This document shows, in pieces, positions 1-36,072 of a DNA stretch of 36,072 nt (within the stretch, counting starts at the first letter, position 1; each line of letters opens with the position of its first letter). This DNA is from Phenylobacterium sp. (lineage in GTDB: Bacteria; Pseudomonadota; Alphaproteobacteria; Caulobacterales; Caulobacteraceae). The position numbers and the translations under genes were made by a program. Below the pieces are notes generated by a model that was given only the letters and a program-made list of their open reading frames with translations, ran no database searches and was not told the origin of the DNA. Where the stretch lies: positions 1-36,072 of the forward strand of contig NZ_JAEUMO010000252.1 in NCBI RefSeq assembly GCF_016793285.1, in the 5' to 3' direction.

Positions 1-1116
1 CCGGCGAAGCTGGACGTGGCGCGCCAGGCGCTGAAGGCCGACGCGGCCAGCGGCAAGATCGCCGGCGCCTACCTGCTGGTCGGGCGCAGGGGCAAGGTGC
101 TGTTCCAGGAGGGCTTCGGGACGCAGGGGCCCGGGCAGGCGGCCGTCCCGAACGCCGAGACCATCTGGCGGATCTTCTCGATGACCAAGCCGGTGGTGTC
201 GGTCACGGCCATGACGCTGGTCGAGGAGGGCCGGCTCGACATCGACGCGCCGGTCTCGAAGTACCTGCCGGAATACAGGGACCTGGCGGTCTGGCAGGCC
301 GACGGGACGACGAGGCCGGCGGCGCAGCCGATGCTGGTGCGCCACCTGATGAGCCACACCTCGGGGCTGATCTACGGCTTCATCCAGCCGAACACGCCGC
401 TCGCCAAGGCCTGGGCCGCGGGCGGCGAGAACCGCAACGACCTGCCGAACCGCGAGTACGCGCGGCTGATCGCGGGGCTGCCGCTGCGCAGCGAGCCGGG
501 GACGGCGTGGTACTACTCGCGCTCCACCGACGTGCTGGGCGCGGTGGTGGAGGCGGCCGGGGGCAAGCCGCTGGACGTCCTGGTGCGCGAGCGCGTGACC
601 GGGCCGCTGGGGATGACCGACACCGGCTTCGTGCAGCCGGCCTCGGCGAAGGCTCGGTTCGCCGAGCCCAAGGCGGCCGAGCCGTTCATGTACTACGACT
701 ACACGAAGAAGCCGGCGCTGCTGTCGGCCGGCGGCGGGCTGTCGTCGACGGCGGAGGACTACCTGCGCTTCGTGCTGATGCTGGAAGGGAACGGGACGTA
801 CAAGGGCGTGCGGATCCTGAAGCCCGGGACGCTGATGCGGATGCGCCAGGACCAGACGACGCCGGCGATCCGGCAGGCGGGCGTGTTCTTCCCGGGCGCC
901 GGCATGGGTTTCGGGCTCGGGTTCAGCCTCGTCAACGACGACACCGTGCAGCGGCCGGGCAAGGGCACGTTCTCGTGGTGGGGCATCGCCGGGACCGAGT
1001 TCTGGGTCGACCCGAAGAACGACGTCTTCGTCATCTTCATGATCCAGGCCCGCGAGCTGGCGATGGAGTACCAGCGCAGGAACCGCGGCTGGGTCTACGA
1101 CGCGCTGGCGAAGTAG
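1..1116 (+). CDS. Serine hydrolase, class C beta-lactamase/esterase fold (5' end outside window)
   Basis: The frame is open to the first base of the window, so the gene is probably truncated upstream; the GTG at 16 is only the first possible internal start. The product belongs to the beta-lactamase-related serine hydrolases (penicillin-binding-protein-like esterases). Visible motifs are SMTK (nt 181-192), the S-x-x-K nucleophile motif; YYSRSTD (about nt 511-531), in the place of the usual Y-x-N triad member; and WWGIAGTEFWVDP near the C-terminus, which fits the terminal HxG/KTG-like strand of esterase-type members. The substrate cannot be told from sequence; such proteins hydrolyse esters or peptides and are often not antibiotic resistance enzymes. 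It converges on the acyl-CoA dehydrogenase gene with only 13 bp between the stop codons. Confidence 0.88.
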   Translation, partial: PAKLDVARQALKADAASGKIAGAYLLVGRRGKVLFQEGFGTQGPGQAAVPNAETIWRIFSMTKPVVSVTAMTLVEEGRLDIDAPVSKYLPEYRDLAVWQADGTTRPAAQPMLVRHLMSHTSGLIYGFIQPNTPLAKAWAAGGENRNDLPNREYARLIAGLPLRSEPGTAWYYSRSTDVLGAVVEAAGGKPLDVLVRERVTGPLGMTDTGFVQPASAKARFAEPKAAEPFMYYDYTKKPALLSAGGGLSSTAEDYLRFVLMLEGNGTYKGVRILKPGTLMRMRQDQTTPAIRQAGVFFPGAGMGFGLGFSLVNDDTVQRPGKGTFSWWGIAGTEFWVDPKNDVFVIFMIQARELAMEYQRRNRGWVYDALAK

Positions 1117-1129
1117 CGGCGGCGGCCGG

Positions 1130-2770
1130 TCAGTTGGCGCCTTCCAGCAGGCGCCGCGCGATCACCTGCGCCTGGATCTCGCCGGCGCCTTCGAAGATGT
1201 TGAGGATGCGCGCGTCGGCCAGCACGCGGCTGATCGGGCTTTCCAGCGCAAAGCCGTTGCCGCCGTGGACCTGCACGGCGTTGTCGGCCGCGGCCCAGGC
1301 GATGCGCGCGGCCACCAGCTTGGCCATCCCCGCCTCGAGGTCGCAGCGCCGGCCCTCGTCCTTCGACCGCGCCGCGAACCAGGTGAGCCGCCGCGCGCCG
1401 ACCAGCTCGGCGGCCATCATGGCGAGCTTGTTGGCCACGCGCGGGAACTGGGCGATCGGCTGGCCGAACTGCTTGCGGGTGAGCGCGTACTCCAGGGCCA
1501 GGTCCAGCGCGCTCTGCGCCACGCCGATGGCGCGGGCGGCGGTCTGGATGCGGGCGCTCTCGAACGTGGCCATGAGCTGCACGAAGCCCTGGCCCTCCTG
1601 GCCGCCCAGCAGGTTCTCGTGCGGCACCTCGAACCCGTCGAAGCCGATCTCGTACTCCTTCATGCCGCGGTAGCCGATCACGCCGATCTCGCCGCCGCTC
1701 ATGCCGGGCGCGGGGAAGGGATTGTCGGCCGTGCCGCGCGGCTTCTCGGCCAGCAGCATCGAGAGCCCGCGGTGGTCCTTCTTCGACGGATCGGTCCGCA
1801 CCAGCAGGGTCATCAGGTCGGCGCGCGCGGCGTGGGTGATCCAGGTCTTGGCGCCGTAGACCTTCCAGCCGTTGGCCCAGCGCAGGCCCCGCGTCCGCAG
1901 GGACCCCAGGTCCGAGCCGGTGTCGGGCTCGGTGAACACCGCCGTCGGGATGATCGCGCCCGAGACGATGCCCGGCAGGTACTTCTCCTTCTGCGCCTCG
2001 GTGCCGTGGGCGAGCAGGAGCTCGGTGGCGATCTCCGAGCGCGTGGCCAGCGAGCCCGCGCCGATCCAGCCCCGCGACAGCGCCTCGGTCACCACGCACA
2101 TGGCGACCTTGCCCAGCCCCGAGCCGCCCCAGTCCTCGGGCGCGGTCAGGCCGAACACGCCGAGGTCGCCCAGCTCCTGCAGGAGCTCGATGGGGATCAG
2201 CTCGTCGTTCAGGTGCCAGCGGTGGGCGTGGGGGGCGATCCTGTCCTGCGTGAACTCGTGGAACTGGTGGCGGGCCAGCACCAGGGTCTCGTCCAGGCCG
2301 CTGGCCTCCAGCGACGGCTGGCCCTGCGCGCGGGCCAGCAGCTCGACGATGCGGGTCTTGGCCTTCTGCGACGCCGCCGGGCGCAGGCGGCCCAGGACGT
2401 GGGTCAGCCGCTCGGCCGGCGCGAACACGTCCGAGGGGCGGAAGACCTCGCCCTGGCTCATCGGGATGCCGCCGGCGAGCTGGCTCAGGTACTCGTGCGC
2501 CAGGAGCTGGGCCGGCAGCGCCTCGGCCTCGGTGAAGAGCGGCCCCAGGTCGCGCGCCCAGGCCGCCACCTGGCGCAGCGTCTCGGCGTAGGACGCCGCC
2601 CAGGCGAGGCCGTGCGCCACATGCTGCTCGGCGTCGAGAAGCCTGCGGTCCAGCACGTCGTCCTTGCGCACCCGGCTGCCCACCGAGCCTGCGATCGAGG
2701 CCACCATGCCGGCGGCTTCGTCGGCGGCTTCTTCGAGGAGGCCCGGGAGCTTCGGAATAACGAGGTTCAT
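1130..2770 (-). CDS. Acyl-CoA dehydrogenase with extended N-terminus
   Basis: This is a 546-aa flavoprotein of the acyl-CoA dehydrogenase superfamily, which oxidises an acyl-CoA to the enoyl-CoA and passes electrons to ETF. The family core begins around residue 170 (QFHEFTQDRIAPHAHRWH) and includes TEPDTGSDLGSLRTR and the C-terminal QVHGGNGFALESPISR segment typical of the family. The first 150 or so residues are an additional helical region that shorter ACADs (about 380 aa) lack. I chose the ATG at 2770 (MNLVIPKLP) because a longer frame starting at 2839 would nearly abut the divergent glutathione transferase gene and leave no promoter. Its acyl specificity is unknown. Confidence 0.9.
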   Translation of the reverse strand: MNLVIPKLPGLLEEAADEAAGMVASIAGSVGSRVRKDDVLDRRLLDAEQHVAHGLAWAASYAETLRQVAAWARDLGPLFTEAEALPAQLLAHEYLSQLAGGIPMSQGEVFRPSDVFAPAERLTHVLGRLRPAASQKAKTRIVELLARAQGQPSLEASGLDETLVLARHQFHEFTQDRIAPHAHRWHLNDELIPIELLQELGDLGVFGLTAPEDWGGSGLGKVAMCVVTEALSRGWIGAGSLATRSEIATELLLAHGTEAQKEKYLPGIVSGAIIPTAVFTEPDTGSDLGSLRTRGLRWANGWKVYGAKTWITHAARADLMTLLVRTDPSKKDHRGLSMLLAEKPRGTADNPFPAPGMSGGEIGVIGYRGMKEYEIGFDGFEVPHENLLGGQEGQGFVQLMATFESARIQTAARAIGVAQSALDLALEYALTRKQFGQPIAQFPRVANKLAMMAAELVGARRLTWFAARSKDEGRRCDLEAGMAKLVAARIAWAAADNAVQVHGGNGFALESPISRVLADARILNIFEGAGEIQAQVIARRLLEGAN

Positions 2771-2856
2771 ACGGCCACTATGCCAGGGTTGCGGTGCATC
2801 GGGCGAGGCGGCTTTGCTGTAACCTGCAAGAGACGTCACCCAACGTGAGAGGCCCC

Positions 2857-3483
2857 ATGCTCGTCGTACACCACCTGAACGACAGCCGTTCGCAGCGCAT
2901 CCTGTGGCTCCTGGAGGAACTGGGGGCCGACTATGCCATCAAGCGCTACGCGCGCGACGCGACCACGCGGCTGGCGCCGCCGGAGCTGGTGGCGGTGCAT
3001 CCGCTGGGCAAGAGCCCGGTGATCACCGACGGGGACCGCGTGGTCCACGAATCGGGCGCGATCATCGACTACATCATTCGCCGGCACGGCGGCGGCCGGC
3101 TGGCCCCCGCCGTCGGCAGCGACGACTACGAGACCTACAACCAGTGGCTCCACTACGCCGAGGGCTCGGCGATGCTGCCGCTGATGCTCAACATGTACGT
3201 GGGCCGCCTCGGCGACGGCGGCGCGCCCCTGCAGCCGCGGATCGAGAGCGAGCTCGCCAACCACCTGGGCTACATCGAAAAGAGCCTGACCGGCCGCGAC
3301 TGGCTGGTGGGCGACAGCGTGACCGGCGCCGACATCAACCTGTCGTTCGTCGGCGAGGTCGTGGGCGTCTACGGCCGCTTCCCGCAATACCCCGCCATCG
3401 AGGCCTGGGTGACCCGCTTCCAGGCCCGCCCGGCCTACCGCGCCGCGCTGGAAAAGGGCGGGGCGTACTCGTTCGCGCGCTAG
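2857..3483 (+). CDS. Glutathione S-transferase family protein
   Basis: This 208-aa protein has the size and layout of a cytosolic GST: a thioredoxin-like domain (residues 1-80) and an all-helical C-terminal domain. The N-terminus has the SRSQRILWLLEELG segment where the catalytic Ser/Cys and helix 1 lie, followed by SPVITDGDRVVHESGAI, with the G-site Glu-Ser (ES) that binds the glutathione gamma-glutamyl group. The ATG at 2857 follows a GAGAGG Shine-Dalgarno-like run; the longer open frame upstream has no good start. It is divergent from the acyl-CoA dehydrogenase gene (86-bp gap). Class and substrate are not determined. Confidence 0.92.
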   Translation: MLVVHHLNDSRSQRILWLLEELGADYAIKRYARDATTRLAPPELVAVHPLGKSPVITDGDRVVHESGAIIDYIIRRHGGGRLAPAVGSDDYETYNQWLHYAEGSAMLPLMLNMYVGRLGDGGAPLQPRIESELANHLGYIEKSLTGRDWLVGDSVTGADINLSFVGEVVGVYGRFPQYPAIEAWVTRFQARPAYRAALEKGGAYSFAR

Positions 3484-3520
3484 ACCCCCGAGCCTTCGCG
3501 CAAGCTGAGGCTCAGTCTTT

Positions 3521-3636
3521 TGGAACCGCGGAATACGCGGAAGGACGCGGAATCAGCGCCGACGCCTTCCGCGCCATTCCGCGTATTCCGCGGTTCATTT
3601 GAATCGGAAGGCGCCGCTCCGCGGCCTTCGAGGGAG
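3521..3636. repeat. Intergenic hairpin repeat with 9-10-nt period (family 2, full copy)
   Basis: The convergent gap between the GST and hydrolase genes is filled by a long inverted repeat. The left arm reads as tandem units ACCGCGGAAT / ACGCGGAAGG / ACGCGGAAT, and the right arm is its reverse complement ending CGTATTCCGCGGTTC at about 3583-3597. A distal tail (GAATCGGAAGGCGCCGC) follows. A related full copy lies between dnaX and ybaB, and a half copy is at 27,661-27,720 in the opposite orientation. It can fold into a long stem and may act as a bidirectional terminator or mRNA stabiliser. Confidence 0.8.
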
Positions 3637-4431
3637 CTACTCGAACGGCGGGAAGTCGTCGTCGAGCATGCCGTCCAGGAAGTCGAAGACGGCAGCCTTC
3701 AGGGCCGCGTGCGGGATGGCCGAGAAGTGGTCGCAGCCGGGCAGGGTGACGCCGCGCCCATGCGGGAACACCCGCGCCAGCGCCTCGGGGTCGCCCGCCA
3801 GGTCGTCGCCGGCCCCGGCGACCACCAGCACCGGCATGTCGAGCCGGCCCAGGGCGGCCGGGTCGAGCGGCGGGCTTGCGGCCTGCGAGAACGCGGCCAG
3901 GGCGCGCCGGTCCTCGCCCTGCTCGTCGGCGAACTGGCGGAAGCTTCGCAGGAACTCGGTCCGGATGGCGGCCGGGTCCTCCGCGTTCATCGCCGTGACG
4001 ATGCTCTCGCCGTGCTCGTTGGCCCGCGGCGGGTCGAACAGCTTGCCGCCCACGCCGCCCAGCATCAGGTTGTTGACCCGCTCGGGCGCGTCGAGCGCCA
4101 TCTGCATCGCGGTGCGCGTGCCCATCGAGTAGCCGAACACCTCGGGCGCGCGGACGCCCAGGTGGTCCAGCAGCGCCAGGGCGTCGGCCGCCAGGACCTC
4201 GCGTCCATAGTCGGCCGGGTCGTGGAACTTCCCGCTCTCGCCGTGCCCGCGCTGGTCCATGGCGATCACCCGGAAGCCGCGCCGGCCCAGTCCCTGATAC
4301 CAGCCGGTCCGCTTCCAGCCCTCGTTGCGGTTCGAGGCGAAGCCGTGGAGCAGCAGGATCGTCCGCTCGGGGGCGGGCGGGGCGATGTCGTCGTAGGCGA
4401 TCTCGGCGCCGTTCAGGGTCACGGTGGGCAT
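3637..4431 (-). CDS. Alpha/beta hydrolase
   Basis: This is a 264-aa alpha/beta hydrolase fold protein. The oxyanion strand motif LLLHGFASN (about residues 26-34) is followed by MDQRGHGESG and the nucleophile elbow GYSMGT with Ser102. Candidate acid and base are Asp209 or Asp210 (GAGDD) and His235 (GCDHFSAIP), which completes the triad. Start: ATG at 4431 (MPTVTLNGAEIAYDD); the upstream extension in frame looks non-coding. It is divergent from the selenoprotein-B-like gene across 118 bp. The substrate (ester, epoxide or lactone) cannot be inferred. Confidence 0.9.
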   Translation of the reverse strand: MPTVTLNGAEIAYDDIAPPAPERTILLLHGFASNRNEGWKRTGWYQGLGRRGFRVIAMDQRGHGESGKFHDPADYGREVLAADALALLDHLGVRAPEVFGYSMGTRTAMQMALDAPERVNNLMLGGVGGKLFDPPRANEHGESIVTAMNAEDPAAIRTEFLRSFRQFADEQGEDRRALAAFSQAASPPLDPAALGRLDMPVLVVAGAGDDLAGDPEALARVFPHGRGVTLPGCDHFSAIPHAALKAAVFDFLDGMLDDDFPPFE

Positions 4432-4549
4432 GGCGGCGAACCGTAGAGCGGCGACGGCGCAGCCGTCCACCCGCTCGTTCCCGGCCTCCCGACGCCGACG
4501 AACCCGGCGTCCGTCTTTCGCCGTGGGAAAACCGGGGCGAGAATGCGCG

Positions 4550-5431
4550 ATGATGTCCGACGACGCCCCGGTCGACTACGTCGCGCGCACCCACGCCTGG
4601 TACGGCGCGCTGGGGTATCGGCCCTATCGCTACGCACAGTTCCGGGACGTGCCGTTCGCGCCGCTGGGGCGGCGGCTGGGCGACGCGACGGTGGCGCTGC
4701 TGACCACGGCGGCGCCGTACCGCCCGGAGCTGGGCGCGCAGGGGGCGGACGCGCCGTACAACGCGGCGGCCAAGTTCTACGACGTCTGGTCGGGGGACGC
4801 GGCGGCCGAGCACGACCTGAGGGTCAGCCATGTGGCGGTCGACCGGGCGCACCTGTCCGACGACCAGAACTGCTGGTTCCCGGCCCCGGCGCTGCGGCGT
4901 GCGGCGGCGGCCGGGCGGATCGGGGCGGTGGCGGCGCGCTTCCACGGCGTGCCGACCAACCGCAGCCAGCGGACGACGGTCGAGGTCGACGCGCCCGAGG
5001 TCGTGCGCCGCGTGCGCGAGGACGGGGCGGACGCGGCGGTCCTGGTGGCCAACTGTCCGGTCTGCCACCAGTCGATGAGCCTGATGGCGCGGGCGCTGGA
5101 GGCGGCCGGGATCGCGACGGTGGTGATGGGGGCGGCGAGGGACATCGTCGAACGCTGCGGCGTGCCGCGGCTCCTGTTCAGCGACGTGCCGCTGGGCAAC
5201 GCGGCCGGACTGCCCTGGGACGCGGCCTCGCAGGACGCGACCCTGGCGGCGGCGCTGGCGCTGCTGGAGACGGCGGTGGGTCCGCGGACGACGGCGGTGA
5301 ACGCGCTTTGCTGGCCCACGCCCGGCTGGAAGCGGGACTACCTGAACCTGGAGGGGCTGACGGCGGAAGACCTCGCCGCGCGGCGCGCCCGCCACGAGGC
5401 GGACCTGGCGGTGGCGGCGAAGCTGCGCTGA
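4550..5431 (+). CDS. Glycine/sarcosine/betaine reductase selenoprotein B (GrdB)-family protein, Cys form
   Basis: This 293-aa protein resembles the family annotated as glycine/sarcosine/betaine reductase selenoprotein B. In clostridia, GrdB-type subunits use a redox-active selenocysteine in substrate reductive deamination. The recognisable features are an N-terminal VALLTTAAPYRPEL segment, a VSHVAVDRAHL segment, and VLVANCPVCHQSM with Cys169 and Cys172 where the redox Sec/Cys motif of the family is expected. No in-frame TGA (Sec) codon interrupts the gene. Proteobacterial members occur without the GrdA/GrdC partners, and none are seen here, so true glycine reductase activity is unlikely. Start: ATG at 4550 (an ATG also follows at 4553), with a GGGGCGAG run 10 bp upstream. 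Confidence 0.75.
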   Translation: MMSDDAPVDYVARTHAWYGALGYRPYRYAQFRDVPFAPLGRRLGDATVALLTTAAPYRPELGAQGADAPYNAAAKFYDVWSGDAAAEHDLRVSHVAVDRAHLSDDQNCWFPAPALRRAAAAGRIGAVAARFHGVPTNRSQRTTVEVDAPEVVRRVREDGADAAVLVANCPVCHQSMSLMARALEAAGIATVVMGAARDIVERCGVPRLLFSDVPLGNAAGLPWDAASQDATLAAALALLETAVGPRTTAVNALCWPTPGWKRDYLNLEGLTAEDLAARRARHEADLAVAAKLR

Positions 5432-5455
5432 GCGCGTGCCGCCTGGGCGGACCGG

Positions 5456-5656
5456 CTAGCCCTTGCGCATCGAGGAGTCGCCGCGTTTGGACTGGGCGTT
5501 GAGGACGCCGGCCATGTGGCGGGCGTCGTCCTCGGAGAGGCCCGTCTGGGGCACGCCGCCGACGAGCGCCGGTTCCCCGGTGTAGATCACGAAGGCCGTG
5601 AACCCCTTGGCGTCACGGCGCACCGCGTAGCGGTCTTTCTTGCGTTCGTCAGGCAT
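5456..5656 (-). CDS. Small conserved-looking hypothetical protein (66 aa)
   Basis: I read a 66-residue protein starting MPDERKKDRYAVRRDA from the ATG at 5656. It is highly charged, with a short beta-like patch (FTAFVIYTGEPALVGG) followed by GLSEDDARHMAGVLNAQSKRG. There is no signal peptide or membrane segment. I do not recognise a named family. The frame stays open further upstream, but that extension is rich in Arg and Gly like a shadow frame, so the ATG was preferred. It converges on the selenoprotein-B-like gene with 24 bp between stops. Confidence 0.65.
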   Translation of the reverse strand: MPDERKKDRYAVRRDAKGFTAFVIYTGEPALVGGVPQTGLSEDDARHMAGVLNAQSKRGDSSMRKG

Positions 5657-5760
5657 GTCGGGGCGACATTGCCCGATCCATCGGGCGGCTGTCCAATCGG
5701 AACAAGCGGAACCGCTGGAGCATCGATGCCGACCCAGGACCAGCCCGAGGGCCGAACGGC

Positions 5761-6198
5761 CTAGCGGACGCCGCGGATCTGGGCGGACTCCTCGGCCAGG
5801 CTCTTGATCTCGCGGATGGCCTCGTCGACCTGCCCCTCGAGCGCTGCGAGGTCCGCCTCGCCGAGCGGGCCGGTGGTGAACTCGAGCCGGGTGGTCCGGT
5901 CGTTGGCGGCGATCTCGAAGATGTCCGAGAAGGCGCCGCGCGGATCGTCCGGATAGTCGAGCCTGAGCAGCCGCCCCGGCTTGAAGGCGGCGACCTTGCC
6001 GCAGGCCCGGGTGGCGCCGTTCGGCGCCTTCCAGGTGACCTTCTCGCCCTCGCGCCAGGAGGTGCGGATGGAGATGCCGTCGAGGTAGGCCGAGGCCCAC
6101 TCGCGCACCAGTTCCGGATTGGTGAGGACGCGCCAGACTTCCCCTGCGGGCGCGTCGATCTCGAGACTGCGTTTCAGAACCGGCATGGGTTTGCTCAT
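5761..6198 (-). CDS. SRPBCC (START/AHSA1-like) domain protein
   Basis: The product is 145 aa. It begins LKRSLEIDAPAGEVWRVLTNPELVREW, the hallmark first strand and helix of SRPBCC/AHSA1 (activator of Hsp90 ATPase homologue) domains. These helix-grip proteins bind a hydrophobic ligand or act as small regulators or cyclase-like enzymes. The rest alternates strands (KVTWKAPNGATRACGKV, TRLEFTTG) and ends in the long C-terminal helix (LEGQVDEAIREIKSLAEES). Start: ATG at 6198, with GAGAAGAGC directly upstream; the in-frame GTG at 6222 is less likely. No function beyond the fold can be assigned. Confidence 0.85.
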   Translation of the reverse strand: MSKPMPVLKRSLEIDAPAGEVWRVLTNPELVREWASAYLDGISIRTSWREGEKVTWKAPNGATRACGKVAAFKPGRLLRLDYPDDPRGAFSDIFEIAANDRTTRLEFTTGPLGEADLAALEGQVDEAIREIKSLAEESAQIRGVR

Positions 6199-6541
6199 GC
6201 TCTTCTCATCTGGGGCCGACACCCCCGTGGAAACCGATGTGACCCGACGTTTGGATGCGGAGCGTCCGAACGCGGAGGTTGTGACGATTCGCTGAAATTC
6301 CAGAACTTTCCCCCAGAACCCGCAATCGACTTCAACCGTAAGGCAAGGTCAGTCGCGAACGGGGCGACTTTTTGGTGAAGCTTGACCGTAGAGGGCGCGG
6401 CGGATTGTCGCCAGCCCCGTCGAAGCGGCGCGCCGATGCTCGCTGAAGATTGCGATTGATTCTGAGAATCAGTCGCAATATGAGGCGACGAAGCTCGAGT
6501 TCCGCTCCATTTCCTTCCCGTCTTCACGGAGACCGCCGCCG
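6199..6541. promoter_or_regulatory. Divergent intergenic region upstream of the TonB receptor
   Basis: This 343-bp gap lies between the divergent SRPBCC and TonB-receptor genes. The only strong signal is the Fur-type palindrome at 6449-6479 (separate entry). The stretch 6280-6480 is visibly less GC-rich than the flanking genes. A CACGGAGA run at about 6526-6533 serves as the ribosome-binding site of the receptor gene. I see no further RNA gene or ORF with coding character. Confidence 0.6.
6449..6479. promoter_or_regulatory. Fur-type iron-responsive operator (31-bp palindrome)
   Basis: The core TGATTCTGAGAATCA (6457-6471) is a perfect inverted repeat about the G at 6464. The symmetry continues outward through TTGCGA (6450-6455) and TCGCAA (6473-6478), so 14 of 15 base pairs around the centre match, with only 6456/6472 mismatched. 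This agrees with the AT-rich dyads bound by Fur-family repressors. It sits 63 bp upstream of the start codon of a TonB-dependent receptor, the expected place for iron repression. The regulator gene is not in the window. Confidence 0.75.
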
Positions 6542-8743
6542 ATGCGCCCGGGCCTGTTCGCCGCCGTTTCACTGCTTGCGCTCGCCGCCGGCGCCGCCCG
6601 CGCCGCCGAGGCGGACGACGCGGCGGTGACCGTCGATCCGCTGAACGTGATCGCCGAACGGACCGAGAAGCCCGCCAGCGAGGTCCCGGCGACGGTCAGC
6701 GTCATCGACGCGGCCCAGCTCGAGGACCGGCTGAACGCGGACATCGCCGACGTGGTCAAGTTCGAGCCGAACGTGAGCGTGCGTTCTGGGCCGGCCCGGT
6801 TCGGCGCCGCGCTGGGGACAACCGGCCGCGACGGCAACACCGGCTTCAACATCCGCGGCCTCGAAGGCAACCGGGTGCTGATCCAGATGGACGGCGTGCG
6901 CCTGCCCGACGGCTTCACCTTCGGCGCCCAGGCCGTGGGCCGCGGCGACTACCAGGACCTCGACCTGATCAAGCGGGTGGAGATCCTGCGCGGGCCCGCG
7001 TCGGCGCTCTACGGGAGCGACGGCGTGGCGGGCGCCGTGAGCTTCACCACCAAGGATCCGGCCGACTTCCTCCCCACAGACGGCGGCCGGACCCATTGGG
7101 GCGGTCGCGTGCGTGGCTTCGCGGCTTCGGCCGACGACAGCGCGGGCGCGACCGCCGTACTTGCCGGCCGCCAGGGCCAGGTCTCGGCCATGGTCGCCTA
7201 CACCTACCGCGAGGCGGACGAGACCGAGACGCAAGGCAAGAACGACTCGGCCAACACCGACCGCACGACGGCCAACCCGCAGAGCTTCCTGAGCCGCTCG
7301 GTGCTGGGCAAGCTGGTCTTCGACATCTCGGACGACAACCGCATCCGGCTGACCGCGGAGCACTTCGACCGCGGGGTGAAGGCCGACGTCCTGAGCGGCA
7401 TCGCCAAGCCGCCGCTGGCGGCGACCAGCGTGCTGCGCCTGAAGGCCGCCGACGAGACCGGGCGCGACCGTGTCGCCCTGGACCAGCGCTGGACGATCGG
7501 CGCGGGTCCCGTCGAGCGGGTGTCGTGGACCGCCTACTGGCAGAAGAGCACGACGGTCCAGTTCACGGCCGAGGATCGCAACACCGCCGCCGACCGGACG
7601 CGGCTCGCCACCTTCGACAACCGCGTCCAGGGCCTCGCGGCGGAACTGGAGAGCGGCTTCGAGGCCGGCGGGACGGCGCACCGGCTGATCTACGGCCTCG
7701 ACGTCTCGAAGACGCGGCAGACGGGCCTGCGCGACGGCACGGTCCCGCCGGTCGGGGAGACCTTCCCGACGCGCGCGTTCCCGACGACGAACTACACCCT
7801 GCTCGGCGTGTTCGTGCAGGACGAGATCGCGTTGATGGGGGGCCGGCTGACGCTCTATCCGGCGCTGCGCTGGGACCGCTACGAGCTGAACCCCAAGGCC
7901 GACGCGCTGCTGGGCGGCTTGGTCCCGGCGGGCTCGGACGGCGACCGGCTGTCGCCGAAGCTGGCGCTGGTGTTCAAGCCGACCGAGACGGTGCGGCTGT
8001 TCGCCAACTACAGCCGCGGCTTCCGTGCGCCGTCGCCGAGCCAGGTGAACAACGCCTTCTCCAACCCGATCCAGAACTACCGTTCGATCCCAAACCCCGA
8101 CCTGAAGCCCGAGACCAGCGAGGCGTTCGAGGGCGGCGCGCGCTGGGTCACGCCGACATGGTCGGTGGAGGTCGTGGGCTTCACCGCCGAGTACGACAAC
8201 TTCATCGAGCAGTTGCAGGTCAGCGGGAGCTTCACGCCCGCCAGTCCGGGCGTCTTCCAGTTCGTGAACCTGACGAAGGTGAAGATCCACGGCCTGGAGG
8301 CCCGCGCGCGGGCGCAGTTCGCCGCCGGCTTCGGCGGCTTCGCCGGGATCGGCTACGCCAGGGGCGACAGCTATACGCCGGCGAAGGCGCCGCTGGACTC
8401 GGTCGATCCCGTGAAGGCGAGCGCGGGCGTGAGCTGGCGCGCGCCGGACGGCCGCTTCGGCGGCGAGCTGGCGGCGACACATTCCGAGCGCAAGGCCGCG
8501 AGCCGGATCGCGGTCGCCTGCACGCCGGCGTGCCATCGGCCGGGGGCGTTCACCGTGTTCGACGTGACCGCCTTCTGGAAGGTGACCGACGACGTCACCG
8601 TGCGCGGCGGCCTCTTCAACCTGACCGACGAGAAATACGCCTACTGGAGCGACGTGCGTGGGCTATCGTCCACCGCCGTCAGCCGCGACGCCTACACCCA
8701 GCCGGGGCGGAACGCCTCCGTCTCGCTCACCTACGACTTCTGA
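6542..8743 (+). CDS. TonB-dependent haemoglobin/haem-type outer-membrane receptor
   Basis: This 733-aa outer-membrane receptor imports a haem or iron source using TonB energy. It has a signal peptide (MRPGLFAAVSLLALAAGAARA), then a plug domain at about residues 30-165 (VIAERTEKPASEVPATVSVID; GFNIRGLEGNRVLIQMDGVRLPDG split as two family blocks; VEILRGPASALYGSDGVAGAVSF). A long beta-barrel follows, including NYSRGFRAPSPSQVNNAF and NPDLKPETSEAFEGGARW, typical of haemoglobin/transferrin/lactoferrin-type receptors. It ends in VSLTYDF, the expected terminal Phe. Two Cys (CTPAC) lie in a predicted loop near residue 660. The Fur-like operator upstream and the overlap with the DUF6607 gene support a haem-uptake operon. 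Confidence 0.93.
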   Translation: MRPGLFAAVSLLALAAGAARAAEADDAAVTVDPLNVIAERTEKPASEVPATVSVIDAAQLEDRLNADIADVVKFEPNVSVRSGPARFGAALGTTGRDGNTGFNIRGLEGNRVLIQMDGVRLPDGFTFGAQAVGRGDYQDLDLIKRVEILRGPASALYGSDGVAGAVSFTTKDPADFLPTDGGRTHWGGRVRGFAASADDSAGATAVLAGRQGQVSAMVAYTYREADETETQGKNDSANTDRTTANPQSFLSRSVLGKLVFDISDDNRIRLTAEHFDRGVKADVLSGIAKPPLAATSVLRLKAADETGRDRVALDQRWTIGAGPVERVSWTAYWQKSTTVQFTAEDRNTAADRTRLATFDNRVQGLAAELESGFEAGGTAHRLIYGLDVSKTRQTGLRDGTVPPVGETFPTRAFPTTNYTLLGVFVQDEIALMGGRLTLYPALRWDRYELNPKADALLGGLVPAGSDGDRLSPKLALVFKPTETVRLFANYSRGFRAPSPSQVNNAFSNPIQNYRSIPNPDLKPETSEAFEGGARWVTPTWSVEVVGFTAEYDNFIEQLQVSGSFTPASPGVFQFVNLTKVKIHGLEARARAQFAAGFGGFAGIGYARGDSYTPAKAPLDSVDPVKASAGVSWRAPDGRFGGELAATHSERKAASRIAVACTPACHRPGAFTVFDVTAFWKVTDDVTVRGGLFNLTDEKYAYWSDVRGLSSTAVSRDAYTQPGRNASVSLTYDF

Positions 8744-9723
8744 TGGACAAGCCCATGACCACGCGCCGCACCTGCCTCGCCCTGACCGCCGCCTTCGCGG
8801 TGACCTACGCCCTGCCGGCCGCCGCGGCGGGCAAGCCGTCCGCCGAGGACCGCGCCTCCATCCTGGCGATGGCGGGCGACTACAAGGTCCGCTTCGACAT
8901 GCGCGAGACCGTCCCGTTCGTCGGCGACTACAAGCCGCTGGAGCCGAAGCGGAGCGGCGGCTACGAGTCGGTGCGGGGGATCGAGGACCGCGGCGACTTC
9001 ATCAGCCTGCAGCACATGCTGGTGGTCGACGGCGAGGACAAGAAGCCCGTCGTCGTGAAGCACTGGCGGCAGGACTGGACGTTCCAGCCGGCGAAGGTGG
9101 TGGTCTACGAGAGCGCCGGGCGCTGGGTGCTGAAGGCCGTGCCCGCCGCGCAGCGCAAGGGCGCCTGGTCGCAGACAGTCTGGCAGACGGACGACTCCCC
9201 GCGCTACGGCGGCGTCGGCAAGTGGGTCTACGACCATGGCGTGGCGCGCTGGCAGAGCGACGAGACGCTGCGGCCCCTGGCGCGCCGCGACGCGGTCCGC
9301 CATCCGATCTACACCTGGTACGTCGGCGTGAACCGCCATGCGCTGACGCCCACGGGCTGGGTCCACGAGCAGGACAACGCCAAGGTGGGCGAGCGCGACG
9401 GCAAGCCCGTCACCTACGTCCACGAGGTGGTGGTCAACACCTACGACAGGTTCAACGGCTATCCGGTGGCGGCGGCCGACGACTACTGGGCCAAGACCAA
9501 GGGCTACTGGGCCGACGTGCGCACGGCCTGGGACGCGGCGATCGCCCGGGACGGCGGCGTGCGCGTCACCGAGGAGGCGCAGGCCGGCTCGGTGACGGGC
9601 CCGAAGCTGATGGGCCTGGCCGACGAGATCGCCGAGGGGAAGATCGAGGTCGCCAAGGCCACGGCCGAAGCGAAGGCGCTGATCGCGGGCGCCGAGAAGG
9701 CCCGGCCGCTGGCGTCGCGGTAA
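8743..9723 (+). CDS. DUF6607 family secreted protein, partner of TonB receptor
   Basis: The product is 326 aa with an N-terminal signal peptide (TCLALTAAFAVTYALPAAAA). Its body is rich in aromatic and charged residues and contains YKVRFDMRETVPF, VVKHWRQDWTFQPAKVVVYE and HPIYTWYVGVNRHALTPTGWVHEQDN. I recognise this as the DUF6607 family, commonly encoded directly after haem-type TonB receptors; its biochemical role is unknown. The ATG at 8743 overlaps the receptor stop codon (8741-8743), which implies translational coupling and the same Fur control. A second in-frame ATG at 8755 is possible. The stop codon lies directly before repeat copy A. Confidence 0.82.
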   Translation: MDKPMTTRRTCLALTAAFAVTYALPAAAAGKPSAEDRASILAMAGDYKVRFDMRETVPFVGDYKPLEPKRSGGYESVRGIEDRGDFISLQHMLVVDGEDKKPVVVKHWRQDWTFQPAKVVVYESAGRWVLKAVPAAQRKGAWSQTVWQTDDSPRYGGVGKWVYDHGVARWQSDETLRPLARRDAVRHPIYTWYVGVNRHALTPTGWVHEQDNAKVGERDGKPVTYVHEVVVNTYDRFNGYPVAAADDYWAKTKGYWADVRTAWDAAIARDGGVRVTEEAQAGSVTGPKLMGLADEIAEGKIEVAKATAEAKALIAGAEKARPLASR

Positions 9724-9816
9724 GGCCTCTCCCCCGAGCGCCAAAGGCGCGAAGAGGGGGAGAGGGTAGGGAGAGGGCCGGCTGGGTGACTCCGTTGGAA
9801 CGTCGAGGACCCGCGA
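9724..9816 (+). repeat. GA-rich hairpin repeat, family 1 copy A (left flank of DUF559 gene)
   Basis: The outer part folds as a perfect 10-bp stem, CCTCTCCCCC paired with GGGGGAGAGG, around GAGCGCCAAAGGCGCG. It is followed by a linker (AGGGTAGGGAGAGGGCCGGC) and then CTCCGTTGG and GTCGAGG blocks up to about 9816. Copy B at 10,210-10,323 is its reverse complement; copies C (16,906) and D (17,027) are further members. The repeat starts at the stop of the DUF6607 gene and ends 1 bp before the stop of the DUF559 gene. Confidence 0.85.
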
Positions 9817-9817
9817 T

Positions 9818-10186
9818 CTATCGCCGCTCACCGCCGCAGGCGGCGAGAATGGTGTCGCATACGCCTTCGCGGTTCATCAGAACCGCGGAGTTCCAGAAGC
9901 GGAGGACTCGTAGGCCGCGGTCATTCAGGTACGCGGTGCGACGGGTATCATACGCGACCTGCTCGGCGTGCTGGCTTCCGTCGACCTCCACTACAAGCCG
10001 GGCGTCGCGGCACAGAAAGTCGAGAATGTAGGGCCCGAAAGGGACCTGCCGCTTCCAGTCCCAGCCCCCAAGCCTGTCAGCGCGGAGCATATTCCACAGC
10101 CGAGCTTCAGCATCAGTCTCTTCGCGCCGGTGCGTCTTCGCGCGATGAACGAGGATCTTGCGCCGGACGTTGCGGATAATGCCCAT
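9818..10186 (-). CDS. DUF559 endonuclease-domain protein (Vsr/PD-(D/E)xK-like)
   Basis: This 122-aa protein is a DUF559 member, a compact nuclease-like fold related to Vsr and other PD-(D/E)xK enzymes. The core is PFGPYILDFLCRDARLVVEVDG, with Asp56, Glu67 and Asp69 as likely metal ligands, followed by SQH and the RTAYLNDRGLRVLRFWNSAVL segment that ends this family. The N-terminus is basic (RNVRRKILVHRAKTHRREE), as expected for DNA binding. The ATG at 10,186 is preferred over the GTG at 10,192. By hand count its GC is about 62%, lower than the 70% or more of its neighbours, which suggests separate ancestry. It is enclosed by inverted repeat copies A and B and has no other gene partner. Its activity and target are unknown. 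Confidence 0.9.
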   Translation of the reverse strand: MGIIRNVRRKILVHRAKTHRREETDAEARLWNMLRADRLGGWDWKRQVPFGPYILDFLCRDARLVVEVDGSQHAEQVAYDTRRTAYLNDRGLRVLRFWNSAVLMNREGVCDTILAACGGERR

Positions 10187-10188
10187 CG

Positions 10189-10210
10189 GCACAATGTTCG
10201 CATAATGTTC
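10189..10210 (-). promoter_or_regulatory. Tandem 11-bp direct repeats before the DUF559 start
   Basis: Two abutting 11-mers, GCACAATGTTC (10,189-10,199) and GCATAATGTTC (10,200-10,210), differ at one base and are about one helical turn long. They lie immediately upstream of the DUF559 start codon on its coding strand (read there as GAACATTRTGC). CATTAT could also serve as a -10 element. Their position suggests a promoter or operator, but no regulator is known. Confidence 0.45.
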
Positions 10211-10323
10211 TCATGGCGGTCAAGGCCCGCGGGGCCTCGACAGGCCAACGGAGCAGCCCAGCCGGCCCTCTCCCTGCCCTCTCCCTCTCCGTTCGCTACG
10301 CTCCACGGGGGGAGAGGCGCCTG
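10210..10323 (-). repeat. GA-rich hairpin repeat, family 1 copy B (right flank of DUF559 gene)
   Basis: Read on the minus strand this copy aligns with copy A: GCCTCTCCCCC, a hairpin loop, GAGAGGGCAGGGAGAGGGCC, GGCTGGG, CTCCGTTGG and GTCGAGG-CCCGCG blocks in the same order and spacing. It therefore forms the inverted partner of copy A around the DUF559 gene. Its outer end encodes the last residues of the VanZ-like protein, so repeat and gene overlap. Confidence 0.85.
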
Positions 10324-10658
10324 GCCAGCGCGAACGGGACGAGGGCGGCGGCGACGCCGCCGATGTTGGAGGCGACGTCCTTCCACTGGAACGTGCCCGA
10401 GACGAGGCCGAAGACCTGCATCAGCTCGAAGGTCATGGCGACGCCCAGGAAGCCGGCGCCGATCAGCCAGGGGCTGACGCGGGGCAGCGACACGATGGTC
10501 AGCACGGTCAGCAGGTAGCCGTAGGCGACATGCTCGACGACGTCGGCGGGCGGGGCGTTGCGCGCGGCGTCGTGGTGCGGGTCGATCGCGCCGGAGAAGG
10601 CGACGGCCAGCACGCCCAGGAGGGCGATCCGGCCGGCCCAGGCGATCAGGGTCTGCAA
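10296..10658 (-). CDS. VanZ family small membrane protein
   Basis: This is a roughly 120-aa integral membrane protein with about four hydrophobic segments. It contains the VanZ-like pattern DVVEHVAYGYLLTVLTI, then GVAMTFELMQVFGLVSGTFQWKDVASNIGG, where the E-x-x-Q and D-x-x-x-N signature of the family is visible. VanZ-like proteins are linked to glycopeptide tolerance in some bacteria, but most are uncharacterised. No ATG or GTG start fits; the TTG at 10,658, 2 bp after the htpX stop, is the best guess. The C-terminal residues (RLSPRGA) are encoded within repeat copy B, so the tail may have been replaced by repeat insertion. Confidence 0.8.
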   Translation of the reverse strand: MQTLIAWAGRIALLGVLAVAFSGAIDPHHDAARNAPPADVVEHVAYGYLLTVLTIVSLPRVSPWLIGAGFLGVAMTFELMQVFGLVSGTFQWKDVASNIGGVAAALVPFALARRLSPRGA

Positions 10659-10660
10659 GG

Positions 10661-11590
10661 CTAGGACCAGGGGCCGATGCGGCGGGTCCCGGCCGTGACC
10701 GGGACGGCCGTCTGGCGCGGGCGACCGCCCAGGCGCTGGGCATGGTCCATCAGCGCCGCGACGCGGTTCTCGGTCGAGGGGTGGGTCGAGAAGAGGTTGT
10801 CGGCGCCGCCGCCGGCCAGCGGGTTGACGATGAACATGTGGGCCGTGGCCGGATTGCGTTCCGCGTCGGGATTGACGTAGCCGCCGCGGGCGTAGGCGTC
10901 GATCTTCTGGAGCGCCGAGGCCAGGGCCTGCGGATCGCCCGACAGCTCGGCGCCCTCGCGGTCGGCCTCGTACTCGCGGCCGCGGCTGATCGCCATCTGC
11001 ACCAGGGCGGCGGCCATCGGCGCGACGATCATCATCACGATCGTGCCGACGATGCCGGTGGGCCGGCCCTCGCCGTCGCGGCCGCCGAACAGGAAGGCGA
11101 AGTTGGCGAGCGCGCCGATGGCCCCGGCGATGGTGGCCGTGATGGTCATCGTCAGGGTGTCGCGGTGCTTCACGTGCGCCAGTTCGTGGGCCATGACGCC
11201 GCGGATCTCGCGGCGGTCGAGCATGCCCAGGAGGCCGCGCGTGGCGGCGACGGCGGCGTGGTCGGGGTCGCGGCCGGTGGCGAAGGCGTTCGGCTGGTCC
11301 TGGTCGATGACGTAGACCCGGGGCGCGGGCATGCTCGCGCGGGCGGCCAGTTCGTGGACGTCCTGGACGTAGGCGCGGATCAGCAGCTCCGGGTGGCCGG
11401 CGTCGACCTCGGTCGCGCGGTACATGGCCAGCACGATCCTGTCGGCGTTCCAGTAGCTGACGAGGTTCATGGCGCCCGCGAACACGAGTGCGACCGCCAT
11501 GCCGACCGCGCCGCCGACGACGTAGCCCACGCCGGCGAACAGGGCCGTCATCACGGCCAGCAGCATGAAGGTGCGAAGGTGGTTGCGCAT
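10661..11590 (-). CDS. htpX: Zinc metalloprotease HtpX
   Basis: HtpX is a 309-aa inner-membrane M48 protease that degrades misfolded membrane proteins. Two N-terminal hydrophobic segments (residues 8-30 and 31-48) precede the catalytic helix [14 protein letters not shown], with zinc ligands His135 and His139 and catalytic Glu136. A second hydrophobic pair follows, then [15 protein letters not shown] with the third zinc ligand Glu. [13 protein letters not shown] near the C-terminus is also typical. Start: ATG at 11,590 (MRNHLRTF, the usual family N-terminus); an in-frame ATG at 11,614 exists. The VanZ-like gene follows 2 bp downstream, suggesting co-transcription. Confidence 0.95.
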
Positions 11591-11611
11591 GCCCGCGAAT
11601 ATGATGTCGCA

Positions 11612-11623
11612 CATACGCGTATG
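11612..11623. promoter_or_regulatory. Palindrome CATACGCGTATG upstream of htpX
   Basis: A perfect 12-bp palindrome lies 22 bp upstream of the htpX start, in the 89-bp gap between htpX and the GGDEF-EAL gene. A neighbouring GCGCGTAC partly repeats the half site. It could be an operator for stress control of htpX, but a palindrome this short may occur by chance. Confidence 0.3.
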
Positions 11624-11679
11624 CAAGCGCGTACACAGCTTCCCGCGCAGGCGCGCAGCCCGGGGAGCGGGAGAGGCGT

Positions 11680-13062
11680 TCAGCTCGCGGCGGCGAGTTC
11701 GAGCGGGGGCCCGTTCACGTCGCGCAGGAGCGCCTCCATGGCCTCGCCCGGCATCGGCCTGGCGAAGAAGTAGCCCTGCATGCGGTCGCAGCCGGCCGAG
11801 CGCAGGAACAGCGCCTGGCCCTCGTCCTCGACGCCCTCGGCGGTGATGCGCACGCCCAGCGAGCGGGCGGCGTGCAGCATCGAGGCGATCAGCTTGGAGA
11901 CCCGCGGGTCGCGGCCGATGCCGTCGATGAGCGAACGGTCCAGCTTCACCGTCTGGATCGGCAGCGCCATCAGCGCGCGAAGGTTGGAGTAGCCGGTGCC
12001 GAAGTCGTCGAGGGCCACGCGCACGCCCTTGGCGGCGAGGCGCTCGATGTGGCGGCGCGCCAGGCCGAGATCGGACACCAGGAACGTCTCGGTGATCTCG
12101 ACGCACAGCGCCGTGGCCGGCAGCTCGGTGGCGGCGAGGCGGCCGATCAGCTTGCGCGAGAAGCCGGGGTCCAGCAGGTCGCGCGGGCTGACGTTGCAGG
12201 CGACCAGCTCGATCAGGCCCTGCGCCACCCAGGGCGCGGTCTGGGCGCAGGCGGCCTCGAACACGGCCTCGTCGATGGAGCGGATCAGGCTCAGCTCCTC
12301 GGCCATCGGCACGAAGGCGGCGGGGCTGAGCAGGCCCTTCTCGGGGTGGTTCCAGCGCGCCAGCACCTCCACGCCGACCACGCGGCCGGTCATCGCCTCG
12401 ACGATGGGCTGGAACCACGGGACGATCTCGCCGGCCGGGATGGCGCGGCGCAGCTCGGCCTCGAGCGTGCGGCGGTGCTCGCTCTCGGCGCGGAGCTCGG
12501 CGTCGAACGCCGACCAGGCGCGGCCGCCGCGCGCCTTGGCGCGGTAGAGGGCCATGTCGGCGAAACGCTGGAGGTCGGCCGCGTCGTGGGCGTCGCGCGG
12601 GAAGACCGCCACGCCGACCGAGCCGCCGGGGGCGACCTGGCGGCCGTAGATCTGCGCCGGCTGGGCGAGGGCGGCGACGAGGCGCTCGGCGCGGGCGGCG
12701 ACGTCGGGATCGCCGGAGATCACCGCGAACTCGTCGCCGCCGAGGCGGGCGATCAGCTCGCCGGGGTCCGCGTCGTCGCGCAGGCGCTGGCCCAGTTCCG
12801 CCAGCAGGAGGTCGCCGGCGTGGTGGCCCAGGCTGTCGTTCAGGCCCTTGAAGCGGTCGAGGTCGATGACGAAGAGGGCGACGGCGGCTCCGGTGTCGCG
12901 GGCGGCTTCGAGACGCTCGCACAGGCCCGAGGTGAAGGCGCCGCGGTTGACCAGGCCGGTGAGCGAATCCGTCTGGGCCAGGCGCAGCGTCATCGCGCGC
13001 TCGGCTTCCAGCTCGGCCACGCGCGCGGCCAGCGCTTCGAGACTGTTCGGCGGATGCGGCAA
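11680..13062 (-). CDS. Diguanylate cyclase/phosphodiesterase (GGDEF-EAL)
   Basis: This 460-aa cytoplasmic c-di-GMP enzyme has a short N-terminal coiled-coil-like helix ([17 protein letters not shown]), a GGDEF domain (about residues 28-190) and an EAL domain (about 210-450), with no PAS, REC or membrane segment. The cyclase motif is intact ([10 protein letters not shown], residues 106-115). The inhibitory RxxD site is replaced by DPGE just before it. EAL motifs look catalytically complete: EVLARW in place of EAL-x-[39 protein letters not shown] and MQGYFF. Both activities are therefore possible. The start is uncertain: only TTG (13,062) or CTG codons precede the conserved region. Confidence 0.93.
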
Positions 13063-13167
13063 GGGCGGCGGCTGCGACGGGGTCCAGGTGCGGCCCAGAC
13101 CCTTGCCCCGACGAGCCTAACGCCGGGTTGAGGCGCGTGGTTTACAATTCCTCTCCCGCCGCAGGCC

Positions 13168-13252
13168 ATCGACCACCAAGCACACCAAGGCCACGAAGAG
13201 GCCCCGCGCGGCCCTGGACGCCTGGGTGTGCCTGGTGGTCTTGGTGTCGAGA
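13168..13252. repeat. Imperfect periodic inverted repeat (ACCAAG type)
   Basis: The gap between the symporter and GGDEF-EAL genes contains a left arm of CCACCAAGCA / CACCAAGGC / CACGAAGAG units and a right arm of GGTGTGCCTGGTGGTCTTGG type, which is roughly its reverse complement across about 25 bp. The 9-10-nt period and inverted layout match family 2, but with a different unit sequence. It may form an RNA hairpin after the symporter stop codon. Confidence 0.6.
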
Positions 13253-13269
13253 GAGGGCGCTGGCGCGCC

Positions 13270-14517
13270 TCAGGCCTGGGCGGGTCCGGCCGCCGGCTCC
13301 TGGATCTCGTTTTCCCACTTGGCGACGACGGCGCTGGCGACCGAGTTGCCGACCACGTTGGTGGCCGAGCGGCCCATGTCGAGCAGGTGGTCGACGGCGA
13401 GGATCAGCGCGATGCCGGCCTCGGGCAGGTCGAAGAAGGTGAGGGTGGCGGCGATGACCACCAGCGAGGCGCGCGGCACGCCCGCCATCCCCTTCGAGGT
13501 CACCATCAGCAGGCCCAGCATGGTGATCTGCTGGGCGATGGTCATCTCGATCCCGTAGACCTGCGCGATGAACAGCGTCGCGAAGGTGCAGTACATCATC
13601 GAGCCGTCGAGGTTGAACGAGTAGCCGAGCGGCAGGACGAAGCTGGCGACCTTGCGGCTGATGCCCCACTTCTGGAGCTCCTCCAGCGTGCGCGGGTAGG
13701 CGGCCTCCGACGAGGCGGTGGAGAAGGCGAGCAGGGTGGGCGCGCGGATCTGGCCGATCAGCTTCAGCACCCGCGGGCCGGCGATAATGACGCCCGCCAG
13801 GATCAGCAGGCCCCACAGGATCGTCAGCGACAGGTAGAAGCCGCCGACGAACTTGGCGTAGGTGAAGATCACCTCGACGCCGCGGGTCGCGATCGAGGCG
13901 GCGAGCGCGGCGAAGATGGCGAACGGCGCCGTCTTCATGACGTAGCCGGTCACCTTCAGCATGATGGTCGCGCCCTGCTCGACGGCGGTCAGGACGGCCG
14001 GCGCGCGGTCGTCGATGGCCGAGACGGCGGTGCCGACGAACACCGAGAAGACGACGATCTGCAGGATCTCGTTCCGGGCCATGGCGTCGAAGATCGACGA
14101 GGGCACCAGATGGGTCACGAACTCGCGCAGCGTGAACTTCGACATGTCGACGGCGGTGGTGGCCGCGGCGGCGTCGGTGGCCTGGTGCAGACCCACGCCG
14201 GGCTGCAGCAGGTGGACCATCACCAGGCCCAGCAGCAGCGAGACGATCGAGGCGCAGATGAACCAGAAGATGGTCTTCACGCCGACGCGGCCCACCTCGG
14301 AGGCGTCCCCCATGTGGGCGATGCCGGCCACCAGCGTGGTGAACACGAGCGGCGCGATGATCATCTTGATCAGCCGCAGGAAGATGTCGGTGATGATCGA
14401 GAGGTTGCCCGCGATCTCCTTCGCCTGGTCGGCGGAGAAGTTCACGTTGATGGCCCAGCCGACGAGGACGCCGAGCACCATTGCGCCCACGACGAGCCAG
14501 GTGAAGAGACGGTTCAT
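13270..14517 (-). CDS. Dicarboxylate/amino acid:cation symporter (DAACS family, DctA/GltP-like)
   Basis: This 415-aa inner-membrane secondary transporter couples Na+ or H+ to uptake of C4-dicarboxylates or acidic amino acids. Family motifs are clear: the serine-rich re-entrant loop FSTASSEAAYPRTLEEL, the TM7 motif GYSFNLDGSMMY, the second re-entrant loop KGMAGVPRASLVV, and the TM8 substrate-binding segment DHLLDMGRSATNVVGNSVA with its Asp, Arg and Asn. The N-terminus is MNRLFTWLVVGAMVLG from the ATG at 14,517, preceded by CTGAGGTG as ribosome-binding site. An upstream in-frame start at 14,589 is rejected because the extension is not conserved-looking. Aspartate/glutamate versus succinate cannot be separated by eye. 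Confidence 0.93.
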   Translation of the reverse strand: MNRLFTWLVVGAMVLGVLVGWAINVNFSADQAKEIAGNLSIITDIFLRLIKMIIAPLVFTTLVAGIAHMGDASEVGRVGVKTIFWFICASIVSLLLGLVMVHLLQPGVGLHQATDAAAATTAVDMSKFTLREFVTHLVPSSIFDAMARNEILQIVVFSVFVGTAVSAIDDRAPAVLTAVEQGATIMLKVTGYVMKTAPFAIFAALAASIATRGVEVIFTYAKFVGGFYLSLTILWGLLILAGVIIAGPRVLKLIGQIRAPTLLAFSTASSEAAYPRTLEELQKWGISRKVASFVLPLGYSFNLDGSMMYCTFATLFIAQVYGIEMTIAQQITMLGLLMVTSKGMAGVPRASLVVIAATLTFFDLPEAGIALILAVDHLLDMGRSATNVVGNSVASAVVAKWENEIQEPAAGPAQA

Positions 14518-14601
14518 GCACACCTCAGGTGAATTCGGGGGCTGTTGTCGCCGGGAAGCAGCCGTCCGTAAAGCGAACTGGATTCGCAAGCGTCACAAGC
14601 C

Positions 14602-14617
14602 GGCGCTATATAGCGCC
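14602..14617. promoter_or_regulatory. 16-bp perfect palindrome directly before amn
   Basis: GGCGCTATATAGCGCC is a perfect dyad ending 2 bp before the amn ATG, in the 102-bp divergent gap with the symporter gene. It replaces a normal Shine-Dalgarno sequence, so it could be an operator, or a hairpin that hides or shapes the translation start. The TATATA centre could also be part of a -10 element. Confidence 0.5.
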
Positions 14618-14619
14618 CG

Positions 14620-16065
14620 ATGAAGAAGCAAGAAGCAGCCGGCATCGTCGATCGGCTGGAGACCGAATACCGCAAGAGCGTCGAAAGTCTCCGCACCGCC
14701 CTCAAGTCATTCCTGGCCGGCGGCGCCCCGCCAGATCCCGCCACGCGCCGCGGCGGCGCCTACGTCTATCCGGAACTCCGCCTGACCTGGCCGCCGGGCC
14801 TGCCGTATCCGCGGACCAGCCGCGCCTATGCGCGCATCCCCGCGCCCGGCCGCTATTCGGTGACGGTGACGCGGCCCGAACTCTACCGCGACTACCTGGT
14901 CGAGCAGCTCAGCCTGCTGCAGGAGGACTTCGACGTCGAACTCGAGGTCGGGCGCTCCAACCAGGAGATCCCGTTCCCCTACGTGCTGGATCCCGCCGAC
15001 CTCGCCATGGCCGACGTCACCTCGCTGGAGATCGCGCGGCACTTCCCCACGACGGAGCTCGCCTACATCGGCGACGAGATCGCCGACGGCGCCTGGGTGG
15101 GGCTGGACGACGAGCCGCGGCCGCTGGCCCTGTTCGACGGCCTGCGCACCGACTTCTCGCTGGCGCGGCTCAGCCACTATTCCGGGACCCCCGCCGAGCA
15201 CACGCAGCAGTACATCCTGTTCACGAACTACCACCGCTACGTGGACGAGTTCGTGGCCTGGGGCTGCGAGCAGATCCGGGCGGGCGGACCCTATACGGCG
15301 CTGTCGGCCGCCGGCGGCGTCTACGTGACGGCCGATACGCCCGATCCGGTGGCGGCGGTGGCGGCGGGCACATGGCGCAAGCACCAGATGCCGGCCTATC
15401 ACCTGATGGCGCCGGGCCGGGGCGGGATCACGCTCGTCAACATCGGCGTCGGCCCCTCGAACGCCAAGACCGTCTGCGACCACCTGGCGGTGATGCGGCC
15501 CCAGGCGTGGCTGATGATCGGCCACTGCGGGGGCCTGCGCGGCAGCCAGAAGATCGGCGACTACGTGCTCGCGCACGCCTACCTGCGCGACGACCATGTG
15601 CTGGACAAGGTGCTGCCGCCCGAGATCCCGATCCCGCCGCTGGCCGAGGTGCAGCTCGCGCTGAACGGGGCGGCCGAACGGGTCACCGGCGAGACCGGCG
15701 ACGTGCTGAAGCGGCGCCTGCGCACCGGCACCGTGGTCTCGACCGACGACCGCAACTGGGAGCTCAAGTATTCGTCGAGCGCGCTGAGGTTCAACCAGAG
15801 CCGCGCCGTCGCCATCGACATGGAGAGCGCCACCATCGCGGCCCAGGGCTATCGGTTCCGGGTGCCCTACGGGACGCTGCTGTGCATCTCGGACAAGCCG
15901 CTGCACGGCGAGATCAAGCTGCCGGGGCAGGCGAACGCCTTCTACGACCGGGCCATCGCCCAGCACCTCCAGATCGGCATCGCGGCGGTGGACCTGCTGC
16001 GCAAGGAAGGCAGCCGCCTGCACTCGCGCAAGCTCCGCAGCTTCGACGAGCCGCCGTTCCGCTGA
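14620..16065 (+). CDS. amn: AMP nucleosidase
   Basis: Amn hydrolyses AMP to adenine and ribose 5-phosphate in purine salvage and adenylate homeostasis. The 481-aa length matches the family. The N-terminal AMP-binding region (about residues 1-190) includes YARIPAPGRYSVTVTRPELYRDYL and EIPFPYVLDP. The C-terminal phosphorylase-like domain contains GITLVNIGVGPSNAKT, WLMIGHCGGLRGSQKIGDYVLA and AIDMESATIAAQGYRFRVPYG, which carry the nucleoside-binding residues. The start at 14,620 (MKKQEAAGIVDRLE) fits the family but has no obvious ribosome-binding site. It is followed 64 bp later by a phosphatase gene in the same direction. Confidence 0.95.
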   Translation: MKKQEAAGIVDRLETEYRKSVESLRTALKSFLAGGAPPDPATRRGGAYVYPELRLTWPPGLPYPRTSRAYARIPAPGRYSVTVTRPELYRDYLVEQLSLLQEDFDVELEVGRSNQEIPFPYVLDPADLAMADVTSLEIARHFPTTELAYIGDEIADGAWVGLDDEPRPLALFDGLRTDFSLARLSHYSGTPAEHTQQYILFTNYHRYVDEFVAWGCEQIRAGGPYTALSAAGGVYVTADTPDPVAAVAAGTWRKHQMPAYHLMAPGRGGITLVNIGVGPSNAKTVCDHLAVMRPQAWLMIGHCGGLRGSQKIGDYVLAHAYLRDDHVLDKVLPPEIPIPPLAEVQLALNGAAERVTGETGDVLKRRLRTGTVVSTDDRNWELKYSSSALRFNQSRAVAIDMESATIAAQGYRFRVPYGTLLCISDKPLHGEIKLPGQANAFYDRAIAQHLQIGIAAVDLLRKEGSRLHSRKLRSFDEPPFR

Positions 16066-16129
16066 TCCCTCCCCATGGAGGGGGGAAACCGCCTCGAACT
16101 CGTCGCGCGGGCAGGCTAGAAAGCGCCTC

Positions 16130-16903
16130 ATGACGCGACGCATCGCCTTCGAGGGCATCGACAACTTCCGGGACTTCGGGGACTACGCCGCCGGTCCGCG
16201 GCGGCTGAAGGCCGGCCTGCTCTACCGCTCGGCCGGGCATGGCGGGGCGACCGACGCCGACCTCGAGAAGCTGGCGGCGATGAACCTGGCGGTGATCGTC
16301 GACCTGCGCCGCGCCAACGAGCGCGAGCGCCAGCCCAGCCGGCGCTGGCCGAGCTTCGACGCCCGGGTGATCGACAACGACATCGGCCAGGAAGCCGCCG
16401 ACGAGTGGCTGACCTTCATCCAGGGCTCGGACCTGACCGCCGCATCGTTCCACGCCTACATGATGGAGTACTACCGCAAGGCGCCGCTGCAGCAGCGGCA
16501 CCTCGACCTCTACACCCGCTACTTCCAGGCGCTGGCCGAGACCGAGGGCGCGATCCTGATCCACTGCGCCGCGGGCAAGGACCGCACCGGCATCGCGTGT
16601 GCGCTCACCCACCACATCACCGGCGTACACGACGACGACATCGTCGAGGACTACCTGCTGACCAACGACACGGCGCGGCTGGAGAAGCGCCTGCCGACGA
16701 TCCGCGAGGTCATCCGCGAGAGCACCGGCCGGGTCGCCTCCGACGACGCCCTGATGGTCGCGATGCGGGTCGAGCCCGAATACCTGGACGAGTCGTTCCG
16801 GGTGATGCGCGAGGCCTACGGCTCGCTCGACGGCTACCTGGACGAGGCGCTGGGCCTGAGCGCCGAGACGCGGGCGAAGATCCACGACCGCCTGCTGGCT
16901 TGA
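16130..16903 (+). CDS. Tyrosine-protein phosphatase (dual-specificity-like)
   Basis: This 257-aa protein has the protein tyrosine phosphatase signature HCAAGKDRTG (about residues 144-153), i.e. the C-x5-R loop with catalytic Cys and Arg. The N-terminal NFRDFGDYA and LYRSAGHGGATDADLEKL and the segment VIVDLRRANERE are typical of bacterial tyrosine/serine phosphatases of the Y_phosphatase3 type, some of which accept phosphoinositides. It is soluble with no signal peptide. It ends just before the inverted repeat pair. The physiological substrate is unknown. Confidence 0.9.
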   Translation: MTRRIAFEGIDNFRDFGDYAAGPRRLKAGLLYRSAGHGGATDADLEKLAAMNLAVIVDLRRANERERQPSRRWPSFDARVIDNDIGQEAADEWLTFIQGSDLTAASFHAYMMEYYRKAPLQQRHLDLYTRYFQALAETEGAILIHCAAGKDRTGIACALTHHITGVHDDDIVEDYLLTNDTARLEKRLPTIREVIRESTGRVASDDALMVAMRVEPEYLDESFRVMREAYGSLDGYLDEALGLSAETRAKIHDRLLA

Positions 16904-16905
16904 AC

Positions 16906-16999
16906 GCCTCTCCCGCGAGCGCGCAGCGCGACGAAGGGAGAGGGTAGGGTGAGGGCCGGCTGGGCGACTCCGTTCGCCTGTCGAGGTCCCGCAGGTCGC
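16906..16999 (+). repeat. GA-rich hairpin repeat, family 1 copy C
   Basis: This copy begins 2 bp after the phosphatase stop. CCTCTCCC and GGGAGAGG form the outer stem, then comes the linker AGGGTAGGGTGAGGGCCGGC, followed by TGGGCGACTCCGTT and GTCGAGGTCCCGCAGG, closely matching copy A. With copy D it forms an inverted pair lacking any gene between the arms. Confidence 0.85.
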
Positions 17000-17026
17000 C
17001 CGTGGCCCTCGCTCGGCCATCGGCGC

Positions 17027-17107
17027 AACACGCTCTCACGAGCCGGCCCTCACCCTGCCGTCTCCCTCCATCCCCGGCCTTCGCCGGGGTCGGGGGAGAG
17101 GAGGCGT
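17027..17107 (-). repeat. GA-rich hairpin repeat, family 1 copy D (inverted partner of C)
   Basis: On the minus strand it reads GCCTCCTCTCCCCCGACC, a CCCCGGC-GAAG-GCCGGGG hairpin, then GGCAGGGTGAGGGCCGGCTC, aligning to the linker of copies A-C. The 22-bp segment 17,072-17,093 is identical to 22,107-22,128. About 27 bp separate copies C and D. The rest of the gap to the MFS gene (17,108-17,186) shows nothing recognisable. Confidence 0.8.
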
Positions 17108-17203
17108 CTGGGGCGCCCGTAGGTAACCATCGACAACCCATTGCCGCCCGCTACGGTGGGCGAAAGCCGACGACAGAGCGGCCGTGAGAGGGGAGTTGTC
17201 GCG

Positions 17204-18670
17204 TTGAACGAGCCCGTCGCCGCCGAGATTCAGGGATCCGCCGGAGTGGTCGATCCGCCGATCGAGGCGGACGTCCACGGCGACGGCAAGCTCAACCGCG
17301 GCGCGGTGTCCTGGGCCATCTTCGAGGGCGGCCGCGACCCGCAGGTGATCCTGATCACCATCTACATCTTCATGCCTTACGTCGCCGCCTCGATGGTCGG
17401 CGACGCGGTCAAGGGCCAGGAGGTCATCAGCCAGTGGAACCAGTGGTCGGGCTGGGCGGTGATGGCCACGGCGCCCTTCATCGGCGCCTCCATCGACAAG
17501 CTGGGCGGGCGCAAGATCTGGCTGGCCGCGATCCTGGGCCTGATGATCCCGCTGACGGCGTCGCTGTGGTGGGCGAAGCCCGACGGCACGGGCCTGTCGG
17601 TGGCGACCACCATGCTCTTCGCCATGACGGCGCAGGTGCTGTTCGCCTACAACGAGATCCTGCACAACTCGCTCCTGATCCGCGCGGCGGGGCTCAACGC
17701 GGCGCACAAGGCCTCGGGGCTGGCGCTGTCGCTCGGCAACCTGTTCTCGGTGATCGCGCTCGTCTTCACCGCCTGGGCGTTCGCGCTGCCGGGCAAGGTG
17801 GACTGGTCGTTCGTGCCGGCCACCCCGCTGTTCGGCCTCGACACGGCGACCCACGAGCACGAGCGGGTCGTCGCCTGGCTGGCGGCGGGGCTGCTGTTCT
17901 TCGGCTCGATCCCGCTGTTCCTGTTCACCCCCGACGCGCCCCGGACCGGCGTTCCGATCTTCCGCGCGTTCGCGCAGGGGGCCGGCGAACTCTGGCGGAT
18001 GCTGAAGACGATCAGCCACCACAAGGACGCGGCGGTCTACGTCGGCTCGCGGATGTTCTTCGTGGACGGGATGAACGGCGTGCTCGTGTACGCCGGCGTC
18101 TACGCTGTGGGCGTGATGAAGTGGGGCGCGCTGGAGATGCTGGGCTACGGCATCCTGCTCTCCATCTTCGCGGTGCTGGGCGGGTTCGTCGCGCGCTGGC
18201 TGGACGAGCTGGTCGGGCCCAAGAATGCGCTCAGGATCGAGATCGTCATGTCGATGCTGGGGCTGATGGCCTTCCTGGGCATGCGGCCCGACATGATCCT
18301 CTTCTTCTGGCCCTATGACGCCGCCGCCCACGCGCCGCTCTGGAACGGGCCGGTCTTCCAGCACCTGCCGGACGCCGTCTTCGTGCTGGTGGGCTTCTCC
18401 AACGCCATCTTCATCACCGCCCAGTACGCCACCAGCCGCACGCTGCTGACGCGCCTGACGCCCCCCGACCAGACCGGGACCTTCTTCGGCGTCTATGCGC
18501 TGTCGGGCGTGGCGACGGCCTGGCTGGCGCCGACGCTGGTGAACCGCGGCACGGCGATCACGGGCACCCAGCAAGGCGGCTTCGCCATGCTGCTGGTGCT
18601 GCTGGCGATCGGCCTCCTGGGCCTCTTCTTCGTGCGCGGCGGCGGCCGCGCCATCCCCGGCAGGGCCTAG
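17204..18670 (+). CDS. MFS transporter, Atg22/UMF1-like
   Basis: The product is about 488 aa with roughly 12 hydrophobic segments. The N-terminal block SWAIFEGGRDPQVILITIYIFMPY, together with APFIGASIDKLGGRK (the MFS loop 2-3 motif) and LLTRLTPPDQTGTFFGVYALSG, resembles the Atg22/UMF1 branch of the major facilitator superfamily, whose bacterial substrates are mostly unknown. I place the start at TTG 17,204, because GAGAGGGGAG (17,187-17,196) is an excellent ribosome-binding site 7 bp upstream; the longer frame from a TTG at 17,141 has none. It is followed by the pilA promoter region in the same orientation. Confidence 0.87.
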   Translation: MNEPVAAEIQGSAGVVDPPIEADVHGDGKLNRGAVSWAIFEGGRDPQVILITIYIFMPYVAASMVGDAVKGQEVISQWNQWSGWAVMATAPFIGASIDKLGGRKIWLAAILGLMIPLTASLWWAKPDGTGLSVATTMLFAMTAQVLFAYNEILHNSLLIRAAGLNAAHKASGLALSLGNLFSVIALVFTAWAFALPGKVDWSFVPATPLFGLDTATHEHERVVAWLAAGLLFFGSIPLFLFTPDAPRTGVPIFRAFAQGAGELWRMLKTISHHKDAAVYVGSRMFFVDGMNGVLVYAGVYAVGVMKWGALEMLGYGILLSIFAVLGGFVARWLDELVGPKNALRIEIVMSMLGLMAFLGMRPDMILFFWPYDAAAHAPLWNGPVFQHLPDAVFVLVGFSNAIFITAQYATSRTLLTRLTPPDQTGTFFGVYALSGVATAWLAPTLVNRGTAITGTQQGGFAMLLVLLAIGLLGLFFVRGGGRAIPGRA

Positions 18671-18883
18671 CGCGGGCGGCGGATTCCTTCCGCGAATTCA
18701 AGGCGTCCGGCGACAGGGTTTACCGGCATAAACCCTTAATTTCCGTAGACAATAAACGTGAGTTAGGCATCCGGATTCATGCCGCCTTAAACGGCCCACG
18801 CGACATTGGCGATGTGCTTAGGGGCGAGCAGGCGATGAGCTTGAAGCCCCGTTTCAAAGTCTGCTCGCTAAAGGAGAAAACCC
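18671..18883 (+). promoter_or_regulatory. pilA upstream region with two inverted repeats
   Basis: This 213-bp, AT-richer leader precedes the pilin gene. An inverted repeat AGGGTTTA (18,715-18,722) / TAAACCCT (18,729-18,736) lies 148 bp before the ATG and may be an operator. Nearer the gene, GCGAGCAG (18,824-18,831) pairs with CTGCTCGC (18,861-18,868), with TTGAA/TTCAA nested inside. This predicts an RNA stem-loop ending 1 bp before the AAAGGAG ribosome-binding site (18,870-18,876). I searched for paired TTAA-N7-TTAA CtrA boxes and found no good match. Confidence 0.55.
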
Positions 18884-19060
18884 ATGTCGAAGTTCGTGAC
18901 CCGCTTCCTGAAGGACGAATCCGGCGCCACCGCCATCGAGTATGGCCTGATCGCCGCCCTGATCGCCGTCGTGCTCGTGACCGCCCTGCAGGCGGTGGGC
19001 GACAGCCTTGGCGGCGCCTTTGAGACGATCTCGAGCGCGGTCGGCGAAGCCACGACCTAA
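18884..19060 (+). CDS. pilA: Flp family type IVb pilin
   Basis: This 58-aa pilin begins MSKFVTRFLKDESGATAIEYG. The class IVb prepilin cleavage site G-ATAIEYG is intact, with Glu at position +5, followed by the hydrophobic helix LIAALIAVVLVTALQAVG that packs in the pilus core. The mature pilin would be about 44 residues, as for Flp/PilA pilins that build tight-adherence pili in Caulobacter. The AAAGGAG ribosome-binding site is strong. A prepilin peptidase gene follows after a terminator. The remaining cpa/tad assembly genes are not in the window but would be expected further away or elsewhere. Confidence 0.95.
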   Translation: MSKFVTRFLKDESGATAIEYGLIAALIAVVLVTALQAVGDSLGGAFETISSAVGEATT

Positions 19061-19084
19061 GGGTCGGCCCAGCCGAAGCGACAG

Positions 19085-19115
19085 GGCCCCCGGCGGCAAC
19101 GCCGGGGGCCTTTTC
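19085..19115 (+). terminator. Rho-independent terminator after pilA
   Basis: GGCCCCCGGCG (19,085-19,095) pairs perfectly with CGCCGGGGGCC (19,100-19,110) around a GCAA loop, followed by TTTTC. It lies 24 bp after the pilA stop. It should separate high pilin expression from the downstream peptidase gene, which has its own ribosome-binding site. Confidence 0.92.
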
Positions 19116-19184
19116 GATTCAAGCTCCACTGCAACGATGCGTTCACGCGTGGACGCGCATAACCCACGCGAAGAAGGAAACCCG

Positions 19185-19703
19185 ATGCTTCCGCCCCTCG
19201 TCGTCACCGCCCTCGTGCTCGCGCTCCCGGCGCTGGCGCTGGCGGCCGCGGTGAAGGATGCGACGACCTTCACGATCCCCAACGGGATCCCGCTGGCGCT
19301 GCTCGTGCTGTTTCCGGTCGCGGCGCTGGCCGTGGGCCTGCCGTGGGCGGCGTTCGGCTGGCACGTGGCGGTGGGCGCGGCGGTCCTGGTCGCCGGCATG
19401 GCGATGTTCGCGCTGCGCTGGGTGGGCGGCGGCGACGCCAAGCTGCTGGCGGCCGCGGCGCTCTGGGTGGGCTGGCCGGGCCTGCTGACCCTGGGGCTCG
19501 GCGCGGCGCTGGCCGGCGGGGCGCTGGCGGCGTTCCTGATCCTGGCGCGCTCGGCGCCGCTGCGCCCCGTCCTGCTGATGGGCCCCCGCTGGATGACCCG
19601 GCTGGCCGAACCCGGCGAGGGCGTGCCCTACGGCGTGGCCATCGCCGCCGGGACCCTCTGGGCCCTGCCCGCGACGCCGTTCGCCGCAAGTCTGGGGCTC
19701 TAG
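19185..19703 (+). CDS. cpaA: Prepilin peptidase CpaA (A24 family)
   Basis: This 172-aa polytopic membrane aspartic protease cleaves the leader of Flp prepilins such as the one encoded just upstream. The first catalytic Asp lies in VKDATTFTIPN (about residue 25) and the second in the GxGD-type motif GGGDAKLLAAAALWVGWPG (about residue 84). Like other CpaA/TadV proteins it lacks the N-methyltransferase zinc domain of long PilD enzymes. Start: ATG at 19,185 after GAAGGAAA; the longer open frame overlaps pilA and is rejected. Its place next to pilA agrees with the pilA-cpaA order in Caulobacter. Confidence 0.93.
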   Translation: MLPPLVVTALVLALPALALAAAVKDATTFTIPNGIPLALLVLFPVAALAVGLPWAAFGWHVAVGAAVLVAGMAMFALRWVGGGDAKLLAAAALWVGWPGLLTLGLGAALAGGALAAFLILARSAPLRPVLLMGPRWMTRLAEPGEGVPYGVAIAAGTLWALPATPFAASLGL

Positions 19704-19739
19704 CTTGCGGTCGCAGCCCACATGCGCGAAGGGGGCCGC

Positions 19740-21134
19740 ATGTCGGATGTGATCCTCGACGCCTGGGACGGGCCTGCGATCCCGGTCCACGCCCTCACCG
19801 AAACCGAAGCCGCGACGGCGCTGGAGGCGGACGCCTTCGCCGCGGGCCTCGCCAGGACCGCCGAATTCAAGGGCAGGTCCGGCCAGGTGCTGCAGGTCCC
19901 CGACGCCGCCGACGGCGCGCTCGGCCGCGTGCTGCTGGGCCTGGGCGAGGGCGGGAGCACGGACCCCTTCCGCGCGCTGGCCGGCAAGCTTCCGGCCGGC
20001 GTCTATCGGATCGCCGAGGCCCCCGCCGACATCGCCGCCGATCGCATCGCGCTGGCCTTCGCGCTCGGGAGCTACCGCTTCGACCGCTACAAGCGGGCCA
20101 AGGGCGAGACGGGGGCCGCCGGGCGCGCCCGCCTGCTGGTCGAAGGCTGCGACCTCGCCGAGCCGCGCCAGGTGGCGCACGCCTGCGCCCTGGCCCGCGA
20201 CATGGTCAACACCCCGGCCAACGACATGGGGCCCCTGCAGATCGAGACGATCGCGCGCGAGATCGCCGAACAGCACGGCGGCCGCATCACGGTGATCGAG
20301 GGCGAGGGCCTGCTGGAGGCCAACTATCCGGCGGTTCACGCCGTGGGCCGCGCCGCCGATCCGGCCCGCGCGCCGCGGTTCATCGAGATCCGCTGGGGCG
20401 ATGCCGGCAAGCCGCTGGTCTGCGTGGTGGGCAAGGGCGTCGTGTTCGACACCGGCGGCCTCGACATCAAGCCGTCGGCCGGCATGCGGCTGATGAAGAA
20501 GGACATGGGCGGCGCCGCCCACGCGCTGGCGCTGGGCCGGATGATCATGGCCGCCGGCCTGCCGGTGAGCCTCGCCGTGCTGGTCCCGGTCGTCGAGAAC
20601 GCGATCTCGGGCGACGCGATGCGGCCGGGCGACGTGCTGGACTCGCGCAAGGGCCTCTCCATCGAGGTGGGCAACACCGACGCCGAGGGCCGGCTGATCC
20701 TGGCCGACGCGCTGACGCGGGCCTGCGAACTGGAGCCGGCGCTGACCATCGACATGGCCACCCTGACCGGCGCGGCGCGCATCGCGCTCGGCCCGCAGTT
20801 GCCGCCCTTCTATACCGACGACGAGGAGCTGGCCGCCCAGATCGAGGCTGCCGCCAGGGCCGAGAACGATCCCTTGTGGCGGATGCCGCTGTGGAAGCCC
20901 TACGCCGACGCCCTGGACTCGGACGTGGCCGAGATCAAGAACGACCCCGACGGCTGGGCCCAGGCGGGTTCGGTGACGGCGGCCCTCTTCCTTCAGCGGT
21001 TCGCGCCGAGCGGCCCGTGGGCGCACCTGGACATCTTCGCGTGGAACCCGCGGAATCGTCCGGGATTCCCCTCAGGCGGCGAAGCCCAGGCCATCCGCGG
21101 CCTCTACCGCATGATCCGCGAGCGTTTCGCATGA
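19740..21134 (+). CDS. Leucyl aminopeptidase family protein (M17)
   Basis: This 464-aa cytosolic M17 metallo-exopeptidase removes N-terminal residues from peptides. The signature NTDAEGRL is present (about residues 316-323), as are the metal-binding segments VVGKGVVFDTGGLDIKPS and MRLMKKDMGGAAHAL, and the TLTGAARIALG block. The start at 19,740 is chosen because GAAGGGGG lies 7 bp upstream, better than for the ATG at 19,722. The stop codon overlaps the start of the NlpC/P60 gene (ATGA), implying translational coupling and perhaps joint turnover of cell-wall peptides. Confidence 0.95.
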   Translation: MSDVILDAWDGPAIPVHALTETEAATALEADAFAAGLARTAEFKGRSGQVLQVPDAADGALGRVLLGLGEGGSTDPFRALAGKLPAGVYRIAEAPADIAADRIALAFALGSYRFDRYKRAKGETGAAGRARLLVEGCDLAEPRQVAHACALARDMVNTPANDMGPLQIETIAREIAEQHGGRITVIEGEGLLEANYPAVHAVGRAADPARAPRFIEIRWGDAGKPLVCVVGKGVVFDTGGLDIKPSAGMRLMKKDMGGAAHALALGRMIMAAGLPVSLAVLVPVVENAISGDAMRPGDVLDSRKGLSIEVGNTDAEGRLILADALTRACELEPALTIDMATLTGAARIALGPQLPPFYTDDEELAAQIEAAARAENDPLWRMPLWKPYADALDSDVAEIKNDPDGWAQAGSVTAALFLQRFAPSGPWAHLDIFAWNPRNRPGFPSGGEAQAIRGLYRMIRERFA

Positions 21135-21964
21135 AGCACGATCCTCGCATCACCCCCTGGCGCGACGGCGTGGCCGCCCGCAGCCTGGAAGGCGTGATGC
21201 AGGCCGAGGTCTATCTCGACCCCAGGGCCATGAGCTGCGGCGTCGCGGCCGCGGCGATCCGCTCCGCGCCAGACGGCGGCGCCGAGCAGATGGACCAGCT
21301 CCTGTTCGGCGAGCGGTTCGCCGTGATCGAGGAGGAGGGCGCGTGGCTGTGGGGCCAGGCGACCCGCGACGGCTACGTGGGCTTCGTGGAGGCCGCGGCG
21401 CTGAAGCCGGTGGGCGCGCTTCCGACCCACCGCGTCTCGGCGCTCAGGACCTATGCGTTCGCGGAGGCCAGCATCAAGTCGCGGGCCAGCGGCCCCTATT
21501 CGCTGGGCAGCCTGGTGGCCGTCGAGGCGACCGAGGGCAAGCTCGCCAGGGTCGAGGGCGCGGGGTGGATGACGGCGGCGCACCTGATGCCGGTGGGCGC
21601 GTTCGAGGACGACTGGGCGGCGGTGGCGCTGCGCTTCGTCGGCGCGCCGTACCTGTGGGGCGGCCGCGAGAGCCTGGGGCTCGACTGTTCGGGGCTGGTG
21701 CAGCAGGCGCTCTTCGCCTGCGGTCGCGCCTGCCCGCGCGACACCGACCAGCAGCAGGCGCTGGGCGCGCCGATCGCGGCGGATCAGTTCGGCCGCGGCG
21801 ACCTGGTGTTCTGGAAGGGCCATGTCGCCATGGGCGTCGGCGACGGGACGATCGTCCACGCCAACGGCCATCACATGGCCACCGTGGTCGAGCCGCTGAG
21901 CGAGGCGGTGGCCCGCATCGACGCGGCCGGGTCGGGCCAGCCCACGGCGTACCGGCGGCCGTAA
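21131..21964 (+). CDS. NlpC/P60 family peptidoglycan hydrolase
   Basis: This 277-aa protein has two SH3-like segments (about residues 50-155) and a C-terminal NlpC/P60 domain. The catalytic Cys lies in SLGLDCSGLVQQAL, and the His in GHVAMGVGDGTIVHANGHH. Such enzymes are gamma-D-Glu-diaminopimelate endopeptidases acting on wall peptides. No signal peptide is visible (MKHDPRITPWRDGVAARSLEG), so it may act on recycled peptides in the cytoplasm together with the M17 peptidase encoded upstream with a 4-bp overlap. Confidence 0.92.
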   Translation: MKHDPRITPWRDGVAARSLEGVMQAEVYLDPRAMSCGVAAAAIRSAPDGGAEQMDQLLFGERFAVIEEEGAWLWGQATRDGYVGFVEAAALKPVGALPTHRVSALRTYAFAEASIKSRASGPYSLGSLVAVEATEGKLARVEGAGWMTAAHLMPVGAFEDDWAAVALRFVGAPYLWGGRESLGLDCSGLVQQALFACGRACPRDTDQQQALGAPIAADQFGRGDLVFWKGHVAMGVGDGTIVHANGHHMATVVEPLSEAVARIDAAGSGQPTAYRRP

Positions 21965-21969
21965 GCATC

Positions 21970-22167
21970 TGCCTTTTCCGCTCGCGGGAAAGGGGGACCG
22001 CGCGCCGAAGAGCGCGTGGTGCAAAGGGCAAGCCGCCGGCAGGGCCCCCGGTTCAAGCTGAATGAAGCGTGGCGGATGAGGCTTTCCCTCTCCACCCCTC
22101 GCGCTACCCCCGGCCTTCGCCGGGGTCGGCGAGCGGTCCCCCTCTCCCGTCTGCGACGGGAAAGGCG
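21970..22167. repeat. Intergenic inverted repeat between convergent genes (family 3)
   Basis: The left arm at 21,970-22,008 (CCTTTTCCGCTCGCGGGAAA then GGGGGACCGCGCGCC) matches the reverse complement of the right arm at 22,128-22,167 (CCTTTCCCGTCGCAGACGGG then AGAGGGGGACCGCTCGCC). Each arm also folds on itself. An inner hairpin, CCCCGGC-CTTC-GCCGGGG (22,107-22,124), sits in a 22-bp stretch identical to one in copy D of family 1, so the two families share a module. It fills the whole gap between the NlpC/P60 and cytochrome c genes. Confidence 0.75.
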
Positions 22168-22170
22168 GAA

Positions 22171-22896
22171 CTACTTCTTCGCGGGAGCGACCGGCGAGGC
22201 CGCGGCGGCCGGAGCGACCGGGCCTTGTCCGGCGGCGCCCTGGGTGGCCGGCGCAGCCGCCGTCGTGGTGGGCGCGCCTTCGGCCGCGGCCGGGGCCGCA
22301 GCGCCTTCCGCCGCCGGAGCGGCCGCCGCCGCGGCGCCGGGAGCGCGCGACGGATCGGGCGCGGGCACGGCGAGCGTGCCGCCCTGCGCCTTCAGGTAGG
22401 CGATCAGGTTGATGCGGTCTTCGGGCTTCTTGATGCCGACGAAGGTCATCTTGGTGCCGGCGATGTACTTCTGCGGGCCCTTGATGAACTCGTAGAGGTG
22501 GTCGTAGTCCCACTGCGGCTGCTTGCCGCCGAAGTCGGTCATGCCGGTCGAGTAGGCGAAGCCGCCGTGCGTGCCGGGCTTGCGGCCGACGACGCCCCAC
22601 AGGTCGGGGCCGGTGCCGTTGGGGCCGCCCTCCTGGATCGAGTGGCAGGACTTGCACTTGGCGAAGGAGGCCTCGCCCGCCGCGACGTTGGCGGCCGGAA
22701 GGACCGTGCCCCAGTCGGGCGGCGTGTCGGCCGCGGCGGCTTCGCCGCCGCCGCCTTCGGCGACCTCGACCACGTAGCCCGGCTTGGCGGGATGCTCGGG
22801 CGCGAACACGCCCGCCGACAGCTCGCGGAGGCCGACGATGGCGAGGCCCGTCGCCAGCACCGCGCCGAAGATCTTGTTGAACGTCAGGTCGCTCAT
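22171..22896 (-). CDS. Membrane-anchored cytochrome c family protein
   Basis: This is a 241-aa c-type cytochrome of the CycM/cytochrome c552 type. An N-terminal uncleaved anchor (FNKIFGAVLATGLAIVGLREL) is followed by an acidic/Gly linker and a class I cytochrome domain (about residues 60-170), with the haem site CKSCH and the axial Met in IAGTKMTFVG. It probably carries electrons between the bc1 complex and a terminal oxidase in the periplasm. The last 60 or so residues are an Ala/Pro-rich low-complexity tail that short family members lack. Start: ATG at 22,896 after AGGGGAC. It is divergent from kdsB. Confidence 0.92.
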   Translation of the reverse strand: MSDLTFNKIFGAVLATGLAIVGLRELSAGVFAPEHPAKPGYVVEVAEGGGGEAAAADTPPDWGTVLPAANVAAGEASFAKCKSCHSIQEGGPNGTGPDLWGVVGRKPGTHGGFAYSTGMTDFGGKQPQWDYDHLYEFIKGPQKYIAGTKMTFVGIKKPEDRINLIAYLKAQGGTLAVPAPDPSRAPGAAAAAAPAAEGAAAPAAAEGAPTTTAAAPATQGAAGQGPVAPAAAASPVAPAKK

Positions 22897-23021
22897 AGTC
22901 CCCTGGTCACGCCTCTCAAACGGCCGCGGCGCCAAGTCCGCGAACGCGCGGGAATCCCGCCCCTTATTGCGTGCGGCTCTCTTACACGCTACCGGCGCTC
23001 GCGCAACCTCCAGACCGCCCG

Positions 23022-23759
23022 ATGAACCCGATCGTCCTCATCCCCGCGCGCATGGCCGCGACCCGCCTGCCGGGGAAGCCTCTGGCGGACATCGGCGGCG
23101 TGCCGATGATCGTGCGCGTGCTGCGCCAGGCCGAGGCGGCCGACGTGGGCCCCGTCGCCGTGGCGGCGGGCGACCCCGAGATCGTGGCGGCCGTCGAGGC
23201 GGCCGGCGGCCGGGCGGTGCTGACCGACCCCGCCCTGCCCTCGGGCAGCGACCGGATCCTGGCGGCGCTGGCCGTGCTGGATCACGAGGCGCGGCACGAC
23301 GTGGTCATCAACCTGCAGGGCGACATGCCGTTCGTCTCGCCCTCGGTGCTGCTGGACTGCGGCGCGCTGCTGGCCACCCACGCGAGCTGCGACATCGCCA
23401 CCGTCGTGGCCCCGGAGGGCGCGGCCGCGGACCGCGCCAACCCCGATGTCGTGAAGGCGGTGCTCGCCATGGAGGCCGACGGACGCAGCGGCCGGGCGCT
23501 CTATTTCACCCGCTCGACGCTGTACGGCGAGGCGCCCGTGTGGCGGCACATCGGCATCTACGGCTACCGGCGCATCGCGCTGCAAAGGTTCAACGCCGCC
23601 ACGCCGTCGCCGCTGGAGCAGCGCGAGAAGCTGGAGCAGTTGCGCGCCATGGAGCTCGGGCTGTCGATCTGGGCGGCCGTGGCCGAGGCCGCCCCCATTT
23701 CCGTGGACAGTCCCGCCGATCTCGAGCGGGCGCGTGAGTATGCAAGGACGCAGGCATGA
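23022..23759 (+). CDS. kdsB: 3-deoxy-manno-octulosonate cytidylyltransferase
   Basis: KdsB activates Kdo with CTP to give CMP-Kdo for lipopolysaccharide core synthesis. The 245-aa length is usual. The nucleotide-binding N-terminus IPARMAATRLPGKPLADIGG, the LPSGSDRILAAL segment, and VINLQGDMPFV with the metal-binding Asp are all present, as is HIGIYGYRRIAL. The ATG at 23,022 is the natural start. The gene overlaps pheA by 4 bp (ATGA), so the two are translated from one message. Confidence 0.96.
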   Translation: MNPIVLIPARMAATRLPGKPLADIGGVPMIVRVLRQAEAADVGPVAVAAGDPEIVAAVEAAGGRAVLTDPALPSGSDRILAALAVLDHEARHDVVINLQGDMPFVSPSVLLDCGALLATHASCDIATVVAPEGAAADRANPDVVKAVLAMEADGRSGRALYFTRSTLYGEAPVWRHIGIYGYRRIALQRFNAATPSPLEQREKLEQLRAMELGLSIWAAVAEAAPISVDSPADLERAREYARTQA

Positions 23760-24613
23760 GCGGGGCTAGGACAGACGGGGGCCGCATCGCCTTCCAGGGC
23801 GAGCTGGGCGCCAACAGCCACGAAGCCTGCATGGCCGCGTTCCCCGAGATGGAGCCCGTGCCGCACGCGACCTTCGAGGAGGCGTTCGAGGCGATTCGCG
23901 GCGGCGACTGCCAGTTGGGCATGATCCCGGTCGAGAACTCGATCGCAGGCCGCGTGGCCGACGTCCATCACCTGCTGCCGTCGTCGGGGCTCAAGATCAT
24001 CGGCGAGCGGTTCAAGCCGATCCACTTCCAGCTCATGGCCAACCCGGGCGTGACGCTGGACCAGGTGAAGACCGCGGTGTCGATGCCCATCGCGCTGGGC
24101 CAGTGTCGCAGGACGCTCCGGCGGATGGGGCTCAAGACCGAGGCGACGGGCGACACGGCGGGCGCGGCGCGCGCGCTGGCCGAGACTCCGGACCCGACGC
24201 GCGCGGCGGTGTCGCCGGCGCTGGCGGCCGAGACCTACGGGCTCACGATCCTGGCCCGCGACATCGAGGACGAGCACCACAACACCACCCGCTTCCTCGT
24301 GATGACGGCGGACGCGAACCCGAAGCCGCCGCCGTTCACCGCGCCCTGCGTGACCAGCTTCATCTTCCGGGTGAAGAACCTGCCGGCGGCGCTCTACAAG
24401 GCGCTGGGCGGGTTCGCGACCAACGGCGTCAACATGACCAAGCTCGAGAGCTACATGGAGAACGGCGCCTTCACGGCCACCTTCTTCTACGCCGAGGTCG
24501 ACGGACGCCCCGAGGACATCGGCCTGGCCCGCGCCTTCGAGGAGCTGGCCTATTTCTGCGAGAAGTTCGAGATCCTGGGCGTCTATCCCGCCGACCCGTT
24601 CCGCAGCCGCTGA
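23756..24613 (+). CDS. pheA: Prephenate dehydratase
   Basis: This 285-aa monofunctional prephenate dehydratase converts prephenate to phenylpyruvate in phenylalanine synthesis. The catalytic domain (about residues 8-185) has IAFQGELGANSHEA, GMIPVENSIAGRVADVHHLL and the essential Thr-Arg-Phe motif in HHNTTRFLVM. A C-terminal ACT domain (about 200-280) follows, with GVNMTKLESYMENGAFTATF for phenylalanine feedback (LESY where many homologues have ESRP). There is no chorismate mutase domain. It overlaps kdsB by 4 bp. Confidence 0.96.
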   Translation: MSGARTDGGRIAFQGELGANSHEACMAAFPEMEPVPHATFEEAFEAIRGGDCQLGMIPVENSIAGRVADVHHLLPSSGLKIIGERFKPIHFQLMANPGVTLDQVKTAVSMPIALGQCRRTLRRMGLKTEATGDTAGAARALAETPDPTRAAVSPALAAETYGLTILARDIEDEHHNTTRFLVMTADANPKPPPFTAPCVTSFIFRVKNLPAALYKALGGFATNGVNMTKLESYMENGAFTATFFYAEVDGRPEDIGLARAFEELAYFCEKFEILGVYPADPFRSR

Positions 24614-24944
24614 GCGGCGGGCGGGAACCATCTTCCCACCGTGCAGGTTATCGGTCTGAAGCGCGGCTCCGGTCGCGCACACCTCGGCTGACCGGAGGGT
24701 CGGCGCGGGGCATTTACTCATGTTCGGAAAGATTTCGCGGGCGAATGTTCAGCATTCGCCTGTACGTTGTCTGAGAACACGCCTGGAGCGTGTGTGTAAT
24801 TCACCCAACAGATGAATCGAATACCTCACTCTACCGTGCGTAGTAGCGTGGCCGTGCGCATTCCTTCTAGGGCTGGGGCAGGCTGTCAGTTGGGGGTGTG
24901 CGTGCAGTCCTGAGAGTTTCCCGCAACGACTTCGGAGCACGCAT
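24614..24944. promoter_or_regulatory. Intergenic region before the first PEPxxWA-CTERM gene
   Basis: This 331-bp gap holds no ORF with coding character. Two inverted repeats stand out: GGCGAATG (24,740-24,747) / CATTCGCC (24,753-24,760) with a 5-nt loop, and ACACGC (24,777-24,782) / GCGTGT (24,788-24,793). The part from 24,715 to 24,930 is clearly less GC-rich than the flanks, as expected for a promoter region. CTTCGGAG (24,930-24,937) is the likely ribosome-binding site. Confidence 0.5.
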
Positions 24945-25604
24945 ATGAAGACCGGACTACTCGCCGCGGCCTGCGCCGCCGGCCTCGTCCTGGGCGGCAG
25001 CGCCGCCCAGGCCCTGACCATCATCGACTTCGAGGGCGAGACCCTCGGCGCTCAGGCCGACGGCTACGCCGTCACGGGCTTCGAGGAGCTGGTGTTCACC
25101 ACCGAACTCGGCTCGGGTCTCGCGCTCTACAGCGGGACCGAGAGCGACGGCGTCTCGCTGCTCGCGCAGAACGACACCAACGGCAACTTCATCCGCGGGA
25201 CGTTCACCGACGGACTGCACTCGTTCCTCAGCCTGACGTTCGGCAACGACGACCCGAACTTCCTCACCGCGGGCGACCAGGCGGTGCTGACGGTGTTCAA
25301 GGCCGGGACCATGGTCGGCCAGACCATCCTGATGCTGACGGGCCCGAACGACCTGATGGACCAGACCATCGGCTTCCAGTTCGCGCAGTTCGACAGTTGG
25401 AGCTTTGCCTACACGAACGCGGCCGGGGTCCCTTCGACCGGCGGCGCCGGCGCCAACGTCGGACTGATCGAGGTGATCGACAACATCACCTACGACACCC
25501 TGGCGACGGGGGTTCCCGAGCCGGCGGCCTGGGCGATGATGATCCTGGGCTTCGGCGGCGTCGGGGCGATGGCGCGGCAGCGCCGCAGGCTGGTCGCGGC
25601 CTGA
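24945..25604 (+). CDS. PEPxxWA-CTERM sorting domain protein
   Basis: This 219-aa exported protein has a signal peptide (MKTGLLAAACAAGLVLGGSAAQA), a beta-rich body with IDFEGETLG at its start, and a C-terminal tripartite sorting signal: VPEPAAW, the hydrophobic segment AMMILGFGGVGAM, and the basic RQRRR end. PEP-CTERM proteins are cut and transferred to the cell surface by an exosortase; none is encoded in this window. The body has no catalytic motif I can name. It is probably a surface or extracellular matrix protein. Confidence 0.9.
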   Translation: MKTGLLAAACAAGLVLGGSAAQALTIIDFEGETLGAQADGYAVTGFEELVFTTELGSGLALYSGTESDGVSLLAQNDTNGNFIRGTFTDGLHSFLSLTFGNDDPNFLTAGDQAVLTVFKAGTMVGQTILMLTGPNDLMDQTIGFQFAQFDSWSFAYTNAAGVPSTGGAGANVGLIEVIDNITYDTLATGVPEPAAWAMMILGFGGVGAMARQRRRLVAA

Positions 25605-25652
25605 GCGGGCGCAGGCCGGCGTCGCTGCGGCGGCGTCGGCCCTGCCCGACCC

Positions 25653-26597
25653 TCAGCCTTCCTCGAAGGCCCAGGCCTTGATGAGCTGGTGGGCGATGGC
25701 CATCGGCTGCGGGCAGAAGGTGTCGGCGTACTCGCCGCGCACCAGCGCGCGCGCTTCCTCGCGGGAGAACCAGCGCACCTCCGACAGTTCGGTCTGGTCG
25801 GGCCGCGCGTCCTCGTCCTCGACCTCGGCGATCAGGCCGATCATCAGCGACGACGGATAGGGCCAGGGCTGGGTCGAGTGGTAGCGGACCGAGACGGTCT
25901 TCAGGCCCGCCTCCTCCGCAAGCTCGCGGGCGCAGGCCTCCTCGATCGACTCGCCGGGCTCCAGGAAGCCGGCCAGCGCCGAGAACATGCCCTTGGGCCA
26001 GATCTCCTGGCGGCCGACCATGCAGCGGTCGCCGTGGACGGCCAGCATGATCACCACCGGGTCGGTGCGCGGGAAGTGCTCGGCCTCGCAGGCGGGACAC
26101 CTGCGCTTCCAGCCGCCGTCCATCGCTTCGGACGGCTGGCCGCAGCTCGCGCAGTACTGGTGGCGGCGGCGCCATTCGAACATCTGCTTGGCCGTGGCCA
26201 GGATCGCGGCGTCGGTCTGCGGCAGCCTGAGCGCGATCTGGCGCAGGTCCATGAACTCGCCCAGGCCCTGCAGCGGCCCCAGGGCCGGGTCGGACGTGCC
26301 CTCCATGTCGACGGCGAAGACGGCGGTGTCCTTCCACAGGCCCATGAACAGCAGACGCTCGGGCCCGCCCGACAGCTCGTCGACCATCTTCGAGGGCAGG
26401 TAGGCGATCTGGACGCCGCCTTCGCCGCCTTTTCCACCTGCGGTCTTCTCGACCAGGGGCTTGCCGTTCCAGATGGCGAGGCCCAGCGAGTCGGACGAGG
26501 CGAGCTGGCCGGCGAGCCAGTCGGCGTCGGTCCGGCGGTCGGACGCCCGGTCGAGCGGGTTCCCGGCGAAGGTGTTCTGGAAGAAGGAAAGGGCCAT
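25653..26597 (-). CDS. nudC: NAD(+) diphosphatase / NADH pyrophosphatase
   Basis: This 314-aa Nudix hydrolase cleaves NAD(H) to NMN(H) and AMP and can remove NAD caps from RNA. A four-Cys zinc ribbon (Cys149, 152, 167, 170) precedes the Nudix box GFLEPGESIEEACARELAEEAG (residues 210-231, written here in full form G-x5-E-x7-R-E-x2-E-E-x-G). The NADH-specific array is present as TQPWPYPSS, where SQPWPFPxS is usual. The N-terminal domain is also of NudC type. The start at 26,597 follows AAGGAAAGGGCC. Confidence 0.95.
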   Translation of the reverse strand: MALSFFQNTFAGNPLDRASDRRTDADWLAGQLASSDSLGLAIWNGKPLVEKTAGGKGGEGGVQIAYLPSKMVDELSGGPERLLFMGLWKDTAVFAVDMEGTSDPALGPLQGLGEFMDLRQIALRLPQTDAAILATAKQMFEWRRRHQYCASCGQPSEAMDGGWKRRCPACEAEHFPRTDPVVIMLAVHGDRCMVGRQEIWPKGMFSALAGFLEPGESIEEACARELAEEAGLKTVSVRYHSTQPWPYPSSLMIGLIAEVEDEDARPDQTELSEVRWFSREEARALVRGEYADTFCPQPMAIAHQLIKAWAFEEG

Positions 26598-26764
26598 GGG
26601 GCGCTATCTACGGGGCTCAGGGCTGCGGCAGCAACACGTCTTGGCCGTAAGGCGGATTCGGACGACCGCCGCGCGGCGTCGCCCGGAGCCTCTGGTCAAA
26701 CGCCTGTTCGTCCGCCACATGTTTCGGCAAGGGTCCCCATTCCGCGCCCAGCAGGAGTCTCCGC

Positions 26765-27646
26765 ATGGCCGACGACGCCGCGAAACCGCCGCCCAACCAC
26801 CCCGCCGACTACACGCCGCCGAAGGTCTGGGCCTGGAACAAGGACAACGGCGGCCGCTTCGCCAACATCAACCGGCCGATCGCGGGCCCGACCCACGACA
26901 AGGTCCTGCCGCTCGGCGAGCACCCGTTCCAGCTCTACTCGCTGGGCACGCCCAACGGGGTGAAGGTGACGGTGATGCTGGAGGAGCTGCTGGCAGCCGG
27001 CCACAAGGGCGCCGAGTACGACGCGTGGATGATCAACATCGGGAGCGGCGACCAGTTCGGCTCGGGCTTCGTGGAGCTCAACCCGAACTCCAAGATCCCG
27101 GCGCTGCTCGACAGGTCTGACCCGGCCAAGCCGTTCCGTGTGTTCGAATCCGGCGCGATCCTGCTGCACCTGGCCGAGAAGTTCGGCGCCTTCCTGCCGA
27201 CCGAGCCGGCGGCCCGCGCCGAGGTGATGTCGTGGGTGATGTGGCTGATGGGCTCGGCGCCGTACCTCGGCGGCGGCTTCGGCCACTTCTACGCCTACGC
27301 GCCGTTCAAGATCGAATACGCCATCGACCGCTTCGCCATGGAGGCCAAGCGCCAGCTCGACGTGCTGGACCGCCGCCTGGGCGAGGTCGAGTACCTGGGC
27401 GGCGGCGACTACACGATCGCCGACATGATGGTGTGGCCCTGGTACGGCCTGCTGGCCAAGGGCGGCGCCTACGAGGCCGGCGAGTTCCTGGACACCCAGA
27501 GCTACAAGAACGTCCAGCGCTGGACCGACCAGATCGGCGCACGGCCGGCGGTGAAGCGCGGCCGGGTCATCAACCGCGCGCTGCCCGAGCGCCACTCGGC
27601 GGCCGACATCGACAGGTTCCTGGCCGAACAGGACGCGAAGAAATAG
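26765..27646 (+). CDS. yghU: Glutathione-dependent disulfide-bond oxidoreductase
   Basis: This 293-aa protein is a GST-fold enzyme of the YghU/YfcG group, which reduces organic disulfides or hydroperoxides with glutathione. The long N-terminal extension (PPKVWAWNKDNGGRFANINRP) is characteristic. The thioredoxin-like domain begins around FQLYSLGTPNGVKVTVMLEEL, with the TPNG active-site region, then ELNPNSKIPAL and FESGAILLHLAEKFG, including the Glu-Ser glutathione site. The C-terminal helical domain contains YTIADMMVWPWYG. An AGGAG site precedes the ATG. It is divergent from nudC by 167 bp. Confidence 0.95.
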   Translation: MADDAAKPPPNHPADYTPPKVWAWNKDNGGRFANINRPIAGPTHDKVLPLGEHPFQLYSLGTPNGVKVTVMLEELLAAGHKGAEYDAWMINIGSGDQFGSGFVELNPNSKIPALLDRSDPAKPFRVFESGAILLHLAEKFGAFLPTEPAARAEVMSWVMWLMGSAPYLGGGFGHFYAYAPFKIEYAIDRFAMEAKRQLDVLDRRLGEVEYLGGGDYTIADMMVWPWYGLLAKGGAYEAGEFLDTQSYKNVQRWTDQIGARPAVKRGRVINRALPERHSAADIDRFLAEQDAKK

Positions 27647-27660
27647 GGACCACGAAGGCG

Positions 27661-27720
27661 GGCCGCTTCGCACGCCGCGAAGCGGCGCCTTCCAGATTCG
27701 ATGAACCGCGGAATGCGAGA
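27661..27720 (-). repeat. Half copy of family 2 repeat
   Basis: Read on the minus strand, this reproduces the right arm and tail of the element at 3,521-3,636: ATTCCGCGGTTCAT, then GAATC-GGAAGGCGCCGC and GCGG blocks in the same order. The matching left arm is missing, so this is a truncated or decayed copy. It lies in the 129-bp gap between yghU and the short-chain dehydrogenase gene. Confidence 0.7.
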
Positions 27721-27775
27721 TGACTGAGCTTCCGCTCGCGCGGCGGCTCGAAGAAGAACGCTCGGGGAGAACGTC

Positions 27776-28540
27776 GTGGAACTGAAGGACAAGATCGTCG
27801 TCGTCACCGGCGCGGCGAGCGGGATCGGTCGCGCGCTCTGCGTGCGGTTCAAGGCCGAGGGCGCGAAGGCCATCGTCTGCGCCGACCGCGACGAGCCGGG
27901 CGCGAAGGCCACCGCGGAGATGGTGGGCGGCCGGGCCTTCCTGACCGACGTCTCGAAGGAAGCGGACATCCAGCGCCTCATCGAGACCGTCGAGGCCGAA
28001 GTGGGGCCCATCGACCTCTTCTGCTCGAACGCCGGCATCGGCATCGGCGGCGGGGCCGAGGCGCCCAACGACGGCTGGCAGAAGATCTGGGACATCAACG
28101 TCATGGCCCACGTCTGGGCCGCGCGGCATCTCGTGCCGCTGATGGCGGCGCGCGGCGGCGGCTATCTGCTCAACACGTCGTCGGCGGCGGGCCTGCTCAG
28201 CCAGATCGGCTCGGCGCCCTACGCGGTCACCAAGCACGCCGCCGTCGGGCTGGCGGAGTGGCTGGCGATCACCCACGGCGACCAGGGGATCAAGGTCTCG
28301 GTGCTGTGCCCGCAGGCGGTGAAGACGGCCATGACCGCGGGCAACCCCGACGGCGTGGCCTCCATCGACGGCATGATGGAGCCCGAGGTGCTGGCCGAGA
28401 GCGTGGTGCGGTCGATCGCCAAGGAGGAGTTCCTGGTCCTGCCGCACCCCGAGGTGCTGCAGTACATGCGCAACAAGACCAACGACTACGACCGCTGGAT
28501 CGGCGGCATGCGCAAGCTGAACCGGCGGTTCGCCGGCTAG
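27776..28540 (+). CDS. Short-chain dehydrogenase/reductase (SDR) family
   Basis: This 254-aa classical SDR has the NAD(P)-binding motif TGAASGIG (residues 11-18), CSNAGIG in place of NNAG, an active-site Ser in LLNTSSAAGLL, and the Y-x-x-x-K pair in APYAVTKHAAVG. ADRDE after strand 2 suggests NAD rather than NADP preference, since an acidic residue sits there. The GTG start at 27,776 follows CGGGGAGA. The substrate is not predictable. It ends 3 bp before the convergent secreted-protein gene. Confidence 0.92.
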   Translation: MELKDKIVVVTGAASGIGRALCVRFKAEGAKAIVCADRDEPGAKATAEMVGGRAFLTDVSKEADIQRLIETVEAEVGPIDLFCSNAGIGIGGGAEAPNDGWQKIWDINVMAHVWAARHLVPLMAARGGGYLLNTSSAAGLLSQIGSAPYAVTKHAAVGLAEWLAITHGDQGIKVSVLCPQAVKTAMTAGNPDGVASIDGMMEPEVLAESVVRSIAKEEFLVLPHPEVLQYMRNKTNDYDRWIGGMRKLNRRFAG

Positions 28541-28543
28541 GGC

Positions 28544-29698
28544 TCAGTCCGCGCCGGACCTGGCCTTGCCCTTGACCGGCGCGGCCTTGGCGGCGGCGGC
28601 TGCGGCCTCCGCCGCCGCCTTCGCGTCGGCCTCGGCCGCGGCTTCCTTCTCCTTCTGGCGGGCGCCGGCGAGGATGCCCGGCAGCGCGTAGTTGCCCTCG
28701 TGGCAGGCGTACTCGTAGACGCGGCCGTTCAGGGTGTTGAAGGTGTATTCGCCGCCCCAGGGCTTGTCCCACAGCTCCGGATCCTCGAGCTGGAAGCGGT
28801 AGACGATCCGGTCGGGCGCCACGCGGGTGAACCACTCGGTGACCTTCAGCGTCTTCCAAGAGCCCGCGAACTGCTGACTTTCGGGGATGTTGGTGGTCTC
28901 GACCACCAGGGTGTCGCCCTCGTAGCGGCCGATGGCGTCGCCCATGTAGGGCCGCATGCCGTCGGTGCGGTGCTGGTCGCTCAGCCGGATGATCCGCGCG
29001 TCGTGGATCAGCTCCACCTCGATGACCACGGAGTCGGGCGTCTGAACGATCTGATAGTTGTTGTTGTAGTAGCCGTTCGGCAGCATCGGCGGGCCGGTGT
29101 TGCGCCCGAAGCCGGTGATGCAGCGCTCGCCCGCCGAGCGGGTCTCGTAGCTGGTGTAGTCGTCGCGGAAGTTGCGGGGCGGCATGGGCGGCGCGCCCGC
29201 TTTGCGGCCGGGGATCAGGCCGTTGGCCGTGGTCAGGATCGAGGTGCGGTACTGGCCGTCGATCTGCACGAGCTTGGTGCCGGGATCGATCCAGAAGGTG
29301 TTGTAGCCGCCGGTGTCGCCGCCCGCGGCGGCGAAGTCGGGGCGGATCTCCAGGAGCTTGGCGTAGGAGGCCGTCTGCTCGGCGGTGAGCGCGGTGGCGC
29401 CCTCCCTGGTGGGCTCGTTGGCGGCCGAGAGCGCGTCGGTCCAGATCTTCTCGAAGGCCTTGCCCTCGTCGGGCGTCAGCGTGGGCTTGTTCGAAATGCG
29501 CGGGTTGCGGAAGAGCGGCGTCAGCGTCGCGTTCGACCAGTAGCCGGCGAGGTCGGGCTGGCCCATGGCGTTGCGGGGCGCCTTCCAGGCCTTGGCGGCG
29601 GCCGGCTTCGCGGCGGCGGGCTCGGCGGCTTGGACGGAGACGGCGAGACAGGCCGTGGCGAGGGCTGTCCCGAGCGCGAGCGCAGTCAGGCGGCGCAT
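28544..29698 (-). CDS. Secreted protein of unknown function
   Basis: This 384-aa protein has a signal peptide (MRRLTALALGTALATACLAVSVQA) and an Ala/Lys-rich linker. A conserved-looking body follows, with MGQPDLAGYWSNATLTPL, YNTFWIDPGTKL, NGYYNNNYQIVQTPDSVVIE and GRYEGDTLVVETTNI. The C-terminus is a charged Ala-rich tail (EKEAAAEADAKAAAEAAAAA). The GYWSN and EGDTLVVET blocks resemble a family of uncharacterised secreted proteins from Caulobacterales and sphingomonads, but I cannot name it. The GGGAGAAAT site before the ATG at 29,698 supports the start. Confidence 0.82.
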   Translation of the reverse strand: MRRLTALALGTALATACLAVSVQAAEPAAAKPAAAKAWKAPRNAMGQPDLAGYWSNATLTPLFRNPRISNKPTLTPDEGKAFEKIWTDALSAANEPTREGATALTAEQTASYAKLLEIRPDFAAAGGDTGGYNTFWIDPGTKLVQIDGQYRTSILTTANGLIPGRKAGAPPMPPRNFRDDYTSYETRSAGERCITGFGRNTGPPMLPNGYYNNNYQIVQTPDSVVIEVELIHDARIIRLSDQHRTDGMRPYMGDAIGRYEGDTLVVETTNIPESQQFAGSWKTLKVTEWFTRVAPDRIVYRFQLEDPELWDKPWGGEYTFNTLNGRVYEYACHEGNYALPGILAGARQKEKEAAAEADAKAAAEAAAAAAKAAPVKGKARSGAD

Positions 29699-29796
29699 TG
29701 GATTTCTCCCATGTCGGGGTCTCTGGCGGACCCTCGGCGCGAGAATACTACGACCGCGCGGATGACGTTAGGGAAGTGGAAGGCGGGAGCGGGCTG

Positions 29797-29822
29797 CTGC
29801 CGTTTCGGCAGAACTGTTCTGC
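29797..29822. promoter_or_regulatory. Overlapping palindromes upstream of the 30-aa ORF
   Basis: CTGCCG-TTT-CGGCAG (29,797-29,811) and GCAGAAC-T-GTTCTGC (29,808-29,822) overlap by four bases, so as RNA hairpins they exclude one another. The second is a perfect 15-bp dyad resembling a helix-turn-helix operator. The region is the 188-bp divergent gap before the 30-aa ORF. Confidence 0.45.
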
Positions 29823-29886
29823 AATCACGCTCAGTGCGGTGCGGGCGTCGGCGGCTTAACTTCCGGACCGAGAAGGAGCTACCCCC

Positions 29887-29979
29887 GTGACCACCGGCCT
29901 TTCCCTGATGACCCTCGGCTTCGCCATCGTGATGTCGATCCCGCTGTTCGGCCCCGCCCTGATGCGGGTCCTGGGTTAG
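29887..29979 (+). CDS. Possible 30-aa single-pass membrane protein
   Basis: A GTG start at 29,887, preceded at the correct distance by AAGGAG (29,873-29,878), opens a 30-codon frame. It reads MTTGLSLMTLGFAIVMSIPL followed by FGPALMRVLG. The peptide is almost wholly hydrophobic with a single predicted transmembrane helix and a short basic C-terminal end. The strong ribosome-binding site and the overlapping palindromes upstream argue that it is a real gene. No function can be given; small membrane peptides of this kind often modulate transporters or sensors. Confidence 0.6.
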   Translation: MTTGLSLMTLGFAIVMSIPLFGPALMRVLG

Positions 29980-30025
29980 GCGCACCAGCCTCGCCCCTTG
30001 CCCTCGGCGGTCCGATCCGCCATAT

Positions 30026-30132
30026 GCCGCCGCGGAGATCGGCGGCGGACGAGCGCCTCGCCAACCTGGTCAGGGCCGGAAGGCAGCAGCCACAACGAAT
30101 CACGCTTCGGGTTGTCGTTCGGTCTCCACCCG
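30026..30132 (+). ncRNA. ffs: Signal recognition particle RNA (4.5S type)
   Basis: The segment 30,066-30,095 carries the universal SRP domain IV core: CCTGGTCAGGGCCGGAAGGC and then AGCAGCC, including the GGAA tetraloop and both symmetric internal-loop sequences that bind Ffh. Flanking arms pair as expected: GACGAGCG (30,049-30,056) with CGCTTCGG (30,103-30,110), and GGAGATCG (30,034-30,041) with CGGTCTCC (30,120-30,127) allowing G-U. The ends are approximate. A GCTCC-TGC-GGAGC hairpin at 30,138-30,150 may aid termination. Its place about 3 kb from dnaX-ybaB-recR fits alphaproteobacterial gene order. Confidence 0.93.
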
Positions 30133-30171
30133 CCTTCGCTCCTGCGGAGCACACCCCGCAACGGATTGAAT

Positions 30172-31134
30172 TCAGGACGTCGGCCTGGCCGCGTTGGCCA
30201 GCACATGCTCGACGCCCGCGACGGCGCGGTCGCCGTAGGCGAGGCCCAGCAGGGTGCGGTGGTCGGCCTTCTCCACGGCCTCGATCATCGGGGCGTTCGA
30301 GCCGCGCGCCGGCGCCTGGCGCACCTCGTCCCACATCGCCATCGCCCGTGACGGCGGCCCGGCCGTGATGACGGCCACCGGCCACTCGGGCCGCAGCGGG
30401 CCCGCTGCGGCGGCCTGCTCGGCGGCGTCGCGCCAGCTCTGCACCTCGACATAGGCCGTCCGGCTCTGGCGGCCCGAGATGAAGCCGCGGCGCTTCTCGG
30501 CCTTGCCCTGCGCGGGCAGGCCGATGCGGTCGCCCCACCAGTAGAGCGGCTTGGTCAGGCCCAGGCTGCCGGCGACGGCGCCCAGGCGCGCGAGGCCGCG
30601 CATGCGGTCGGCGAACTGGCTGGCCTCGCGCCGCTCGATCATCTCGGGCGTCACCGCGTCCAGCAGCACCAGCCCCACGACCTGGTCCGGATGCGACGCC
30701 GCAAACTGGCGCAGGTAGAGCCCCGCCATCGAATGCCCCATCAGCACGTAGGGGCCGCGCTCGCCCGAGGCGGCCATCAGCCTGGCCATGTCGCCGACGA
30801 TGGCGTTCCCGTCGCGCGGCGCGGGGCCCGCCTCGGAATAGCCCATGCCGGCGCGGTCGTAGGCGCACGAGCGCAGGCCCCTGGCGGTGAGCTTCTGCTG
30901 GATCGCGGCGAAGTCGGCGGCGCCGCTGAACGCGCCGGCCTCCAGCCAGACCACCGGCTGGGCGCCCTTCGGGCCCTCGCAGACGAGGCGCAGCCTGCGC
31001 CCGCCGATGTCGACCATCTCGCCGCGCGGCTTGTAGCTGCGGCTGATCACTTCGGCGGCGACCGCGGCGGCGCCCCACGAGAAGGCGGCGACGGCGACGA
31101 GCGTGAGGAGCGAGAGCATCAACAGGCGCAGCAT
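30172..31134 (-). CDS. Alpha/beta hydrolase with N-terminal membrane anchor
   Basis: The product is 320 aa. Residues 1-27 (MLRLLMLSLLTLVAVAAFSW onward) form a signal anchor or signal peptide. The hydrolase domain has WLEAGAFSGAADF, the strand-turn AYDRAGMGYSEAG, and the nucleophile elbow GHSMAGLYLR with Ser135. The catalytic His is probably in EKADHRTLLGL near the C-terminus. This pattern is common in extracytoplasmic esterases and haloperoxidase-like hydrolases. It is convergent with the SRP RNA gene and ends about 40 bp from it. Confidence 0.9.
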   Translation of the reverse strand: MLRLLMLSLLTLVAVAAFSWGAAAVAAEVISRSYKPRGEMVDIGGRRLRLVCEGPKGAQPVVWLEAGAFSGAADFAAIQQKLTARGLRSCAYDRAGMGYSEAGPAPRDGNAIVGDMARLMAASGERGPYVLMGHSMAGLYLRQFAASHPDQVVGLVLLDAVTPEMIERREASQFADRMRGLARLGAVAGSLGLTKPLYWWGDRIGLPAQGKAEKRRGFISGRQSRTAYVEVQSWRDAAEQAAAAGPLRPEWPVAVITAGPPSRAMAMWDEVRQAPARGSNAPMIEAVEKADHRTLLGLAYGDRAVAGVEHVLANAARPTS

Positions 31135-31187
31135 TTCTACTGCCTAGCCCGTTTGGCGCGCGTCCCGCCACCCTCGCGAGCCGACAA

Positions 31188-31220
31188 GGCGGCCGGTCCG
31201 CGCGGACCGGCCGCCTGCGG
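31188..31220 (-). terminator. Terminator-like hairpin after the EF-hand gene
   Basis: GGCGGCCGGTCC (31,188-31,199) and GGACCGGCCGCC (31,204-31,215) form a perfect 12-bp stem with a GCGC loop. On the minus strand it lies 7 bp after the EF-hand stop and is followed by TTGTCGG, a weak U tract. Termination of the EF-hand message is the simplest reading. Confidence 0.75.
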
Positions 31221-31222
31221 GC

Positions 31223-31948
31223 TCAGGCGCTCAGCGAGGCCTGGGCGCCGTCGCCGCGGGTGCGGCCGGCGGCGCGGAAGGCGTCGAGGGCGCTGGTCAG
31301 CTCGACGCTGTTCAGCGTTCCGTCGCCGTCGGCGTCGAGGCCGCCGAAGGCGCTGGAGAGCGTGTCCGCCTCCTCGCCGAGGGCGTTGGCGATCTCGGAC
31401 AGCGACAGTCCGCCGTCGTCGTCGGCATCGACCTCGCCGATCAGCTTCGCGGCGATGTCGGAGCTGGCGGGCGGACCGCCGGGCGGCGGGCCGCCTGCGC
31501 GTCGGCCGCCTTCGGGCCGCGCGGCCTGGAAGCCGGCTTCGACCTCGTCGGCGCTCAGCTTGCTGTCGCCGTCGGCGTCGAGCTTGCCGATCGCCTCGCC
31601 GAGCGCCTCAGCGCCGGAGCCGGTAGCGGCCGCGATCTCCTCGGCGCTGAGCACCCCGTCGCCGTCGGTGTCGAGCGATTGCACGAGGCCGGTGGCGGGG
31701 TCGCTTCCGGTCTCGCCGTCCTCCTGCACGCCCAGCAGGCTGGACAGCGTGCCGGACGCGAACGATTGCGCGCCGCCGCCCGGGGGCGGCCCCGGCGGCG
31801 GACCGCCCGGCGGCGGGCCCGAGCCGCGCGCGCCCCGCGCCTCACCCGGCTGATCTTGCCTGGTGTCCGATGTGGACTGCAGCAGCGAGCGGAGCGCCTG
31901 CGCGGCCCCGCTTGTTGCGTAACTACTGGATAAGCTTGAAATTTGCAC
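31223..31948 (-). CDS. Four-EF-hand calcium-binding protein
   Basis: This 241-aa protein contains four EF-hand loops: DTDGDGVLSAEE, DADGDSKLSADE, DADDDGGLSLSE and DADGDGTLNSVE. Each has Asp or Ser/Asn at the calcium-ligating positions and a Glu at position 12. Pro/Gly-rich linkers (GPPPGGPPPGPPPGGG near residue 50, GGPPPGGPP between loops 2 and 3) separate them. The N-terminus, MQISSLSSSYATSGAAQALR from GTG 31,948, lacks a classical signal peptide. A GGAAGGCAGG site precedes it. It may be annotated under the broad XopAW-like EF-hand family, but nothing here supports type III secretion. Confidence 0.88.
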   Translation of the reverse strand: MQISSLSSSYATSGAAQALRSLLQSTSDTRQDQPGEARGARGSGPPPGGPPPGPPPGGGAQSFASGTLSSLLGVQEDGETGSDPATGLVQSLDTDGDGVLSAEEIAAATGSGAEALGEAIGKLDADGDSKLSADEVEAGFQAARPEGGRRAGGPPPGGPPASSDIAAKLIGEVDADDDGGLSLSEIANALGEEADTLSSAFGGLDADGDGTLNSVELTSALDAFRAAGRTRGDGAQASLSA

Positions 31949-32325
31949 TCGGATTACCTGCCTTCCCTTCGAGGTTCGGGCGGCCGTCGGGGGTGACGGC
32001 GCCGGCAGGAGCGATGCAAGATCGCCGGCGGACGGGCCGGGCCGGATTGTTTCAATCGGCAGGGCGCGATTGAAACAGAGCCGCAGGCTTTGGGCGCGTG
32101 CGTGCCAGAGCGACGGATTTGTCCGCCCAGGCCGACATAATCCGCCCCGCGGGCGCGGCCAGGCGGGTGGGCAAGTTTCGCCGAGGTCCGGTTCTTTCCG
32201 CTGGGGCCCTTGCACGCCGCAGGCGCACCCGCTCGCGCGGGGCGCGAGAGGAGTTGCGGATTCGGCCTGCGGCGACCTATGGGCGATTGTCGGCGCCAGA
32301 TCGGCGCGGGCAATCGGGGGGTTTC
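31949..32325. promoter_or_regulatory. Divergent region between EF-hand and PEPxxWA-CTERM genes, with 11-bp inverted repeat
   Basis: This 377-bp gap has one strong feature: TGTTTCAATCG (32,048-32,058) and CGATTGAAACA (32,067-32,077), perfect 11-bp arms around an 8-bp spacer. It lies about 100 bp upstream of the EF-hand start and 250 bp from the CTERM gene. It could be an operator shared by both genes or an RNA hairpin. GGGGGG at 32,315-32,320 is the ribosome-binding site of the CTERM gene. An open frame covers 32,098-32,325 but reads as Arg-rich shadow. Confidence 0.55.
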
Positions 32326-33096
32326 ATGACCAGAATTCTTCTCGCCGCGCTGGGCGCGGCCACATCTCTGCTCGCCGTTTCGCCGGCGGCGGCCGGCGTC
32401 GTTCTCGACCAGGCCACGATACCCGAGACGGGGCATACGAACTTCGCGGGCGGAACGGGGCTTCAGGTGGGAACCAGGGGCGCCATCCAGACCTTCACGG
32501 TCGGCGTCAGCGGGTTCCTGGACCACGTCGTCGTGGCGGCCGAGAACTGGACGTTCCTCGGCGCGCCGGCCGGCCTTCGGCTCCAGGTGCAGAACGCATC
32601 CTACGCCACCCTCGTGTCGCAGGACTTCACGGCGGCCGACGTGCCGGACTTCGGGTTCGACGGGTTCGACTGGGTCAACGCGCTCTCGATGAGCGTCCGC
32701 GCGGCGAACATCGCCGTGACGGCCGGGGAACAGTATGTCCTCAAGGTCGCGGCGCTCGGCGACGTGGGCAATGTGGTGTGGCGCACCGGCTACGATGTCC
32801 AGGCGATCACCTACGCCGGCGGCGGCGCGGCCACCTACGACTTCTTCCCCGGCAACCCCAATCCGTTCCAGCTCGGCAACGACTTCGGCTTCAGGACCTA
32901 TGTCGACAACGGCGCGGGGCCGGGCGGGGGCGATCCGGATCCGGGCCCCGGCGGCGGCGACCCGGACCCGGGCCCCGGCGGCGGCGATCCGCCGGTCGGC
33001 GGCGTGCCCGAGCCCGCCACCTGGGCGTTGATGCTCGTGGGCTTCGGCGCCGCCGGCGCGGGCCTGCGGCGCCGGCGCAGGGTCCTCGCCGCCTGA
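32326..33096 (+). CDS. PEPxxWA-CTERM sorting domain protein with Gly/Asp/Pro repeat linker
   Basis: This 256-aa exported protein has a signal peptide (MTRILLAALGAATSLLAVSP), a jelly-roll-like beta-rich body (residues 25-195), and three 9-residue GPGGGDPDP-type repeats as a flexible spacer. The sorting signal follows: VPEPATW, the hydrophobic ALMLVGFGAAGAG, and RRRRR. The DNA of the linker is a 27-bp tandem repeat. I chose the ATG at 32,326 because the upstream frame has no signal peptide. It shares its sorting signal type with the gene at 24,945 but not its body. Confidence 0.9.
   Translation: MTRILLAALGAATSLLAVSPAAAGVVLDQATIPETGHTNFAGGTGLQVGTRGAIQTFTVGVSGFLDHVVVAAENWTFLGAPAGLRLQVQNASYATLVSQDFTAADVPDFGFDGFDWVNALSMSVRAANIAVTAGEQYVLKVAALGDVGNVVWRTGYDVQAITYAGGGAATYDFFPGNPNPFQLGNDFGFRTYVDNGAGPGGGDPDPGPGGGDPDPGPGGGDPPVGGVPEPATWALMLVGFGAAGAGLRRRRRVLAA
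32917..32994 (+). repeat. 27-bp tandem repeat in the CTERM-protein linker
   Basis: Three near-identical 27-bp units (32,917, 32,944 and 32,971, the last truncated by 3 bp) encode GPGGGDPDP twice and GPGGGDPP once. Copy number in such coding minisatellites can vary between strains by slippage, which would change the distance between the domain and the anchor. Confidence 0.85.
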
Positions 33097-33177
33097 TCCT
33101 GAACCGGCCGGGGGAGCGCGCGGATTTTCTGGCGCGTATCCCTTGGCCGGCGGAGACCCGACCCATTAGATAGCGGC

Positions 33178-35013
33178 ATGGGCGACGACTTCGACCGCGA
33201 CGATTCTCCGCCGGAGCGCGATCCGAACACGCCCGACATGTTCGGCGCCCCGCCGCCTTCGCCGAAGCCTGCTCCCGCAGAGGACGAAGGCGCGGCCTAC
33301 ACCGTCATCGCGCGGAAGTACCGGCCACGGTCGTTCGACGACCTCTACGGCCAGGAGGCGATGGTGCGCACGCTGCGCAACGCCTTCGCCAGCGGCCGGA
33401 TCGCGCACGCCTTCATGCTCACCGGCGTCCGCGGGGTGGGCAAGACCACCACGGCGCGGCTGCTGGCCCGGGCGCTGAACTACGAGACCGACGCGATCCA
33501 CGAGCCCTCGCTCGACCTGAGGGAAGAGGGCGTCCACTGCCGCTCGATCATCGAGGGGCGGCACATGGACGTGCTGGAACTCGACGCCGCCTCGCGGACG
33601 GGGGTCGGCGACATCCGCGACCTGCTGGAGGGCGTGCGCTACGCGCCGGTCGAGGCCCGCTACAAAGTCTACATCATCGACGAGGTCCACATGCTGTCGA
33701 CCGGGGCGTTCAACGCGCTCCTGAAGACGCTCGAGGAGCCGCCGCCCCACGCCAAGTTCATCTTCGCCACCACCGAGATCCGCAAGGTGCCGGTGACCAT
33801 CCTGTCGCGCACCCAGCGCTTCGACCTGCGCCGCGTGGAGCCGGACGTGCTGGTCAAGAACCTGGAGATGATCGGCGAGAACGAGGGCGCGCGCGTGGAG
33901 GCCGAGGGCCTGATGCTCATTGCACGGGCGGCCGAGGGTTCGGTCCGGGACGGCCAGTCGATGCTGGACCAGGCGATCGTGCAGGCCGAGCCGGGGCAGA
34001 CGGTGACGGCGGCGTCCATCCGCGACATGCTGGGCCTGGCCGACCGGGCGCAGACGATCGGGCTGTTCGAGCAACTGATGCGCGGCGAGGCGGGCGCGGC
34101 CATCGAGACCTTCCGCCAGCTCTACGGCTATGGCGCGAACCCCGACCAGGTGGTCATGGACCTGCTGGACCACGCGCACGGCGCGTCGGTGGCCAAGGCG
34201 GTCGGCCCGAATGCGCTGGTGATGCCGAAGGAACAGGCGCTGCGTCTGGCGGCGGTCGGCGCCGCGGTCTCGCAGGGCGTGCTCGCCCGGATCTGGCAAC
34301 TGCTGCTCAAGGCCTACGACGAGGTGCGCCGCGCGCCCGACGCGGCCGCCGCGGTCGACATGGCGCTGATCCGCCTGGCCTACGCGGCCGACCTGCCGGG
34401 GCCGGAGGAGGCGCTGAAGCGGCTGACGGGCGGCGAGCCGGTGGGCGGCGCGGGATCCCAGGGCGCCGGCCCCGCGGGGGGCGGCGCCCCTTCCGGCGGC
34501 GGTCCGGCGGCGCGGCAGGGCGGGGTCGCGGCCTCGGCGGTGGCGCGCCAGGCGATGCCGCTGTCGGCGCCCTCCACCGAGCCGGTGGCCGAACTGAAGA
34601 CCTTCGAGGACCTGCTGGCGCTGATCGACCGGCGGCGCGACATCCGCCTGAAGATGGACGTGGAGCGGTTCCTGCGGCCCATCAGCTTCCGGCCGGGCGC
34701 GATCGAGTACGAACCCGCCCCCGGCGCGCCGAACGACCTGGCCCAGCGGCTGGTCTCGCGGCTGAAGGACTGGACGGGCGAGCGGTGGCTGCTGTCGACC
34801 CAGGGCGGCGGCGGCGCCGAGAGCCTGTGGGAGAAGCAGAAGCGCGAGCAGCGCGAGGTGCGGGCCGAGATCGAGGAGGATCCGTTCGTGCGCTCGGTGA
34901 TGGAGGCCTTTCCGGGCGCGGAGATCGTCGGCGTGCGCAACCTGGAGACCGCCGCAGAGGCCGCCGCGCCGACGGAAGCCGCACCGCCGGACGAAGACGG
35001 CGACGACGAGTGA
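33178..35013 (+). CDS. dnaX: DNA polymerase III subunits gamma/tau
   Basis: This 611-aa clamp-loader ATPase has an N-terminal AAA+ domain with ARKYRPRSFDDLYGQ, Walker A GVRGVGKTTT (about residues 80-89), the ELDAASRTGV segment, Walker B YIIDEVHML and LKTLEEPPPHAKFIFATTE. Domain III and a tau-type C-terminal region follow. The zinc-binding module of most DnaX proteins (CGxCxxC) is almost gone: only one Cys (VHCRSI) remains of four. The first 40 residues are a Pro-rich extension. I see no clear slippery heptamer for gamma. It is followed by a repeat and then ybaB. Confidence 0.96.
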   Translation: MGDDFDRDDSPPERDPNTPDMFGAPPPSPKPAPAEDEGAAYTVIARKYRPRSFDDLYGQEAMVRTLRNAFASGRIAHAFMLTGVRGVGKTTTARLLARALNYETDAIHEPSLDLREEGVHCRSIIEGRHMDVLELDAASRTGVGDIRDLLEGVRYAPVEARYKVYIIDEVHMLSTGAFNALLKTLEEPPPHAKFIFATTEIRKVPVTILSRTQRFDLRRVEPDVLVKNLEMIGENEGARVEAEGLMLIARAAEGSVRDGQSMLDQAIVQAEPGQTVTAASIRDMLGLADRAQTIGLFEQLMRGEAGAAIETFRQLYGYGANPDQVVMDLLDHAHGASVAKAVGPNALVMPKEQALRLAAVGAAVSQGVLARIWQLLLKAYDEVRRAPDAAAAVDMALIRLAYAADLPGPEEALKRLTGGEPVGGAGSQGAGPAGGGAPSGGGPAARQGGVAASAVARQAMPLSAPSTEPVAELKTFEDLLALIDRRRDIRLKMDVERFLRPISFRPGAIEYEPAPGAPNDLAQRLVSRLKDWTGERWLLSTQGGGGAESLWEKQKREQREVRAEIEEDPFVRSVMEAFPGAEIVGVRNLETAAEAAAPTEAAPPDEDGDDE

Positions 35014-35023
35014 CGCGGCGAAG

Positions 35024-35112
35024 CCGCTTGAATCGAACCGCGGAAAACGCGGAACGACGCGGAAGGGCGGCGGGGATTCCGTGTCATTCCGCGGTTTTCC
35101 TTCGAAAGCGCC
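35024..35112. repeat. Family 2 hairpin repeat between dnaX and ybaB
   Basis: The left arm is ACCGCGGAAA / ACGCGGAACG / ACGCGGAAGG; the right arm is the reverse complement (ATTCCGTGTCATTCCGCGG, then TTTTCC). It is preceded by GAAGCCGCTTGAATCG and followed by GCGCCTGCGGCGC, related to the tails at 3,598 and 27,690. It fills nearly all of the 121-bp gap inside the dnaX-ybaB-recR operon and could reduce or process read-through. Confidence 0.8.
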
Positions 35113-35134
35113 TGCGGCGCGATGAGTGGATGTG

Positions 35135-35461
35135 ATGAAAGACCTGAACTCCCTGATGAAGCAGGCGCAGGCGATGCAGCAGCGCATGGCCGACGCCCAG
35201 GAGAAGATCGCCGCGCTGGAGGTGGAGGGCACGTCCGGCGGCGGGATGGTGAAGCTTGTGCTGAAGGGCGCGGGCGAGCTGGCGCGCGTGGAGCTGGACG
35301 AGAGCCTGATGGCGCCCGGCGAGGGCGAGGTGGTGGCCGACCTGATGGTGGCCGCCCACGCGGACGCCAAGCGCAAGCTGGACGCCGCCCAGGCCGAGCT
35401 GATGCGCGAGGCGGCCGGGCCGCTGGCGGGCATGAACATCCCCGGCATGCCGAAGTTCTGA
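35135..35461 (+). CDS. ybaB: YbaB/EbfC family nucleoid-associated protein
   Basis: This 108-aa DNA-binding protein forms a dimeric tweezer-like structure and is usually encoded between dnaX and recR, as here. The N-terminal helix [20 protein letters not shown], the [20 protein letters not shown] strand region and the ending PGMPKF are characteristic. Start: ATG at 35,135; GTG codons at 35,126 and 35,132 would add only three residues or fewer. The stop is 1 bp before the recR start. Confidence 0.94.
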
Positions 35462-35462
35462 G

Positions 35463-36065
35463 TTGGCCGCCTCCGCCGGACCCGAGATCGAGCGGCTGAT
35501 CGGGCTGCTCGCCAAGCTGCCGGGGCTGGGGCCGCGGTCGGCCCGGCGCGCGGCGCTGGCGCTGCTCAAGCGCCGCGACCAACTCCTGCTGCCGCTGACG
35601 GACGCGATGGGCGAGGCGGCGCGGCGCGTGAGGACCTGCCAGGTGTGCGGGGCGCTCGACACGCAGGATCCCTGCGCGATCTGCGGCGACGGCGTGCGCG
35701 ACGGGGCGCTGATCTGCGTGGTGGAGGAGGTCGGCGCGCTCTGGGCGATGGAGCGGGCGGGCGCGTTCCGGGGCCGCTACCACGTCCTCGGGGGGCTGCT
35801 GTCGGCGCTCGACGGCGTCGGCCCCGAGGCGCTGAAGATCGGCCCCCTGGTGACCCGGGCGACGGCGCCGGAAGTGCGCGAGGTGATCCTCGCGCTGCCG
35901 GCCACCGTGGACGGCCAGACCACCGCCCACTACCTGGCCGAACGGCTCGCGGGCGCCGACGTCAGCGTCACCATGCTGGCCCGCGGCGTGCCGGTGGGCG
36001 GCGAACTCGACTGGCTGGACGACGGCACCATCGCCCAGGCGATGCGGGCGCGCCGGCCAGCCTAG
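35463..36065 (+). CDS. recR: Recombination protein RecR
   Basis: RecR acts with RecF and RecO to load RecA at single-stranded gaps. The protein is 200 aa and complete. It has the N-terminal helix-hairpin-helix ([18 protein letters not shown]), the four-Cys zinc finger [16 protein letters not shown], and a Toprim domain with [17 protein letters not shown] and [17 protein letters not shown]. The TTG start at 35,463 lies 1 bp after the ybaB stop, so translation is probably coupled. The gene ends 7 bp before the end of the window. Confidence 0.96.
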
Positions 36066-36072
36066 AGCGCGC

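Follow-up and report, generated by a model that had tools for sequence, protein, structure and literature searches.

The question raised by this locus is why a small gene for a predicted nuclease of the DUF559 family should lie alone between two inverted copies of a hairpin repeat, and whether the gene and the repeats belong together. The window, i.e., the whole stretch of 36,072 nucleotides that was analysed, comes from a Phenylobacterium genome of 4.49 Mb in 271 contigs and carries the following features:

9724..9816, strand +: repeat A, with a hairpin CCTCTCCC..GGGAGAGG, a G-rich tail GTAGGGAGAGGG and an inner stretch CCGGCTGGGTGACTCCGTT..GTCGAGGACCCGC that extends as far as the DUF559 gene end
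9818..10192, strand -: DUF559 gene with GTG start, coding for a predicted Vsr/EDxHD-like nuclease of 124 aa
about 10226..10323, strand -: repeat B, an inverted copy of A with the tail inward
16903..17101, no strand: gene-less inverted pair of the same repeat (REPIN-like), with left arm 16903-16995 (+) and right arm about 17041-17101 (-)

Repeat A corresponds to match 9722-9814 in the genome-wide repeat search. An earlier note on this DNA had described A and B as inverted copies that enclose the DUF559 gene, and this was confirmed: A and the reverse complement of B showed 85% complementarity over 62 nt in an ungapped search, blastn aligned A and B at 84% over 69 bp, and the pair (locus L002) has an inverted local score of 41. 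The G-rich tails of both copies point inward, toward the gene. That the repeats meet the gene closely on both sides holds for A only. Its homology ends at about 9814-9816, beside the stop codon at 9818-9820 as had been claimed, while B starts about 34 bp upstream of the gene start and not at 10210, because its homology to A ends at about 10226-10228. The low G+C content ascribed to the gene (62%, against at least 70% in the neighbours) agrees with the measured 63.7% in the gene and 71.1% in the window. The DUF559 gene is alone between A and B; no DDE, Y1 or other transposase is found there, which distinguishes the element from classical IS and MITE elements. No family was matched in an Rfam scan of repeats from seven sources. 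Elsewhere in the window, at 30033-30131 (+), a Bacterial small SRP RNA (RF00169, 54.1 bits) was recognized.

Enclosure was scored as the best inverted local alignment between the 350-bp flanks of a gene and was called at a score of at least 18, a threshold chosen after the scores were seen; counts were also tabulated for 14 to 30. Inverted arms were present at 102 of 126 testable DUF559 domains and at 7 of 640 random 315-bp positions of the same loci. The set of 126 domains omits L007-L022 (duplicates and repeat-search loci) and three domains with short flanks, and the random positions were drawn once, before one duplicate locus (L060, the same as L023) left the domain set. By source, 5/6 domains were enclosed in the genome of the window, 24/29 in the loci from protein searches, 57/67 in the genus, and 16/24 in the phylum sample. 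When the real genes of the same loci were compared, enclosure was found for 57 of 69 DUF559 genes and 10 of 319 other ORFs. The comparison of DUF559 flanks with those of other genes, as proposed in the earlier note, was thus strongly positive in the genus and beyond, and the repeats are not equally frequent around unrelated genes. In a wider genus set, for which further matches were fetched from the 60 genomes, 110 of 132 testable genes were enclosed (102 of 120 with a near-complete domain), and 65 of 80 loci when those sharing flanks were counted once and decided by majority. The outer end was pyrimidine-rich in 84 of 94 upstream arms. Genes of the related nuclease family Vsr (PF03852) had enclosing inverted repeats at 0 of 30 loci. 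The enclosure is a general pairing and not a peculiarity of the window copy, and DUF559 and these REPs very probably form one unit.

Hairpins next to small genes could also be transcription terminators or mRNA stabilisers that such genes collect, in which case the pairing would be a matter of base composition and gene length. In line with this, the hairpins have a high G+C content, lie mostly between genes, and may end transcripts. Other small genes are nevertheless not equally enclosed (6 of 110 ORFs up to 600 bp scored at least 18 at the same loci), the arms measure at least 30 bp in 99 of 102 cases, and the arm type follows the protein, as described below; this explanation is very improbable.

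Several loci with a score of at least 18 were found beyond Pseudomonadota: three Deinococcus plasmids (48.5, 32.5, and 20.5), one of three cyanobacterial plasmids (63.0), and a contig labelled as Candidatus Gottesmanbacteria (21.0). A contig labelled as Planctomycetota scored 16.0, below 18; MAG labels may be wrong. The plasmid loci belong to an additional set of 15 scored loci, namely 11 of 41 plasmid records, E. coli HMS174, and three of G181, with L153 and L155 left out, and 8 of the 15 reached at least 18. The seven without an enclosing pair were E. coli ycjD (twice), two Azospirillum loci, N. gonorrhoeae (16.0), and two cyanobacterial plasmid copies. E. coli ycjD and C. crescentus vsrA (CCNA_02930) share the DUF559 domain with the window gene; ycjD differs from the window gene in the missing pair, and similar G-rich hairpins were seen by eye 3' of ycjD. 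The two cyanobacterial plasmid genes not enclosed by repeats (L275 and L278) have DUF1156 genes next to them or nearby, which may be a different context for the DUF559 family. The genome of the window has a second DUF559 gene (G000:C231:11663-12208, L001), which is not enclosed; instead, a gene-less REP pair follows immediately on its 3' side.

The window protein matched Pfam DUF559 (PF04480) with E 4.9e-37 and 126.6 bits, the curated cut-off being 20.6. The other Pfam match, MTES_1575 nuclease, was below cut-off, and no HUH tyrosine (Y1) transposase was matched. Residues E29, D58, E69, D71, H75, and D82 do not vary in either of two alignments, each made of 27 sequences with the window protein among them, and are candidate active-site residues. 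An AlphaFold2 model of the protein has a mean pLDDT of 85.7. Its best Foldseek match was 3HRL, a DUF559-like protein of Neisseria (E 3.9e-7; sequence match 2.6e-28), followed by the catalytic domain of the homing endonuclease I-Bth0305I (E 2.4e-4); weaker matches were to some mitoribosomal proteins of protists (from 8.8e-3) and to Vsr (2.2e-2 and 3.1e-2). The fold is therefore predicted, from the model, to be of the Vsr/I-Bth0305I (EDxHD) type. The window protein appears similar to these enzymes in the modelled catalytic fold and differs in being only 124 aa long with no added DNA-binding domain seen, in belonging to no intron or intein, and in being enclosed by hairpin repeats, which Vsr genes lack. 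The nearest named relative, at locus L023 (L060 of G031), has 69% identity. In the literature, YcjD is assigned to the PD-(D/E)XK superfamily, with a YcjD profile that detects Vsr (PMC1189080), and an intein-borne DUF559 gene is assigned to EDxHD homing endonucleases (PMC9403480). Legionella segments that carry a DUF559 gene together with a transposase are described as recombination hotspots (PMC12308824).

The relationship between protein and repeat was analysed with five arm types, P1-P5, defined by regular expressions that were written after the arms were seen; the Mantel test reported below is independent of these types. When 58 genus proteins were clustered by identity alone, six groups were formed, in which 16/18 were P1, 16/16 P3, 9/9 P2, 9/9 P4, and 2/2 P1, and one group of four was mixed. 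Ten P4 genes lie at one locus and eight P3 genes at another, and so each locus was represented by a single gene in a second analysis. In this analysis, the nearest protein had the same arm type at 53 of 66 independent genus loci (permutation mean 16.2, maximum 33), and the unsupervised Mantel rho of 0.44 was reached in 0 of 2000 permutations. As some genes occupy one locus in many species, a part of the matching is due to common descent; the matching persists with one-per-locus sampling. Repeat-free orthologues at one such locus, a possibility raised in the earlier note, were not what was found: the genes at the two shared loci keep their repeats. The tetranucleotide GTAG (or CTAC) was present in an arm of 16/27 P1, 0/10 P2, 6/32 P3, 2/10 P4, and 4/21 P5 genes. 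It is not a conserved tag, and in P1 it represents the T variant of GGG(T/C)AGGG.

Fifteen repeat matches were found in the genome of the window: A and B, four gene-less inverted pairs, one pair 3' of the C231 DUF559 gene, and three singles. The five gene-less pairs have 44-53 bp between the matched segments and are dispersed inverted doublets, that is, REPIN-like; recurring pair spacings were observed in relatives also. In an alignment of six gene-less copies of this genome (five pairs and one single), the pairs share a heterodimeric spacer. The idea that the gene-less pairs are deletion products of the window element was not supported, as their inner tails differ while those of A and B are the same.

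Patterns P1 and P2 each occurred in 32 of 60 genus genomes, and a reversed-pattern control in 0 of 60. With a genome counted as DUF559-bearing by a match of E <1e-10, P1 or P2 was present in 33 of 38 genomes with DUF559 vs 6 of 22 without (Fisher 8.5e-6), and in 26/31 vs 3/16 of the genomes at least 90% complete, both among the matches listed. Protein clades were cut to at least 90% purity for P1 and P2, so that their purity holds by construction. Among the genomes with a P1-clade gene, 17 of 21 had at least three P1 repeats, compared with 8 of the 39 that lack such a gene; for P2 repeats and the P2 clade, the corresponding figures are 10 of 11 and 17 of 49. Although significant, the link is not strict: repeats also occur in genomes without the clade gene. 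P2-rich genomes of this kind are G032, G054, and G049, with 99, 59, and 51 repeats, respectively. The main exception is G056, 90% complete, with 30 P1 and 34 P2 repeats, no DUF559 match among the matches listed, and one Y1 transposase match. Such exceptions may be relics that outlived the nuclease, may come from cross-action between the types, or may point to another mover. A link of the repeats to the ScmA motif YGCCGGCR was considered and dropped; 60 of 78 distinct P1 cores have no adjacent GCCGGC.

If the REPs were moved by another enzyme, a RAYT/Y1 or other transposase, DUF559 would be carried along as cargo, or would simply stand by in intergenic regions rich in REPs. Matches to Y1 transposases (PF01797) were obtained in 11 of 60 genus genomes. 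Compatible with another mover are the six genomes without DUF559, among the matches listed, that hold at least one repeat copy, G056 with its Y1 match being one, and the fact that genomes with both enzymes hold repeats most often (8/9 with at least three, among the matches listed). Yet at least three repeats were also present, again among the matches listed, in 20 of the 29 genomes that match DUF559 but not Y1; the figures are 1 of 2 for genomes with Y1 only and 3 of 20 for those with neither enzyme. In the fetched flanks, P1/P2 repeats were present at 0 of 13 Y1 loci, and 7 of the 13 have inverted ends of another sequence. Several of these Y1 ends carry GGGGACA or GGTGACA and recall the motif GGGGWSAS reported for TIR-flanked tyrosine transposases (PMC3733652). 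Moreover, a match to the repeat type would not be expected of a bystander, and on a search that covered the Y1 family of transposases we regard a different mover as quite unlikely.

Sites without the element were sought in relatives, as the earlier note had suggested, and they exist. The gene upstream of the window element is present in 11 of 60 genus genomes, including that of the window. In G031 (neighbour protein 94% identical, same neighbours), both repeats are in place with no gene and with 78 bp between the cores; over 50 bp, part of this spacer matches an arm of L088, another DUF559 element of G031, at 82% identity. In G039 (neighbour protein 82%), neither repeat nor gene is present. 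Element L088 with its flanks, used as a query, matched 57 of 60 genus genomes, and the state of its intergenic site was read by eye in 20 of them. In 14, the site is 20-74 bp long with no recognisable repeat; two (G011 and G045) have a single or partial repeat, two (G012 and G050) a gene-less pair, and two (G031 and G041) the complete order repeat-DUF559-repeat. Coordinates place a P2 pair at this site in G054 too, a genome outside the 20.

The species-level comparisons of presence and absence gave no precise insertion junctions, the flanks being too diverged, and no target-site duplication was recognisable at the polymorphic sites, where the same divergence prevents excluding one. Clean empty sites with target duplications were looked for in four comparisons, G049 vs G054, S. 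meliloti Ak57 vs Sinorhizobium sp. C101, the Azospirillum plasmids, and E. coli ycjD, and presence/absence was the most that they gave, with no clean junction. In the Azospirillum plasmids, every full-length match carries the gene, and three E. coli strains without ycjD have other genes after sapF. What follows sapF differs among the four E. coli strains L156-L159 and is either ycjD, a gene of the SMI1/KNR4 family, or efflux genes. A 143-bp REPIN of G054 was considered as a clean insertion and rejected, as G049 has 20 other bases there.

DUF559 might also serve the host in DNA repair, as a VSP-type enzyme (the role proposed for VsrA) that acts on damage or mispairing at REP hairpins, so that REPs would be protected or tolerated and not spread. 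The C. crescentus DUF559 protein VsrA is described as required for the SOS response in cells without ScmA methylation (PMC12907096), the modelled fold resembles that of Vsr, and some DUF559 genes have stayed at a single locus across many species. On the other hand, the number of DUF559 matches per genus genome, 0 to 11 among the matches listed, and the distribution of 123 genes over 82 loci in the genus look mobile. An inverted pair is also needless around a repair gene, and Vsr genes do not have it. A repair role of this kind is unlikely.

We consider it rather probable that the locus is a REP-nuclease module, in which DUF559 acts on its cognate REPs and repair copies REP pairs, an analogue of RAYT with an unrelated nuclease. 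The observations behind this reading are the enclosure, its breadth, the matching of protein and repeat, gene-less pairs mostly in genomes with DUF559, sites with and without the gene, and the predicted fold; the enclosure in the genus and beyond also supports the RAYT-like module built on a nuclease that the earlier note had suggested. In such a module, the DUF559 nuclease would recognise the hairpin repeat of its own type and would cut or nick in or beside REP pairs. On repair of the cut, REP pairs would be copied, either alone or together with the nuclease gene, to other intergenic sites or to sites already holding a REP, and the gene-less pairs (REPINs) would be non-autonomous members served in trans. 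Binding, cutting, and copying of REPs by DUF559 are inferred parts of the proposal and differ in strength. That the nuclease acts on the repeats is quite probable, while that it drives their spread is a possibility at somewhat less than even weight; this role we infer, because no precise insertion junction or target duplication was found. A still wider proposal, to be taken as tentative, is that a Vsr/homing-fold DUF559 drives G-rich REPINs by cutting and repair, homing-like within a genome, as a second, independent REP-mobilising system.

The element resembles the RAYT (TnpA-REP)/REPIN system in having one small DNA-processing gene flanked by inverted REPs, in its dispersed gene-less inverted pairs, and in the co-variation of enzyme and repeat type, as described for RAYTs (PMC3116915, PMC8266576). 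It differs in the enzyme, a predicted Vsr/EDxHD-type nuclease and not a HUH tyrosine enzyme, and in the repeats, which are G-rich CTCTCC/GGGTGAGGG-like hairpins with no conserved GTAG tag. Since both the HUH enzyme and the conserved tag are absent, the element is RAYT/REPIN-like but not a member of that group. Palindromic repeats are also shared with the CGTC-tagged REPs and with RIME of S. meliloti; the former are said in PMC3733652 to have no dedicated transposase and are an example of REP families for which no enzyme is known.

In the literature searched, VsrA was the only DUF559 member found with in vivo data, and no link between DUF559 and REPs was found; novelty is provisional, because most subscription papers and bioRxiv preprints lay outside the search. 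The results suggest that DUF559 is a so far unrecognised partner of scattered REP repeats. DUF559 is a widespread domain with an unsettled role, to which the REP link gives a testable function, and a class of intergenic hairpins gains a candidate driver. A REP system of this kind would rest on an enzyme that has no relation to RAYTs, and the link offers another angle on VsrA-dependent DNA damage in Caulobacter.

Some REPs carry other sequences within or next to them. In G049 (L164:14104 and L167:9798), a palindromic insert of about 70 bp (GTCGAGAGCGGCG..CGCTCTCGAC) lies inside P2 REPs, and the copy of G054 at L164 is without it; the insert is a further small repeat nested in REPs. At L167:9740-10220, compared with L174, G054 has only the palindrome family CATCCCGGCGAAGGCCGGGACCC, perhaps CGTC-type, and G049 has the same palindromes with P2 REPs on both sides. 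In S. meliloti Ak57, REP hairpins are interrupted twice by ISRm16 of the IS4 family (L187:4992-6407 and L188:24770-26160).
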